Positions 1-64,000 of a DNA stretch of 64,000 nt are shown one piece after another. The notes under the pieces were generated by a model, which saw nothing but the letters and a program-made list of their open reading frames with translations, did not search any database and was not told the DNA's origin. Numbering within the stretch: position 1 is the stretch's first letter; each line of letters opens with the position of its first letter. This DNA is from Hyphomicrobiales bacterium (lineage in GTDB: Bacteria; Pseudomonadota; Alphaproteobacteria; Rhizobiales; Methyloligellaceae). A program made the translations under genes and the position numbers. The stretch is from assembly GCA_028280515.1 (NCBI GenBank), contig JANQLP010000126.1:62001-126000 (forward strand), read 5' to 3'.

Positions 1-79
1 TGATGATCCCGCCTGCGGTTTTCTGGTCTTCCTCGATGCGCCGAACAACGACGCGGTCATGGAGTGGACGAAATTTCAT
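1..79 (-). CDS. groES: Co-chaperonin GroES, 5' end only (partial)
   Basis: The reverse strand from 79 reads 26 codons beginning [18 protein letters not shown], the canonical N-terminus of the 10-kDa chaperonin, and then leaves the window. GroES caps the GroEL folding chamber in the cytoplasm. The ATG is preceded by an AGGAG ribosome-binding site (RBS). The CIRCE operator and a sigma70-like promoter lie directly upstream, so the gene is presumably the first of a heat-inducible groESL operon under HrcA. Identity is very secure despite the truncation. Confidence 0.95.
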
Positions 80-152
80 CGTTGCTAACTCCTGCTAACA
101 CTTTGCGTTTCAACGAGAAAACACGTTTCTCTTTGGGTTTTCCGATGGGTCG

Positions 153-179
153 TTAGCACTCTTCATAACTGAGTGCTAA
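153..179 (-). promoter_or_regulatory. CIRCE operator (HrcA binding site) of groES
   Basis: A perfect inverted repeat, TTAGCACTC, nine spacer bases, then GAGTGCTAA, matches the CIRCE consensus exactly. It lies about 75 bp upstream of the groES start, at the expected transcription start. HrcA repressor binding here would restrain groESL until heat shock titrates GroEL. The extra bases G and C at the ends extend the dyad to 11 bp per arm. Confidence 0.97.
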
Positions 180-191
180 CAGATGAAAAGT

Positions 192-220
192 GAGATAATG
201 AAGCGCTCGATTTTTGTCAA
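192..220 (-). promoter_or_regulatory. Predicted sigma70-type promoter of groES
   Basis: On the minus strand a TTGACA (-35, bases 220-215) is followed after 17 bp by TATCTC (-10, bases 197-192). Initiation would fall near 185, placing CIRCE across the start site as in other HrcA-controlled operons. The -35 is perfect and the -10 weak. No other feature was seen in 221-325. Confidence 0.65.
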
Positions 221-325
221 GCGGTTCTGCGACATACGGGCGCGATACGGTGAATTCGGTCGCCCGGTCAGTTTGGGAGGAACCGTCGGTATATAAGGCG
301 CGGAATTGCCCCTGCAAGGCCTCGG

Positions 326-354
326 CAAAAAAAGGCGGGCACCGGGCCCGCCTT
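326..354 (-). terminator. Intrinsic terminator after the P460-type cytochrome gene
   Basis: Read on the minus strand, a 9-bp G+C-rich perfect stem (AAGGCGGGC / GCCCGCCTT) with a 5-base loop is followed by a run of T (complement of the A run at 327-331). It lies 41 bp beyond the stop codon of the cytochrome gene and separates it from groES. Confidence 0.88.
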
Positions 355-395
355 GATGAGGTAACCGAAGATGGTTTCGATGCGGTGAACAGGTC

Positions 396-959
396 CTAGC
401 TCTGCTTGCCGAACAGATAATCCTTGTCTTTCACGGCCGAGTGGCAGGCGATGCAGCCCTTGTCGGCGCCCTTCATCACACGGCCGGCGAGCTGCATGCC
501 CTTGGGATTCTTGTCGAGAGATCCGTCGGGTTTGTACTTTGCCCAGAACCAGTTGGCGTTGTCGGGATCATATCCGGCTTCGCGTTTGAACATCACGGTG
601 ACGGCCTTCAGGTATTTGGCCGGGTCCTTTTTCACCGCATCAATGCTGACGCCTTCACCGCCATAGTTGCGTTTCACCACGACCGTGCCCTTGTGTCCGT
701 TGACCGCTGCTTCCGAGGTGATGGTTTCAAGCACGGCACCGTGCGGCGCTTGTCCTTTATACGGCGCATCCTGCCTGGCACTTGCGCCGACCAGCTTGGC
801 ATTCGTCAATACGGACCACAGATCCTGCGAATACTTGATGTTCGCCTCGTCGCAGCACGGCTTCATCTGGCTGTAGGCGGAGCCCATGGACAAACCGACA
901 GCGATGACGCCCGCGGCAGCGGTGGCACCAACGGCAAAAAGCTTGCGTTGTTTCAGCAT
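396..959 (-). CDS. Cytochrome P460 / cytochrome c'-beta family protein, periplasmic
   Basis: A 187-residue protein with an N-terminal signal peptide (basic MLKQRK, hydrophobic core, cut near AYSQ) and a single C-terminal heme c site CIACH (Cys169, Cys172, His173). The upstream stretch VTVMFKREAGYDP...WFWAKY resembles the cytochrome P460 fold. Members bind a class c heme in the periplasm; some oxidise hydroxylamine, others bind NO. The lysine that cross-links heme in true P460 could not be placed confidently, so the enzyme activity is open. The ATG at 959 was chosen because it opens the signal peptide and has a GGGAGGG RBS; upstream codons in frame lack these. It appears to be a single-gene unit with its own terminator. 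Confidence 0.75.
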   Translation of the reverse strand: MLKQRKLFAVGATAAAGVIAVGLSMGSAYSQMKPCCDEANIKYSQDLWSVLTNAKLVGASARQDAPYKGQAPHGAVLETITSEAAVNGHKGTVVVKRNYGGEGVSIDAVKKDPAKYLKAVTVMFKREAGYDPDNANWFWAKYKPDGSLDKNPKGMQLAGRVMKGADKGCIACHSAVKDKDYLFGKQS

Positions 960-1234
960 GATAAAACCCTCCCAGAGATCATGGCAGCGGACACATGCGC
1001 ACGGATCGCGCAGTCCACGGCCGACTTGAAGGATAGGCGGGCAAGGGGCGCGCCCGGCGTCACCTTTGCTCACAACCGGGTGAGAGCATCGTGATGTCGA
1101 CGGAGCCTTAACAGACGTTCAAAAACCGGGATCTGGCGCCGGGGCCCTTTGTGGAAGACAGGCAAAAACCGTGTTGCCCTCAACCGGCGAAAGATGAAGG
1201 ATCGACCAAGCGGCGGCTAACTGATTCGGGGCGC

Positions 1235-2974
1235 ATGAGAGACCGCAATAACAACGCAAAACTGCTGAGCCGGCTCAAACGCATTCTTGCTGAGACACTG
1301 GTTCCGTGCGCCATGGCCCTGGCGGCGATGGCGTTCGGCGCGGGTTTGTACATGCAGGTCGGATTCGGACTGGTGGCATCGCTCATCGCGTCGGTCACGC
1401 TCTTTCTCGTCATGATTTGCGCCCAGGCGGCATTCATCGGGTCGCAGCGCGCCGCCTATGCCGTCGATCGCGTAAATGCGCTTGAAATGGCCTACAAGGG
1501 TGGTCTGAACGGCGACAGCGAGCAATTGGCCCAGCTGGCGGCAAAGGTGGCGCAGATCGACGGGCTGTCGGATCGTGTACAGCAGATCGAGGCGCTGGCG
1601 GAACGCATCGAGGCCCTGGATCATGAGGTCACGCTCGTGCGGCGCGACCGGACCGAGGTCGACCCCGCCCGCATTCAACGGCTCGCGGCCGAGGTCGATC
1701 GTCTGGACGCCCGCCAGGAAGCGCTGCGGACTCAGTTGCAGATCGAGTCGCGCGAACGCTACGAGGATCTGAGCGCGGAACTGCAGATGATCGAAACCCT
1801 CGTCAAGCAGATGGCGGAGAACGTCGCCATGAGCAAGCGTGCGGCCCTGCAGAGTGCCGAGGTGGCCGAACCGCAAGCCGCAGACGAGGACCAAGCCGCA
1901 CCGCCGCCTTACGGGAGCGAGGGGCGAGCGGACGGACCAGAGGCGGTTCCGGACACCGCACCACAACAGCCGGTCGCCGCGAGGGCGCCGGAGGATGTGC
2001 GGGAACCGACGCGGGACGTTCACCATGTCCAGCCAGAACCGGAGATCCCGCCGGCACCACCACGGGCACCGGAAATGCCTGATGCTCAAATGGCGGCTGC
2101 GCCAGCGCCAACTGAAGTGGCGGCCGTTGAGCCGCGACCGGACACGCCTCAGGTTCCGCCGCTAGCCGAGGCTGAACCTGCAACCGCGCCGGCCGCCGAA
2201 CCCAAACCTATGATCGAGGAGGTCCGCAGGTCGATCGAGAGCAATCGGATCGAGCTCTATCTGCAGCCGATCATGATGGTTCCGCAGCGGCGCGTGCGCT
2301 ACTACGAGGCGCTGACGCGCTTGCGCAACGACGCCGGCGAGTTGCTGTTGCCGCGGGCCTATATGCAACCGGCGGAGTCGGCCGGCATCATGTCGGCCAT
2401 CGACAATGTCATGCTGTTCCGGAGCGTGCAGGTCCTGAGGCGTCTGGAGAAACGCAGCAGTGCCCGCGGCGTCTTCTGCAACATTTCGGTCAATTCGCTG
2501 CTCGATCCCGAGTTCTTTCCCGAGTTCGTCGCGTTCATGGAGCAGAACCGCGGCCTGGCGGAGAGCATGTATTTCGAATTCTCGCAGGCGATGATCGAGC
2601 ATTGCGGGCCAGTGGAGCAGGAGAGCCTTGCGATGCTCGCCTCGCTCGGTTTCAGGTTCTCGCTCGATCAGGTCATGAACCTCGATCTTGACTATCAGAC
2701 CATGAGCGAGCGGGGCTTCCGCTTCATCAAGGTCGATGCCGATGTGATGTTGAACGGCATGGACAAGGCGAATGCGCAGATACACGCAGTGGATATGCGG
2801 AGCTACCTTGAGCGGTTCGGCATCCAGTTGATCGTCTCGAAAATCGAGAGCGAAGCGGAACTGGCCCGACTGCTGGAATACAACATCAAGCTCGGGCAGG
2901 GGTTTCTGTTCTCGGAGCCCAGACCGGTGCGGCCGGAGATCTTCAACGACAGAAGTTCGGTCGCGGCGGCGTGA
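1235..2974 (+). CDS. Membrane-anchored protein with degenerate EAL domain
   Basis: About 579 residues: two hydrophobic segments (roughly residues 15-65), a charged heptad-like coiled coil (about 70-200), a long Pro/Ala/Glu-rich linker (about 205-325), and a C-terminal EAL fold. EAL phosphodiesterases hydrolyse c-di-GMP. The EAL tripeptide itself is present (YYEAL, near residue 358), as are the NIS segment, the IKVD segment and the QGFLF segment. The paired aspartates of DDFGTG are replaced (LDQVMNLD), ELTES reads EFSQA, and AEGVE reads VSKIE, so metal and catalytic ligands are missing. I infer a non-catalytic c-di-GMP sensor or scaffold. A GTG at 1151 would add 28 residues. Confidence 0.8.
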   Translation: MRDRNNNAKLLSRLKRILAETLVPCAMALAAMAFGAGLYMQVGFGLVASLIASVTLFLVMICAQAAFIGSQRAAYAVDRVNALEMAYKGGLNGDSEQLAQLAAKVAQIDGLSDRVQQIEALAERIEALDHEVTLVRRDRTEVDPARIQRLAAEVDRLDARQEALRTQLQIESRERYEDLSAELQMIETLVKQMAENVAMSKRAALQSAEVAEPQAADEDQAAPPPYGSEGRADGPEAVPDTAPQQPVAARAPEDVREPTRDVHHVQPEPEIPPAPPRAPEMPDAQMAAAPAPTEVAAVEPRPDTPQVPPLAEAEPATAPAAEPKPMIEEVRRSIESNRIELYLQPIMMVPQRRVRYYEALTRLRNDAGELLLPRAYMQPAESAGIMSAIDNVMLFRSVQVLRRLEKRSSARGVFCNISVNSLLDPEFFPEFVAFMEQNRGLAESMYFEFSQAMIEHCGPVEQESLAMLASLGFRFSLDQVMNLDLDYQTMSERGFRFIKVDADVMLNGMDKANAQIHAVDMRSYLERFGIQLIVSKIESEAELARLLEYNIKLGQGFLFSEPRPVRPEIFNDRSSVAAA

Positions 2975-3023
2975 GCCGGAACCGCGGCTTGACCCGCACC
3001 CGCGCAGTGTCTACCCACGCGCC

Positions 3024-3896
3024 ATGAACGCGCATGAGCCCATTCCCATCATGCAGTCCATCGAGGCCGTCGCCAGCCGCTACGATGCGTGGCTGTGCGA
3101 TATCTGGGGTGTTCTGCACAACGGGGTGCGCCCGTTCGAGCCCGCGGAGCACGCCTGCTGCAGCTATCGCAAGGGCGGCGGAACGGTCGTCCTGATCTCC
3201 AATTCGCCGCGCCCCGGCGGCGCGGTCGCGCAGCAGCTCGAGCAGATCGGCGTTTCGGAGGAGGCATACGATGCGATCGTGACCTCCGGCGACACGACCC
3301 GGCATGTCCTTGTCGAGCGCCTCGATGAGCCGATCTTTCACCTCGGTCCGGACAGGGACAAACCGTTGCTTCAAGGACTTGAACTGCAACTTGTCGACCT
3401 TGATGACGCTTCTCTGGTGCTTTGTTCAGGCCTCTATGACGATCTGACCGAGACGCCGGACGACTATGCGGAACTCTTTTCGCGCATGCGGGACCGGGAC
3501 CTTGAGATGGTCTGCGCCAATCCGGACGTTCAGGTGGAGCGCGGCGATCGCCTGATCTACTGCGCCGGCGCCCTCGCGGAGGCGTACGAGACGCTCGGCG
3601 GTACGGTCATCTATACCGGCAAACCGCACGCGCCGATCTACGACATGGCGATGGCGCGGGTTGCTGAAGCGAAAGGCCGCCGCGTGCCCGCAAAGGACAT
3701 TCTGTGTATCGGGGACAGTCTGAGGACGGATGTGGCCGGAGCGTCCGCTGCGGGGATGGACGTCGTCTTCGTCGCAAGCGCGTTGCATATTGACGGTACG
3801 CACGACGAACAGCCGCTGAGCGCGGGCGCCCTGCAGCGAGTGTTTGAGGGAAGTCCGGTTAGGCCGATAGCCGCTCAGAAGCGGCTATCGTGGTAG
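3024..3896 (+). CDS. HAD-superfamily class IIA hydrolase (NagD-like, TIGR01459 type)
   Basis: This 290-residue cytoplasmic protein opens with the HAD motif I region DAWLCDIWGVLHNG, which carries the nucleophile and acid aspartates, and ends with motif IV (CIGDSLRTDVAGASAAG). The spacing and cap type fit the class IIA subfamily of NagD-like sugar-phosphate or nucleotide phosphatases. The substrate is not known for this alphaproteobacterial branch. In related genomes the gene sits near ribF-ileS; here a cheY-cheZ pair and a MaoC gene intervene. Its last codons overlap a perfect 11-bp inverted repeat. Confidence 0.85.
   Translation: MNAHEPIPIMQSIEAVASRYDAWLCDIWGVLHNGVRPFEPAEHACCSYRKGGGTVVLISNSPRPGGAVAQQLEQIGVSEEAYDAIVTSGDTTRHVLVERLDEPIFHLGPDRDKPLLQGLELQLVDLDDASLVLCSGLYDDLTETPDDYAELFSRMRDRDLEMVCANPDVQVERGDRLIYCAGALAEAYETLGGTVIYTGKPHAPIYDMAMARVAEAKGRRVPAKDILCIGDSLRTDVAGASAAGMDVVFVASALHIDGTHDEQPLSAGALQRVFEGSPVRPIAAQKRLSW
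3865..3890. repeat. Perfect 11-bp inverted repeat between convergent genes
   Basis: CGATAGCCGCT and its exact complement flank a CAGA loop. The hairpin lies inside the last codons of the HAD hydrolase gene and 24 bp before the end of the convergent cheZ gene. It lacks a T run on either strand, so it is not a textbook intrinsic terminator, but it could limit transcript read-through or 3' decay in both directions. Confidence 0.7.
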
Positions 3897-3914
3897 GGTG
3901 CGTGATCGCGCGGG

Positions 3915-4550
3915 CTAGCCGTTCAAAAGCGCGTCGATGTCGTCCTGGCTGACGCCTTCGCCTTTTTTTGCCGGGCCGTTGAGAATGAGGTCTTTCTTGC
4001 GCTTGTTGCGCTTCTTCTCTTTCTCGCTCGCGTCGCCTTGGATGTCTTCCGCACCGATGGCGGCGGCAAACCGTGTCACGCGCGCCTCGATATGCTCCAG
4101 CGTCTCGACCACCTTGGCGATGCGCTGTCCGGTGAGGTCCTGGAACGAACACGCCTCGAAGATGATCATCACCTTGTCGTTCACGAGCTGCTGGTAGGCA
4201 TCCGCGTCGCTCGTATCGGCCTCGAGAATGGCCTCGGCGCATTCCATGATCTTGGTGGTGGCCTCTTCCGTCGAACTGACCACCGCGCCCAGCTCATGGC
4301 CGGCTTCGGGGATGTGCTTCGACCGCAGATCATTGGCCTGCAGATGGCCGATCTCCGATTTCGTCTTCTGGATATATTGCGCGATTTCGCGGAACTCGTC
4401 GTAGACCTTCGAATCCAGACTGTCGATGAAGGATTTCATCGACCGGATCGACGCTTCGGCCAGCGTCAGAACGTCCACCAGCGAGATATCGTCTTTTTCG
4501 CTCAGCCCATCAGCGGCCGCGCGCACTGCAGCATGCGATTGTGAAGCCAT
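3915..4550 (-). CDS. cheZ: Chemotaxis protein phosphatase CheZ
   Basis: About 211 residues, mostly long helices. The signature FQDLTGQRI places Asp138 and Gln142 four residues apart, as in the catalytic Asp143/Gln147 pair of enterobacterial CheZ, which dephosphorylates CheY-P. The C-terminus SQDDIDALLNG resembles the short CheY-docking helix, reached through a flexible Lys-rich segment. cheY lies 85 bp upstream on the same strand, so enzyme and substrate are likely co-transcribed. The ATG at 4550 has a GGAG about 11 bp upstream; a GTG at 4583 would add 11 residues but has no RBS. Confidence 0.88.
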   Translation of the reverse strand: MASQSHAAVRAAADGLSEKDDISLVDVLTLAEASIRSMKSFIDSLDSKVYDEFREIAQYIQKTKSEIGHLQANDLRSKHIPEAGHELGAVVSSTEEATTKIMECAEAILEADTSDADAYQQLVNDKVMIIFEACSFQDLTGQRIAKVVETLEHIEARVTRFAAAIGAEDIQGDASEKEKKRNKRKKDLILNGPAKKGEGVSQDDIDALLNG

Positions 4551-4635
4551 GCGCCAACATTCTCCGTTGTGGCCCGAAGTCACAGATCAGATGGCCCGCG
4601 CGAACAGACGTCGCGCGGGGTCTTTGAAAGACTGA

Positions 4636-5019
4636 TTACTCGCCAAAAACGGCGTCGATCTTTGACTTCAGTGTCGCCGCATTGAACGGCTTGACAATGT
4701 AGTTGTTCACGCCGGCCTTCTTGGCCGCAATGACGTTTTCGGTCTTGGATTCCGCAGTCACCATGATGAACGGCGTACGGGCCAGGCCCTCGTCCGAGCG
4801 AACCTCTTTCAGGAGCTCGTACCCCGTCATCGGTTCCATGTTCCAGTCCGAAATCACCAGGCCATATCTCTTCTCGCGCATCTTGCCCAGTGCCTCGGTG
4901 CCGTCAGCGGCATCGTCGACATCGGAAAAACCAAGCTGCTTCAGAAGATTGCGAATAATGCGGATCATCGTCTTGTAGTCATCGACAACAAGGACGGGCA
5001 TTGAAAGATCAACCGCCAT
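4636..5019 (-). CDS. cheY: Single-domain response regulator CheY
   Basis: A stand-alone 127-residue receiver domain. Asp13-Asp14 form the acidic Mg pocket, Asp58 (ISDWNMEP) is the phosphoacceptor, and Thr88 (MVTAES) and Lys110 (YIVKPF) are the switch residues. CheY-P binds the flagellar motor switch. Start at 5019 is supported by GGAG seven bases upstream; an in-frame ATG at 5031 abuts its own purine tract and is less likely. The histidine kinase, receptor and adaptor genes are not in this window. The 294-bp gap up to 5313 shows no other gene. Confidence 0.93.
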   Translation of the reverse strand: MAVDLSMPVLVVDDYKTMIRIIRNLLKQLGFSDVDDAADGTEALGKMREKRYGLVISDWNMEPMTGYELLKEVRSDEGLARTPFIMVTAESKTENVIAAKKAGVNNYIVKPFNAATLKSKIDAVFGE

Positions 5020-5313
5020 GTCGCTCTCCATCCCCCTCTTAATCGGGCAAACTAAATTCAGTACTTCGCAAACGGACGCAGACCATCTCCCGGACGCCGT
5101 CAATGTGACCGGTTGCTCGCGCCTCACACGGGCGACAATAGGCGTTGGACCTAAAATTTGGGTTAATCACAGATCATTGCACTCTCCGGTTGTAGGCAAT
5201 CGGGATGGAATTCCCTGTAAACGGTTACGGTCTCGCCTTATTGCGCAGTTGCAGCAAAAGCGCGCGTCGACTATTGTGCGCCGCAATAACAAGCTGCGAA
5301 AAGGATTCGGGGA

Positions 5314-5766
5314 ATGCAGAACGGTGGCAACAACGGTGGGGCGTGGCCGACGTACTATATCGAGGATCTCCAGGTTGGAATGGAGGCGAGCCATTCCAAA
5401 CGGATCACCCATAACGATATTCAGTCGTTTGCCGATATCTCCGGGGACAACAACCCGGTGCATCTGTGCGAAGAATATGCGTCGGGAACCGTATTCAAGG
5501 AGCGGATCGCGCACGGCATCTTGACTGCGAGCCTCCTCTCGACGGTGCTCGGCACCAAGCTTCCCGGACCCGGCGCGATCTACATTTCGCAGAGTCTGAA
5601 TTTCCGGGCGCCGGTCAAAATCAACGATGAAGTCGTCGCCGTGGCCCGCATTACCGACCTGCTGCCGGAGAAGAAGAGGGTTATCTTTTCGTGCGATTGC
5701 CGTGTGGATGGTAAGACCGTTCTGGACGGTGAGGCTGTTATTCTGGTACCGAGCCGTCCCGAATAG
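5314..5766 (+). CDS. MaoC-family (R)-specific enoyl-CoA hydratase
   Basis: This 150-residue hot-dog-fold protein carries the hydratase-2 motif FADISGDNNPVH (about residues 40-51), with the catalytic Asp and His in place, followed by the substrate-loop segment AHGILTASL. Single-domain members such as PhaJ hydrate trans-2-enoyl-CoA to (R)-3-hydroxyacyl-CoA and can link fatty acid oxidation to polyhydroxyalkanoate synthesis; others act on different acyl-CoAs. An AAGGA RBS precedes the ATG. It lies just upstream of ribF on the same strand, but no functional link is apparent. Confidence 0.88.
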   Translation: MQNGGNNGGAWPTYYIEDLQVGMEASHSKRITHNDIQSFADISGDNNPVHLCEEYASGTVFKERIAHGILTASLLSTVLGTKLPGPGAIYISQSLNFRAPVKINDEVVAVARITDLLPEKKRVIFSCDCRVDGKTVLDGEAVILVPSRPE

Positions 5767-5813
5767 GCAAGTGTCGGCGGGGCGTCGGCGCACTCACAAT
5801 CCGCCGGCGGTCC

Positions 5814-6788
5814 ATGCAATCAGTCGAAGGCTCACATAGCTGTCCGGATGCGCTCAAGGGGGCGAGCGTTGCCATCGGCAATTTCGATGGCGTACATCGC
5901 GGCCATCAGGCCGTGCTCGAGGCGGCTCTCTCCGAGGCGAAAGCACAAGGCACGCCTTCGGGAGTGATGACGTTTGAACCGCACCCGCGCGATTACTTTC
6001 AACCTGACAAGCCGGTTTTCCGGTTGACGCCGGAAGCGCTGAAACTCGAGCTGTTCGCGGCCATGGGCCTCGACATGGCCGTGGTGCAGACCTTCGACGC
6101 TGCGTTGTCGGCGCTGCCTGCGGCGGAGTTCGTCAGCAAGATCCTAATCGGTGACCTTGGTGTATCCCACGTTGTGACAGGCAGCGACTTCAAGTTCGGC
6201 AAGGGGCGTGACGGAGACGCGTCCGTGCTACGCCAGCTCGGCGACGCGCACGGCTTCGGCGTCACGACCGTCGAGCCGCAGGGCGAGGGGAGCGATGTCT
6301 TTTCGTCAAGCAGCATCCGCGAACATCTGCGCAATGGCGAGGCGCGCCCGGCGGCCGAGGAGCTGGGATACTGGTGGCGGGTTCACGGTGCGGTCGTCGG
6401 CGGCGACAAGCGCGGGCGGCTCATCGGGTTCCCGACGGCGAACATCGCGGTTCCACGCGGCTTTGCCCTGAAGCATGGGATCTATGCCGTCCGCATACAC
6501 ACGGCCGACGGTCGGTTCGACGGTGCGGCGTATTTCGGCACGCGGCCGAGCTTCGACGACGGCGCGCCGTCCATCGAGACGTTCCTGTTCGACTTCTCCG
6601 GCGATCTGTACGGCCAGGAGATCGAGGTCGAGATCATCGCGTTCCTGCGCCCAGACAAGAAGTTCGGAAGTGCCGGCGCGCTGGTGCAACAAATGACGAA
6701 GGACTGCGCGGCATCGCGCGATGTGCTTGCGGCTCTTGAGGCAGAAGACCCTATCGCGCGTTATCCGTTGGCGCAGGCGCTGAAGTGA
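5814..6788 (+). CDS. ribF: Bifunctional riboflavin kinase / FAD synthetase RibF
   Basis: At 324 residues this is full length. The N-terminal FMN adenylyltransferase domain has the nucleotidyltransferase motif GNFDGVHRGH (about residues 22-31) and the SSSIREHL segment. The C-terminal riboflavin kinase domain has the GFPTAN motif. The enzyme phosphorylates riboflavin to FMN and adenylates FMN to FAD in the cytoplasm. It heads the conserved ribF-ileS-lspA order, with 74 bp to ileS. Confidence 0.95.
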   Translation: MQSVEGSHSCPDALKGASVAIGNFDGVHRGHQAVLEAALSEAKAQGTPSGVMTFEPHPRDYFQPDKPVFRLTPEALKLELFAAMGLDMAVVQTFDAALSALPAAEFVSKILIGDLGVSHVVTGSDFKFGKGRDGDASVLRQLGDAHGFGVTTVEPQGEGSDVFSSSSIREHLRNGEARPAAEELGYWWRVHGAVVGGDKRGRLIGFPTANIAVPRGFALKHGIYAVRIHTADGRFDGAAYFGTRPSFDDGAPSIETFLFDFSGDLYGQEIEVEIIAFLRPDKKFGSAGALVQQMTKDCAASRDVLAALEAEDPIARYPLAQALK

Positions 6789-6862
6789 GCTATTCGGCCC
6801 TTTATTGTTCACCTCGCGATTGCTAGAACGCGATCCTCAGCGGACATTCGGCAGCAGGACTC

Positions 6863-9832
6863 ATGGCCAAACAAGACGCCAAGCAAACCAGCAGCAATGG
6901 CGGAGACGGGCGCGACTGGCGCGAAACCCTGTTTCTGCCGTCAACCGACTTCCCGATGAAGGCGGGTCTGCCAAAACGCGAGCCTGAGTTGCTTGCGCGG
7001 TGGGAGAAGCTCGGGCTCTATGAGCGCCTGCGCGAGGCCGCCAGGGGACGTGAGAAGTACATTCTCCACGACGGCCCGCCTTACGCGAACGCCAACATCC
7101 ATATCGGCACGGGGCTCAACAAGATCCTCAAGGATGTCGTCACGCGCTCGCAGCAGATGATGGGTTTCGACGCCAATTACGTTCCCGGCTGGGACTGCCA
7201 CGGCCTGCCGATCGAGTGGAAGATCGAGGAACAGTATCGCGAGAAGGGCAAGAACAAGGACGAGGTTCCGATCAACACGTTCCGGGCCGAATGCCGCGAG
7301 TTCGCCGAGCACTGGATCGACGTCCAGCGTGAGGAATTCAAGCGGCTCGGCGTGACGGGGGACTGGGACAACCCGTACACGACCATGTCGTTCGACGCCG
7401 AAGCGGTCATCGCGAACGAGTTGATGAAGTTCGCCATGAACGGGCTCCTGTTCCGCGGCTCCAAACCTGTCATGTGGTCCGTGGTGGAGCGCACCGCGCT
7501 GGCGGAAGCCGAGGTCGAGTATCAGGAGCACACCAGCCCCACCATCTGGGCCAAGTTCCCGGTGATCGACGGCGATGCTGCCCTGAAAGGCGCATCGATC
7601 ATCATCTGGACGACGACGCCCTGGACCATCCCGGGCAACCGGGCGATCTGCTATTCGCCCTCCATCACCTATGGGCTTTTCGAGGTGACAAGGGCGCCGG
7701 AAGACAATTGGGCAAAGGCGGGTGACAAGTTCATCATCGCCGATGCGCTCGCCGAATCGGTCCGCGAAGCCGCGCGCATCGACGACTGGACACGGGCCGG
7801 CGATGTCAATGTGGCTGACATCAAGACCTGCCATCACCCGCTTCGCGACCTCGGCTACACATTCGACGTGCCGCTGTTCGCAGGCGATCACGTGACCGAA
7901 GACGCGGGCACTGGCTTCGTGCACACGGCACCGGGACATGGCCGCGAGGACTTCGAGGTCTGGATGGAGAACCGCGGGGCGCTCGACGCCCGCGGCATCG
8001 ATACCACCATTCCCTATACGGTCGACGAGAACGGCTTCTTCACGGCGCAGGCGCCCGGCTTCGAAGGCAAGCGCGTGGTCGACGACAAGGGCAAGTTTGG
8101 CGACGCCAACGATGCCGTCATCGAAGCGCTGGCCGCGGCCGGCGCGCTGATCGCGCGGGGGCGGCTGAAGCACGACTATCCCCATTCCTGGCGGTCCAAG
8201 AAGCCGGTCATCTTCCGCAACACGCCGCAATGGTTCATCGCCATGGACCAGGACATGGAGGGCGCGGGCGATACGCTGCGCGCCCGTGCCTTCAAGGCGG
8301 TCGAGGAGACGCGCTGGGTGCCGGCCACGGGCCGGAACCGCATCACGGGCATGATCGAAAGCAAGCCCGACTGGGTCATTTCCCGGCAGCGCGCCTGGGG
8401 CGTGCCGATCACGGTGTTCCGGAACAGCAATGCGAACTCGAACGCCTACGATCAGATCATTCCGGGCAGGGATTATCCCGGGTCGCAGGAGCTGATTGCG
8501 CGCATCAAGGCCGCGTTCGACGCCGAAGGGGCCGACGCATGGTTCGCCGACGGCGCAAAGGAGCGTTTTCTGGAGGGGCTGGTTGACAATCCGGACGACT
8601 GGGAAAAGGTCGACGACATTCTCGACGTGTGGTTCGATTCAGGCTCGACCCACGCCTTCGTGCTCGAACAGCGCGCAGATCTCAAATGGCCCGCGTCGCT
8701 CTATCTGGAAGGGTCCGACCAGCATCGCGGCTGGTTTCAGTCTTCGCTTCTGGAATCGTGCGGGACACGCGGTCGGGCGCCGTACGAAGCGGTGCTGACG
8801 CATGGCTTCGTCATGGCCGAGGACGGGCGGAAAATGTCCAAGTCGCTCGGCAATCAGGTGTTCCCGCAAGACGTGATCAAACAGTCCGGTGCGGAGATTC
8901 TGCGACTCTGGGCGATGAGCTCGGACTATACGGAAGACCTGCGGATCGGGCCGGAAATCCTCAAATCCAACATCGACGCCTATCGCAAGCTGCGCAACAC
9001 GATCCGGTTCATGCTCGGCAACCTGGCGCACTACGATCCTAGCCTTGCGGTCGAGCCGTCGGACATGCCGGAGCTGGAGCGCTATATGCTTCACCGGCTG
9101 AGCGAGCTCGATGCCCAGGTACGGCGCGAGTACAATGCGTTCGACTTCAAACGTATCTTCTCCGCCCTGTTCAATTTCTGCACCATCGACCTGTCTGCGG
9201 TCTATTTCGATATCCGCAAGGATGCGCTTTATTGCGAGCCGTATGACAGCGTTGTCCGGCGGGCCAGCCTGACAGTGCTCGATCATCTGTTTTCCTGCCT
9301 GACGGCATGGCTCGCGCCAATGCTGTGCTTCACCATGGATGAGGCCTGGATTTCCCGGAATGCCGATGACGGCGCGTCGGTTCATCTGCGCCTTTTTCCG
9401 GAGGTTCCCGAGAGCTGGCGTAACGATGCGCTGGCCGAAAAGTGGCGCAAGATCAGGCAGGTGCGGCGCGTCGTAACGGGCGCTCTGGAGATCGAGCGCC
9501 AGGAGAAGCGCATCGGATCGAGCCTTGAAGCCGCGCCTGAGATCTTCATCTCCGATGCCGCGCTGTTCGACCTTGTCTCCGGATATGACTGGGCGGAAAT
9601 CGCCATCACCAGTCAGGCGGTGCTGGAGAAAGGCGAGGGACCGGCGAACGCGTTCCGGCTGGACGACGTTGCAGGCGTGGCCGTGGTGCCGAAACCGGCG
9701 CAAGGCAGGAAATGCGCCCGATCATGGAAGATCCTGCCGGAGGTCGGCTCCGACCCCGAGTTCCCCGACCTGACGCCGCGCGATGCCGAGGCCGTGCGCC
9801 AGTTCGATGCGCGACGGATGGCGGCAGAGTAG
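6863..9832 (+). CDS. ileS: Isoleucyl-tRNA synthetase
   Basis: A 989-residue class I synthetase that charges tRNA-Ile and edits Val. The [12 protein letters not shown] block, the editing-domain [10 protein letters not shown] segment and the KMSKS loop ([10 protein letters not shown], near residue 657) are all clear. The usual HIGH signature near residue 78 reads HIGT, with Thr at the fourth position. The C-terminal zinc finger of enterobacterial IleS is largely missing: only CARS remains and the second Cys pair is absent. lspA follows 8 bp after the stop codon. Confidence 0.97.
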
Positions 9833-9840
9833 CAGTCGGC

Positions 9841-10362
9841 ATGTCACGCAAATCGCCGCGCAACTGGCTGTGGGGGCCCCTGTCCCGGTTCGGGCTCATC
9901 ATCGCCGCCGTGACCATGGTCGTGGACCAGGCGATCAAATGGTGGATGCTCGAAGTTTTCAACATCGAAGCGAAGGGTACCGTCACCGTGACGCCCTTCT
10001 TCGATCTGGTGATGGTCTGGAACAGGGGTATCAGCTACGGGCTGTTCCAGCAGGACAGCGCGACGGGCCGGCTTTTGCTGATCGGTATCGTCGTTGTCGC
10101 GCTTACGGTCATGGTGTGCTGGCTTGCCCGCAGCACCACATCGCTCAGCGCCGTGGCCTTGGGTCTTATCCTCGGAGGCGGCGTGGGAAATCTCATCGAC
10201 CGGGTGGTACACGGTGCGGTCGCTGACTTTTTCTCGTTCCATGCCTTCGGCTACTACTGGTACGTTTTCAACATTGCCGACGCGGCGATCGTTGCCGGTG
10301 TCGTCGGACTTCTGTATGACTCGTTATTCGGCAGCCACAAAAAGGTCTCAAACACGCCATAG
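9841..10362 (+). CDS. lspA: Lipoprotein signal peptidase (signal peptidase II)
   Basis: A 173-residue inner-membrane aspartyl protease with four hydrophobic segments. The two catalytic aspartates are in GNLIDRVVHG and FNIADAAI. It removes the signal peptide from diacylglyceryl-modified prolipoproteins, such as the lipoprotein encoded immediately downstream. The ATG at 9841 is 8 bp after ileS; an in-frame upstream extension overlaps ileS and is not homologous. Confidence 0.95.
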   Translation: MSRKSPRNWLWGPLSRFGLIIAAVTMVVDQAIKWWMLEVFNIEAKGTVTVTPFFDLVMVWNRGISYGLFQQDSATGRLLLIGIVVVALTVMVCWLARSTTSLSAVALGLILGGGVGNLIDRVVHGAVADFFSFHAFGYYWYVFNIADAAIVAGVVGLLYDSLFGSHKKVSNTP

Positions 10363-10428
10363 GCCCAGTGTAGGCTTCAGAAAGTCGTCGAAGCAAAAGA
10401 CCAAGAACCCCGGGGGCGGGTCCGAAGA

Positions 10429-10881
10429 ATGCGCAGTTTTGTCAAGACCATGAGGCATCTGGTACCGGCATTCGCCGCCGTGGCGCTCCTTGCGGGGTGT
10501 GCCGGAGGGGTTGAGCTCGAAGGTCCCGGGTTCGACCGGTTGGGTCTGACCAGCAAAAAGAACAAGGGCGAACCGAAGGTGCCGGACCGGGCGCCGTTGC
10601 TGTTGCCACCCGACCGTGCGCGGCTGCCGGAGCCGCAACAGCAGACTGCGACTGCTCCGCCGCAGAACTGGCCGACCGATCCGGAGGACGTGCAGAAGGC
10701 GGAAGCGGCGGAAAAAGACCGAAAACAGAAAGTGTATCAGGACAAGGGCAACTTCGACCCCAAGGCGGACATCGACGAGTTCGAGAAGCTCATGGACCCA
10801 ATGGAGCGCAAACCCGGCATCTTCGGCGAGGGCCAGGCGCTGGGCCGCAAGTACCGCGATTCCCGGAACTACGGGAATTAG
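10429..10881 (+). CDS. Small outer-membrane lipoprotein (DUF3035-like)
   Basis: The 150-residue product has a lipoprotein signal with lipobox LLAGC (lipidated Cys24), then a Pro/Gln-rich, charged, probably disordered region with a DRAPLLLPPD segment. That segment and the position between lspA and the M16 pair recall DUF3035 lipoproteins at the same place in other alphaproteobacteria. Function unknown; assembly or stabilisation of envelope proteins is only a guess. The family name is assigned from context more than from a strong motif. Confidence 0.65.
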   Translation: MRSFVKTMRHLVPAFAAVALLAGCAGGVELEGPGFDRLGLTSKKNKGEPKVPDRAPLLLPPDRARLPEPQQQTATAPPQNWPTDPEDVQKAEAAEKDRKQKVYQDKGNFDPKADIDEFEKLMDPMERKPGIFGEGQALGRKYRDSRNYGN

Positions 10882-11024
10882 GCAAACCCGCCTGAATCAC
10901 GCCATTCTGAACGAAAATTAACTGGCGGCGGGGTCGGCTGGCGCCCATATTCGTTTTTCGGCGGGAGCCCCTGTTGCGTATAAGCGTTTGCAACCCCCAA
11001 AGGCGAGACAAACCGGTTCCAAAC

Positions 11025-12446
11025 ATGACCCATGCACTTGCTTCGAAAAATCCCCTCTGGCGTGCCGCTCTTCTCACGATCTGTGCTATTGCAGCCGTCA
11101 TGACAATTTCATTGCCAATCGACAAACTGAACGCCGCCTCCAAGGTGTCTCACTTCAAGCTGACGAACGGCATGGAGGTGGTCGTGATTCCCGATCATCG
11201 CGCGCCGGTTGTCACCCACATGGTGTGGTATCGGGTCGGCGCGGCGGACGAACCGCGTGGCGCGTCCGGCATTGCGCACTTTCTCGAACATCTGATGTTC
11301 AAGGGCACCGACAAGGTGGCGCCGGGCGAGTTCTCCAAGATTGTCGCCCGCAACGGCGGTCAGGACAATGCGTTCACCGGGCACGACGCGACAGCCTACT
11401 TCCAGCGTGTCGCCAGGGACCGCCTGCCGCTGGTGATGGAGATGGAAGCAGACCGTATGGTCAACCTGAAGCTCCTTGAGAAGGATGTCGTTACGGAGCG
11501 GAAGGTTATTCTCGAAGAGCGCCGGTCACGGGTCGAGAATGATCCCTCCAACATTCTGAGCGAGCAGATGAACGCGGCGCTTTATCAGTCGCACCCCTAT
11601 GGCATTCCGATCCTTGGCTGGGAGCACGAGATGCGTGCGCTCGACCGCGAAAAGGCGCTCAAATTCTACGAACGCTACTATGCTCCGAACAACGCCATTC
11701 TGATCGTCGCGGGCGACGTAACGGCGGATGAGGTCAGGAAGCTCGCGCAAGAGACCTACGGCAAGATCCCTGCGAACGCTGATCGGGTGCGGGACCCGCG
11801 GCCGGTCGAGCCGCGGCACCGGGCGCCGATCCGCGTCAACCTCGATGACCCGCGTGCGGGGCGCGCCACCGTCCAGCGGCTTTATCTCGCGCCGAGCTAC
11901 ACGACCGCTGAACCTGGAGAGGCCGAAGCACTCGATCTGATGATGAAGGTGCTCGCATCGGGATCGACGAGCCGCATTTACAGGGCCCTTGTGGTTGACA
12001 AGAAGATCGCAGCCTCCGCAGGCGGATGGTTCAGCGGGACCGGCCTCGACGCGGGCCGCATGGGCGTGTATGCCGTCGCCTCGGACGGCGCAGATATCGC
12101 GGATGTCGAGAAGGCGCTGGATGCGGTCATCGCCGACTTCATCGAGAACGGCGCCACGCAGAAGGAACTCGACCGCGCCCGCAACTCCTACATCGCAAGC
12201 CATATCTACGGCGGCGACAGCCAGTCGCGTCTTGCGCGCCGCTATGGCTGGGGACTGGTGAACGGCCGCACGATTGCCGACATCGAGGAATGGCCGGAGC
12301 GTCTCAATAAGGTCGCTGTCGAGGATCTTCAGAAGGTTGCGAAGAAGTATTTCGATTTGTCCCAGTCCGTCACCGGCGTTCTGCGCCCGGTTGACGTGAA
12401 GAATGCGGACTCGAAAAAGGCCAAAGATGGCAAGACGAAATCATAG
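11025..12446 (+). CDS. M16 family zinc peptidase, catalytic member of a pair
   Basis: About 473 residues with a signal peptide or anchor (NPLWRAALLTICAIAAVM). The inverted zinc motif HFLEH (HxxEH) is followed by the distal glutamate region of the M16 family. Such pitrilysin-like proteins degrade unfolded or small peptides, here probably in the periplasm. It precedes a second M16 gene lacking the zinc site by 8 bp, the arrangement of obligate heterodimers. The start is uncertain: ATG 11025 opens the signal sequence, whereas a TTG at 10974 has a GGGAG site. Confidence 0.9.
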   Translation: MTHALASKNPLWRAALLTICAIAAVMTISLPIDKLNAASKVSHFKLTNGMEVVVIPDHRAPVVTHMVWYRVGAADEPRGASGIAHFLEHLMFKGTDKVAPGEFSKIVARNGGQDNAFTGHDATAYFQRVARDRLPLVMEMEADRMVNLKLLEKDVVTERKVILEERRSRVENDPSNILSEQMNAALYQSHPYGIPILGWEHEMRALDREKALKFYERYYAPNNAILIVAGDVTADEVRKLAQETYGKIPANADRVRDPRPVEPRHRAPIRVNLDDPRAGRATVQRLYLAPSYTTAEPGEAEALDLMMKVLASGSTSRIYRALVVDKKIAASAGGWFSGTGLDAGRMGVYAVASDGADIADVEKALDAVIADFIENGATQKELDRARNSYIASHIYGGDSQSRLARRYGWGLVNGRTIADIEEWPERLNKVAVEDLQKVAKKYFDLSQSVTGVLRPVDVKNADSKKAKDGKTKS

Positions 12447-12454
12447 AGGCGGTT

Positions 12455-13834
12455 ATGACGGTGTTGACGCAAAAAAATGTGACGGCCATTGCGGCGCTGA
12501 AGGGCCGTATGGCACATGTGACGAGCCTGTTCGCCGCGTTCTGGCTGACTGTTCTTTTGGCAATTCCCGCTGAGGCGAAAGTGGACGTTCAAGAGGTTAC
12601 AAGCCCTGGTGGTATCAAGGCCTGGCTCGTCGAGAGCCGGCAGGTGCCGCTGATCGCCATGCGGTTCAGCTTTGTCGGCGGTGCCGTTTATGACCCCGAC
12701 GGCAAAGAAGGGTTGTCCAACTTTGCGGCCGGTATGCTTGACGAAGGCGCGGGCGACATGACGTCCGTGGCGTTTCAGGAGCGCGCCGAGGAACTGGCCG
12801 TACGCATGAGCTTCAACGCCGGCCGGGACATGTTCATCGGCAGCTTCCAGACTCTCACCGAGAACAAGGAAGAAGCGGCAAAGCTCCTGAAGCTGGCGCT
12901 GACCAAGCCGCGGTTCGATGCGGACGCCGTCGACCGGATCAAGAAGCAGATCATCACCGGTCTCAAGTTCGACCAGAACGACCCACGTCAGGTCGCCTCC
13001 AAGGAGTGGTTCAGGATCGCCTTTGACGGTCACCCCTACGCGCGGCCGGTGAAAGGCACGATCAACTCCGTCGGCACAATCGACGCCAAGGACCTTCGCG
13101 ATTTTGCAGACAAGGTGATGGTACGCGACACGCTGACCGTTGCCGTCGTCGGCGACATCGACGCCAAGACGCTCGGACCGATGCTGGACGAGATTTTTGG
13201 CGACCTTCCGAAATCATCGGATCTGAAGGCCATTGCGGAAGCGAAGCCGCCGGCGGGCCCGCAGCGCAAGGTCATCGAGATGAACGTGCCGCAATCCGTC
13301 GCCGTGTTCGGCCACAGCGGTCTGAAGCGCAACGATGACGATTTCATCGCGTCCTTCGTTTTGAACTACATCCTCGGCGGCGGTGGATTCAATTCGCGCC
13401 TGACTGAGGAAGTGCGCGAAAAGCGCGGACTCGCCTATTCCGTCTACAGCTTTCTTTCGCCCTATCAGCGTGCCGGCATCTACATGGGCAACGTGGCCAC
13501 GGAGAACAAATCCATGGTCCGGTCGCTCGAGGTGATCGAAGCGGAACTGCGGCGCATGGCCGAGGACGGCCCGACGGCTGAAGAGTTGAAGAATGCGAAA
13601 CAGTACCTGACGGGTTCGTATCCGCTGCGTTTCGACACCAGTTCGAAGATCGCCAGCCAGCTTCTGTGGATACAGATCGAGGACCTCGGGCGGGACTATA
13701 TCGAGACCCGCAACTCCAAGATCGACGCGATCACGCTCGACGATGTCCGTCGCGTTGCGAAGCGGCTGTTGAATGCCGACGGGCTGATCGTAACCATCGT
13801 CGGCAAGCCTGAAGGTGTCGACAGCCGGAGCTGA
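12455..13834 (+). CDS. M16 family protein, non-catalytic partner
   Basis: A 459-residue M16 homologue with a signal peptide. The HxxEH zinc motif is absent: the corresponding stretch reads GLSNFAAGMLDEGAG. The family's C-terminal substrate-binding R/Y block (EEVREKRGLAYSVYS) is retained. This division of labour, metal site in one subunit and substrate block in the other, matches bacterial M16B heterodimers and mitochondrial processing peptidase. Co-transcribed with the preceding gene. Confidence 0.9.
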   Translation: MTVLTQKNVTAIAALKGRMAHVTSLFAAFWLTVLLAIPAEAKVDVQEVTSPGGIKAWLVESRQVPLIAMRFSFVGGAVYDPDGKEGLSNFAAGMLDEGAGDMTSVAFQERAEELAVRMSFNAGRDMFIGSFQTLTENKEEAAKLLKLALTKPRFDADAVDRIKKQIITGLKFDQNDPRQVASKEWFRIAFDGHPYARPVKGTINSVGTIDAKDLRDFADKVMVRDTLTVAVVGDIDAKTLGPMLDEIFGDLPKSSDLKAIAEAKPPAGPQRKVIEMNVPQSVAVFGHSGLKRNDDDFIASFVLNYILGGGGFNSRLTEEVREKRGLAYSVYSFLSPYQRAGIYMGNVATENKSMVRSLEVIEAELRRMAEDGPTAEELKNAKQYLTGSYPLRFDTSSKIASQLLWIQIEDLGRDYIETRNSKIDAITLDDVRRVAKRLLNADGLIVTIVGKPEGVDSRS

Positions 13835-13984
13835 CCGTGAGGTTTGCGCGCCTGGCGCAGCGGCAGTGCGCCGCGCCCGGGCTTTCGTTCCGCATATTTC
13901 CTTCGGCGGGATAAGGCTTTAGGGTCCCGTCCGTTCCGCTTGTTTTCAGTACTCAAGCTGATCTGATCGGGAGAGACGGGGGCC

Positions 13985-15313
13985 ATGGCGTTCGTCCAGG
14001 CAATCGAGGGCTGCATGGAGGCCGCCATCGGCGGGTCGGGCCTCACCCAATCCATGCTCGACGACCGGCTGGCGAAGCTGGATACTGCGCTCGCCACGCT
14101 CAAGACGCGGCATGAAGACGGCTCGCTGCCGCTATTGCGGGTTCCCGAGCAGACGCAAGATCTCGATGCCGCGGCCGATGCACTGCAGAAACTGAGTGCG
14201 GGTGCGAAGACGCTCGTGTTCTTCGGTACCGGCGGTTCGAGCCTCGGCGGGCAGACCATCGCGCAACTGGGTGGCTGGTTCATTCCGGGCGATCAGAAAT
14301 CGGACCAGGGACGCCGGCCCCGCACGCGCTTCTATGACAATCTCGATCCGCGAACGCTCCGGGCCACCCTTTCGCGCCTCGATCTCCCCACAACCCGGTT
14401 CATCGTCATTTCCAAATCCGGCAACACGCCGGAAACGCTCGTCCAGTTTTTCGCCGCGCTGCAGGCGGTCGAGGCGGCAGGGCTGGAAACAAAGGTCCCG
14501 GAGCTCTTTCTCGGTTTGACGGAGCCCGGGAAATCCGGTGTCGCCAACGGCCTGCGTGCGGTCTGCGAGGCGCGGAGCATTCCGACGCTCGACCATGATC
14601 CGGGGATTGGCGGACGCTACGCCGGGCTCACCAATGTCGGTATGCTGCCGGCGCTTGCGCGCGGGCTCGATGCGAGGGCCTTGCGCAAGGGTGCGGGCGA
14701 CGTGGTGGCCAATCTCCTGTCTGCGGGCGAGGCAAACGCTTTTGCGCCTGCGGTCGGCGCCGCGCTGAGCATCGGCTTGGCCGAGGAGCGTGGCGCGCGC
14801 GTGCAGGTGATGATGCCGTATGGCGACCGGTTGCAGCGGTTTGCCGACTGGTACGTGCAACTCGCCGGCGAGAGCCTCGGCAAGCAGGGGAAGGGACTGA
14901 CGCCGGTGGCGGCGCTCGGTCCGGTCGACCAGCACTCCAAGCTGCAATTCTATCTCGATGGGCCGCCCGATCATCTCATCACCGTGCTGCGCACGAAATG
15001 CGACGGGCTGGGCCCCGAGATTTCATCGGAACTCGCGGAGACAGCGGGCGCAGCCTATCTGGGCAACCGGACCGCGGGCGATCTCGTTGCCGCCCAGCAG
15101 GCGGCCATTCCACAGGCCCTTGTGGACGCGGGACGGCCGGTCCGGACCATTGACGTGGAACGGCTTGACGAACAGGCCCTCGGCGGACTCATGATGCATT
15201 TCATGCTGGAAACGATTCTCTCCGGACACCTGCTCGGCGTCGATCCGTTCGATCAGCCTGCGGTGGAGGCCGGAAAGATACTGACGCGGCGAAATCTCCA
15301 AGACCGCCGCTAG
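13985..15313 (+). CDS. pgi: Glucose-6-phosphate isomerase
   Basis: The 442-residue sequence has sugar-isomerase (SIS) features: the FGTGGSSLGGQ phosphate loop, the VISKSGNTPET segment, a DQHSKLQFYLDG block and the C-terminal signature FDQPAVEAGK, which supplies the ring-opening lysine. It interconverts glucose-6-phosphate and fructose-6-phosphate. It is shorter than the roughly 550-residue enterobacterial enzyme, as in a compact alphaproteobacterial form. It ends 12 bp before mutL. Confidence 0.92.
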   Translation: MAFVQAIEGCMEAAIGGSGLTQSMLDDRLAKLDTALATLKTRHEDGSLPLLRVPEQTQDLDAAADALQKLSAGAKTLVFFGTGGSSLGGQTIAQLGGWFIPGDQKSDQGRRPRTRFYDNLDPRTLRATLSRLDLPTTRFIVISKSGNTPETLVQFFAALQAVEAAGLETKVPELFLGLTEPGKSGVANGLRAVCEARSIPTLDHDPGIGGRYAGLTNVGMLPALARGLDARALRKGAGDVVANLLSAGEANAFAPAVGAALSIGLAEERGARVQVMMPYGDRLQRFADWYVQLAGESLGKQGKGLTPVAALGPVDQHSKLQFYLDGPPDHLITVLRTKCDGLGPEISSELAETAGAAYLGNRTAGDLVAAQQAAIPQALVDAGRPVRTIDVERLDEQALGGLMMHFMLETILSGHLLGVDPFDQPAVEAGKILTRRNLQDRR

Positions 15314-15325
15314 GGAGCTGACGCG

Positions 15326-17116
15326 GTGGCCGTCCGCCAACTGCCTCCGACACTGATCAACCGGATCGCCGCGGGCGAAGTCATCGAACGCCCGGCGAGC
15401 GTGATCAAGGAACTTGTCGAAAACGCCCTCGACGCCGGCGCCGGGCAGATCGACGTGGTCTCGCGCGACGGCGGGCTTTCCTACATTCAGGTGAGCGACG
15501 ATGGCTGCGGGATGAGCGTCGAGGATCTTGTCCTGTCGGTGGAACGGCACGCCACCTCGAAACTGCAGGACGACGATCTGTCGAACATCGCGACGCTGGG
15601 CTTTCGCGGCGAGGCCCTGCCCTCAATCGGCGCGGTGGCGCGGCTGGCGGTCCGCAGTCACGCGCGCGGCGCGGACGAAGGCGCGGAGCTTCTCGTCGAT
15701 GCGGGACGGACCACGGGACCGCGCCCGGCGGCATTGAACGCAGGCACGCGCGTCGAAGTGCGCGATCTGTTCTATGCGACGCCCGCCCGCCTGAAATTCA
15801 TGAAGTCGGAGCGGGCCGAGCAGGGCGCGATATCCGACGTGGTCAAACGCCTGGCCATGGCGCATCCGGGTGTCGCGTTTTCTCTGACCAGCGGCGAGCG
15901 CACGGTGTTGCGCGTACCCGCCGTCCTCCCCGGAGACGGGGAGGGTGTACTGGCGCGCCTTGGCCGGATCATGGGCGATGAGTTCATGCGGGATGCCCTG
16001 CATGTCGCCGCGGAACGGGACCGGCTGCGCCTGCACGGGTTCGCCGGCCTGCCGACGCTCAACCGGGCGAACCAGATGATGCAGTTCCTGTTCGTCAATG
16101 GCCGCCCGGTCCGCGACAAGCTGCTCGGAGGCGCGGTGCGGGCGGCGTACGGCGATCTCCTGCCGCGCGGACGCTTCCCGATGCTTGCCCTGTTCCTGGA
16201 GGTTCCCCCACAGGAGGTGGACGTAAACGTCCATCCGGCCAAAGCTGAGGTGCGGTTTCGTGATCCTGGTGCCGTGCGCGCGCTCATCGTGGGGGCGCTT
16301 CGTGAAGCGCTGGAGGGTGCGGGGCACGCGGCCAGCTCCAGTTTGGCATCGTCAGCTTTCGCGCGGGCCGGGGCGCCCGCACACGGCGGTGGCGTTGTGG
16401 CCCGATCCTTCCCCCGCCCGGCGCCAAGGGTGGCGACAGGGCTTGCCGAGGCGGCCCAGGCACCCCTTGAAGGCTTTGCCGCGCCGAGCGGCGACACGCG
16501 TACGAGCGATGCAGACACCACGCCCGACCATGAGGCGAGCCCGCTCGGAGCCGCTCGGGCGCAGCTCCACGACACCTACATCATCTCCCAGACTGACGAC
16601 TCGGTGATCATTGTGGACCAGCACGCGGCGCACGAACGCCTGGTCTATGAGAAAATGAAAGCCGCGCTCGGCAATGGCGGTATTACCCGGCAGATGCTGC
16701 TGATCCCGGAGGTGGTCGAACTGGACGAGACGGCGGCGGAAGCGCTTGGTGCGCGCGCGGAGGAACTGGCCGTATTCGGCGTGGTGCTGGAACGCTTCGG
16801 CGACGGTGCCGTGGCGGTGCGTGAGATGCCGGCGCTTCTGGGAGACACCGACATTCGCGGCCTGATCCGCGATCTTGCCGACGAAGTCCGGCAGACCGAC
16901 GCGGCTGACACCCTGCAGGAGCGGTTGCACGACGTTTGCGCCACAATGGCGTGCTACGGCAGCGTGCGCGCGGGGCGCCGTCTCAAGGCTGACGAGATGA
17001 ACGCTCTGCTGCGCGAGATGGAATCAACGCCGCATTCGGGGCAGTGCAACCATGGCCGGCCCACCTATGTCGAACTCAAGCTCGCGGACATCGAGAAGCT
17101 GTTCTCGCGGCGCTAG
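15326..17116 (+). CDS. mutL: DNA mismatch repair protein MutL, with endonuclease motif
   Basis: 596 residues. The N-terminal GHKL ATPase has [19 protein letters not shown] and GFRGEAL; the middle is a Pro/Ala-rich linker; the C-terminal dimerisation domain includes [13 protein letters not shown] (from residue 431), which fits the DQHA(x)2E(x)4E metal-binding nicking motif, plus a CNHGRP segment. This implies that MutL itself incises the new strand, as in organisms without MutH. Translation starts at a GTG (15326) with a GGGAG RBS. Confidence 0.95.
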
Positions 17117-17131
17117 ACGATAGGGCGCGTC

Positions 17132-17458
17132 ATGTTCATCCTTCTCAAGCTTGCCTTTCTTGCCGGTGTCACCGCCATGGCGGGTTACTTCCTGTTCGAC
17201 ATCTACGAGGAGTTCAGGCAACCGGAGCCGACCATTGTCAGCTATGGGTCCGTCTTCGCGAAGAGCAATTTTTCGGACAAGCTGGCGGTGCGGGCGAAGC
17301 GCCAGGTCCTGCGCGGCGAGGTGACATACTGGCAGGTCGAAACGCCCGGCGGGGCATGGCTTGATTGCGCAGGCGACTGCGCCGAGACCTATCGCCGCGA
17401 AGTGCTCGATTTCTGGGAGACGCAGTCCGAGGGCGGAACGGGGCGCGCCGGGAACTGA
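17132..17458 (+). CDS. Small membrane-anchored protein of unknown function
   Basis: 108 residues with one N-terminal hydrophobic helix (FILLKLAFLAGVTAMAGYFLF) and a hydrophilic tail that has two close cysteines (LDCAGDC). It begins 15 bp after mutL and is likely co-transcribed with it. The tail should face the periplasm if the short N-terminus stays inside. No family was recognised. The convergent rsmD gene ends 8 bp away. Confidence 0.7.
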   Translation: MFILLKLAFLAGVTAMAGYFLFDIYEEFRQPEPTIVSYGSVFAKSNFSDKLAVRAKRQVLRGEVTYWQVETPGGAWLDCAGDCAETYRREVLDFWETQSEGGTGRAGN

Positions 17459-17466
17459 CGGATGCG

Positions 17467-18024
17467 TCACGCCGCTGTCAGGAAGACGATTTCCGTGTCG
17501 CCATATGTGCGCCGGTCGAGTTCCGTATAGCCTTCAGGCGCAATGAACGGGCTGTCGCTGCCTTCCTCGACAACGGCAACGCCCCCCTGTTTGATCCAGC
17601 CGTTTTCGTGCGCGGCCCGCAACGCCTTTTCGCCCAGGCCCTGGCCGTAGGGCGGGTCGGCGAAGACGAGATCGAAGGCGTCCATATTGCCCGCCGGTCC
17701 GAGTGCGCTCGCATCCCGCCGCCAGATTTTGGTGACGCCCGTCAGGTGGAGCGTTTCCACATTTGCGCGGATGAGGCCGCGTGCCTGCGCCGAATTCTCA
17801 ATGAACAGGCAGTATCTGGCACCGCGCGAAAGAGCCTCGATCCCGAGCGCGCCGGTGCCGGCAAACAGGTCGAGCACGCGCGCGCCTTCCAGTGAGAAGC
17901 CGTCGATGCCGTGTGTGAGCTTGTTGAACACGGCCTCGCGCACCCGGTCGCTCGTCGGACGGGTGGCGCGGTCTTTCGGTGAGGCGAGCGGCCGGCCCTT
18001 GAACTTGCCCGCGACAATTCTCAT
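17467..18024 (-). CDS. rsmD: 16S rRNA (guanine966-N2)-methyltransferase RsmD
   Basis: A 185-residue Rossmann-fold methyltransferase. It begins [13 protein letters not shown], typical of RsmD, then has the SAM-binding [19 protein letters not shown] loop and the catalytic DPPY motif (FADPPYGQG). It methylates G966 in the small subunit. Its start codon overlaps the stop of the upstream pseudouridine synthase gene by 4 bp, indicating translational coupling of two rRNA modification enzymes. Confidence 0.94.
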
Positions 18025-18815
18025 CGCCGCACCCGCCTTTTTACAGACCGTCGCGAAGGCTTCTTGGCTTGTGTCTTGCCGGGCGCCTCAAGGCCGAGCT
18101 CTCCGGCGAGTTTGGGTCCGAGCTGGTCGGCAAGAACATTCGTTTTGACTTCCTCGACCGTGCCGGATTTCAGATCGCCGAGGGCAAAAGGCCCGTAGGA
18201 CAGGCGGATCAGCCGATTGACCTCGAGCCCCAGATGGCTGGCGATGCGCTTGACCTCGCGGTTCTTACCCTCCCGCAATGCCATGGTCAGCCACACATTG
18301 GCGCCCTGTTCCCGGTCGAGGCGCGCGTCGACCTCGCCATAGCGCACGCCGTCGATCTCGACGCCGCTCTTGAGCGTGTCGAGCGTATCCTGGGTAACCC
18401 TGCCGCGGGCGCGCACGCGGTAACGCCGGAGCCAGCCCGTTGCCGGCAGTTCGAGATGCCGCGCAAGCTCGCCCGACGTGGTGAGCAACAGCAGGCCTTG
18501 CGTTGAAATGTCGAGCCGCCCGACGGACACGACGCGTGGCATGGCCTTCGGCAGCGCATCGAATACGGTTGGGCGTCCCTGCGGGTCGGAGTGGGTGGTG
18601 ATCAGGCCCTTGGGCTTGTGGTAGCGCCACAGCCGCGGCGGCTCGGCACGGGTCAGCGGCTTGCCGTCGACAAACACCTTGTCCTTCGCCGTCACCGTGA
18701 CGGCGGGCGTCTTGAGTTGCTTGCCGTTGACGCTCACCCGGCCCGCCTCGATCCAGCGTTCTGCTTCGCGGCGCGAACACAGACCGGCCTGCGCCATTGC
18801 CTTGGCGATGCGCAT
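18021..18815 (-). CDS. rluB: rRNA pseudouridine synthase, RluB/RsuA family
   Basis: An N-terminal S4 RNA-binding domain ([20 protein letters not shown], residues 3-22) is joined to a pseudouridine synthase domain with the catalytic [14 protein letters not shown] block. The family isomerises a uridine in 23S (RluB, RluF) or 16S (RsuA) rRNA; length and motif favour RluB. The C-terminus is Lys/Arg-rich. ATG 18815 starts the S4 domain; a GTG at 18863 would add 16 residues. tadA diverges upstream. Confidence 0.88.
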
Positions 18816-18902
18816 GGGCGCTTCGGCGCTCGATGAAGGTGTCTCTCTTGCGGGTTTTGCCACTTGACCGGATGGCCTTTCGCGTTCCACTTGGGGTCTG
18901 AG

Positions 18903-19385
18903 ATGACGCGCAACCTGACAAAAGCCGCCGAGACCGGCAAGCCCGAAACGGTCATGGAGGCCGCGCTCGCGGAAGCACGGGACGCCGCGGCGCGCGGCGA
19001 AGTGCCCGTCGGCGCGGTTCTTGTGGATGAAGCGGGTCGGATCATCGCGCGGGCCGGCAACCGGACGCGTGAGCTGAACGACCCGAGCGCCCACGCGGAG
19101 ATGCTTGTCATTCGGGCCGGCTGCAAGGCGCGGCAAAGCGAGCGGCTCACCGGTTGCGATCTGTATGTCACGCTCGAGCCGTGCGCCATGTGCGCGGCCG
19201 TCATCTCGTTCGCCCGCATCCGCCGTTTGTACTTCGCCGCCGAGGACGAAAAGGGCGGTGCGGTCGTCAACGGCGTGCGTTTTTTCGGCCAACCGACGTG
19301 TCACCACGCGCCGGAGGTCTATGGCGGAATTGATGAGCAACGCGCCGTCGAGTTGCTGAAAGGGTTCTTCAGGGATCGACGCTAG
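18903..19385 (+). CDS. tadA: tRNA-specific adenosine deaminase TadA
   Basis: The 160-residue zinc deaminase has the motif HAE (His64, Glu66) and PCAMC (Cys94, Cys97). It converts A34 to inosine in tRNA-Arg(ACG). The [10 protein letters not shown] opening is typical of TadA rather than of cytosine or guanine deaminases. An ATG at 18903 has a GGGG-type site; an in-frame start at 18864 would overlap the divergent RluB gene region. It diverges from the rsmD-rluB pair. Confidence 0.93.
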
Positions 19386-19395
19386 GGTCGTGAAT

Positions 19396-20301
19396 TCATT
19401 CCGCTTTCAGGAAGGGAATGAGAGCGGCAAGCGTCTCGTCCGGAGCTTCTTCCGCCAGAAAATGCCCCGACACGATCGCCTTGCCTGATACGTCGACGCA
19501 CCATTCCTTCCACACGTCGAGTGGACTGGCGGCACGCTTGGCCACATAGTCCGTGCCCCACAGAACCAGCGTCGGGCAGGTGATCCTGTCGCCGGCGGCG
19601 CGGCTCTCCTCATCCGCCTGCCGGTCGTAACTTTCGCCGGCGCGATAGTCCTCGCACGCGGCGTGACGATGGTCCTCGGAGGCGAGCAGCGCGCGGTAGT
19701 GCGACAGCGCGGTCTCGTCGAACACGGACAGGTCCTTGGTCAGCGCCCAACTCGCCAGCGTGTGATCGACGTAATAATCCGGCGCCTTGCCAATCAGCGT
19801 TTCCGGCATCGGAAAGGGCTGGGCGAGGAATGTCCAGTGGTAGGCGGACATGGCCAGACCGTGGCTCATGGACTGCCACATAACGGATGTGGGGAGAATA
19901 TCGAGCAGCGCCAGCCGCGTTATGCGCTCGCCTGAGTCGAGCGCCATGCGATACGCCACCCTTGCGCCGCGGTCGTGCCCCAGCACCATGAAGTTGGTGA
20001 AGCCGAAATCGTCCATGATCTCGAACATGTCGATGCCCATGGCGCGCTTGGAGTAGGTGTAGTGTTCATCGTCGGACGCCGGTGCAAGGCTTTGTCCGTA
20101 GCCGCGCAGATCGGCGATGACCAGACTGAAGTGCTTCGCGAGTTCCGGGGCGAGCCGGTGCCAGGCGTGATGCGTCTGCGGGTAGCCGTGGAGCAGGAGC
20201 AATGGCGGCCCGTCGCCGCCAAGGCGCATGAAGATCTCGGCACTTCCGGTGCGCAGCGTGCGCGAGGCGAATCCTGGGAAGAGGTCGGGCAAATCGCTCA
20301 T
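19396..20301 (-). CDS. Alpha/beta hydrolase, fluoroacetate (haloacetate) dehalogenase type
   Basis: 301 residues. The nucleophile elbow [11 protein letters not shown] gives Asp110, Arg111 and Arg114; Asp134 (LLDILP) and His280 (SGHF) complete the triad; His155-Trp156, Trp185 and Tyr219 match the fluoride pocket of the characterised Rhodopseudomonas enzyme RPA1163, at the same residue numbers as I recall them. The family cleaves the C-F bond of fluoroacetate to give glycolate. It lies downstream of purD with a 4-bp ATGA overlap. No transporter or regulator for haloacids is nearby, so the natural substrate may be another 2-haloacid or an ester. Confidence 0.82.
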
Positions 20302-21584
20302 GCCGCCTGATCGTCCTCGCGCGCGATGGCCCGCCAGCCGATGTCGGTGCGGCAATAGCCTTCCGGCCAGTCGATCCTGGAAATCGCCGCATAGGCGCGG
20401 TCACGGGCCTCGCGTACGGTTCGTCCGCGCGCCGTAACGTTCAACACGCGTCCGCCCGTGGCGATGATCTCTCCGTCCTTCACAGACGTCGCGGCATGAA
20501 AGATCTCGACATTCTCATCGCTCCCTGCCGCATCGAGGCCACGGATGACCGAGCCCTTCTCATAGGCGCCGGGATACCCTTGCGTTGCCATCACGACACT
20601 CAGCGCCGCGTCATCGTGCCAGCGCAAATCGAACGTTTCGAGCACACCGTCGGCGGTCGCCAGAAGGGCGGCAAGAAAGTCCGACTTCAGCCGCATCATC
20701 AGCACCTGGCATTCCGGATCTCCAAAGCGGACATTGTACTCGATCAGCTTCGGGCCCTGATCGGTGATCATCAATCCGGCATAGAGCACGCCCTGAAACG
20801 GCAGCCCGGCCTCCGCCATGCCCTCGACCGTTGGTTTGATGATCTCTTCCATGGTGCGCGTGCAAACGGCTTCGGTCATGACCGGGGCAGGGGAGTAGGC
20901 GCCCATGCCCCCGGTGTTGGGACCTTTGTCGCCGTCATAAATCTGTTTGTGGTCCTGCGCGGTGGCGAGCGCCAGGACGCTTTTGCCGTCGCACAATGCG
21001 AAGAAGCTCGCCTCCTCGCCGATGAGACATTCCTCGATGACGACTTCAGCACCCGCGGCGCCGAACTTGCCGGAGAAGCAGTCGTCAATCGCGGCGAGGG
21101 CCTCATCCAGCGTCTGCGCGACGGTGACCCCCTTTCCGGCGGCGAGACCATCGGCCTTGATGACGATGGGTGCGCCTTGTGCACGCGCATAATCTTTCGC
21201 GGCCTCCGCGTCGGTGAAGTGGCCGTAGGCCGCGGTGGGGATGCTTTTGCGATCGCACAACTCCTTGGTGAACGCCTTGGAGCCCTCAAGTTGCGCGGCT
21301 GCCTGGGACGGCCCGAAGATCTTGATGCCTTCGTTCCTGAGATGGTCGGAGAGCCCGGCGACCAACGGGGCTTCGGGTCCGACCACGACGAGATCGATCG
21401 CGTGGTCCTTGCAGAATGCGGCCACGGCCTGGTGGTCGCCGACGTTGAGCGCAACACATTCCGCATCGCGCGCGATCCCGCCATTGCCCGGCGCACAGTA
21501 GAGTTTCGTCAGAAGGGGACTTGCCGCGAGCGCCCAGGCCAGTGAATGCTCGCGTCCGCCGGAACCGATCAGCAGGACATTCAT
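20298..21584 (-). CDS. purD: Phosphoribosylamine-glycine ligase PurD
   Basis: A 428-residue ATP-grasp enzyme. It opens [19 protein letters not shown] (PurD N-domain), has [16 protein letters not shown] at the ATP site, and the GARS signature RFGDPECQ. It makes glycinamide ribonucleotide in purine synthesis. ATG 21584 has GGAG 9 bp upstream, better than an upstream in-frame start. The stop overlaps the start of the dehalogenase-type gene. Confidence 0.96.
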
Positions 21585-21674
21585 GTGAGTTTGCTCCACA
21601 CGCGATTGCGGTCAGTATGCAGTCGTGATGTAACATTGTGCGAGCTTTGAGGAAAAGATCAGGAGCACAAACCG

Positions 21675-23111
21675 GTGGAAAACCCGCGGAGCGAAACGGA
21701 CACGCACGGCGACAATGTTCTCGAAGTCACGGTTTCGGAACTCTCCTTCGCGATCAAGCGTGCGATTGAGGAGGGGTTTTCCTATGTGCGCGTGCGTGGC
21801 GAACTGGGGCGTATATCGCGTCCCGCGTCCGGCCATATCTACCTCGATCTCAAGGACGAGAAGGCGGTGCTGTCGGGCGTCATCTGGCGCGGGCAGGCGG
21901 CGCGGCTCAAGGTGCAGCCCGAACAGGGAATGGAAGTGGTCGCGACCGGGCGGCTGACGACCTATCCGGGGCAGAGTCGGTATCAGATCGTCATCGACGC
22001 GCTGGAACCTGCAGGTGTCGGTGCACTGCTCGCACGCCTTGAGGAGTTGAAAAAGAAGCTCGCCGCGGAAGGGCTGTTCGAGGAGGCGCGCAAGAAACCG
22101 ATACCTTTTCTGCCCTCCGTGGTCGGCATCGTGACGTCGCCGACGGGCGCGGTGATTCGCGACATGCTGCACGGGTTTGCCGAACGGTTTCCCGTGCGCG
22201 TCGTCGTCTGGCCGGTGCGTGTGCAGGGGGAGACGTGCGGCGGAGAGGTGGCAGCGGCGATCCGCGGGTTCAACGCGCTCGAGACGGGCGGCGACATCCC
22301 GCGTCCCGACGTGCTGATCGTCGGCCGCGGCGGCGGCAGCATCGAGGATCTGTGGGGGTTTAACGAGGAGCAGGTCGCCCGGGCTGTTGCCGAGAGCGAA
22401 ATCCCGCTGATTTCCGCGGTCGGCCACGAGACCGACTGGACGGTCATCGATCTTGTCGCCGACGCGCGGGCACCGACGCCGACCAAGGCGGCGGAGTGGG
22501 CTGTGCCGGTTCACAGCGATCTCCTCGAACGGCTGGGCGAGACCCGCTACCGCCTCGGCGTGGCGCTGAGGCGTGCTTTGGAACAGCAACGGGTTGCGCT
22601 GCGTGCGGCGACACGGGGGCTGCCGCGGCTGTCGGACCTGCTGGCGCTGCCGCGTCAGCGGCTTGACGCCATGGCGGCGCAACTGCCGCGCGCGCTTTAC
22701 GCGAGCACCCGCGCGCATGCGACGCGGCTGACCCGGGCGGCCACGCAGCTTCGCCCCTTTGTGCTGTCCCAGAAAGTGAACCGCGGACGCGAGCAATTGC
22801 TGCAGATCCGCGATCGTGCGGTCCGTGCGTTGAGGCTCGGCACGGAAAGGCGCCGTCAGGCGTTGGATGCGCGCGCGTCCCTGCTCGCGTCACTCGGCCA
22901 TCGTTCGGTGCTGGCGCGCGGCTTTGCGCTCGTGCGTGATGGCGCCGGAGAGATGGTGCGGTCCGCTGCCGCCGTCGCGCAAGGGGATGCGCTCGAGATC
23001 GAGTTCGCCGACGGACGCGTGCCCGCGACGGCCGGCCGGGCGAAGCGCGAAAGACCACGCACAGCGAAGAAAAAGGAGAGCGGTGCCGGGCCGCAGGGGT
23101 CGCTCTTTTAG
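21675..23111 (+). CDS. xseA: Exodeoxyribonuclease VII large subunit
   Basis: The 478-residue product has an OB-fold N-domain (ELGRISRPASGHIYLDLKDEKAVLSGV), then the catalytic core with PDVLIVGRGGGSIEDLWGFNEE and ISAVGHETDWTVID, then a long coiled coil. With XseB it degrades single-stranded DNA. It starts with GTG at 21675. The C-terminal tail is basic and low-complexity. xseB is not in the window. Confidence 0.95.
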   Translation: MENPRSETDTHGDNVLEVTVSELSFAIKRAIEEGFSYVRVRGELGRISRPASGHIYLDLKDEKAVLSGVIWRGQAARLKVQPEQGMEVVATGRLTTYPGQSRYQIVIDALEPAGVGALLARLEELKKKLAAEGLFEEARKKPIPFLPSVVGIVTSPTGAVIRDMLHGFAERFPVRVVVWPVRVQGETCGGEVAAAIRGFNALETGGDIPRPDVLIVGRGGGSIEDLWGFNEEQVARAVAESEIPLISAVGHETDWTVIDLVADARAPTPTKAAEWAVPVHSDLLERLGETRYRLGVALRRALEQQRVALRAATRGLPRLSDLLALPRQRLDAMAAQLPRALYASTRAHATRLTRAATQLRPFVLSQKVNRGREQLLQIRDRAVRALRLGTERRRQALDARASLLASLGHRSVLARGFALVRDGAGEMVRSAAAVAQGDALEIEFADGRVPATAGRAKRERPRTAKKKESGAGPQGSLF

Positions 23112-23201
23112 TTCTCAAAGCCAACTGGCAAATCGCCGCCGTTGTCCCTATCTTAGGAGCGGTGAACAACGCTTGAACTGGATGCGGCACGCTGCACTGT
23201 G

Positions 23202-23429
23202 ATGAACCGTCTTGAAAAGAAATTCCCGCTCAAGGGCGAGGCGACCCTGAATTACGGGGATGGCGAATACCAGATTGTCTCGGCCGGTGACTTCGTTCGA
23301 TGCGCGGTGACCGGGCAGCCGATCCCGCTCGACGAACTGCGCTATTGGAGCGTCGACCTGCAGGAAGCCTATGCCAGCGCGGAGACGTCGCTGGAGCGGT
23401 ATCGCGAGGTCATGGCGCGGCGTTCCTGA
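23202..23429 (+). CDS. DUF2093 domain protein
   Basis: A 75-residue protein with the DUF2093 core (LNYGDGEYQIVSAGDFVRCAVTG...LRYWSVDLQEAY). Function unknown; the family is confined mainly to alphaproteobacteria and is usually placed next to xseA or lpxK, as here. One Cys (RCAVTG) lies in the conserved block, which looks like half of a zinc ribbon. Its 3' end overlaps the convergent lpxK gene by 20 bp. ATG 23202 directly follows an in-frame GTG. Confidence 0.85.
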   Translation: MNRLEKKFPLKGEATLNYGDGEYQIVSAGDFVRCAVTGQPIPLDELRYWSVDLQEAYASAETSLERYREVMARRS

Positions 23430-24423
23430 CGACGCGCGCAAGCAGGCGCCGAACTTTCCCCCGATCTCTGAATTGCAATGCGACGGGCAGGGTGCGCGTC
23501 TTGGCTTTCAGAAGTCCGAGACTGCCCGCGCCCTGAATGCGCACGAAATCTTTCTCCGTCGTCACGAGCTGCGCCTCCTTTTGCCGAGCGAGCTCAAGCA
23601 GATGATCCGCATCCGACGCCGTGAAGATATGGTGATCGGGATACGCGCCGCGATGGATGAGATTGCAATTCATGGTCTCAAGGGTTGCGAAGAACTTCTC
23701 CGGGTGCGCGATACCGGCATAGGCGATGACCGGCTTCTCGTGTAGCCAGCCGGTATCCTCGCTCGGGGAAATCGAGGCGTCCAGCGCGACGATGCCTTCG
23801 GCCCGTGCCGATTGAACCAGCGGTTCGGCGGCGTCCCCGGTTCCGGAAAAAACCAGAGCTTGGGCCTTTTTGAGCTGGAAGGGCAGTCCGGCCCTTAACG
23901 GACCCGCTGGAACCACCCGGCCGTTGCCGAGGCCGACACCGCGGTCGACGACAACGAACGAAAAGTCCTTCGCCACCGACGGGTTCTGAAATCCGTCATC
24001 CATGATGATGACGTCGGCGTTCTGCTGCGCGGCAAGCGCTGCCCCGGCCGTGCGGTCGGCGGAGACGATCACCGGCGCCACACGGGCAAGCAGGAGCGGC
24101 TCATCGCCCACCCGGCGTGCGTCGTCCCGGCCCGCGTCAACGAGATGGGGTCCCTTTTCCGAGCCGCCATAGCCGCGCGTGAGAAAGACGGGTTGCACGC
24201 CGTCCTTGAGGAGCAGCCGGGCTATGGCGATTGCGGTGGGGGTCTTGCCGGCACCGCCGACGGTGAAGTTGCCGATACAGATGACGGGGAGTGACGGTCT
24301 GGAAGGGCGCGTGAACAACCAGCGCAAACGGGTTGCCGCGTCCCAGACGACCGCGGCGGGGGCGAGCAGATGCGGCTGCAGACCTTTTTTCTCATACCAC
24401 CAGGACGGAGCCTTAGGAGGCAC
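23410..24423 (-). CDS. lpxK: Tetraacyldisaccharide 4'-kinase LpxK
   Basis: 337 residues with a membrane-associating N-terminal helix and the P-loop GNFTVGGAGKTPTA (residues 51-64), then an IIMDDGFQNPS segment typical of LpxK. It phosphorylates lipid A disaccharide at the 4' position on the inner-membrane cytoplasmic face. Its start overlaps the end of the DUF374-WaaA gene by 11 bp, so both are probably translated in a coupled way as part of one LPS operon. Confidence 0.95.
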   Translation of the reverse strand: MPPKAPSWWYEKKGLQPHLLAPAAVVWDAATRLRWLFTRPSRPSLPVICIGNFTVGGAGKTPTAIAIARLLLKDGVQPVFLTRGYGGSEKGPHLVDAGRDDARRVGDEPLLLARVAPVIVSADRTAGAALAAQQNADVIIMDDGFQNPSVAKDFSFVVVDRGVGLGNGRVVPAGPLRAGLPFQLKKAQALVFSGTGDAAEPLVQSARAEGIVALDASISPSEDTGWLHEKPVIAYAGIAHPEKFFATLETMNCNLIHRGAYPDHHIFTASDADHLLELARQKEAQLVTTEKDFVRIQGAGSLGLLKAKTRTLPVALQFRDRGKVRRLLARVVRNAAP

Positions 24424-26440
24424 GTTGCCGTTCCTTCTTTGGTCTCTGCGCGACGGGCAGGAACGTGAGAATTGCCCTGGTTGTCGTCTCGAGCGCGCCG
24501 CGCATACCGTCTACCGCCTCTCGGGCCCGGGCGTTGAATTCCCGCCGCGCGGTCGGGTCTTCAAGAAGAGATTTCACCTTCCCGACAAGGTCCTTTTCAT
24601 CTGCCACCTCGATGCACGCATCTGCCGCCTGCAGTGTGTCATAGGCGTCCTCGAAATTGTGGACTTTCGGGCCACTCAGAACCACGACCTCGTGCATGAC
24701 CGCTTCGATCGGGTTCTGACCGCCGTGCGGCACCAGGGATCCGCCGATGAAGGCGACCGGCGCTACGGAGTAGAAAAGGCCAAGTTCGCCGATCGTGTCG
24801 CCGACATAGATGTCGTGCGTTGCATCGGGCGCCGGGTCGAACGTGCGGCACGCGGCGGTCAGGCCCCGTGCCTTGAGCATGGCGCAGATCTCCTCGCCGC
24901 GATCGGGATGGCGGGGCACGATGATGGTGAGCAGGTCCGGGAAATCCGCCTTGAGCGCAATATGGGCATCGGCAACGATTTCGTCCTCGCCGACATGTGT
25001 GCTCGCGGCAAGAAAAACCGGCCGCTTGCCGATGGCTTTCCGGAGCTTCTTCAAATCTGCCTTCTCAACAGGTGGCGGTGGCGCGTCGATCTTCAGATTG
25101 CCGCCGACAATGACATTGCGCGCGCCCAGCCGCTCGAACGACACCGCATAGCGGTCGCTCTGCGCGAGCACGAGGTCGAGGCTGGAAAACAGGGGATTGG
25201 CGGTACGCATCTGTTTGCGCCAACGTCGGAAGGACGTTGGCGACATGCGGCCGTTCACGAGCACAAGCGGTATCCTGCGAATGCGGGCCTCTCGGATCAT
25301 GTTCGGCCAGATCTCCGATTCGGTCAGGATCACCGCGGTCGGCTGCCAGTGGTCGAAGAAGCGCGTCATGAATTCGGGCGCATCGAGCGGCACATATTGG
25401 TGAATGACGCCATCCGGCAAGCGCTTGCGGGCGAGCCGCGCCGATGTCACCGTTCCGGTGGTCAGAAGGATGCGCAGCGTCGGCTGCTCCTTCACCAGAC
25501 GTTCGATGAGGTGGAACACCGCCGTCGCTTCGCCCACGCTCGCGGCGTGAAACCAAAGGATGTCCCCTGCAGGCCGCCCGACGCTCGCATATCCCATGCG
25601 TTCGGTAATATGCGTCTTCTCCTCCTTGCCCTGCCGTTCGCGGTAGCGCAGGAGCAATGATGCGGCGGGTTGAAAGGCCCGGGTCAGAACTGCGTATGCC
25701 TTGAGCTTCAAGCCGAAGGCGGGCGGTTCACCCTTAGCCGATATGCCGCGCTCCTTCGTGCCGGCGCATTGATAGGCGCGTGCGGTGGTCTCGTTCAGTT
25801 CATCCTCGAGAAGCTTGCGAGCCGCCTGCAGTTCCTCGTCGCTGGCGTGACGGGGAACGCGCACCTGGTTGCCACCCGCCATCACCATCTTCGAGAAGGG
25901 CAGATTGACTGTGAAGCCACTCCATGTGTTCAGCTTCCAATAATGCCTGGTCACGACCGCGCAGGGCAGGATCGGGCGTCCCGAGAGCTTGGCCAGGGTG
26001 ACGATGCCGAGGCCCGCCTTTCGGGCCGGTCCAGGAGGTATGTCCGCCGTCAGCGCCACCGTCGTATCGCTTCGCAGCGCCTTCATGCATTCACGCAAGG
26101 CGGCGAAGCCACCTTTGTCCTTCCCCTTGCGCCCTGCACCCGCGCCACGAATGGTCGTCATCCCGAAGGGTGTGATCGAGGCGTGGACAATGTCCCCGTC
26201 AATGTGCTTCGCCACCATGATGGCAACCTTGATGTCATCGCGTGGCCGGATAAAAGGCAGCAACAGCCCCTGGCCGTGCCACATCGCAATGATCAGCGGT
26301 GTGTCGGGAAGGTTGTTCTCAATGAAGTTCGGCGGGTCGTCACTGACGTGCGAGGTCCGCTTCACGAAACGGATATAGGCCGCCATCGATCTGCCGATGG
26401 TGTTGATGACTGCTCTGGACTTCAAGAGGCGTGAAACCAT
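24413..26440 (-). CDS. waaA: DUF374 acyltransferase-WaaA (Kdo transferase) fusion protein
   Basis: One open frame of 675 codons. Residues 1 to about 227 match DUF374 proteins, relatives of lysophospholipid/lipid A acyltransferases (IAMWHGQGLLLPFI, His55; ADIPPGPARKAGLG). Residues about 245-675 are a complete WaaA/KdtA: FHAASVGEA (Glu304, the expected base), LTESEIWPN, and GGSLVPHGGQNPIEA. WaaA adds Kdo to lipid A precursor on the cytoplasmic face. The join (about 228-244) has no in-frame Met: the last before it is Met187 and the next is Met282, inside WaaA. These are normally two genes; a TTG start for WaaA at codon 244 is possible. Flanked by msbA and lpxK. Confidence 0.85.
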   Translation of the reverse strand: MVSRLLKSRAVINTIGRSMAAYIRFVKRTSHVSDDPPNFIENNLPDTPLIIAMWHGQGLLLPFIRPRDDIKVAIMVAKHIDGDIVHASITPFGMTTIRGAGAGRKGKDKGGFAALRECMKALRSDTTVALTADIPPGPARKAGLGIVTLAKLSGRPILPCAVVTRHYWKLNTWSGFTVNLPFSKMVMAGGNQVRVPRHASDEELQAARKLLEDELNETTARAYQCAGTKERGISAKGEPPAFGLKLKAYAVLTRAFQPAASLLLRYRERQGKEEKTHITERMGYASVGRPAGDILWFHAASVGEATAVFHLIERLVKEQPTLRILLTTGTVTSARLARKRLPDGVIHQYVPLDAPEFMTRFFDHWQPTAVILTESEIWPNMIREARIRRIPLVLVNGRMSPTSFRRWRKQMRTANPLFSSLDLVLAQSDRYAVSFERLGARNVIVGGNLKIDAPPPPVEKADLKKLRKAIGKRPVFLAASTHVGEDEIVADAHIALKADFPDLLTIIVPRHPDRGEEICAMLKARGLTAACRTFDPAPDATHDIYVGDTIGELGLFYSVAPVAFIGGSLVPHGGQNPIEAVMHEVVVLSGPKVHNFEDAYDTLQAADACIEVADEKDLVGKVKSLLEDPTARREFNARAREAVDGMRGALETTTRAILTFLPVAQRPKKERQRAS

Positions 26441-26461
26441 CTCCGCTTCCGATACCCGCGA

Positions 26462-28345
26462 TCACTTGACCGAGACGGGATCAGATTTGCGCCGCGTCCT
26501 GCGCTTCTTCTTGGCTGGCGCGCCCGCGATGGCAGCCGGCTCATCTGGAATGATGCCGAGCTGCGCGCTGTTAAGGCGCGCATAAAGGCCACCGGCGGCC
26601 ATCAGTTCCTCGTGGCGGCCCATTTCCGCGATTCTGCCCTTGTCGAGGACGCAAATCAGATCGGCTTCGATCACGGTTGAGAGGCGGTGCGCGATCATCA
26701 GCACGGTACGGCCGCGCATCAGCTTGTCGAGGGCGTCCTGCACTTTTGCCTCCGCTTCGGAATCCAGCGAGCTGGTCGGCTCGTCGAGCAGCAGGATCGG
26801 CGCGTCCTTGAACACGGCGCGGGCAATGGCGATGCGCTGTTTCTCGCCACCGGAGAGAATGTTGCCGGCTTCGCCGGCGCGCGTTTCGTATCCCTCCGGA
26901 AGTCGGGTGATGAAGTTGTGCGCATCCGCTGCCTTGGCCGCGGCGACAACGGCGTCGTGATTGCCCTCGGAACCATAGGTGATGTTCTGGCTGATGCTCT
27001 CGTCGAACAATACCGGGTCCTGTGTCACCAGCGCGACGGAGTCCCGCAAGCTCGCGGTCGTTACCTTGGAGATGTCCTGTCCGTCGACCAGGACGCGTCC
27101 CTTCTGCGGGTCGAAGAAGCGCAGCGCGAGGTTGATCATGGTGCTTTTTCCCGCGCCGGACGGTCCGACCAGAGCGACCGTCTTCCCGGCCGGCACCTTG
27201 AGCGAAACATTCTTCAGAACCGTTGCGCCGTCCTCGTAGGAGAAGGACACGTTCTCAAAGACGATCTCTCCCTTCTTGAGGTCCAGTGGCTTGGCGTCGG
27301 GCGTATCGACCAGTTCGCGCTTGCGGTCGATGATGCCGAACACGCGGCTTGCCGCCGCGACGCCCTCCTGGAGGGAGGTCTGCAGTGTCGCCACGCTTTT
27401 CATCGGCTGGTAGATCAGCATCGCGGCGGTCATGAAGCCCATGAAATGGCCAAGCGTGACCGCGCCCGTCACGCCTTTGACGCCTGCGACATAAATGAGA
27501 AGGGCGAGGCCGATGCCGACCAGCACCTCAACAAACGGTGCCGAGGCAGCCCGGGCCCGGGCCCCGCGCATCGTGAATTCCAGTGCCCGGTTGATGGTGC
27601 GCGTCGCGCGCTTGATTTCACGCTTTTCCTGACCGTAGGCATGGACGATGGGCAGGCCGGAGATGGTTTGCGAGATCAATGCGCTGAGATCGCCGGTTTC
27701 CTGCATCGTCTTGGTCGTCGACTTGCGCATTTTGCGGCGCTGGCGCCCGAGCAGATAGACCGCAAGCGGCATGGTGATCAGAACGACACCGGAAAACCTC
27801 AGATCCATGTAGAGCATCACGCCGACAAGCACGATGACCTTGATGAGGTTCTGGCAGAGCGCCACCATCGCCCGGCTCGCGGTCTGCCGGATAAGATTGG
27901 CGTCGTACAGAAATCCCGAGATGAGGCGCCCGGAATGCACCGAGTTGATCCAGCTCAGATCGGCCTCGGTGATTTTCGAGAACATCTGAATGCGCAAATC
28001 TGCGATGAAACGATTGCCGAGATAGCCGACCGCGACGGTTGAGACATATTCGGTGATCGCCTTTGCGACGCTGACGACCAGAATGAAGATCATGATCGGG
28101 TAGATCATCTCTTCTTTCTTGTCGACGAACACATGGTCCGCCGTCATCTGGATGATGAACGGAATGGCGCCGGCGGTCGCGGCCGCAAAGGCGAGCGTCA
28201 GGCCGGAGAGAATGACGAGGCCGATCCTCGGGCGAAAATGCTCGTGCCAAATCCGTTCGATCACTTCGCGGGTCGTGTACTCGACCTGAAGCTCATCGGC
28301 ATTTCGCTTTACGGAGGCCGCGTCGGTGAACAGTGCGTCTTTCAC
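26462..28345 (-). CDS. msbA: MsbA-like ABC transporter (lipid A flippase), fused permease-ATPase
   Basis: A 627-residue half transporter: about six transmembrane helices (residues 45-335) followed by an ATPase with Walker A GPSGAGKST (near 400), signature LSGGEKQRIAIARA, and Walker B ILLLDEPTSSLD. Homodimers flip lipid A-core to the periplasmic leaflet. The assignment to lipid A rests on the neighbouring waaA and lpxK genes. The tail is Lys/Arg-rich. A 21-bp gap separates it from the DUF374-WaaA gene downstream. Confidence 0.88.
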   Translation of the reverse strand: MKDALFTDAASVKRNADELQVEYTTREVIERIWHEHFRPRIGLVILSGLTLAFAAATAGAIPFIIQMTADHVFVDKKEEMIYPIMIFILVVSVAKAITEYVSTVAVGYLGNRFIADLRIQMFSKITEADLSWINSVHSGRLISGFLYDANLIRQTASRAMVALCQNLIKVIVLVGVMLYMDLRFSGVVLITMPLAVYLLGRQRRKMRKSTTKTMQETGDLSALISQTISGLPIVHAYGQEKREIKRATRTINRALEFTMRGARARAASAPFVEVLVGIGLALLIYVAGVKGVTGAVTLGHFMGFMTAAMLIYQPMKSVATLQTSLQEGVAAASRVFGIIDRKRELVDTPDAKPLDLKKGEIVFENVSFSYEDGATVLKNVSLKVPAGKTVALVGPSGAGKSTMINLALRFFDPQKGRVLVDGQDISKVTTASLRDSVALVTQDPVLFDESISQNITYGSEGNHDAVVAAAKAADAHNFITRLPEGYETRAGEAGNILSGGEKQRIAIARAVFKDAPILLLDEPTSSLDSEAEAKVQDALDKLMRGRTVLMIAHRLSTVIEADLICVLDKGRIAEMGRHEELMAAGGLYARLNSAQLGIIPDEPAAIAGAPAKKKRRTRRKSDPVSVK

Positions 28346-28468
28346 TTACGTTCTCCGTCGGCAAACTTCATGCATACACGGTGCGCTACGCAGCCACACA
28401 GAATCGACCGCCGTTCTAACAGCTAATGCGGAGCCGCGCCACATCGCCGGCGGCGGAGGCGGGCTTGC

Positions 28469-28726
28469 TCAGGCATCGCCGTTGTCCGTCTCCGGGTCGA
28501 GCAGGCGGTGCATGTGGACGATGAAATAGCGCGTGTGGGCATTGTCGACCGATCTCTGGGACGCGCCTTTCCAGGCATCGTACGCGGTCGCGTAATTCGG
28601 GAAAATGCCAACGATATCAAGTCCGTCGAGATCGCTGAACTCGATGCCCTCAAGGTCTGTCAGCTCGCCACCAAACACCAGATGAAGCAGTTGCTTCTCA
28701 GGTGTCTCATCGCCTTTCTCAGCCAT
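28469..28726 (-). CDS. DUF4170 protein
   Basis: 85 residues. The HLVFGGELTDLEGIEF and DIVGIFPNYATAYDAWKGASQRSVDNAHTRYFIVHMHRLLDP segments are diagnostic of DUF4170, a small alphaproteobacterial family of unknown function. It lies between the CysQ-type phosphatase and msbA on the same strand, within the lipid A run, which suggests a link to envelope synthesis. It is probably soluble: there is no signal peptide or membrane helix. Confidence 0.85.
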   Translation of the reverse strand: MAEKGDETPEKQLLHLVFGGELTDLEGIEFSDLDGLDIVGIFPNYATAYDAWKGASQRSVDNAHTRYFIVHMHRLLDPETDNGDA

Positions 28727-28769
28727 GCGTTGCCGCGCCTCCTCATGTTAATCCTGTTTGGCGAACGGG

Positions 28770-29564
28770 TCAGATTGTCGCTTGCACGGTCCGCTCGATC
28801 AACACCGCGTGAAGGGCGGGCCCGGCAGCCACCACGGACGACTGTTTGGTGCTCTTCCCGTTATAAGTGAAACCCTTTCCCGCGTAGTCGGTCATCAGAC
28901 CGCCTGCTTCTCGCACGAGCAGGTCGGCTGCGGCAATATCCCAATCGCTTTTTGGCGACATCGAGATCGTTGCGTCACACAGGCCGGCGGCCACCAGAGC
29001 GAGACGATAGGCGATTGAGTTCACCCACACCGCGTGTACGTTTCCCCAGGGCTGCTTCCATCGCTTCGAACGCAGCAGACCCGGCGAAGCGGCAAGGCTG
29101 GCACCATCAAGCACAACAGGCTCCCGCACACAAACGCGCGTCTCGTTGAGAAATGTGCCGCCGCCGTGTCGGGCGTGAAACAGCTCGTCTTTGACCGGGT
29201 TGAACACTGCCGCGAGCGCCGGACGCCCGTCGACCACCAATGCCGCGGACACGGTCCATTCGGGCGCTTCGTTCAGAAAGGCCCGTGTGCCGTCGATCGG
29301 GTCGACCATCCAGACTTTCGCGTGGTCCAAGCGTGACAGATCATCTTCGTCTTCCTCGGACAACCAGCCATATGCCTGACCGTCTGCGGCAAGGCGCAAT
29401 TTCAGCGCGTCATTGGCCGCCAGGTCGGCCTCGCTCACCTCGGTTCCGTCTGCCTTGGTCTTTCGGCGCGGATTATTGCCGAAATAGGACAGCGCCGTGG
29501 CTCCGGCCTCGCGAACGGCGGAGATCAGCAGATCAAACTCTTCGTTCCTGACGGTTTCGCTCAC
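28770..29564 (-). CDS. cysQ: 3'(2'),5'-bisphosphate nucleotidase CysQ / inositol monophosphatase family
   Basis: A Mg-dependent, Li-sensitive phosphatase fold of about 264 residues: motif WMVDPIDGTRAF and C-terminal WDIAAADLLVREAGG. CysQ recycles the PAP formed in sulfate assimilation; close relatives act on inositol or sugar phosphates. Position at the head of the DUF4170-msbA-waaA-lpxK run suggests that envelope sugar or inositol phosphates are also possible substrates. GTG 29564 is preferred; the longest frame begins at a TTG (29603) with no RBS. Confidence 0.83.
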   Translation of the reverse strand: MSETVRNEEFDLLISAVREAGATALSYFGNNPRRKTKADGTEVSEADLAANDALKLRLAADGQAYGWLSEEDEDDLSRLDHAKVWMVDPIDGTRAFLNEAPEWTVSAALVVDGRPALAAVFNPVKDELFHARHGGGTFLNETRVCVREPVVLDGASLAASPGLLRSKRWKQPWGNVHAVWVNSIAYRLALVAAGLCDATISMSPKSDWDIAAADLLVREAGGLMTDYAGKGFTYNGKSTKQSSVVAAGPALHAVLIERTVQATI

Positions 29565-29712
29565 GGCTTCGGAATGTCTCGATTGGAATTGCCGCGCGGG
29601 CAAGTTGACGGGTTGTGAACCTTTCTAAATGCCTTACGCAGCGAATACCAAACTTTAACGGCGTTCTTTAAGGGGATCAGAAGATGTGTGTGGCATTCTC
29701 CCCGACAACAAA

Positions 29713-29752
29713 GGTTGCGCAAGACAACCGTCGAAGGTTGCAACAGACAACC
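29713..29752 (+). repeat. Two tandem GGTTG-N7-CAACC dyads, 23 bp apart, in the DUF6101 leader
   Basis: GGTTG at 29713 and at 29736 are each followed after exactly seven bases by CAACC. The full unit (AAGGTTGC...GACAACC) repeats with a 23-bp period, about two helical turns. A third GACAAC lies at 29704. The second dyad ends two bases before the AGGGGGA RBS at 29755-29761, so it could be a protein operator or a pair of small RNA hairpins affecting translation. No known binding consensus was recognised. Confidence 0.7.
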
Positions 29753-29768
29753 TCAGGGGGAGTTAATT

Positions 29769-30365
29769 GTGAGGCGTCAAACACAGCCGCACGGGCTTGC
29801 GGCACGCTGGCCTATGAGCCCGTTGGATCTCGATCCCAGAACGCTTCCGGTGCGCTACAGCCTGCCGGTTGAAAGCAGCTCAGATCGCGCGCGCAGCGCG
29901 CGCGATCTGGTCGAGATTCGTCCAGGATCGGTTGCCGTAAAGCACGAAGTCTCAGGCGTTCCGGCGGTTTGCCGGGACTTGGCACTTGAAGACTTCAGTG
30001 GCGTGGCGATCCGGATCGAAGCCCTCGATGATGGCTTCGACAGTTTCGCCGTTTCGGTCAATCTGCATCATCCCGATCCGAAACTCTGCTTTCCGTTGCA
30101 TGTTTCGCGCAAGATGAGCGATGTCGGCGCACGCTGGCAGAGTTGGGCCCGTGCCCTGAACCTGCCGCTGCTGCTTCCAGATCTTGATGGATCCTGGCGT
30201 GAGCCAATCGAAAAGTGTGGCAAACTTTCCGTTAATGTGCCGCATGCGCGTCCGGCCCGGCTCGGTCTGGCAGAGCGCCGCTCGGCGATTTCGTCGATCC
30301 GGGAGGCCGGTGATCTGACCCTTGTCCGCGCGGTCTCCGGCAAGGAAATCATCGCCCGCACCTGA
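29769..30365 (+). CDS. DUF6101 family protein
   Basis: About 198 residues, probably cytoplasmic, without signal peptide or membrane helix. The blocks LDPRTLPVRYSLP, KMSDVGARWQSWARALNLPLLL and ARPARLGLAERR fit DUF6101, an alphaproteobacterial family of unknown function. The GTG at 29769 was chosen because it has a strong AGGGGGA at ideal spacing; an ATG at 29814 would trim 15 residues, and a longer frame from 29688 lacks an RBS. The gene diverges from the cysQ-LPS run and has an unusual repeat-bearing leader. Confidence 0.75.
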   Translation: MRRQTQPHGLAARWPMSPLDLDPRTLPVRYSLPVESSSDRARSARDLVEIRPGSVAVKHEVSGVPAVCRDLALEDFSGVAIRIEALDDGFDSFAVSVNLHHPDPKLCFPLHVSRKMSDVGARWQSWARALNLPLLLPDLDGSWREPIEKCGKLSVNVPHARPARLGLAERRSAISSIREAGDLTLVRAVSGKEIIART

Positions 30366-30599
30366 TTTTTGGCTCGGGCGCACCTATATGATGGTCTGTG
30401 TCAGCGAAGGTTTGGCGCGAAGCGCTCCATTTGTGATTCGTGCCTCGCTTTTTCGATCGCCAGCTCTTGGGGCTTGCGATAGGAAATGTCTATCGAAAAT
30501 TTAAGTTTTTATCACTTGTTTTGATGAGTTTTCATGCCATTTCTCAGGTATGGGCGCGGGCTTCAGCTCGCGTGTTTTTATGAGAAGGAGTGGACCCTC

Positions 30600-31328
30600 A
30601 TGCAGCAAGCTCAGCAGTTGCTTGACCAGTTTCTCGGCCAAGGCGGCTCGCAATCGGACAAACAGGACGGCAAGGCCGATTCGGGCGGCGGGTTTAACCT
30701 CAACAGCATGCTCAGCGGGCCGGGCGGACTGGCAACAGGCGCCCTTGCAGGTGGTCTGGCGGGCCTTTTGCTCGGGGGCAAGAAACCCAAGAAGATCGCC
30801 AAAACCGCATTACAGGTCGGTGGTGCCGCCCTGGTCGGCGGCTTGGCCTACAAGGCCTGGCAGAACTGGAAGACCAACAAGCCCGCCCAGCCTACGGGCG
30901 AAATACAGTACGAGGCGCCGCCCTCCGACACGGCGTTTCTGCCGTCGTCCCAGGCCGAGCAGGACGAACTGTCCACGGTGCTTATCAGCGCGATGATCGC
31001 TGCGGCGAAGGCCGACGGCCATATCACGCCGAAGGAAAGGGAAAAGATATCCGAGCAGCTGGCGGCGTTGAGCCTCGGGCCGAGCCAGACCGCGTTCATC
31101 GAGCAGGAACTGGAGAAACCGCTCGACATCGGTGCCATTGCGGACCGGGCGAAATCGCCAGAACAGGGCGCGGAGATTTACGCGGCATCTTTGCTCGCCA
31201 TCGATCCGAGCGGTGCGGCCGAACAGGCCTATCTGGCGTTGCTCGCGGCGCGCCTGAAGCTCGATCCCGGGTTGGTCGAACACCTGCACGCGAGCGCGGA
31301 TGCGACAGTTGCAATGGAGAGTGCATGA
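30600..31328 (+). CDS. TerB-like / DUF533 (YebE-type) protein
   Basis: 242 residues: a Gln/Gly-rich N-terminus, a glycine-rich hydrophobic segment (about residues 42-80, GGLATGALAGGLAGLLLGG), then an acidic all-helical TerB-like domain (LISAMIAAAKADGHITPKEREKI). DUF533 proteins are of unknown function; TerB relatives bind metal ions and respond to envelope stress. ATG 30600 has AAGGAG upstream; an earlier in-frame start at 30534 has none. The gene ends at a strong terminator. No clear promoter was found in 30366-30599. Confidence 0.82.
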   Translation: MQQAQQLLDQFLGQGGSQSDKQDGKADSGGGFNLNSMLSGPGGLATGALAGGLAGLLLGGKKPKKIAKTALQVGGAALVGGLAYKAWQNWKTNKPAQPTGEIQYEAPPSDTAFLPSSQAEQDELSTVLISAMIAAAKADGHITPKEREKISEQLAALSLGPSQTAFIEQELEKPLDIGAIADRAKSPEQGAEIYAASLLAIDPSGAAEQAYLALLAARLKLDPGLVEHLHASADATVAMESA

Positions 31329-31360
31329 CGGTTTGTGCGGACCGTCAAGTGTGCCTGCGC

Positions 31361-31398
31361 AAGCGGCGCAAGACTTCGGTCTTGCGCCGCTTCTTTAT
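31361..31398 (+). terminator. Strong intrinsic terminator with UUCG tetraloop
   Basis: A perfect 14-bp stem (31361-31374 with 31379-31392) capped by TTCG and followed by CTTTAT. It lies 32 bp after the TerB-like gene. The stem is nearly symmetrical, and the opposite strand also carries some T bases, so it could partly serve the convergent mipA gene. Confidence 0.9.
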
Positions 31399-31468
31399 GA
31401 GGCGCGCCATGCATGGAAGCGCTGACATGCGAACGGGGCGGGCGGGTGCGTTGACGTGAGGCGGCGGT

Positions 31469-32296
31469 CTATCTGGTCAGGTAGAAGCGGTAGCCGAGGC
31501 CGATCGATCCCGACAGCTGGTCCTCGGTCTCTATCACCGGGCTGTCGGCGGCATCGCCGAGCAGGCGGGCATACCGCCCCGAGGCCCTGAGCAGCCAGCG
31601 GTCGCTGAGTTCGAGCTCGCTGCTGAGTTCGAAATACACATCCTTGATTCCGCCGCTCGCGTTGAATGCGGGGAGGCCGGCAACAGATGCGGCCGATTGC
31701 GCCGGGGTCACACCGAAATAGGTCTGCATGTAGTCGTCGCTGGCGAACGTCGTGCCAACGGTGGCGGAGATCGTCGCCCGCTCGGAGATCTGCTGTTCGG
31801 TTCCGGCTCCGAGGCGGATCTGAAAGCCGGCGTCGTCACCTGTCACCTTGTCGATGATGGCGACGTCGAAAAGAACCGGCCCCCGCCGGATGCCGGCGTA
31901 GCCGCCCAGCACCAGACCTCCGTCAACATCGCCCAAGCCGCGCAACCGCCGCGCGTCGCTCTGGTCCCGGTCGGTAATGTAACCGGTCACGGCACCGAAT
32001 TCGAAGCCGCCGGGGCGGGAGACGCGTATCCTGACATCGTCGAGGCCGCGAATATCAACGCGCCTGCGAATCTTCTTGAACAGGGACGGGTTTTCGTCCG
32101 CGGAGTCCGAGAATTTCGGGATGAACAGCGGGATCACAAAGACGTCGTGTTCGTCAGAGCCCTCATATTTGGGCTTCGCGACAACGGCGGCGCCCAGCGC
32201 GATCGACCGTTCGCTCTCTGCCAGCACGGCGGTGCCAGACACCAAAAAGCTGCCGGCAACGACGGCAACGAGAAACCTGCTCATCAATGAGTGCAT
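31469..32296 (-). CDS. MipA/OmpV family outer-membrane protein
   Basis: 275 residues with a signal peptide (cut near VLAES) and alternating beta-strand pattern. The conserved opening GAAVVAKPKYEGSDEHDVFVIPLF and the C-terminal GLGYRFYLTR mark the MipA/OmpV family of small outer-membrane barrels. MipA scaffolds murein enzymes in E. coli; most homologues are uncharacterised. It is a single gene; the 201-bp upstream gap has a G+C-rich 8-bp inverted repeat (32408/32440) and no gene. Confidence 0.85.
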   Translation of the reverse strand: MHSLMSRFLVAVVAGSFLVSGTAVLAESERSIALGAAVVAKPKYEGSDEHDVFVIPLFIPKFSDSADENPSLFKKIRRRVDIRGLDDVRIRVSRPGGFEFGAVTGYITDRDQSDARRLRGLGDVDGGLVLGGYAGIRRGPVLFDVAIIDKVTGDDAGFQIRLGAGTEQQISERATISATVGTTFASDDYMQTYFGVTPAQSAASVAGLPAFNASGGIKDVYFELSSELELSDRWLLRASGRYARLLGDAADSPVIETEDQLSGSIGLGYRFYLTR

Positions 32297-32497
32297 GTGC
32301 TCCGCCCGGAAAGGCCAAAGTAAGAGAAAGTGCCCACTCCCTCATTCGTATGGCAGTTCGTATTGGATCACAAGAGGAGCCCCTGACGATCGTGCCGCAG
32401 TGCCCGCGCCGGCGCTGTCAGGCGTCTCTGCCGCGCCGGCCGGGTGCCGATCGGCAGGAGATGTAGAGGAGCGAGCCCGTGAGAATGGCCGACAGGC

Positions 32498-33439
32498 TCA
32501 GGCCACCTCGAGCGCCTTCTCGAAGGGTGGTGCGGAGTCAATGCCATATGCCGCGGCGACGCTGTCAGGCTTGACCGTCAAAACGCCACCGCGCACAGCT
32601 GCAAGTATCGATTCTGCAGCATGTCCAGTCAGAAAGCCGGAAATGCCGGCCCTGGATGACGCGCCGATAACAATCAGGTCGACGGCTTCGGAATTAACGG
32701 TCTTCAGTATGGCGCGCTCCGGTAACGCCTGCGGCACGTGCACCGTGTGCGGAATGCGCTCGAGCCGGTAATTCGAAAGCAGCTGATCGATCCGTTCCTG
32801 ATGGATGCCTTGGTGTTTTTCCAGAAGAGAGACGCGTGTCGTGTCCGCGATCTCCGAGCTCAATGTATCGCGATCCTTCCCGACCACTTCCCAGGCATGG
32901 AGGATGTGGAGATCGGCATCGTAACTTGTGGCCAGAGACGTCGACAGATCCATGATCTTGGTATTGAGCTCATCGCATTCCGGCCGTGAGGGGTCGGGGT
33001 CCACGCACGCCATGACGCGGCCGTATTGCAGCGAATGGCCGGGCTTCAGGAGCCATACCGGACACGGGCATTTGCGGATCAGCCGGATGGCCGGCTTTCC
33101 GTACAAGGCGTTGCGGATTGGACTGCCGCCCTCTGCGCTTGCGATGACGATATCGTACTCGTGGCGCACGACCTGATTGATAATCTCGACGGCTTCCACG
33201 CCGCTCAGCAGTTTGAAGGATGTTCTTTGGACGCCGTCGAGTTTGAGGTGGTTGACCGTGCGCTGAAGGCACTTTTCCCGCTCCCGGCGCTGCTCCGGCG
33301 TCGACGTCGAGGGATGGAGCACGTCGATCAGGGTCAGCCGCGCGCGATTTGCCGTGGCGAGTGCTGCCGCCTGGGTCAGTGCATCCTCCGCACCAATGAC
33401 GTCGTTATAGACGGCCAGAATGTTCTTGAATCGATTCAT
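32498..33439 (-). CDS. Tandem-domain universal stress protein (UspE-like)
   Basis: A 313-residue protein with two Usp domains in tandem. The C-terminal domain keeps a nucleotide-loop-like segment, VIGASSRAGISGFLTGHAAESIL, resembling UspE rather than the classic Gly-Ser ending. Cytoplasmic UspE proteins are linked to oxidative stress, iron and motility. The ATG at 33439 has GAGGAA directly upstream. It follows a small membrane protein gene by 8 bp, probably as one transcript, divergent from the OxyR-like regulator. Confidence 0.87.
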   Translation of the reverse strand: MNRFKNILAVYNDVIGAEDALTQAAALATANRARLTLIDVLHPSTSTPEQRREREKCLQRTVNHLKLDGVQRTSFKLLSGVEAVEIINQVVRHEYDIVIASAEGGSPIRNALYGKPAIRLIRKCPCPVWLLKPGHSLQYGRVMACVDPDPSRPECDELNTKIMDLSTSLATSYDADLHILHAWEVVGKDRDTLSSEIADTTRVSLLEKHQGIHQERIDQLLSNYRLERIPHTVHVPQALPERAILKTVNSEAVDLIVIGASSRAGISGFLTGHAAESILAAVRGGVLTVKPDSVAAAYGIDSAPPFEKALEVA

Positions 33440-33447
33440 GGCGTTCC

Positions 33448-33900
33448 TCAATTTGTTGCGGGCGCCGCTGGCGGCGGGGCTGGCGGCGTCGCGCTTGCAC
33501 CGGCTTGCGGAGTCGGGACCGGTTGCTCAGCCGCGGCCGTTTCGCTGCCGGCGGGAGACGAGGCATCGAGTACGGACGCATGATAGGCCTTGATGGCTTC
33601 AGGGTCGGCGAGCATGCCCAGACCAATAGCAACGAACAGCCAGACCGCGGCGAGGTCCCAAAATGTCAGGAATGGAGCATTGAAGGGCTGAACGCGGACG
33701 AGCGCGAACAGGGCGGCCGCGAACGCGCAGATTGTGAGCAGACTGCTCATGGCGGGCAGCAAAACCGGTCTGGGCTGGAACGATGCGACAAAGAAGATCA
33801 CCGTGACCGTCAGAACCGCGAGATACATCATGGTTCTGTTGACGGCCACGGCAATCGTCTCCGGGGGGATCGAACCTAATTGCCTGTTACCATTGCTCAT
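33448..33900 (-). CDS. Small inner-membrane protein with Ala/Pro-rich tail
   Basis: About 150 residues with three hydrophobic helices (MMYLAVLTVTVIFFVASF, LLTICAFAAALFALV, FWDLAAVWLFVAIGLGML) and a disordered Ala/Pro/Gln tail. No family was recognised. It is the first gene of a probable two-gene unit with the UspE-like gene and starts about 93 bp from the OxyR-type dyad, so it may belong to the same stress response. ATG 33900 is chosen; a longer frame runs to 33972 with no RBS. Confidence 0.65.
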   Translation of the reverse strand: MSNGNRQLGSIPPETIAVAVNRTMMYLAVLTVTVIFFVASFQPRPVLLPAMSSLLTICAFAAALFALVRVQPFNAPFLTFWDLAAVWLFVAIGLGMLADPEAIKAYHASVLDASSPAGSETAAAEQPVPTPQAGASATPPAPPPAAPATN

Positions 33901-33992
33901 ATGTCTTGAATCAGCGTTTGAAGTTCCGCGACTTTTCTTTTGAAGCTGGGTTCTGAGGGCGATAAATGCCAATGCATTGTTGACAAAAATCT

Positions 33993-34009
33993 AATAGATT
34001 TTATCTATT
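33993..34009. promoter_or_regulatory. OxyR-type operator (ATAG-N7-CTAT) between divergent genes
   Basis: AATAGAT, three Ts, then ATCTATT forms a perfect 7-bp dyad. It contains ATAG-N7-CTAT with the inner T and A of the OxyR half-operator consensus. It lies 81 bp upstream of the oxyR-like start and 93 bp from the divergent membrane protein start, so it likely serves autoregulation and possibly both promoters. Only one ATAG-N7-CTAT unit is clear, whereas E. coli OxyR contacts two. Confidence 0.75.
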
Positions 34010-34089
34010 GGATAATTTGGCTTGCGGCGGACCGAACGAATCGTGTCTGTGATGCCGCGCTCGCAGACACAACGCTTTTGGAGCAGGAG

Positions 34090-35007
34090 ATGCCGTCGAT
34101 TCGTCAGATCGAATATCTGGTCGCCCTCGCCGAGACAAAACACTTCAGGCGGGCCGCCGAACAGTGCGGCGTCAGCCAGCCGACCTTGAGTGCGCAGCTG
34201 AAAGCGCTGGAGGAAAGGCTTGGTGCCCAGTTGGTTGAGCGCGGCCGTTCAGGCGTGATCTTCACGCCGTTGGGCGAGCAGTGTCTCGACACCGCCCGGC
34301 GCGTTCTGCAGGGCGTACAGGAAATCCGGGAAATGGCCTTGAGCTACGGCAAGGGCCTTGGCGGGACCATCAGGCTGGGGCTGCCGCCGACAATCGGCCC
34401 GTATCTGTTGCCGAAGATGCTGCCGCGGCTGCACAGCGACTATCCGGAGCTCCGGCTGTTCGTGCGTGAAGAAGTTCCGCAAACGCTGCCGCGCAGCTTG
34501 CAGAGCGGCCGCTACGACGTCCTGATCACGCCGTTGCCGGTCAAGGCCGCCGATATTGATACCAAGGCCCTGTTCCGGGAACCGTTGTTCATTGTGATGG
34601 CGAACGACCATCCGCTCGCCGCCAAGGACGAGATCGAGCGGGCCGACCTGTATGGCGAGTCCATTTTGACGCTCGAGACAGGGCATCAACTGCATGAGCA
34701 GGTGGAATCGATCTGCGAGGAAATCGGCGCGCGGCTGCGTTTCGACTTTGAGGGGACGAGCCTCGATACCTTGCGGCAGATGGTCGGTATGGGCAGCGGC
34801 CTGTCCTTTTTGCCCGGACTTTTCGTGCGGTCGGTTCTCGATCAGGACATGGCCGTCACCGCGCGTCAGATCAAGGGCCGGCCGATATACCGCACCATCG
34901 GCCTGGTCTGGCGGAAATCCTCACCGCTGACCGCGCAGTATGCGACGCTCGGCACGTATGTGCGCGAAACCATCGAACGCGAACACGCGGACTTCCCCCG
35001 GCTTTGA
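34090..35007 (+). CDS. OxyR-like LysR-family regulator, peroxidatic Cys replaced
   Basis: 305 residues: an N-terminal HTH (IRQIEYLVALAETKHFRRAAEQCGVSQPTLSAQLKALEE), linker, and an OxyR-type effector domain. OxyR activates catalase and peroxiredoxin genes after Cys199 is oxidised and pairs with Cys208. Here the segment reads LETGHQLHEQVESICEEIGA: the Cys199 position is Gln200 while Cys209 is kept. The flanking TSLDTLRQMVGMGSGLSFLP is OxyR-like. Start at 34090 follows GGAGCAGGAG. Peroxide sensing by disulfide looks impossible; another signal is likely. Confidence 0.85.
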   Translation: MPSIRQIEYLVALAETKHFRRAAEQCGVSQPTLSAQLKALEERLGAQLVERGRSGVIFTPLGEQCLDTARRVLQGVQEIREMALSYGKGLGGTIRLGLPPTIGPYLLPKMLPRLHSDYPELRLFVREEVPQTLPRSLQSGRYDVLITPLPVKAADIDTKALFREPLFIVMANDHPLAAKDEIERADLYGESILTLETGHQLHEQVESICEEIGARLRFDFEGTSLDTLRQMVGMGSGLSFLPGLFVRSVLDQDMAVTARQIKGRPIYRTIGLVWRKSSPLTAQYATLGTYVRETIEREHADFPRL

Positions 35008-35049
35008 CGCCTCGTGACCGGATGCGGCGCAAGCGGGGTTCTTGCGTGA

Positions 35050-36009
35050 TCAGCCGAGGGCCCGGAGCGCCATATCGGCAACGAGAGCGGCAAATACAAT
35101 GGCGCCGAAATCCCGATTGGCGCGGAACCGTTTCAGACAGTTGCGTTCATCTGTCACGTCGAGCGTCACCGTCTGCCATGTCAGATGAGCCGCGCCTGCG
35201 GCCATGATGAGAAAGAAGGCGAGACCGGCCCCGGCGAAGTACCCCGCCGCGAGGATGCCGGCGAGCGTCATCACGTAGAACAGGGCGAGCCACGGCTTGG
35301 TCTTTTCACCGAACTTCAGCGCCGTGGATTTCAGGCCCAGCAGCGCGTCGTCTTCCTTGTCCTGATGCGCATAGATGGTGTCATAACCGACGGTCCAGGC
35401 TACCGCACCGCCGTACAGGAGAAGCGGGGCGAGAGACAGGCTGCCAAACTCCGCCGCCCAGCCCATGAGCGCCCCCCAGTTGAACGCGAACCCGAGCACG
35501 AGCTGCGGCCAATAGGTGAAGCGCTTCATGAACGGATAGATTGCGACCGGCAGCAACGAGGCGATGCCAAGCAGGATGGCAAACTGATTGAATTGAAGCA
35601 GGACGCCCAGTCCGATGAATGCCAGAAGACACATGAAGACCTGTGCCTGCAGCAATGAAATCTGCCCGGACGGAATTGGCCGGGACATGGTGCGGGCAAC
35701 GCGGGAATCGTAGTCCCGGTCGATGATATCGTTCCACGCGCATCCGGCCCCGCGCATGACGAACGATCCTATGGCGAACAGCAGCATGTACCAGAGGCTG
35801 GGATAGCCGGCCCCCGCAGAGACACCCGCCAGACCCAGCGACCACCAGCACGGCCAAAGCAGCAGCCAGACACCGATGGGCCGATCCGCCCTGGCGAGCC
35901 GCAGATAGGGGCGCCAGCTCTCCGGCGCGATCCGGTCGACCCAGTTCCCCGGTACCGCATCGGCAACCGTCCGTCCGGAAGAGCCATTTGTTTTGACGTG
36001 CTGCGACAT
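35050..36009 (-). CDS. ubiA: 4-hydroxybenzoate polyprenyltransferase UbiA
   Basis: A 319-residue integral membrane protein with eight or nine helices and both aspartate-rich motifs: NDIIDRDYD (substrate 1) and DTIYAHQDKEDD (substrate 2). It prenylates 4-hydroxybenzoate in ubiquinone synthesis at the inner membrane, supplying the quinone that feeds the respiratory chain. The gene is convergent with the oxyR-like gene. Confidence 0.94.
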   Translation of the reverse strand: MSQHVKTNGSSGRTVADAVPGNWVDRIAPESWRPYLRLARADRPIGVWLLLWPCWWSLGLAGVSAGAGYPSLWYMLLFAIGSFVMRGAGCAWNDIIDRDYDSRVARTMSRPIPSGQISLLQAQVFMCLLAFIGLGVLLQFNQFAILLGIASLLPVAIYPFMKRFTYWPQLVLGFAFNWGALMGWAAEFGSLSLAPLLLYGGAVAWTVGYDTIYAHQDKEDDALLGLKSTALKFGEKTKPWLALFYVMTLAGILAAGYFAGAGLAFFLIMAAGAAHLTWQTVTLDVTDERNCLKRFRANRDFGAIVFAALVADMALRALG

Positions 36010-36162
36010 GTCTGCTTGCTGGACCGCAGGTGCGGTGGCGCGTGCGGGACTCGCACGCTGTCACCGTCCTATCTTAATATGAGGTGATTTGTCCCGCCGC
36101 AATGGATGCGTTCCCCGGGGCGCGTTCACTGGTGTTCCAGTCCTGACATGTGAGGAGGCGGC

Positions 36163-36894
36163 ATGCGCGCCAATTCCATCCGGCTGTTTGTCGACCATAC
36201 GCCCGATGTGGGCCGTGAGATTGCCTGCACGCGTGGCCAGGCGAATTACCTCATGAATGTCATGCGTCTGCAGTCTGGTGCCGAACTGCTGATCTTCGAT
36301 GGCCGGACAGGGGAGTGGCGTGCCGAGCTCGTCGTTCAGGGGCGTGCCAGATGCGCATTGCAACCCCTTCAACGTGTGCGCGAACAGGCCGCCGGGCCGG
36401 ATGTCGAATATCTGTTCGCTCCGCTCAAGCGCGCCCGTCTCGACTATATGGTGCAGAAGGCGACGGAAATGGGCGTGGCCGCCCTGCAGCCGGTGCTGAC
36501 GCAACATACGGCCGTGGCGCGGGTGAATTCCGAACGCATGCGCGCCAATGTGATCGAAGCCGCCGAACAGTGCGGCGTGTTGCGCATTCCGGACGTGAGG
36601 GCGCCCGCGCCACTGGATGCACTTTTGCGGGATTGGGACGCGGAGCGCCCGATCATCTACTGCGATGAAGACGCGCCCATTGCCTCGCCCCTGGAGGCGC
36701 TACAACAAACCGAGCCGGGGCCGCTCGCGGTTCTCATCGGCCCGGAGGGGGGCTTTGATGAGGCGGAGCGGAACCGCCTGATATCCCTGCCGTTCGTCAC
36801 GCCAATCTCTCTCGGACCACGGGTCATGCGCGCCGATACCGCCGCGGTTGCAGCGCTCGCCTTGGTGAATGCGGTGCTGGGGGATTGGCACTGA
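36163..36894 (+). CDS. rsmE: 16S rRNA (uracil1498-N3)-methyltransferase RsmE
   Basis: 243 residues with a PUA-like N-domain and a SPOUT knot. The KRARLDYMVQKATEMGVAALQPVLTQHT block and C-terminal LIGPEGGFDEAERN...SLGPRVMRADTAAVAALALVNA are diagnostic. It methylates U1498 in 30S subunits. It is followed by gshA on the same strand and diverges from ubiA. Confidence 0.94.
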   Translation: MRANSIRLFVDHTPDVGREIACTRGQANYLMNVMRLQSGAELLIFDGRTGEWRAELVVQGRARCALQPLQRVREQAAGPDVEYLFAPLKRARLDYMVQKATEMGVAALQPVLTQHTAVARVNSERMRANVIEAAEQCGVLRIPDVRAPAPLDALLRDWDAERPIIYCDEDAPIASPLEALQQTEPGPLAVLIGPEGGFDEAERNRLISLPFVTPISLGPRVMRADTAAVAALALVNAVLGDWH

Positions 36895-36990
36895 CGCTTG
36901 CCAGATGCTTGCAACCGGGTTCATAACGGGCGCCTGATTCCTGCGGGGCCGTTGCCCTGCGCCGACGCTTCCGATTTTGCTGGAGAATTC

Positions 36991-38373
36991 ATGTCCACAC
37001 GGCAGGACACGCCCGACAGTCCTCCGATCGAATCGCGGGGGCAGCTTGTCGCCGAGTTCGAGCGCGGGTGCAAGCCGCAGGCGCAGTGGCGGATAGGAAC
37101 CGAGCACGAGAAATTCGGGTTCTTCACGTCGGGTCCGAAGCCGCTTCCCTACGACGGGGAACACGGCATCCACGCTCTCCTTGCGGAAATGGCGCGCCGC
37201 TACGACTACGAGGCGATCAAGGAAGGCGACAACATTATCGCCCTCAAGGAGACCGGAACGCCGCTCGGCGGGTCGATCAGCCTGGAGCCCGGCGGACAAT
37301 TCGAGTTGTCGGGCGCGCCGCTCGAGACCGTGCACCAGACATGCGAGGAGGCCGCGCAGCATCTCGAACAGGTGCGGCAGATCGGCGATGCGTGGGGCAT
37401 CGGATTCCTCGGCCTGGGCTTCTCGCCCAAGTGGACGCTCGAGGAAACGCCACGCGTTCCGAAGCTCCGCTACAATGTCATGCGCGCCTACATGCCACGC
37501 ATGGGACATCATGGCCTCGACATGATGCACCGCACCTGCACCATCCAGGTCAATCTCGACTTCGCCGACGAGGCGGACATGGTGAAGAAGCTCCGCGTCG
37601 GGCTGGCCCTGCAGCCGATCGCGACGGCCATGTTCGCAAACTCACCGTTCAAGGACGGGCAGCCGAACGGGTTTCTGTCCTATCGAAGCGAAATGTGGCG
37701 CGATACGGACCCGGACCGCACCGGCATGCTGCCGTGGGCCTTTGAAGACGGCATGGGCTTTGAGCGTTACGTGGACTATGCCCTCGACGTGCCGATGTAT
37801 TTCGTCTACCGCGATGGCGCGTATATCGATGTCGCGGGATGCTCCTTTCGCGATTTCCTGGAAGGCAAACTCGAGGCGTTGCCCGGCGAAAAGCCGAACG
37901 AGGCGGACTGGACCGATCATGTTTCGACAATATTCCCCGAAGTGCGCCTGAAGCAGTTTCTGGAAATGCGCGGCGTCGACGGCGGGCCCTGGCGTGGCAT
38001 CTGCGCGCTGCCCGCGTTCTGGGTCGGATTGCTGTACGACGGGACCGCGATCGACGCGGCATGGGATCTGGTGAAGGACTGGACGGCGGATGAGCGCCAG
38101 TCGCTCCGTGACGCGGCGCCAAAGCTTGGCCTCAATGCTCCGTTCCGTTCCGGGAAGGTCCTTGATATCGCGCGCCAGAGCATGGCCATCGCGCGGTCCG
38201 GTCTCAAGTCCCGCAACCGGCTCGACCGGTCGGGCAACGACGAGACCCAGTTCCTGCAGATCGCCGAGGACAATCTCGCCAGGGGAAAGACGCCGGCCGA
38301 GCAGATGCTCGAGGCATACGAAAAGGATTGGGGCGGCGACATCGACAAGGTCTTTGAGAGGGAAGCCTTCTGA
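36991..38373 (+). CDS. gshA: Glutamate-cysteine ligase (plant/alphaproteobacterial type)
   Basis: A 460-residue class 3 ligase that makes gamma-glutamylcysteine, the first step to glutathione. Motifs: IGTEHEKFGF near the N-terminus, SLEPGGQFELSGAPLETVHQT, and RTCTIQVNLDFADE. The ATG at 36991 has a GGAG site; an upstream in-frame start at 36898 is not supported. It is unrelated in sequence to E. coli GshA. Glutathione synthase is not in the window. Confidence 0.93.
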   Translation: MSTRQDTPDSPPIESRGQLVAEFERGCKPQAQWRIGTEHEKFGFFTSGPKPLPYDGEHGIHALLAEMARRYDYEAIKEGDNIIALKETGTPLGGSISLEPGGQFELSGAPLETVHQTCEEAAQHLEQVRQIGDAWGIGFLGLGFSPKWTLEETPRVPKLRYNVMRAYMPRMGHHGLDMMHRTCTIQVNLDFADEADMVKKLRVGLALQPIATAMFANSPFKDGQPNGFLSYRSEMWRDTDPDRTGMLPWAFEDGMGFERYVDYALDVPMYFVYRDGAYIDVAGCSFRDFLEGKLEALPGEKPNEADWTDHVSTIFPEVRLKQFLEMRGVDGGPWRGICALPAFWVGLLYDGTAIDAAWDLVKDWTADERQSLRDAAPKLGLNAPFRSGKVLDIARQSMAIARSGLKSRNRLDRSGNDETQFLQIAEDNLARGKTPAEQMLEAYEKDWGGDIDKVFEREAF

Positions 38374-38411
38374 GCACCGCGGTGGCGCGCCGCGCGCCCG
38401 GAAACAAGACA

Positions 38412-39398
38412 ATGAGCCTCAGTGAACACGACAAGATGGCGCTCGCGGGCGTTCTCACGGACGCCGAGTTTCCCGAAATGCCGGCCTTTCACCGTGGCAA
38501 GGTCCGCGACTCCTACGATCTGCCGGATGGGCGCCGCGTGATGATCGCGACCGACCGGCAGTCCGCGTTCGACCATGTGCTCGCGGCCGTTCCCTACAAG
38601 GGGCAGGTGCTGACGCAAACCGCCCGCTACTGGTTCGAGCAGACGCAAGATATCTGCCCCAATCACGTCCTCGACTATCCCGACCCGAATGTGGTCGTCG
38701 CCAGGACGCTTCAGATCCTGCCGGTCGAAATGGTCGTCCGCGATTACATGACCGGCTCCACCGAGACCAGCATCTGGCCGATGTATGAGCGCGGTGAGCG
38801 CGTCCTCTACGGACATCGCTTCGCCGACGGCCTGCACAAGAACCAGAAACTCCCCGAGACGATCATCACGCCGACAACGAAGGCGGCGGCCGGCGAACAC
38901 GATGCGCCGGTGACGGCAGCCCAGATCGTCGCGCAGGGCCTGCTCACCCAGGCCCAGTGGGACGACGTTGCCGAAAAGAGCCTTGCCGTCTTCGCGCGCG
39001 GTCGCGAAATCGCCGCGCGCAACGGCCTGATCCTCGTCGACACGAAGTTCGAGTTTGGCCTCGATGAGGCGGGTAGGATCATTCTGGCTGACGAGATCCT
39101 CACCCCCGACTCGAGCCGCTACTGGAAGGCGGACAGTTACGACGCACGTCTGAGCGCGGGCGCGGAACCGGAAAGTCTCGACAAGGAGTTCCTGCGTCTG
39201 TGGATACGCCAAAGATGCGATCCCTACACCGAAGCGATCCCCGAGATCCCGAATGACACGCTTCTCGAATTCGCCGGCAAGTATGTCGCGCTGTTTGAAA
39301 CGGTTACGGGCCTGGCGTTCGATTATCCGGACACCGCCGTACCCGTTCGGGACCGGGTGCGGTGCGCCCTTGTGCGTGCTTTTCCGGAGTACTTTTGA
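38412..39398 (+). CDS. purC: SAICAR synthetase PurC (long type)
   Basis: 328 residues. The segments HRGKVRDSYDL, IATDRQSAFDHVL and VDTKFEFGLDEAGRIILADEILTPDSSRYW are signatures of phosphoribosylaminoimidazole-succinocarboxamide synthase. It condenses CAIR with aspartate in purine synthesis. It is longer than the about 240-residue enterobacterial form and resembles the eukaryotic Ade1 length class. It follows gshA by 38 bp and converges with a LysR gene. Confidence 0.93.
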   Translation: MSLSEHDKMALAGVLTDAEFPEMPAFHRGKVRDSYDLPDGRRVMIATDRQSAFDHVLAAVPYKGQVLTQTARYWFEQTQDICPNHVLDYPDPNVVVARTLQILPVEMVVRDYMTGSTETSIWPMYERGERVLYGHRFADGLHKNQKLPETIITPTTKAAAGEHDAPVTAAQIVAQGLLTQAQWDDVAEKSLAVFARGREIAARNGLILVDTKFEFGLDEAGRIILADEILTPDSSRYWKADSYDARLSAGAEPESLDKEFLRLWIRQRCDPYTEAIPEIPNDTLLEFAGKYVALFETVTGLAFDYPDTAVPVRDRVRCALVRAFPEYF

Positions 39399-39412
39399 AC
39401 GACGCCGGGGCC

Positions 39413-40297
39413 TTACATCCAGGGCTGGGTCGCAAAATCCAGATTGCTCAGGCTGTCCTCGATGTGGGTTGCCAGGGCGTCGACGCTTGATGATGTGCCG
39501 CCTGCCGCGCGAAGCAGCGCAATATCGCAATAGGGCAGGTCCGGATAGCCTTCGTCTGTGCTCAGGCGCCGCATGCCGGGACGGACCGCACTTTCCGGAA
39601 GCACCGTCACTGCGAGCCCCGACATCACGGCGGCGACAACCGCCGTGGCGCTCGGGCTCGTATAAAGCACCCGATAGGGACGGTTGAGTTCATCAAGCGC
39701 CCTCGTCGCCGAATGCCGCCATGAACAACTCGACGGCCCGGCCGCGAGCGGCAGCACCTCCCGCTCCTCGAGCCGGTGGCGCGGCGAGCCGACCCAACAC
39801 AGCCGTTCGCGGCGGATGACCTCCCCATGTACGCCGCAATCAGAGTGAGTGGCGATGGCCAGATCGAGCTCTCCGCGATTGATGAGCTCCATCAGCAAGT
39901 GGCTCCCCTGACAGAGAATTTCCACCTCGACCAGTGGATGCGTGCGCGCAAACCGCGCGAAAATTCCTGGAAGAAACCGTTCCGCATAATCGTCCGGTGT
40001 GCCGATACGCACATGGCCCGCGAGTTCCGGTTCGGCGAGAATCGACATCGCCTCGTTGTTGAGGGTTATGATGCGCCGTGCATATTCGAGCAGATGCTCC
40101 CCGTCGCCGGTCAACTGGTTCTGCCGGCCATTCTTCACGAACAATTTCCGACCGACGATTTCCTCCAGCCGCCGCATCTGCATCGAGACGGCAGCCTGGG
40201 TCTTGTTCACCTCTTCGGCGGCGCGGGTGAAACTACCAGTATCCGCTATGGCCACAAGGGTGCGCAATTGATCCGCGTCGAGCAGGGGGGATGCCAT
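39413..40297 (-). CDS. LysR-family transcriptional regulator
   Basis: 294 residues. The N-terminal HTH is clear (LLDADQLRTLVAIADTGSFTRAAEEVNKTQAAVSMQMRRLEEIVG), followed by a periplasmic-binding-protein-like effector domain. The inducer is unknown. The ATG at 40297 has GAGGCGAA just upstream; a longer frame begins at 40360. The upstream 216 bp (40298-40513), shared with the divergent DUF1127 gene, contains an A+T-rich stretch (near 40345-40375) typical of LysR-type promoters, but no repeat that I can assign. Confidence 0.88.
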   Translation of the reverse strand: MASPLLDADQLRTLVAIADTGSFTRAAEEVNKTQAAVSMQMRRLEEIVGRKLFVKNGRQNQLTGDGEHLLEYARRIITLNNEAMSILAEPELAGHVRIGTPDDYAERFLPGIFARFARTHPLVEVEILCQGSHLLMELINRGELDLAIATHSDCGVHGEVIRRERLCWVGSPRHRLEEREVLPLAAGPSSCSWRHSATRALDELNRPYRVLYTSPSATAVVAAVMSGLAVTVLPESAVRPGMRRLSTDEGYPDLPYCDIALLRAAGGTSSSVDALATHIEDSLSNLDFATQPWM

Positions 40298-40513
40298 TTC
40301 GCGCCTCGCTTCTTCCAAACCGAATGAATCAGATTTCGTTATGGATCGCATAATAAACATTTGTTTGATTTATAAAAAGACTCTCTCCATATTCGCTGCC
40401 ATCAGATTGGATGACACCCATCTGACGTCACAGCAAAACCAGCGTCACACGCGGGAGCGGGATGTGCCCGTTCCCGCAACGGCCTCGCTCGTTTGAAATT
40501 CGGAGTGGAAACA

Positions 40514-40837
40514 ATGACGTATGCCCCATTCGAGGTGAAGAGGTTCAGACATTCTGCTGGCCGGTCTTTCGTTCGCTCTGCATGGACGCGCGTCGTGCGA
40601 TATATGAGCGGACTGCTCGCAGCGCGACGCTCCCGCCGGGAGATCGTCAGACTCGCTCGCAATCACGATTGTCTTCTGAAGGATATCGGTCTGACGCGGT
40701 CGGACGTCGATTGGGCCCTTATGCGTCATTGGTCGGAGGACCCCTCGGAGGCTCTTGCCGATCGCATGCAACGCCGCCGCGCCGCGGCGCGGTGGGCGCG
40801 CACCTATCAAGCCAGTGACGCTGCACGCAAAAGTTGA
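40514..40837 (+). CDS. DUF1127 protein
   Basis: A 107-residue basic protein. The DUF1127 core lies at about residues 36-75: ARRSRREIVRLARNHDCLLKDIGLTRSDVDWAL, the Arg-rich helix plus LxDIGLxRxD motif. Short DUF1127 proteins in alphaproteobacteria bind RNA or influence stress and phosphate responses; this one has extra N- and C-terminal stretches. ATG 40514 has GGAG upstream. It ends before a strong terminator. Confidence 0.85.
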   Translation: MTYAPFEVKRFRHSAGRSFVRSAWTRVVRYMSGLLAARRSRREIVRLARNHDCLLKDIGLTRSDVDWALMRHWSEDPSEALADRMQRRRAAARWARTYQASDAARKS

Positions 40838-40895
40838 GTTGCGGCGGCGCTCTCCCCTGTCGCCGCAGTTACGCCCGGTTCCCTGCTATATGTAG

Positions 40896-40925
40896 AAAGG
40901 CATCATCTTTGGATGATGCCTTTTT
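40896..40925 (+). terminator. Intrinsic terminator between DUF1127 and dodecin genes
   Basis: GGCATCATC and GATGATGCC form a 9-bp stem, extended by AAA/TTT pairs, with a TTTG loop and a run of five Ts. It lies 58 bp after DUF1127 and only 27 bp before the dodecin ATG. A possible extended -10 (TGCTATATG, ending 40892) lies just upstream of it. Confidence 0.92.
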
Positions 40926-40952
40926 CATTAATGCGTATGACAGGAGGCGCAA

Positions 40953-41156
40953 ATGGGAGTGCACAAGACCGTTGAGATTATGGCCGAGTCCGAGAAGAGC
41001 TGGTCAGACGCGGCGCAAAAGGTGGTCGAAGAGGCCTCGAAAACCGTCAAAGGCATCAAATCGATCTGGGTCAAGGATCAGACAGCGCACGTAAAGGACG
41101 GTGAGATCGAGTCTTTTCGCGTGAACTGCAAGGTGACGTTCGAGGTCAAAGGCTGA
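40953..41156 (+). CDS. Dodecin, flavin-binding storage protein
   Basis: 67 residues, the full length of a dodecin. The IKSIWVKDQTAHVKDG segment includes the flavin-stacking Trp and the conserved Gln. Dodecins assemble as hollow 12-mers that bind riboflavin, FMN or coenzyme A in the cytoplasm and limit free flavin. An excellent AGGAGG RBS precedes the ATG. It sits directly after a terminator, so it must use its own promoter or depend on read-through. Confidence 0.94.
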   Translation: MGVHKTVEIMAESEKSWSDAAQKVVEEASKTVKGIKSIWVKDQTAHVKDGEIESFRVNCKVTFEVKG

Positions 41157-41234
41157 CCTCTTTGAATTGACCCGTCTCTGGAACGGTCGGCTGCGCCGCA
41201 CTCGCAGCCGGTCGTTCGAATGCGCCGTGCGGGC

Positions 41235-41807
41235 CTAGTTGATTTTGGCGAGCGCGGTCAGACGCTCCAGGCCCTTGCTGAACCCGTTCAGGGAAACGGG
41301 AATCGCACGGCCTTCTTCTTTTGTCTCGACAATGATGAACAAGGCGGTCTTGCCGGCCTTGAGCTTGTCCAGCAGCGCCTTCTTCACAACGATTTCCGAA
41401 ATGCAGCCCATCGGGCGGCACCGGATGAACGGCAACGGTTTATCGCCAATCGGCTCTTCATCGATCCTCAGACCGAGCCCGAACGGCAGCAGAACGCCGA
41501 GCGGAGCAACGACTCGCAAAACCTGCCGCCCGTCGGACGCCAGCAGGAATACGACCCGCAAACCGACATTGGCGCGTTCTTCGTCGATGACGCTTTGGAC
41601 GAGTGCGCAGCGCTGTTGACGCGCGCCAGGCGGCTTGCCGCAATTGACTTCCCAGTCGCCGAATCTCTCTTTCGGCGTTGTCTGAGCGAAGGCGGCGGGC
41701 ACGCCGACCGTGGCGACTGCAAGGCAGGCCGCGAGAAAAAGAGCGGGCGCGGACCGTTCAGGTTGCCGGAGAACGGCGCGTCCGGATCGGAAAATGGAAG
41801 CAATCAT
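41235..41807 (-). CDS. Invasion-associated locus B (IalB) family protein
   Basis: A 190-residue exported protein with signal peptide (cut near AAFAQ) and the IalB core: FGDWEVNC near the N-terminus, CALVQ, and a conserved RCRPMGCISEIVV disulfide region. IalB was named in Bartonella for red-cell invasion, but the family is widespread in free-living alphaproteobacteria and its biochemical role is unknown. The gene is convergent with dodecin. Confidence 0.87.
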   Translation of the reverse strand: MIASIFRSGRAVLRQPERSAPALFLAACLAVATVGVPAAFAQTTPKERFGDWEVNCGKPPGARQQRCALVQSVIDEERANVGLRVVFLLASDGRQVLRVVAPLGVLLPFGLGLRIDEEPIGDKPLPFIRCRPMGCISEIVVKKALLDKLKAGKTALFIIVETKEEGRAIPVSLNGFSKGLERLTALAKIN

Positions 41808-42256
41808 CTTGGCGCAATCAGTAAAAAACCGTCGTGAAACTATAGCATTATCCAGATTAAAAAATGCCAGTCACAAAGTTGTTCGTTAACAGGAATCACG
41901 TTTCAACCGGCGCGGGCACGTAGGCGCCTGTCGCCCAACTTTTGGGCCAAAATAGGACTGTGCGTCAGGGGAAACGCAATCATGTCGGCTGCGAGGGAAC
42001 GGGACTTCACTGCGCGCGTAGATTTGACGCACGTCAAATCTCGGACCTGAGGTTGCCAACGCCGCGGCGCGCGTGTTTTTGAATGATTCAAAATTATGAT
42101 GGCGTTTCCCCCGGCGAATCCTTTAATACCTGCGGTTGTCTCGCAGGCGTCGCGGATGCTAGAGCAGGGGCACGCAAAATCTGAACGATGAGATGCGCGG
42201 CATGGGGGCATACTGTCGCCGGGCATCAAACGGGAACGTCGATAGGAGCACAAGAA
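41808..42256. other. 449-bp intergenic region upstream of the cta operon
   Basis: No convincing gene was found here. A reading frame on the minus strand (41903-42253) has no RBS, no recognisable family and an atypical composition. The region is A+T-rich near 41820-41890 and carries an FNR/FixK-type palindrome at 42021-42040. It presumably holds divergent promoters for ialB and for the oxidase operon. Confidence 0.6.
42021..42040. promoter_or_regulatory. FNR/FixK-type palindrome upstream of ctaC
   Basis: GATTTGACG, CA, CGTCAAATC is a perfect 9-bp dyad. It includes TTGAC-N4-GTCAA, matching the TTGA-N6-TCAA box of CRP/FNR-family regulators such as FixK, FnrL and Dnr. It lies 217 bp before the ctaC start, within range of an operator. 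I infer oxygen- or redox-linked control of the aa3 oxidase, as repressor or activator. Confidence 0.7.
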
Positions 42257-43126
42257 ATGACTAACGGTTTCCCCGGCAAAGGGGTGTTCGCGGTATTCGC
42301 TACAGCGATGTCATTTCTCATTTCAACACCGGCACTCGCCGAACTGGGACAACCGCGGCCATGGCAGCTTGGATTTCAGGAAGCCGTTACGCCAATCGCT
42401 AGGCAAATCGACCAGTTCCACGATTTTCTTCTGATCATCATTACGGTCATTTCGATCTTCGTACTGGCTCTGATGGTCTATGTCGGGTTGCGCTTCAACG
42501 CCAAGGCGAACCCCAAACCTTCGAAGACCACTCACAACACCACGCTTGAAGTGCTCTGGACGGTGGTTCCGATCATCATCCTTGTGGTGATTGCCGTGCC
42601 GTCGTTCCGGCTGCTGTTCGCGCAGTACGATTTTCCCAAGGCGGATGTGACCATCAAGGCGATTGGCCATCAGTGGTACTGGAGCTACGAGTATCCGGAT
42701 AACGACGATCTGACGTTCGACTCGATCCTCGTCGAGGACGCAGACCTGAAGCCCGGCCAGCCGAGGTTGCTCGCAACCGACAACGACGTGGTCGTGCCCG
42801 TGAACAAGAACATCCATGTTCTCATTACCGCGGCAGACGTTCTGCACAACTGGACCGTGCCGGCGTTCGGCGTGAAGGTGGATGCGGTTCCGGGGCGCGT
42901 GCTTCGCACATGGTTCCGCGCCGAAAAAACCGGCATGTTCTATGGGCAGTGCTCGGAGCTTTGCGGGTCGAGGCATGCATTCATGCCCATTGCGGTTCGC
43001 GTCGTGACGGAGCAGGAGTACGCGGCCTGGCTTGAGCAGGCGAAAAGGGAGTTTGCCAGCGCACCAGCGCGGCCGGAGAAGACGACTGACAGCGGACCCT
43101 CTCAACTGGCTAATTTGAAGCGCTAG
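42257..43126 (+). CDS. ctaC: Cytochrome c oxidase subunit II
   Basis: 289 residues with a signal peptide (cut near ALAEL), two transmembrane helices (about 53-75 and 95-118) and a periplasmic cupredoxin domain. The CuA site CSELCGSRHAFMP supplies two Cys, His and Met; QWYWSYEYP is the aromatic electron-entry patch. There is no C-terminal heme domain, so this is an aa3-type subunit. ATG 42257 follows GGAGCACAAGAA. It opens the cta operon. Confidence 0.96.
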   Translation: MTNGFPGKGVFAVFATAMSFLISTPALAELGQPRPWQLGFQEAVTPIARQIDQFHDFLLIIITVISIFVLALMVYVGLRFNAKANPKPSKTTHNTTLEVLWTVVPIIILVVIAVPSFRLLFAQYDFPKADVTIKAIGHQWYWSYEYPDNDDLTFDSILVEDADLKPGQPRLLATDNDVVVPVNKNIHVLITAADVLHNWTVPAFGVKVDAVPGRVLRTWFRAEKTGMFYGQCSELCGSRHAFMPIAVRVVTEQEYAAWLEQAKREFASAPARPEKTTDSGPSQLANLKR

Positions 43127-43150
43127 GGCTAGGGCGAGTTGAACAACTGA

Positions 43151-44803
<1,653 letters not shown>

Positions 44804-44848
44804 AGGCGAGGTTCGACCGGCGCATGACGGGTCTGCGGGTTCTATGCG

Positions 44849-45799
44849 ATGACTGACACAAGCCTGGACATCGGCCAATCGGGTCTTGAGCGGGCGGTGC
44901 CGAACGGCACCGTCAGCGATTTCGTGGAACTGATGAAGCCGCGGGTGATGTCGCTTGTCCTGTTTACCGGACTTGTGGGGCTGGTTGTTGCGCCGGGTTC
45001 CATGCATCCCGTTCTGGCAATTGCGACGCTGATCTGTATCGGCGTCGGCGCGGGTGCTTCCGGTGCGCTCAACATGTGGTACGACGCGGACATCGACGCG
45101 GTCATGCAACGCACCGCAACACGTCCCGTGCCGCGCGGTCGGGTGGCGGCCGAGGAAGCTCTCACATTCGGTACGGTGCTCGCCGCCGGTTCTGTTTTTT
45201 CGATGGGGCTTCTGGTGAGTTGGCTTGCGGCGGGGTTGCTCGCCGTGACCATCGCCTTTTACCTGTTTGTCTACACGATGTGGCTGAAACGCCGCACGCC
45301 GCAGAACATCGTTATCGGCGGTGCCGCCGGAGCGCTGCCCCCGGTGATCGGGTGGGCCGCCGCCACCGGCAGTGTCAGCCTGGAACCCGTCATTCTGTTT
45401 CTGATTATCTTCATGTGGACGCCGCCGCATTTCTGGGCGCTGGCGCTTGTCCGGGCGGGCGATTATTCAAAAGCCGGCGTGCCGATGCTGCCGGTTGTCG
45501 CCGGTGGTGACTCCACACGCCGTCAGATCCTCATTTACAGCCTGATACTTGCGCCGCTCGGCGTACTGCCGGCGGTACTTGGCACGGGCGGTATTGCCTA
45601 CGCCGTCTCGGCCAGTGTGCTTGGCGTGCTTTTCGTGATCCTGGCGTGGCGGGTGTTTACCTTGCGCGAGGGCCAGACGGCGCAGCACGCGGCTCGGCAG
45701 CTTTTCGGCTTTTCGGTTCTGTATCTGTTGTTATTGTTTGCCGTGCTTCTCGTCGAGCAAATGACGGTAGCAGGCGTAAATGTGTGGACTCCGGTTTGA
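44849..45799 (+). CDS. ctaB: Protoheme IX farnesyltransferase (heme O synthase)
   Basis: A 316-residue membrane prenyltransferase. [23 protein letters not shown] carries the Asp-rich substrate motif, and [12 protein letters not shown] is the second conserved block. It farnesylates heme b to heme O, the precursor of heme A for CtaD. A heme A synthase gene (ctaA) is not present in the window. The stop lies 8 bp before a 46-codon gene. Confidence 0.95.
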
Positions 45800-45807
45800 G
45801 CGATGCG

Positions 45808-45948
45808 ATGCAACTCACGGATGAGGAGAAAAAACGCCGGCGGACACGATCGATCGCGATTGGCTGCGTGTTGGCAGGAATCGTGGTGTTGTTCTACCTG
45901 GTCACCATCGTTCGCCTCGGCTCGAACGTGATGAACCGACCCTTCTAG
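45808..45948 (+). CDS. Small membrane protein of the cta operon (CoxF-like)
   Basis: 46 residues: charged N-terminus (MQLTDEEKKRRRTRS), one transmembrane helix (IAIGCVLAGIVVLFYLVTIV) and a short periplasmic tail. A gene of this size and shape lies between ctaB and ctaG in many alphaproteobacterial operons and is thought to assist oxidase assembly. It fits exactly between the neighbours (8 bp after ctaB, 20 bp before ctaG). An in-frame GTG at 45784 is an alternative start. Confidence 0.8.
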   Translation: MQLTDEEKKRRRTRSIAIGCVLAGIVVLFYLVTIVRLGSNVMNRPF

Positions 45949-45968
45949 TGCGGAAGAGACTCAAAGAC

Positions 45969-46595
45969 ATGGACAGTAAAAACGCAAAACAAAAAGACAC
46001 GGGTACGGCGCAAGCGAAGGGCGGGCCCAGCAATCGCAAGGTCGCATTCTCCATGGCGGCTATCGTCTTCGGCATGCTCGGAATGTCCTACGCAGCCGTT
46101 CCCCTTTACGACTTGTTCTGCCGCGTGACCGGTTATGGCGGTACGACCCAGCGTGCCGAACAGGCGCCGGACATCGTGCTCGACCGCAAGATGGTGATCC
46201 GGTTCGATGCCAATCTCGCGCGCGGCATAGACTGGCATTTCAAACCGGTCCAGCGTGAGGTCGAAATCCCGATCGGCGAGAGCGCGCTGGTGCACTACGA
46301 AGCCAAGAACATCACCGAGGCAGCCCTTACTGGAACGGCCACGTTCAACGTGACGCCGGAGGCGGCGGGCCAGTACTTCAACAAGATCCAGTGTTTCTGT
46401 TTTGTCGAGCAGACCCTTGAGCCCGGCGAACGTGTGGACATGCCGCTGACATTTTTCGTCGATCCGGAAATCGTGAATGATCCGGAGGCAATGAACATCC
46501 AGGAAATCACGCTGTCGTATACGTTCTTCCCCGTGGAGAACGACGAAACGGTCGCTGCCGCGGAAACGGGCAAGACCGGCGCCGACGGGACATGA
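45969..46595 (+). CDS. ctaG: Cytochrome c oxidase assembly protein CtaG (Cox11)
   Basis: 208 residues with one N-terminal transmembrane helix and a periplasmic immunoglobulin-like domain. The copper-binding motif CFCF (KIQCFCFVEQ) and VPLYDLFCRVTG are diagnostic. It delivers copper to the CuB site of CtaD. ATG 45969 follows a GGAAGAG site. Confidence 0.95.
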   Translation: MDSKNAKQKDTGTAQAKGGPSNRKVAFSMAAIVFGMLGMSYAAVPLYDLFCRVTGYGGTTQRAEQAPDIVLDRKMVIRFDANLARGIDWHFKPVQREVEIPIGESALVHYEAKNITEAALTGTATFNVTPEAAGQYFNKIQCFCFVEQTLEPGERVDMPLTFFVDPEIVNDPEAMNIQEITLSYTFFPVENDETVAAAETGKTGADGT

Positions 46596-46675
46596 GTTTG
46601 CAGAGATTCGAATAGTGCGTCCCTTGCCGGGACGAGAATGGGAAATGCCCTTGGGGGGACAAACGGAGCGAGACC

Positions 46676-47542
46676 ATGGCGAAATCGCATGCGACCCAAC
46701 ATGATTATCATCTGGTAGAGCCGAGTCCGTGGCCGATTCTCGGTGGCGTTGCGGCTTTCATTGCTGCTGTCGGTTTGATCATCTGGATGCGGTCGCTGGA
46801 CGGGGGCGAAGGTCTGTTCGGGCTGCAAGGACCCTATGTTTTCATCGTCGGAGCGATCTTTATCGCCGGCATCATGTTCGTCTGGTGGCGGGATGTCATA
46901 CGCGAAGCTGAAATCGAGGGTGCGCACAAGCCCGTGGTTCAGCTGCATTTGCGCTACGGGATGATCCTGTTCATCGCCTCCGAGGTGATGTTCTTTGTCG
47001 TCTGGTTCTGGGGCTTTTTTGACGCCGCACTGTTCCCGGACGAGGCCGTCCAGGTGGCGCGCACGGAGTTCACGGGTGGAGTCTGGCCGCCTGAGGGAAC
47101 CAAGACGTTCAATCCGTGGGAGATTCCCCTCGTCAACACCCTGATCCTGTTGACATCGGGCACCACGGTCACCTGGGCGCATCACGCGCTGCTGAATGAC
47201 GACCGTCGCGGCCTGATCCTGGGATTGGTTCTGACGATCATTCTCGGAATCATATTCACCTCTCTGCAGGTTTACGAATACGCTATCGCGCCTTTCGGGT
47301 TCCGTGACAGCATCTATGGCGCCACGTTCTTCATGGCGACCGGTTTCCACGGCGCACATGTGATCATCGGTACGATTTTCCTGATCGTGATTCTGTTCCG
47401 CGCGCTTGCGGGGCATTTCACGTCGAAGCAGCATTTCGGTTTCGAGGCGGCCGCCTGGTACTGGCATTTCGTCGACGTGGTGTGGCTGTTCCTGTTCAGC
47501 GCCATCTATGTCTGGGCAGCAGGGGTGCCGGCGGAGCATTGA
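46676..47542 (+). CDS. ctaE: Cytochrome c oxidase subunit III
   Basis: A 288-residue protein with seven transmembrane helices. The segments LFIASEVMFFVVWFWGFFDAA, TVTWAHHAL, and HGAHVIIGTIFLIV...WHFVDVVWLFLF mark subunit III, which stabilises the proton-pumping core. A 6-bp hairpin (46618-46634) precedes the gene. Confidence 0.96.
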   Translation: MAKSHATQHDYHLVEPSPWPILGGVAAFIAAVGLIIWMRSLDGGEGLFGLQGPYVFIVGAIFIAGIMFVWWRDVIREAEIEGAHKPVVQLHLRYGMILFIASEVMFFVVWFWGFFDAALFPDEAVQVARTEFTGGVWPPEGTKTFNPWEIPLVNTLILLTSGTTVTWAHHALLNDDRRGLILGLVLTIILGIIFTSLQVYEYAIAPFGFRDSIYGATFFMATGFHGAHVIIGTIFLIVILFRALAGHFTSKQHFGFEAAAWYWHFVDVVWLFLFSAIYVWAAGVPAEH

Positions 47543-47582
47543 TCTGCGCGCCCCGCCCGCACGGGCGGTGAGGAGCAGCCAG

Positions 47583-47963
47583 ATGGCCGACCGGCAGCAA
47601 ACGCCGCTCGCCGCGACGCTGAAGGCGGGATTGTTTTCGCGTTGTCCGCGGTGTGGAAAGGGAAAGCTGTTTTCGGGTTACCTGCGGGTGGCGCCCCGGT
47701 GCGAGGTCTGCAAGCTTGATTTCGGATTTGCCGATAGCGGAGACGGGCCCGCGGTTTTCATCATTCTGATCGCCGGCTTCATCGTCGTGGCGGCGGCCTT
47801 GATCGTCGAGGTCATGTACCAGCCGCCATACTGGCTCCACGCGGCGCTCTGGTTGCCGCTGACCGCCTTGTTATGCATCGGACTTTTGCGCCCGTTCAAG
47901 GCGACGCTGATTGCGCTCCAATACCGGCACAAGGCCGAGGAAGGCCGGATCGCCAAACGATAG
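47583..47963 (+). CDS. DUF983 membrane protein
   Basis: 126 residues. The N-terminal CPRCGKGKLFSGYL...CEVC pattern (CxxC and CxxC) is a likely zinc ribbon, followed by two transmembrane helices. DUF983 genes regularly sit between ctaE and surf1 in alphaproteobacteria; the function is unknown, perhaps metal handling for oxidase assembly. ATG 47583 follows GAGGAGC. A G+C-rich hairpin (47553-47568) lies between ctaE and this gene. Confidence 0.85.
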   Translation: MADRQQTPLAATLKAGLFSRCPRCGKGKLFSGYLRVAPRCEVCKLDFGFADSGDGPAVFIILIAGFIVVAAALIVEVMYQPPYWLHAALWLPLTALLCIGLLRPFKATLIALQYRHKAEEGRIAKR

Positions 47964-47976
47964 GACATGGGTTGAA

Positions 47977-48705
47977 GTGAAACGCGATCTCATCTGGTTG
48001 ACCGCGTTCGCAGCGATTGCTTTCGCGGTGCTCGTATATCTCGGCTTCTGGCAGCTCCAGCGTCTTGCCTGGAAGGAGGGCCTGATCGCGCAGATCGCGG
48101 AGCGGGTCGACGCACGGCCCGTACCGTTGGAGGAGGCCGTTGCGCGCTGGAACAAGACCGGCGATGTTGAATATGTAAGGGTGCAGGCGAGGGGCCGTTT
48201 TCTTCACGACAAGGAGCGGTATCTGTTTTCGGTGATCGACGGAAAGTCCGGCTGGCGCGTGTTCACGCCGTTCGAAACCGATAGCAGTGCGATCGTGATT
48301 GCGGATCGTGGGTTTGTGCCCGATGAACTCAAGAGCGCCGATCGGCGCGCGGCGGGCCAGATCTCAGGCCCGGTCGAGATCGTCGCACTGGCGCGGCGGC
48401 CCGAGACGCCGGGCGCTTTCACGCCCGACAATGAAGCGGATCGGAACATCTGGTATTGGCGTGATCTGGAGGGCATGGCGCGGTCTGCCCTTTCATCACA
48501 GGACCAGAGCCGGGTTGTGCCGTTTTTCGTGGAAATGGAAGCGCAATCGCTGCCAGGTGACGGGCCGAAAGGCGGCGCGACCCGCCTGAAGCTGTCCAAC
48601 AACCATCTGCAATACGCATTGACCTGGTTTGGTCTTGCCGGCGGCCTCCTCGTCGTGGTCGCCGTCTATGTGGTTAACAGAGTGCGGCGCCGGACCGCCG
48701 CCTGA
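47977..48705 (+). CDS. SURF1 family oxidase assembly factor
   Basis: About 242 residues with transmembrane helices at both ends and a periplasmic domain, as in SURF1. LGFWQLQRLAWK, the GWRVFTPF segment, DRGFVP, and NNHLQYALTWFGLA are characteristic. SURF1 helps insert heme a into CtaD. Start is probably GTG 47977, with a purine tract before it. Last of the oxidase assembly genes here; thrC follows. Confidence 0.9.
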   Translation: MKRDLIWLTAFAAIAFAVLVYLGFWQLQRLAWKEGLIAQIAERVDARPVPLEEAVARWNKTGDVEYVRVQARGRFLHDKERYLFSVIDGKSGWRVFTPFETDSSAIVIADRGFVPDELKSADRRAAGQISGPVEIVALARRPETPGAFTPDNEADRNIWYWRDLEGMARSALSSQDQSRVVPFFVEMEAQSLPGDGPKGGATRLKLSNNHLQYALTWFGLAGGLLVVVAVYVVNRVRRRTAA

Positions 48706-48776
48706 CCGCATTCACCTAAAACCGGTACTTGCGCTTGCGGGGCCGACGCTTCGCCTTTACCGTGCGCGCGCATAGT

Positions 48777-50222
48777 ATGGCGGTCGATTTCATGCCCGAT
48801 AAGACCAACGAAATACGCTACGTCAGCACCCGCGGAACGGCGCCGGTGCTCGGCTTCGAGGACGTTATGCTGACGGGACTTGCCCGCGATGGCGGCCTCT
48901 ATGTCCCCGAGACGTGGCCCCGCCTTGCGTCGTCGGACATCGCGGCGCTTTCCGGCTTGTCCTACGCCGATGTGGCGACCCGGATCATGGCGCCCTTTGT
49001 CGGCTCGGATATCCCGGAGGACGAGTTCCACGAAATTGCCGTAGACGCCTACGCCACGTTCTCCCATTCCGCGATTGCTCCGCTGGCGCAGCTTGCGCCC
49101 AATCAGTGGCTTCTGGAGTTGTTTCACGGCCCCACGCTTGCCTTCAAGGACGTGGCGATGCAACTGCTTGCGCGGCTGATGGACCGCGCGCTTACCCGCC
49201 GCGGCGTCCGTGCGACGATCGTCGGCGCGACGTCGGGGGACACCGGTGGCGCGGCGATCGAGGCGTTTGCCGGGCGCGAGGCGATCGAGATCTTCATTTT
49301 GCATCCGCATGAACGTGTCAGCGACGTTCAACGGCGGCAGATGACGACCTGCGACGCGCCCAACGTGCACAACATCGCCATCGAAGGGACGTTTGACGAT
49401 TGCCAGGCGTTGCTCAAGGCCATGTTCAACGATCTTGAGCGGCGCGACCGCTTGGCGCTGGCGGGCGTCAATTCGATCAACTGGGCACGAATCATGGCCC
49501 AGACCGTCTATTACTTTACATCTGCGGTTGCGCTGGGCGGGCCCGGGCGATCCATCAGCTTTTGCGTGCCGACCGGAAATTTCGGCGATATATTCGCGGG
49601 TTACGTTGCCTCCCGCATGGGCCTGCCGGTCGAACGCCTCGTTATAGCCACGAATTCAAATGATATTCTCGCGCGCACGTTGCAGACGGGCCGATACGAA
49701 CCGAAAGACGTCGTCGTAACTTCAAGTCCGAGCATGGATATACAGGTTTCGAGTAATTTCGAGCGGTTGATTTTCGAAGCGGCCGGTCGCGATGCAGACC
49801 GTGTCTGCACGCTGATGAATGCGCTTGGCCAGGAGGGCGCGTTTGCCCTCGCGGACGGCGAACTGGGCAGCATGCGTGCGTTGTTTGCTGCCGAATCCGT
49901 CAGCGAAGCGGATGTCGAGGATACGATCAGGACCATTGCCGGCGAAACAGGATATGTCTGTGACCCGCACACCGCGATCGGTGTTGCCGCCGCCCGTCGT
50001 GTTGCGCGGCAGGACGAACCGATGGTGACGCTGGCCACGGCGCACCCGGCAAAGTTCCCCGACGCCGTTGCTGCCGCAACCGGCTCAACGCCAGAGGTGC
50101 CGGAGCGATTGCAACAGCGACTTGGGGCCGAGGAACGGTTCACCGTGATCGCGAACGACTATGACGCGGTGACGGCGTTCATCGAATCACGCGCGCGTGC
50201 GGTCGAGGAACCGGCGACATGA
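48777..50222 (+). CDS. thrC: Threonine synthase
   Basis: A 481-residue PLP enzyme. YVSTRG opens the domain; PTLAFKDVAMQ contains the PLP lysine; VGATSGDTGGAAIEA binds the cofactor phosphate. It converts phosphohomoserine, the product of ThrB (encoded at 58-59 kb), to threonine. No good RBS was seen at ATG 48777 or 48792, so the N-terminus is uncertain by a few residues. The stop overlaps the next gene by 4 bp. Confidence 0.94.
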   Translation: MAVDFMPDKTNEIRYVSTRGTAPVLGFEDVMLTGLARDGGLYVPETWPRLASSDIAALSGLSYADVATRIMAPFVGSDIPEDEFHEIAVDAYATFSHSAIAPLAQLAPNQWLLELFHGPTLAFKDVAMQLLARLMDRALTRRGVRATIVGATSGDTGGAAIEAFAGREAIEIFILHPHERVSDVQRRQMTTCDAPNVHNIAIEGTFDDCQALLKAMFNDLERRDRLALAGVNSINWARIMAQTVYYFTSAVALGGPGRSISFCVPTGNFGDIFAGYVASRMGLPVERLVIATNSNDILARTLQTGRYEPKDVVVTSSPSMDIQVSSNFERLIFEAAGRDADRVCTLMNALGQEGAFALADGELGSMRALFAAESVSEADVEDTIRTIAGETGYVCDPHTAIGVAAARRVARQDEPMVTLATAHPAKFPDAVAAATGSTPEVPERLQQRLGAEERFTVIANDYDAVTAFIESRARAVEEPAT

Positions 50223-51505
50223 GCGTGGCCCTCTCGACACTGCCGAACGGGTTGCGCGTTGTGACCCACCAGATGCCCCATCTGGAGACGGTGTCGCTCG
50301 GCGTCTGGGTCGGCACCGGCGCGCGTTCCGAATCACCCTCCCAGCACGGTATTTCGCATCTCCTGGAACATATGGCCTTCAAGGGAACGGCCCGGCGCAA
50401 GGGGCGCGATATTGTCGAGGAGATCGAATCGGTTGGCGGTGATCTCAATGCCGCGACCAGCTTCGAAACAACCGCCTATTATGCGCGGGTTTTGAAGGCG
50501 GATGTCGCGCTCGCGGTCGACATCATCGCGGACATTCTTCGTGACCCGAAGTTCGACGCCGGTGAGCTTGCCCGCGAACAGGATGTCGTCCTGCAGGAGA
50601 TTGCCGCGGCGGAAGACAGTCCCGACGATGTCGCTTACGACGTTGTGCAGGAAATCGCCTTCCCCGATCAGGCTGTCGGGCGCCCCATCCTCGGGACGAG
50701 AGAGAGCGTTCGCGCGGTCACGCCGGATGATCTCGCCGACTATATGCGGACCCATTACCATGCCGGTTCGATGGTGCTTGCCGCGGCCGGGGCGATAGAC
50801 CATGCCGCTTTTGTAAAGCTGGCTGAGGCTGCCTTCGGAGATATGGCAGAATCGGCACACAAGGAGCCTGCAGCAGCGTGCTATGTCGGGGGGTTCCGCC
50901 ACGAACCGCGCCAGTTCGAGCAGTCTCACATCATTGTTTCGGCACCCGGACCGTCTTACCGCGACGACCGGATGTACACCGCGCAGTTGTTCTCGAGCAT
51001 GCTCGGCGGCGGCATGTCATCACGTCTGTTTCAGGAAGCCCGCGAAGCGCGGGGTCTGTGCTATTCGATCTATTCCTACTGCTGGGGCATGTCGGACATG
51101 GGCCTTTTTGGAATCCATGCGGCATCGGGAGCTGAACAGATCGGGGAACTTGCCGAGCTCGTTCTCACGGAGCTGGGGGCGCTCGCCGGCGAATCCGTGA
51201 CAGATGTCGAACTTGCACGCGCCAAGGCGCAGCTCAAGTCCTCGCTGTTGATGAGCCTGGAAAGCTCGGGCTCGCGGGCGGAACAGATCGCACGCCAGAC
51301 ACTCGCCTTCGGAGGCCCGCGCGACGTTGGCGAACTGGTGGCAAAAATTGAGGCGGTAAACAAAGAAGCGGTGCGCAATTTCGCACAGGAACTTATACTT
51401 TCAGGATCTCCAAGCGTTGCGGCTGTCGGTCCGTTGACGGATCGCGATGGGCTGGAGGGGCTTGTTCGACGGTCGTTCGTTCAGCCCGCCACGGCGGCAG
51501 AGTAA
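50219..51505 (+). CDS. M16 family zinc peptidase (processing-peptidase-like)
   Basis: 428 residues and no signal peptide, so cytoplasmic, unlike the exported pair at 11-14 kb. The zinc motif HLLEH (HxxEH) lies near residue 43, and the substrate block EAREARGLCYSIYS is intact, so this one is catalytic by itself. It is related to the beta subunit of mitochondrial processing peptidase. The ATGA overlap with thrC implies translational coupling. Confidence 0.93.
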   Translation: MSVALSTLPNGLRVVTHQMPHLETVSLGVWVGTGARSESPSQHGISHLLEHMAFKGTARRKGRDIVEEIESVGGDLNAATSFETTAYYARVLKADVALAVDIIADILRDPKFDAGELAREQDVVLQEIAAAEDSPDDVAYDVVQEIAFPDQAVGRPILGTRESVRAVTPDDLADYMRTHYHAGSMVLAAAGAIDHAAFVKLAEAAFGDMAESAHKEPAAACYVGGFRHEPRQFEQSHIIVSAPGPSYRDDRMYTAQLFSSMLGGGMSSRLFQEAREARGLCYSIYSYCWGMSDMGLFGIHAASGAEQIGELAELVLTELGALAGESVTDVELARAKAQLKSSLLMSLESSGSRAEQIARQTLAFGGPRDVGELVAKIEAVNKEAVRNFAQELILSGSPSVAAVGPLTDRDGLEGLVRRSFVQPATAAE

Positions 51506-51521
51506 AGGGACGCAAGCGGAC

Positions 51522-52109
51522 ATGGCATTTCTGCGATCGGTAGCACCACCGGATGCGGGACCCCTGGTCAACGGGGACCGGGTCTATTTGCGCACGCCGC
51601 AGATGGGGGATTATCCGGCGTGGGCCGAGCTGCGGGCGCAGAGCAGGGAATTCCTGACGCCGTGGGAGCCGGCCTGGACCAGCAGTGAGCTGACGCGGGC
51701 GTCGTTCCGGCGCCGGCTCAAATACTATGCGCGGGATTTGAAGGAAGATCTGGGTTACGCCTTCTTTTTGTTTCACAACGAGAGCGATGCGCTGCTCGGG
51801 GGATTGACGCTTTCGAACGTGCGCCGGGGCGTCACACAGGCATGCACGCTCGGCTATTGGGTCGGTGCGCCGTATGCGGGCCAGGGCTACATGACGTCGG
51901 CCGTTCGCGCAGTCATTCCGTTTGTGTTCGATTCGTTGCGCCTCCATCGTCTGGAGGCGTCCTGTTTGCCCAACAATGCCGCCTCGATTCGCTTGCTGGA
52001 GCGGACCGGATTCGTGCGCGAGGGGCTGGCGCGCCGCTACCTGAAGATCAATGGGATGTGGCAGGACCATGTGACGTTCGCCTTGCTTGAAGACGATATG
52101 CGCAGTTAG
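51522..52109 (+). CDS. GNAT acetyltransferase, RimJ/RimL type
   Basis: 195 residues. LGYWVGAPYAGQGYMTSAVRAV carries the acetyl-CoA pyrophosphate-binding pattern, followed by HRLEASCLPNNAASIRLLERTGFVREG, the RimJ signature. RimJ acetylates the N-terminus of ribosomal protein S5, but homologues have varied substrates. It follows the M16 gene by 16 bp and may belong to the same transcript as thrC. Confidence 0.87.
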   Translation: MAFLRSVAPPDAGPLVNGDRVYLRTPQMGDYPAWAELRAQSREFLTPWEPAWTSSELTRASFRRRLKYYARDLKEDLGYAFFLFHNESDALLGGLTLSNVRRGVTQACTLGYWVGAPYAGQGYMTSAVRAVIPFVFDSLRLHRLEASCLPNNAASIRLLERTGFVREGLARRYLKINGMWQDHVTFALLEDDMRS

Positions 52110-52150
52110 GCGATCTGATTGACGGCCAAGTACAGAGAAGAAACGGTAAC

Positions 52151-55100
52151 GTGCGATTTGACACCTTCATAAGCGGGAGGCGGCGCAAGCTGTGTTCGAC
52201 GTCGTGCGCGTTCCGCACGGCGCGCATCTGTCTGTTGGCGCTCGTTACCTGTCTGACGGTTCTCATGCTCGGGTCGAACGGGTCCCACGCCCTCGATGCC
52301 ATCGTGATCGATCCGAACAAGGACCGCATTGATGTGACAGCCCTCGGCGAGCTTTATGAAGGCCGGGGCGACAGGCTTCAGATTGATACGGCGCCGGGCG
52401 CGGACGGGATCGTCGGCCGCATGGCGGTGCAGGCGACCACCACAGGAACCAATCCGAACTGGATCGTGTTTGCGCTGAAGAATGCGACCGACAAGCCGAT
52501 TGTGCGCTGGCTCTCGGCGGAGCGTTACACGCTCGTGGGATCGCGGGTCTTCTGGCCCGATCTCGATTCGGGGCGTGTTGCGGCTGTCACGCCGTCTCTC
52601 GGGTTTCGCCCGGAACGCATCTCCGACGACCGGGCCGACATCTTCCTTCTGACCATCGAACCCGGCGCCACCATCACCTTCATTGCCGAGCTGAGCTCCC
52701 TTCAGGTGCCGCGGCTGACCCTCTGGAAGCCCGAGGCCTATGAACGGCAATTGAAGGACCGCATGCTGTTCAACGGCATCCTCTTAGGGATTCTCGGATT
52801 GTCGGCGATCTTCCTGACCGCGGTTTTCGCTGCCAACCACAAATCGATCTTCCCGGCGGCCGCGCTTGTCGCCTGGACGGCGCTTGCATTGTTCTGCGTC
52901 GATTTCGGCTTCTGGCACAAGCTGTTCCGGTTGAGCGCGGAAGACAACGCCGTCTACCGTGCCGCATCGGAAGCGGCGTTCGCCGCGAGCCTCGTCATTT
53001 TCCTGTACAGTTTCCTGCGCGTCCGGTTGTGGCACAACTGGATCAAGCTGGGTTTCGCGTCCTGGATTCTGGCACAGGTCGTGCTGATCGGTCTCACGAT
53101 CATCGATCCGCGTCTTGCCTCGGGTATCGCGCGGGCGTCCCTTGCCGGAATCGGCGTAATCGGGTCCTTGATGATCACCTATCTGGCGCTCCGCGGGCAG
53201 GAGCGGGCGATGTCGCTGGTGCCGACCTGGCTTCTCATTCTGGTCTGGATTTTCGGCGCGGGTCTGGTCGTCCTCGGTCAGCTCTCGGGAGAGATCGTCG
53301 TGTCCGGACTGATGGCCGGGCTTGTCCTTCTGATCGTTCTGATCGGGTTTACCGTTACCCAATACGCGTTCCGCGGCGGAACACCGCTCTATGGAGGGAC
53401 GCCCGGAAACATGCAGCTCAGCGCGCTCGCGCTCGATGGTTCCGGCGCCGCGATCTGGCAGTGGAACATACGCCGTGGCGACCTGTCGGTCGGGGCTGAT
53501 GTCGAGGATGCGCTCGGCATGCCGGAAGGCATGCTTGAAGGCAGTCTCGATGAATGGCTGCGTTACGTGCATCCCGCCGACAGGGACCGGTTCCGTATGC
53601 AGCTCTATTCGCTTCAGGAAAAAGGCGGTGGCGAACTCAACACCGAGTTCCGGATGCAGCGTTCGGACGGTTCCTATTTGTGGTTTGAGCTCCGTGCCCA
53701 CTCGGTCGAGGGGACGATATCGGATTCCGCGCAGCGCTGCGTTGGCCTGATGCGCGACATATCCGGTCCGAAACGGACACAGGAGCGGCTGCTGCACGAT
53801 GCGGTTCACGATAGCCTCACAGGTCTGCCCAATCGGGAGCTGTTCCTCGACAGACTGGGCGGCGCGGTGATGCGGGCCGTGGAGAGTACGGGCAAGCGGC
53901 CGACCGTCCTGTTCATCGACATCGACCGCTTCAAGAACGTGAACAAGAGCCTCGGGCTTGTGGTCGGAGACAGTATGCTGCTGACGGTGGCGCGGCGTCT
54001 TTCGCGGCATCTCAACTCGCAGGATACCATCGCACGGGTCGGCGGCGACCAGTTCGCGGTTCTGATCGTCTCGGAGTCGGACCCCCAGCATATCGCCCTT
54101 CTGTCGGAACGCATTCGCCGGTCCTTGCGCAGCCCCATGCGCATTTCCGGCAAGGAGATCATTCTGACCGGATCCATTGGCATCGCGGTGTTCGACGGAC
54201 AGCAGCAGAACCCGATGGATCTGCTGAAGGAGGCCGAAATCGCCATGTTCCGCGCGAAACAGGCCGGTGCTGACAGGATCGACATCTTCAAGGCCAGCAT
54301 GCGCGGTTCGGAGCAGGCGCGCCTCCCGCTGGAGAGTGAATTGCGCCGGGCCATCGAGCGCAAGCAGATCAAGGTGCTGTACCAGCCGATCACCAATCTT
54401 GAGGCCAACACGCTCGCCGGTTTCGAGGCCCTGATGCGTTGGGATCATCCCAAGCAGGGCCGGCTCAGTCCGGACGATTTCGTGGCTATTGCGGAAGAGA
54501 CCGGTCTCATCGCAGAGCTCGGAGGGTATGTGCTGGAGCAGGCGGTCAAGCAGCTTGCGCGCTGGCAGAAGAGCATGCCGCAAACGGAGGCCCCTATCTT
54601 CGTGTCGGTCAATGTGTCGAGCAGTCAGCTCTTCCGGCAGGACCTGCTGCAGCAAATCAGAGGCGTGCTGTCGCGGGACGCGGTGCCGAAGGAGACCCTG
54701 CGCCTTGAGGTGACCGAGTCCCTCGTCATGGAAAACCCGGAACAGGCGATCGAGATTCTCAATGTTCTGAAGGAGTTGGGCGCGGGGCTCTCACTCGATG
54801 ATTTCGGAACGGGTTTTTCGTCCCTCAGCTACCTGCAGCGCTTCCCGTTCGACACCATCAAGGTGGACAAGTCATTCATTCGCGATGCGTCGCGCGAGGG
54901 GACATCGCCGGTGATCCTGCGTTCGATCGTTGCCATGTCGCATGAGCTCGGCAAGAAGGTGGTTGCCGAAGGTGTCGAGACTTCGGAAGACGCCGATTTC
55001 CTTCGTTCGATCGGTTGTGAGTACGCGCAAGGGTTCTATTTCGGCGAACCGATGACCGACAAGGCGGCAGCCCGTTTGGTCACGGCCCTTTCAAAAGCGC

Positions 55101-55291
55101 TGAGGAAACAATCGGCCAGCGCGGCACGCGCCGCGCGCAGGGCGCCCGCGAAGGCCGCACCCCGCGCCCTGCCGAAGCCGGCGGCTCCCGCCAAGGCACC
55201 GGCGAATCCGCCGGCCAGGCAGCCAGGCAAACGGCCCGTGGCACCTGGAACGCCAATTCCTGCCGGAGGGGCGACGCCGCGTCAGGCGTGA
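52151..55291 (+). CDS. Membrane PAS-GGDEF-EAL protein (c-di-GMP phosphodiesterase)
   Basis: 1,046 residues. An N-terminal signal/anchor and about 150-residue periplasmic sensor domain are followed by about seven transmembrane helices (roughly 210-410), a 7TMR-DISM-like layout. Then PAS (about 430-550), GGDEF and EAL domains, and an Ala/Pro/Lys-rich tail. The GGDEF signature reads GGDQF (631-635), a change at a near-invariant Glu. The EAL domain is intact: FEALMRW (Glu759), [33 protein letters not shown] and QGFYFG. I infer a phosphodiesterase with a regulatory GGDEF domain. It starts with GTG. Confidence 0.92.
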
Positions 55292-55899
55292 CCCGAATCG
55301 TTGACGAGCCGGCCCGGGTCGACGCCGATGCGCCGGATGGCGCGTTCGTATTTTGAGTCGATATCCTCATCGAACAACATCGCCGGGTCTGCCGGGCAAT
55401 GGAGCCAGCCATTGGATTGAAACTCGGTCTCGAGTTGTCCGGGTGCCCAGCCGGCATATCCGAGCGCCAGCAGCGCCTCGTCGGGACCGCTGCCCGCGGC
55501 GATGGCGCGAAGGATGTCGATCGTCGCCGTCAGGCTGACCTCTTCATCGATGGGCAATGTGCTGTCCTCGACATAGTAGTCGGAGCTGTGAAGCACGAAG
55601 CCGCGGCCGGGCTCGACCGGACCGCCGACGTGAACCGCCATAGAATCCAGGGTCGGCGGCACCTGGATGGCGTCCTCTTCCGATACGATGTTCAGTTGCT
55701 TCATCAGTTCCGCGAAACTGATGTTCGGCGCGCGCTGGTTGATGATGATTCCCATGGCCCCGTCCTCGGAATGCGCGCACATGTATATGACCGAACGCGT
55801 GAAACGCGGGTCTTCCATCGCCGGCATCGCCACCAGCATCTGGCCGTCCAGAAACTGGTTGTTCGACTCCGCCTCGTCGTTGGGGCCGTCAGTACTCAT
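55282..55899 (-). CDS. YqgE/AlgH family protein
   Basis: 205 residues. The blocks [54 protein letters not shown] and [14 protein letters not shown] define the UPF0301/AlgH family. The fold is known but the molecular function is not. Its 3' end overlaps the convergent phosphodiesterase gene by 10 bp. ATG 55899 is favoured; a GTG two codons earlier is possible. Confidence 0.92.
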
Positions 55900-56090
55900 A
55901 CCCACAACCTAACCTGTTGATTCGGGCATTGTGAAGGGGACAGATGGATCTGGACGCGATTCACACAAGAGTGATGGTTTGTCAGCGTGAATGGGTCGAA
56001 TTCGCCGGTCACCCAATCTAAACTCCGCCGTGTTATCTGATTGCTATTGGCCATTGGCGGCCCGACAGGCAGATTCAAACGTTCTGAGTG

Positions 56091-56978
56091 ATGTCGACAA
56101 CAATATTCCATAGTTCCAGGCGCAGCATCGCTTTCGTGACGGCGTGTGCCGTTCCGTATTGCGCGGCGGTTGCGACCGCGGCGCCGGTCTTGGCCGGGTC
56201 GGCGAGCTCTTGGGTTGCCCAGAATCACGTGGAGACGCGGCTCATTGCCGACGAGGTGCCCTGGAACGGCAACGGAAAGGCATTGGTCGCCGGGATACAG
56301 CTCAAGCTCGACAAGGGCTGGAAAACGTATTGGCGTTATCCGGGAGACTCCGGATTGCCGCCGAGCTTCCATTGGACCGGGTCGAAGAACCTGAAGAACG
56401 CCGAAGTTCTCTGGCCTGCGCCACTGCGATTCCACGACAGCGCCGGAACGTCTTTCGGTTACAAGGACGAAGTCGTTTTCCCGGTTCTGATCGAGCCGGT
56501 CAAATCCGGCGAACCTGTGGATCTGAACCTGAAGATGGAGTTCGCGGTTTGCGCCGACATCTGCATCCCGGCCGAGGCAGACCTCAAACTGACGGTGGGC
56601 GAGGACGGTTTCTTTTCCCGGAGCTACGTACCGCTGCTCACGCGCTACATGGAGCGTGTGCCGACCAGGCAAGCTGCAGATGCTGACGGAAAGCCATCCG
56701 TCAGCCACACCAGGGCGCAGCTCAACGGCGACAAACCCTATCTCGAGGTCGACGCAAAGTTCGCGGACGGCGCAAAGGGAGCGGATCTGTTCATCGAGGG
56801 GCCTGCAGGGTTCTACCTCGCGCCCGCCGAGGCGGTCGGCAAGCAGGCGAACGGCGCCATACGTTTCAAGGTCGATCTGACCAAGGGCGATGACCCGAAG
56901 GACCTGAAAGGTAAGACCGTCACGTTGACGCTGGTCTCGGACGCGGGACAGGCGGAGACGTCCTGGCGCATCGAGTAA
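56091..56978 (+). CDS. Exported DsbD-alpha (ScsB-like) domain protein
   Basis: About 295 residues with a signal peptide. The body matches the N-terminal periplasmic domain of DsbD/ScsB: GIQLKLDKGWKTYWRYPGDSGLPP and the CxxxC pair in VCADICIPAE. In DsbD this domain relays electrons from the membrane to periplasmic thiols. Here the transmembrane and thioredoxin parts are absent and no partner is adjacent. A peroxiredoxin gene follows 130 bp downstream. Start ATG 56091 has a weak RBS. Confidence 0.8.
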   Translation: MSTTIFHSSRRSIAFVTACAVPYCAAVATAAPVLAGSASSWVAQNHVETRLIADEVPWNGNGKALVAGIQLKLDKGWKTYWRYPGDSGLPPSFHWTGSKNLKNAEVLWPAPLRFHDSAGTSFGYKDEVVFPVLIEPVKSGEPVDLNLKMEFAVCADICIPAEADLKLTVGEDGFFSRSYVPLLTRYMERVPTRQAADADGKPSVSHTRAQLNGDKPYLEVDAKFADGAKGADLFIEGPAGFYLAPAEAVGKQANGAIRFKVDLTKGDDPKDLKGKTVTLTLVSDAGQAETSWRIE

Positions 56979-57108
56979 CGCGGTCCACCTGGTCCACGCC
57001 GTTTTCTTTCGCATTTGGCAAAAAATTTATCCGGCGCATGCGCTTGGCCTGCCTGTGCCTGACCGATATGGTACCGGCCAAATTGGGCAATCTCGGAAAG
57101 GTGGAGTT

Positions 57109-57594
57109 ATGACGATCAAGGTGGGCGACAAACTGCCGGAGGCCACATTCAAAGAGCTGACCGACGACGGTCCGGCGGACAGAACAACGTCGGACGTGTT
57201 CTCGGGAAAGAAGGTCGTGGTGTTCGCGGTGCCGGGCGCATACACACCGACATGCAACGCGCTGCACGTGCCGAACTTCCTCGGCCATCTTGATGCGTTG
57301 AAGGAGAAGGGGGTCGACATGGTCGCCTGTATTGCGGTGAATGACATGTTCGTCCTGCACGAGTGGGCGAAGAGCACGGACGCCCTGGGTAAGATCCTCT
57401 TTCTCTCCGATGGAAACGGAGATTTCACAAAGGCGATTGGCCTGGAGTTCGACGCATCGGCGAACGGCCTCGGCATTCGCTCGCAACGCTATGCCATGCT
57501 TGTCGACGACGGCGTCGTCAAGGTTCTGAACGTCGAGGACGTGCCCAAGACGGTCGAAGCATCATCCGCCGAGAATATCCTCTCGGCTCTCTAG
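57109..57594 (+). CDS. Peroxiredoxin, Prx5/redoxin type
   Basis: 161 residues. The peroxidatic site PGAYTPTCN (Cys49), with flanking Thr and the conserved Arg further on (GIRSQRYAML), fits the Prx5 subfamily, which reduces H2O2 and organic peroxides in the cytoplasm. There is one further Cys, Cys74. A GGTGGAG RBS precedes ATG 57109. It converges with rnhA 3 bp away. Confidence 0.92.
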   Translation: MTIKVGDKLPEATFKELTDDGPADRTTSDVFSGKKVVVFAVPGAYTPTCNALHVPNFLGHLDALKEKGVDMVACIAVNDMFVLHEWAKSTDALGKILFLSDGNGDFTKAIGLEFDASANGLGIRSQRYAMLVDDGVVKVLNVEDVPKTVEASSAENILSAL

Positions 57595-57597
57595 GGT

Positions 57598-58041
57598 TTA
57601 TTGATACGGGGCCATGCCCGCGCGGGCGAGCGCATCTGCACGCTCGTTCTGCGGATGTCCGGCATGGCCCTTGACCCAATGCCAGCGCACATCGTGCCGT
57701 GCGCGTGCGGCATCGAGCTGCTCCCAGAGGTCGGCGTTCTTGACCGGCTTCTTGTTCGCCGTGCGCCACCCGTTTCGTTTCCAGTTCTTGATCCAGCTCT
57801 TGATGCCATCGCGCAGATAGTTCGAATCCGTATGCAGATCGACGGTGCACGGCTCTTTGAGGGCATTGAGCGCCTCGATCGCGGCGGTCAGCTCCATGCG
57901 GTTGTTGGTGGTTTCCGGCTCGCCACCCTTAAGTTCCTTCTCGGTGCCGCCATGAAACAGGACCGCGCCCCAGCCGCCGGGGCCCGGGTTCCCCGAGCAT
58001 GCGCCGTCCGTATAGATTTCGACCGATTTTCTGGCTGTCAC
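57598..58041 (-). CDS. rnhA: Ribonuclease HI
   Basis: 147 residues. [40 protein letters not shown] and the C-terminal DALARAGM motif supply the catalytic acidic residues of RNase HI. It removes RNA from RNA-DNA hybrids. It follows thrB by 3 bp in the ispH-thrB-rnhA run, a standard Hyphomicrobiales order. Confidence 0.96.
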
Positions 58042-58044
58042 GAT

Positions 58045-59010
58045 TTACTCCCCCAATCCATATTCCCGTGTCGAGGTCACGCCGCGGTGGAAACGCAGTT
58101 TTCGAACATATTCGTTCGGGTCCTTGGGCCGCACCAGCGCATCCGATGACGTGTTGAGCCAGTCGTAGACACGCGTCAGCAGAAAACGCATCGCCGCGCC
58201 GCGTGCCAGGATAGGCAGGGCGTCGAACTCCTCTTTTGAAAAGGGACGCACATAGGTGTAGGCGCGCAACAGGGCACGCGCCTTCGTGATGTTGAAGGCC
58301 GCATCGACCTCAAAGCACCAGGCGTTCAGACAGATGGCGATGTCGTAGGCGAGTGCATCGTTGCAGGCGAAATAGAAATCGATCACCCCGGAGACGTCGC
58401 GGCCGAGGAAAAAGACATTGTCCGGAAAAAGGTCTGCATGAATGATGCCCTGCGGCAGGTCGGTCGGCCACTTTGCCTCCAGTTCATCGAGCTCGCGCCC
58501 AAGCTCCTCGTGGAGCCCGTCGACGATCTCGTCTGCCCGTGCGCCACTGGCGTCATAGAGCGGACGCCACCCCGTTACGGACAAGGCGTTGGGTCGTGTC
58601 ATGGAGAAGGTCTGGCCGGCGAGATGCAATCTGGCGAGGGTTTCGCCAAGGGCTGCGCAATGCTCGGTCGAGGGCCGGCGCACCCATAACCCGTCCAGGA
58701 ACGTGATGATCGCCGCCGGACGGCCGGCCACTTCGCGGAGCATCTGACCCTCGCGGTCGCGGACGGGAACGGGGCAGGCGAGGCCGGAAGCGGCCAAATG
58801 CTCCATCAGGCCGAGAAAGAACGGCAGATCCTCTTCCCGCACGCGTTTCTCGTAAAGCGTCAGGATATGCGGTCCGGCCTCGGTGCGGACGAGGTAATTC
58901 GTGTTCTCGACGCCTTCGGCAATGCCCTTGAAAGAGAGCACATTGCCCAGATCGTACCCGGCTATGAAGGCTTGGAGCTCCTCATCGGAGACTTCCGTGT
59001 AAACCGCCAT
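58045..59010 (-). CDS. thrB: Homoserine kinase, APH-fold ThrB
   Basis: 321 residues with an aminoglycoside-phosphotransferase-like fold: [14 protein letters not shown] near the N-terminus, the catalytic [13 protein letters not shown] and [19 protein letters not shown]. This alphaproteobacterial ThrB is unrelated to the GHMP-type enzyme of enterobacteria. It phosphorylates homoserine to feed ThrC (48.8-50.2 kb). It lies between ispH and rnhA with gaps of 3-5 bp. Confidence 0.93.
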
Positions 59011-59015
59011 GTGCG

Positions 59016-60017
59016 CTAATCGCGGTCGCGCAATTCGCGCGGCAGCTTGAAGACAACATCCTCATCGGCAGTTGAGACCGTCTCCACCGTGGCGTCGAAA
59101 CGCTCGGCGAAGGCGGCAATGACTTCATTGACCAGAACCTCCGGCGCGGACGCCCCCGCCGTGATGCCGAGTGTCTTCATGCCGCGAAACGCGGTCCAGT
59201 CAATGTCTTGCGCGGTCTGCAGCAAAGTTGCTTGCGGACATCCGGCCTTGATTGCGACCTCGACCAGCCGCTTCGAGTTCGAACTGTTGGGTGCGCCAAC
59301 GACGATCATCCTGTCGCAGTGCGGTGCGATGTTCTTGACCGCTGCCTGGCGGTTTGTCGTCGCGTAACAGATATCGTCCTTGCGCGGTCCCACAATCTGC
59401 GGGAACCGGTTCCGCAACGCGTCAACGATCTCCTGCGTGTCGTCGACCGAAAGCGTGGTTTGGGTGATGTAGGCGAGTTTGGCCGGGTCCTCCGGCTTGT
59501 ACGCCTCCGCCTCGGCGACGGTTTCGACCAGCTTGACCGCACCCTGCGGCAACTGCCCCATGGTGCCGATCACTTCAGGATGTCCGGCGTGGCCAATGAG
59601 AATGATCTCCAGTCCCTTGCTGTGATGCCGTTCGGCCTCGACGTGAACCTTCGATACCAGCGGACAGGTGGCATCCAGGAAGAACATGTTCCGCTTCCTG
59701 GCGTTTTCCGGGACCGACTTCGGGACACCATGTGCGGAGAACACAACCGGAGCGTCGGTTTCCGGAATTTCGTCCAATTCTTCCACGAAGATGGCACCTT
59801 TCTGACGCAGAGAGTCCACAACGTATCGGTTATGCACAATCTCGTGCCGCACATAGACGGGAGCGCCGTACTTCTGGAGCGCAAGTTCGACAATCTGCAC
59901 CGCGCGGTCGACGCCGGCGCAGAAGCCGCGCGGGGCGGCCAGCAGAATCGTCAGAGCCGGAGCGGTGGAAACCGCCGCATTCCGCTCTGCAAACTGCGTG
60001 TTGTTCATATCGTTCAT
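59016..60017 (-). CDS. ispH: 4-hydroxy-3-methylbut-2-enyl diphosphate reductase
   Basis: The 333-residue product has the three conserved cysteines of the [4Fe-4S] site in [15 protein letters not shown] and [20 protein letters not shown] regions, and the FSAHGVP segment. It catalyses the last step of the MEP isoprenoid pathway, producing IPP and DMAPP, which ultimately supply UbiA and CtaB. ATG 60017 has GGTGGC upstream. It is first of the ispH-thrB-rnhA operon. Confidence 0.95.
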
Positions 60018-60203
60018 TCAGCCACCGATCCTGAATTTCAAAGGTTTTCCAAGCCTTTGTCGTTCAAGGGCTTGTCAGATAAGTTCAGGGTCACTATCAC
60101 ATCAAAAAGCAGTATAAGACGTATGGTGCTCGTCAGCATATAGATGCTGGTGCGCAAAGAGTGTCAAGCAGTGAACGGGGGCGCGTTGAAAGTCTGTAGT
60201 CCA

Positions 60204-60824
60204 ATGGTGATGCGATGTGCCTGTCGAACGGCAGCTGTGTTCGTCGCGTTCGCGCTCGTGTCCGGTTGTGGCGTTTCACAGATCACGTCGCCGTTCCGAT
60301 CCGAGGAAAAACGTCCCGACTGGGAGCCGGTCGTCAACGAGGCGCGTCTGCTGGAAGCCGCCCGGACCGATACCTCGGGTGAAGTCAGCATCGAGACGGC
60401 GATTACGGGCTGTCCGAAATTCACGATTTGGCCGCGTGACAAGCTGCTCACGGTCTACGATGTCGGTCGCGCCGGCGACGGTCTGGCCATCCAGTACCGG
60501 GGCGAACTGACCAAAACGGCCCGTGAGTGCCGCATTCAACCGAATCAGATCACGGTGAAATATGGCTTTGCCGGGCGCGTTCTGCTGGGACCGCGCGGGC
60601 GCCCGGGACCGGTTCGCATGCCGGTCAAGATCCATTTGACGGATCGGGAGCGCAACATTATCTCAACCCAGAATCTGGTTATTGACGTGACGATCCCGAA
60701 CGACAAGCCCGTCGGGTATTTCTCAGCCGTACGCGAGACAACATTCCAGATCGCGCCAGGTGTGCCACCGGGAGACTACAAACTGTTCGTCGCCTTTGAC
60801 CGGACAGCGCCGGGCACGGGCTAG
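60204..60824 (+). CDS. Putative lipoprotein of unknown function
   Basis: About 206 residues. Lipobox-like ALVSGCG follows a hydrophobic core, so it is probably lipidated and periplasm-facing. The mature part is beta-rich (ITVKYGFAGRVLLGPRGRPGPVRMPVKIHLTD), resembling an immunoglobulin-like or transthyretin-like fold; no family was recognised. Start is uncertain between ATG 60204, ATG 60210 and upstream codons; none has a good RBS. It diverges from ispH, and a 6-bp dyad (60134-60149) lies in the shared promoter region. Confidence 0.7.
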   Translation: MVMRCACRTAAVFVAFALVSGCGVSQITSPFRSEEKRPDWEPVVNEARLLEAARTDTSGEVSIETAITGCPKFTIWPRDKLLTVYDVGRAGDGLAIQYRGELTKTARECRIQPNQITVKYGFAGRVLLGPRGRPGPVRMPVKIHLTDRERNIISTQNLVIDVTIPNDKPVGYFSAVRETTFQIAPGVPPGDYKLFVAFDRTAPGTG

Positions 60825-60863
60825 GCCCGTTTCTGCTTCACACAGCTCCTGCGAAAGGTTGTG

Positions 60864-60891
60864 TTGACTTGCCCTCAGGACCACTTATCAT
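60864..60891 (+). promoter_or_regulatory. Predicted promoter of the glycine cleavage operon
   Basis: TTGACT (-35) and TATCAT (-10) are separated by 16 bp. Transcription would begin near 60898, at a 7-bp hairpin with GAAA tetraloop (60899-60916) that would form the 5' end of the mRNA, directly ahead of the riboswitch. Confidence 0.6.
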
Positions 60892-60937
60892 TCGCGCGCA
60901 CTGCCGAAAGGCAGTGACCAAATGCCCAGACGACCCC

Positions 60938-61128
60938 AGCGGGAGAGACCGGTCTTGACCGGCGCCGAAGGAGCAACGGCCTCGGAAACTCTCAGGCAAA
61001 AGGACCGCGAGGGGGATGGCGCTCTGGAAAGTAGCCGACGGCCGCGTGGCCGGGCTCACCGAAGGGGATAGGCACGCGGGACTTTGTTCTGCTGGTGAAA
61101 TCTCTCAGGTTCCATGACAGAGGAGGCG
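60938..61128 (+). ncRNA. Tandem glycine riboswitch
   Basis: Two aptamers in series. The first contains GGGAGAGACC, GCCGAAGGAGCAA and CTCTCAGGCAAAAGGACCG, ending with CTCTGGAAAGT. The second contains CACCGAAGGGGATAGGC and AAATCTCTCAGGTTCCATGACAGAGG. These are the conserved segments of the glycine riboswitch. It lies about 60 nt upstream of gcvT and should raise expression of glycine cleavage when glycine is abundant. A possible expression platform is the hairpin 61132-61149 followed by TTTT at 61154. Confidence 0.96.
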
Positions 61129-61187
61129 CTTCCTGAGCTTGCGCTCGGGCGGCGTTTTGACTGTCGAGGCCTGAGAGGTGAGTGCCC

Positions 61188-62339
61188 GTGACGCAAGGTT
61201 CAGTTGCCGCAGAGGCCCTTAAACGAACACCGTTGTACGACCTTCACGTCGAGCTCGGCGCGAAAATGGTGCCGTTTGCCGGCTATGAGATGCCGGTTCA
61301 GTATGCGCTTGGCGTCCTCAAGGAGCACCTGCATACGCGCGCAAAAGCCGGGCTGTTCGACGTGTCCCACATGGGACAGGCCTTTCTGCAGGGTCCCCAT
61401 CATGCCGCGACCGCGGCTGCCCTCGAAACACTGGTTCCCGGCGAAATCGCCAAACTTGGCCTGGGGCGTCTGCGCTACACCATGCTTCTCAACGAGAGCG
61501 GCGGCATCCTCGACGATCTCATGGTCACGCGCTCGGTTTCGCAGCACGATGACGGACGATTGATGCTCGTCGTCAATGCCGCGTGCAAGGACGCGGACTA
61601 CGCTCATATGAGCGCCCGTCTTCCGGACGGCGTGTCGCTCGAGCCGGTTGAAGATCGCGCCCTCATCGCGTTGCAGGGCCCGACCGCGTCCGTTGTCATG
61701 TCCAAATGGTGCCCCCAGGCGGACGAACTCGGGTTCATGACCGCCTCGAGTGCGGAATTCGACGGCATCGACTGTCACATCAGCCGTTCCGGTTACACCG
61801 GGGAAGACGGGTTTGAGATATCGGTTGCCGCCGACAAGGCGGAACAACTCGCCCGGACACTGCTTTCTCACGATGATGTCGAGGCGGTCGGCCTTGGCGC
61901 GCGGGATTCGCTCAGGCTTGAGGCCGGGCTTTGTCTTTACGGGCATGACATCGATGAGACGACGTCGCCTGTCGAGGCTGATCTTGTCTGGTCCATGAGC
62001 AAACGCCGCCGGGAGGAAGGCGGATTTCCCGGCGCGGATCGTATCCGGAAGGAGCTTCGGGACGGTCCGGGGCGTCTGCGCGTCGGCATCACGCCGGACG
62101 GGAGGGCACCGGCGCGCGAAGGCACCGAGATTGTCGATGGCAACGGCGCGTCGATTGGAAAGATCACAAGCGGCGGCTTCGGCCCGAGCGCGAACGGTCC
62201 TGTCGCGATGGGCTATGTGCAAAGCGAGCATGCCAGGCCGGGCAATGAGGTCGGGTTGATGGTACGCGGCGAGGCGCGCCCGGCGCGCGTCGTCGAGATG
62301 CCGTTCGTGCCGCACCGCTACTACAGAAAACAGAAGTGA
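61188..62339 (+). CDS. gcvT: Glycine cleavage system T protein (aminomethyltransferase)
   Basis: 383 residues. MPVQYALGVLKEHLHTRAKAGLFDVSHMGQ and SRSGYTGEDGFEIS are GcvT signatures; the C-terminal PFVPHRYYRK is typical. It releases ammonia from the aminomethyl-lipoyl H protein and forms methylene-tetrahydrofolate. GTG 61188 is favoured because the AGAGGTG site is 7 bp away; GTG 61182, two codons earlier, is nearly on top of it. Confidence 0.95.
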   Translation: MTQGSVAAEALKRTPLYDLHVELGAKMVPFAGYEMPVQYALGVLKEHLHTRAKAGLFDVSHMGQAFLQGPHHAATAAALETLVPGEIAKLGLGRLRYTMLLNESGGILDDLMVTRSVSQHDDGRLMLVVNAACKDADYAHMSARLPDGVSLEPVEDRALIALQGPTASVVMSKWCPQADELGFMTASSAEFDGIDCHISRSGYTGEDGFEISVAADKAEQLARTLLSHDDVEAVGLGARDSLRLEAGLCLYGHDIDETTSPVEADLVWSMSKRRREEGGFPGADRIRKELRDGPGRLRVGITPDGRAPAREGTEIVDGNGASIGKITSGGFGPSANGPVAMGYVQSEHARPGNEVGLMVRGEARPARVVEMPFVPHRYYRKQK

Positions 62340-62354
62340 GGAGAGGGGAAGATC

Positions 62355-62732
62355 ATGGCTGAGTACAAATATGCCGAGAGCCACGAATATATCCGGCTTG
62401 AGGGAGACGTCGGCGTCGTCGGAATATCGAAATACGCCCAGGAGCAGTTGGGCGACGTGGTGTTTGTCGAGCTGCCCGAGACAGGAAAGGTGTTTTCCAA
62501 GGGCGACGAAGCCGCGGTCGTGGAATCCGTAAAGGCGGCGTCGGAGGTTTATGCCCCGGTGTCGGGTGAAATCGTCGAGGCGAACGGGGAACTGGAGTCA
62601 AACCCGGGCCTTGTGAATGAGGACCCGGAGGCGAAGGCGTGGTTCTTCAAGATCAAGCTTTCCGACAAAGGAGAGCTTGATGGATTGATGGATGCCGACG
62701 CCTACGACAAGTTCGTGGAGGAGCAAGGCTGA
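62355..62732 (+). CDS. gcvH: Glycine cleavage system H protein
   Basis: A full-length 125-residue lipoyl carrier; Lys60 in [12 protein letters not shown] is the lipoylation site. It shuttles the aminomethyl group between GcvP, GcvT and the L protein. A GAGGAGAGGGGA RBS precedes the ATG. Its stop codon overlaps the gcvPA start (TGATG). Confidence 0.96.
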
Positions 62733-64000
62733 TGCGCTATCTGCCGCACACCGATGCCGACCGCAAGGCGATGCTGTCGTCGATCGGCGTTAACTCGATC
62801 GACGACCTTTTCGCCGACATTCCGGCCGACGTTCGCCTCGATGCGCCGTTGGACCTGCCGCCAAATGCCGGCGAAATGGAAGTTGAACGCCAGCTCGGCG
62901 CGATGGCGGCCAGGAACACGCCTGCATCATCGGTGCCGTTCTTCGTCGGTTGCGGCGCCTACAAGCACCATGTTCCGGCGACCGTCGATCACCTTATTCA
63001 GCGATCCGAGTTTCTTACCTCCTACACGCCCTATCAGCCGGAAATCTCTCAAGGCACCCTGCAATATCTGTTTGAATTTCAGACGCAGGTGGCGTTGCTG
63101 ACCGGAATGGAGGTGGCGAACGCGTCCATGTATGACGGGTCGACCGGGTGCGGCGAGGCGGTCTTGATGGCGCACCGGCTCACCCGCCGCTCGAAAGCCG
63201 TACTGTCTGGCGGACTGCACCCCCAGTATCGCGACGTGGTCCAGACGCTGTGCAACCTCTCGGAGGAACCCGTCGAAGCCTTGGCCGCCGATCCGGATGG
63301 AACGGAAGACATCATTGCGGCAATCGACGAGGAGACGGCCTGCGTGGTCGTGCAATCCCCCGACGTCTATGGTCGTATACATGACCTCACGCCGATTGCC
63401 GCGGCGGCCCATGAAAAGGGCGCGTTGCTGATCGCCGTCGTGACCGAAATCGTCTCGCTCGGAGCCCTCAAGCCTCCGGGCGAGATGGGGGCCGACATTG
63501 TCGTCGCCGAAGGCCAGTCGATCGGCGTCGGGCTCAATTTCGGTGGGCCCTATGTGGGCCTGTTCGCGACACGGCAGAAGTATATCCGCCAGATGCCGGG
63601 ACGCGTATGTGGCGAGACGGTCGACGCGAACGGCAAGCGCGGCTTTGTTCTGACCTTGTCGACACGCGAGCAGCATATTCGCCGGGAGAAGGCGACAAGC
63701 AATATCTGCACGAATTCAGGACTTTGCGCTCTGGCGTTCACAATCCACCTGTCGCTTCTCGGCGAGGCCGGGCTGATGCGCCTTGCCCGGATCAACCACG
63801 CGAACGCGGTTGCGCTCGCCGATGCGTTGACGGCCATCGAAGGCGTGGACCTTCTGACCCCGTCTTTCTTCAACGAATTCACCATCCGGGTGCCCGGCAA
63901 GGGGGCGGACGTCATCGAGGCGCTTGCACAGAAGGGTATTCTCGGCGGTGTCTGCGCCTCGCGGCTCTCGCCCGATGAGAAGGCGCTGGATGATCTGATT
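62732..64000 (+). CDS. gcvPA: Glycine dehydrogenase (decarboxylating) subunit 1, partial
   Basis: Translation from ATG 62732 gives 423 residues, open to the window edge: [19 protein letters not shown]..., then [43 protein letters not shown] and [14 protein letters not shown]. This is the N-terminal subunit of the split P protein, about 450 residues when whole; the PLP lysine is on the second subunit GcvPB, expected just downstream. The P protein decarboxylates glycine. It overlaps gcvH by one base. Confidence 0.95.

Follow-up and report, generated by a model that had tools for sequence, protein, structure and literature searches.

The locus analysed here raises the question of whether two lipid A genes have become a single enzyme, or whether the joined frame is an artefact or yields two products. 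The step catalysed by WaaA is central to LPS assembly and usually essential. The reading that we favour, with moderate confidence, is that one polypeptide combines an LpxJ-type acyltransferase with WaaA in a bifunctional lipid A enzyme, with a probable shift in acyl specificity.

The fused frame and its genomic context

Translation of the window (the whole 64,000-nucleotide stretch of DNA that was analysed) gave a frame of 675 codons plus a stop at 24413-26440 on the minus strand, with an ATG start and zero internal stops. The frame is comprised of a DUF374/LpxJ-type acyltransferase (residues 1 to ~229; 25754-26440), a 14-residue linker (residues 230-243; 25712-25753) and a full WaaA (KdtA) domain (residues ~244-662; 24455-25711). 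Pfam placed DUF374 (PF04028) at residues 69-139 (E 5.6e-15; 55.1 bits against a curated cut-off of 26.8) and Glycos_transf_N at residues 277-452 (E 3.5e-60; 203 bits against a cut-off of 23.9). The KdtA/WaaA models of NCBIfam covered residues 245-661 (3e-141). In the NCBIfam equivalog scoring, the top model reached 471 bits against a cut-off of 617, and five WaaA subgroup models each spanned most of the WaaA part with a score below their own cut-off.

The fold of the WaaA half matched 4bfc (Z 29.0, rmsd 1.8 over 191) and 2xci (Z 24.8, rmsd 5.5 over 353). The A. aeolicus residues E98, K162, R212, N273 and E276 correspond to E374, K450, R510, N576 and E579 by motif within the phmmer alignment with 2xci, and A. 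aeolicus E31 corresponds to E280 by motif only. These residues, which serve CMP binding and the transfer of Kdo, are invariant or nearly so. The translation and the Pfam and NCBIfam matches agree with the first-pass annotation, which had described a whole DUF374 domain followed by a whole WaaA in a single frame, and the WaaA catalytic positions, which it had listed as a catalytic Glu and nucleotide motifs, are intact. Both halves can be assigned to the assembly of lipid A. The half resembles the known WaaA/KdtA enzymes of A. aeolicus (2xci/2xcu) and A. baumannii (4bfc) in its GT-B fold, its PRH, GNxK, GGxNPxE and ESExWP motifs and its invariant residues; however, it differs from them in carrying a 229-residue N-terminal acyltransferase ahead of the membrane-associating helices.

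For the whole chain, the AlphaFold model had a pLDDT of 89.5 and a pTM of 0.81; its confidence dropped at the linker, near residues 230-240. The linker is variable and often Pro-rich in relatives. The N-terminal segment of WaaA was modelled as two short helices (244-255 and 257-269), and the 19-residue Kyte-Doolittle average stayed below 1.6 in this region in all 174 fused or split loci. The segment fits a monotopic membrane contact, which would remove the topological difficulty of placing a cytoplasmic domain ahead of WaaA. The fusion, which puts a cytoplasmic acyltransferase in front of the N-terminal helices of WaaA, also favours a position of these helices along the membrane over one across it.

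The gene lies in an LPS cluster, all on the minus strand, in the order inositol-phosphatase family gene, DUF4170 gene (28469-28726), MsbA-type ABC transporter gene (26462-28345; Pfam ABC_membrane and ABC_tran), fused gene and lpxK (lipid A 4'-kinase; 23410-24423; Pfam LpxK, 2.4e-88). The downstream lpxK overlaps the fused gene by 11 bases. DUF4170-like frames were also noted near waaA in related loci, e.g., L127 and L147. A search of the source genome (5.4 Mb, 98% complete) identified a single full-length match to the fused protein, a single WaaA and a single DUF374 domain.

Distribution and single origin of the fusion

Approximately 240 loci from the order and the class were compared. Open-frame lengths can read through stops, as in G104, and the fused or split state was therefore judged by translation. 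The joined frame was present in all eight genomes of the genus, with the seven others at 65-81% identity, and recurred across the order at 40-54% identity, including in single-contig genomes. The search of other genomes for single-gene architectures, which the first-pass annotation had suggested, identified 74 distinct uninterrupted fused loci from 15 family codes of the order, each of them translated. By table count, about 65 of the 397 sampled genomes of the order are fused, with ambiguous stops translated where loci were taken. The named fused records are metagenome-assembled genomes, most of them labelled Hyphomicrobiaceae or Hyphomicrobiales.

Two separate genes were present in the named loci of Bosea, Methylobacterium, Pseudolabrys, Rhodoplanes, Kaistia, Breoghania and Methylocystis. 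The frames of the two genes usually differ in the split loci, and the DUF374 stop mostly lies 13-35 bases ahead of the codon equivalent to residue 247 of WaaA. The expectation that the two are separate adjacent genes in other alphaproteobacteria thus holds for most of the class, but not for the fused clade of the order. Two further samples, of 190 and 120 genomes, showed no independent DUF374-WaaA fusion in the rest of the class or phylum. In loci L207-L215, which belong to the class but not to this order and come mostly from small genomes, DUF374 and waaA share a frame with one stop between them, and the loss of that stop would fuse the two.

An assembly or sequencing artefact, in which an indel deleted the stop between two genes, had been raised by the first-pass annotation. 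The only point in its favour is that the assembly is a draft of 253 contigs, whereas the 74 loci are joined in independent assemblies, including the single-contig genomes G009, G015, G017, G165 and G320. We consider an artefact to be extremely improbable, and the sequencing-error reading was rejected, as the frame is joined across a whole clade in which it arose once.

The origin of the fusion was examined in a WaaA-only tree of 182 rows, which included 75 fused rows, 6 without an adjacent DUF374 and 1 that was frame-broken. These rows formed one group with an SH-aLRT value of 83, or of 93 when three f7 rows were removed. One change between the fused and split states suffices on this tree, and the fusion therefore had one origin, in a branch of the order, with moderate support for the whole fused clade. 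The DUF374 tree was compatible in outline with the WaaA tree: the 60 fused rows formed one clade (92) and all the rows of the order grouped together (91). The position of the f7 trio in the DUF374 tree was not resolved, but was near the fused clade.

DUF374 was subsequently lost from the locus in six genomes (G010, G011, G012, G277, G293 and G346). A genome-wide search detected no DUF374 anywhere in G011, G012, G277 and G293, and the sole DUF374 of G010 is distant and of the WD type. In the loci of G010, G011 and G012 (L128, L129 and L130, respectively), WaaA directly follows the MsbA-type gene and DUF374 is absent. G346 represents a natural un-fusion, with WaaA standing alone (L125) and a free DUF374 frame of 261 codons on another contig (L248, G346:C8:304912-305559), where it adjoins a cyclopropane-fatty-acid-synthase-like frame. 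As DUF374 was lost in four genomes and relocated in G346, the coupling of the two domains cannot be indispensable, a point that the first-pass annotation did not consider. Frame changes were also observed at the linker in G019 (L131) and inside DUF374 in G018 (L132), in a genus that is otherwise fused; these may be errors or decay.

One chain or two products

The first-pass annotation was correct that no in-frame Met lies between residues 187 and 282; however, GTG at codon 193 and TTG at codons 244 and 262 are in-frame candidate starts between the domains in the window. It had proposed TTG 244 (25709-25711) as the start of a second product. No Shine-Dalgarno sequence is present 5-10 bases from this codon, and L002 and L003, the closest relatives, lack a start codon at its position. 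Among the 74 fused loci, 26 have no ATG, GTG or TTG from -20 to +5 of residue 247, and L040, L194, L195 and L198 have no usable start within 32 codons on either side of the WaaA start region. Comparison of the three closest genomes showed silent differences at 11-16 of the 25 codons of the linker region and residue changes at only 2-3; the region is conserved as protein among these genomes.

These results bear on whether WaaA is made separately, from an internal start or by proteolytic release, so that the fusion would be without functional meaning. The TTG codons at 244 and 262 would allow this, as would the ATG, GTG or TTG found near the junction in many relatives, and in the sister lineages, as in the genomes lacking DUF374, WaaA functions from a gene of its own. 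Against it, TTG 244 is neither conserved nor suitably preceded, four relatives are startless across the junction, and the frame has stayed open over 15 family codes. Two products are thus considered unlikely, and the proposed TTG 244 start was not borne out. Since WaaA is single-copy in the source genome and the internal start is unconserved, one fused chain is the likely product, and the likeliest source of the Kdo transferase. The chain could still be cleaved after translation.

The acyltransferase half and its proposed role

The AlphaFold model of residues 1-237 (pLDDT 92) matched GPAT, PatA, PlsC and LpxM at Z 10.6-12.6, with values of 12.6 for GPAT (1k30; rmsd 3.9 over 208), 12.0 for PatA, 11.8 for PlsC and 10.8 for LpxM; unrelated folds mostly scored Z 6.8 and below. 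The models indicate that the DUF374 half has an LPLAT fold. A DUF374 alignment profile gave only chance matches to the PDB sequences.

Mutagenesis has shown that the DUF374 protein LpxJ of R. typhi needs W60, H61, D86, D132, W172 and D173, and an Asp-to-Ala change at D173 abolished its activity (PMC6148475). By motif and spacing, and not by direct alignment, these positions correspond to W54, H55, D81, D133, W173 and Ser174. The WH motif with the catalytic His, the H-x-D motif and the block III Asp are present in the fused protein, and W173 is kept, but the Asp of the WD motif is absent. W54, H55 and W173 do not vary across the 173 DUF374 rows of the alignment; Trp54-His55 (26276-26281) are part of the WHG motif, which would supply the catalytic base. 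D81 and D133 are nearly invariant in the fused proteins, and Asp133 (26042-26044), the proposed partner of His55, is Asp in 70 and Glu in 4 of 74.

Position 174 (25919-25921) is Ser in 72 of the 74 fused loci, with Asn in L012 and Cys in L171. The same position is Asp in all 132 unfused loci checked, 99/99 that are split within the order and 33/33 from the class outside the order. The first-pass annotation had not noted this replacement. The columns that switch between the fused and split forms number four in DUF374 (58, 100, 136 and 174) and zero in WaaA. For pairs with a WaaA identity of 45-50%, DUF374 identity was 44.6% within the fused group, 44.9% within the split group and 39.1% between the groups; for a WaaA identity of 50-55%, the values were 48.0%, 48.8% and 39.8%, respectively. 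The lower identity between the groups at equal WaaA identity indicates that DUF374 changed more on the fusion branch. Horizontal replacement of DUF374 as the source of this extra divergence is unneeded, as the fused and split forms of the order group together. The Ser swap at the base of the fused clade and the divergence confined to DUF374 suggest that acceptor or donor specificity changed near the time of the fusion. A fusion with one origin, matched in the same clade by the exchange of an essential active-site residue, represents a natural experiment.

As the WD-motif Asp is replaced, the acyl step cannot simply be assumed to follow standard LpxJ chemistry, and the effect of the Asp-to-Ala change in R. 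typhi means that the fused enzyme need not be active in acyl transfer. The DUF374 half could accordingly be a catalytically dead tether or membrane-docking domain, leaving WaaA as the sole activity, and the loss of the whole domain from some clade members would be in keeping with this. However, the Trp and His of the WHG motif do not vary in the fused proteins and the two other Asp residues hardly do, and the free copy in G346 retains the WHG motif and the Ser form (WSKM) though it is not tied to WaaA. Furthermore, amino acid-changing codons in the three closest genomes make up 6-13% of the DUF374 core against 19-23% of WaaA. As it changes less than WaaA among near relatives, the DUF374 half is under strong purifying selection and is no relic, and we regard a dead domain as rather doubtful.

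In the favoured bifunctional reading, the LpxJ-type half, the short linker and WaaA would lie at the cytoplasmic face of the inner membrane. The WaaA half would move Kdo from CMP-Kdo onto a lipid IVA-type precursor made by LpxK, and the DUF374 half would acylate this precursor from acyl-ACP in an LpxJ-like manner, with no need for Kdo. Both steps would then share a single location between LpxK and the MsbA-type flippase of the neighbouring gene, with an acyl specificity that shifted around the time of the fusion. In LpxJ enzymes the 3' primary chain is the site of acylation, and the members tested are Kdo-independent (PMC6148475, PMC6286764); WaaA accepts substrates with 3-6 acyl chains. Chemically, one chain could thus carry out the two steps in either order. 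A more specific form, which we put forward tentatively, is a neofunctionalised LpxJ whose Ser form acylates another site or uses another donor, with the product passed to or from the WaaA half to give a distinct lipid A.

The fused form shares with LpxJ of Helicobacter, Campylobacter, Wolinella and Rickettsia the DUF374 family, the WHG and H-x-D motifs, the block III Asp and the LPLAT fold, and an LpxJ-type DUF374 gene adjoins waaA in alphaproteobacteria outside the fused clade. It differs from these late acyltransferases in being joined to WaaA, in the change of the WD Asp to Ser, and in that its substrate is only predicted. In the literature found, alphaproteobacterial DUF374 function was tested in Rickettsia only. 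An lpxC/fabZ fused gene occurs in Bacteroidetes, Chlorobi and Verrucomicrobia (PMC3087551); it likewise joins two adjacent lipid A pathway genes, but other enzymes and lineages are involved, and here late acylation is joined with Kdo transfer. Lipid A gene fusions are thus known in kind. The literature search, of partial coverage, found no description of a DUF374-WaaA fusion, which is apparently undescribed, though domain databases may already list the architecture. The fusion ties DUF374 physically to Kdo transfer and predicts an altered acylation pattern, and the fused, relocated and DUF374-less relatives permit a direct comparison of lipid A.

Two LpxL-family acyltransferase genes were noted in the source genome (L123, G000:C232, and L124, G000:C75), and the other secondary acylations are therefore probably covered by these genes, away from the fused gene. 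One of the two lies downstream of an alcohol dehydrogenase gene, an arrangement which we take to be that of lpxXL clusters.
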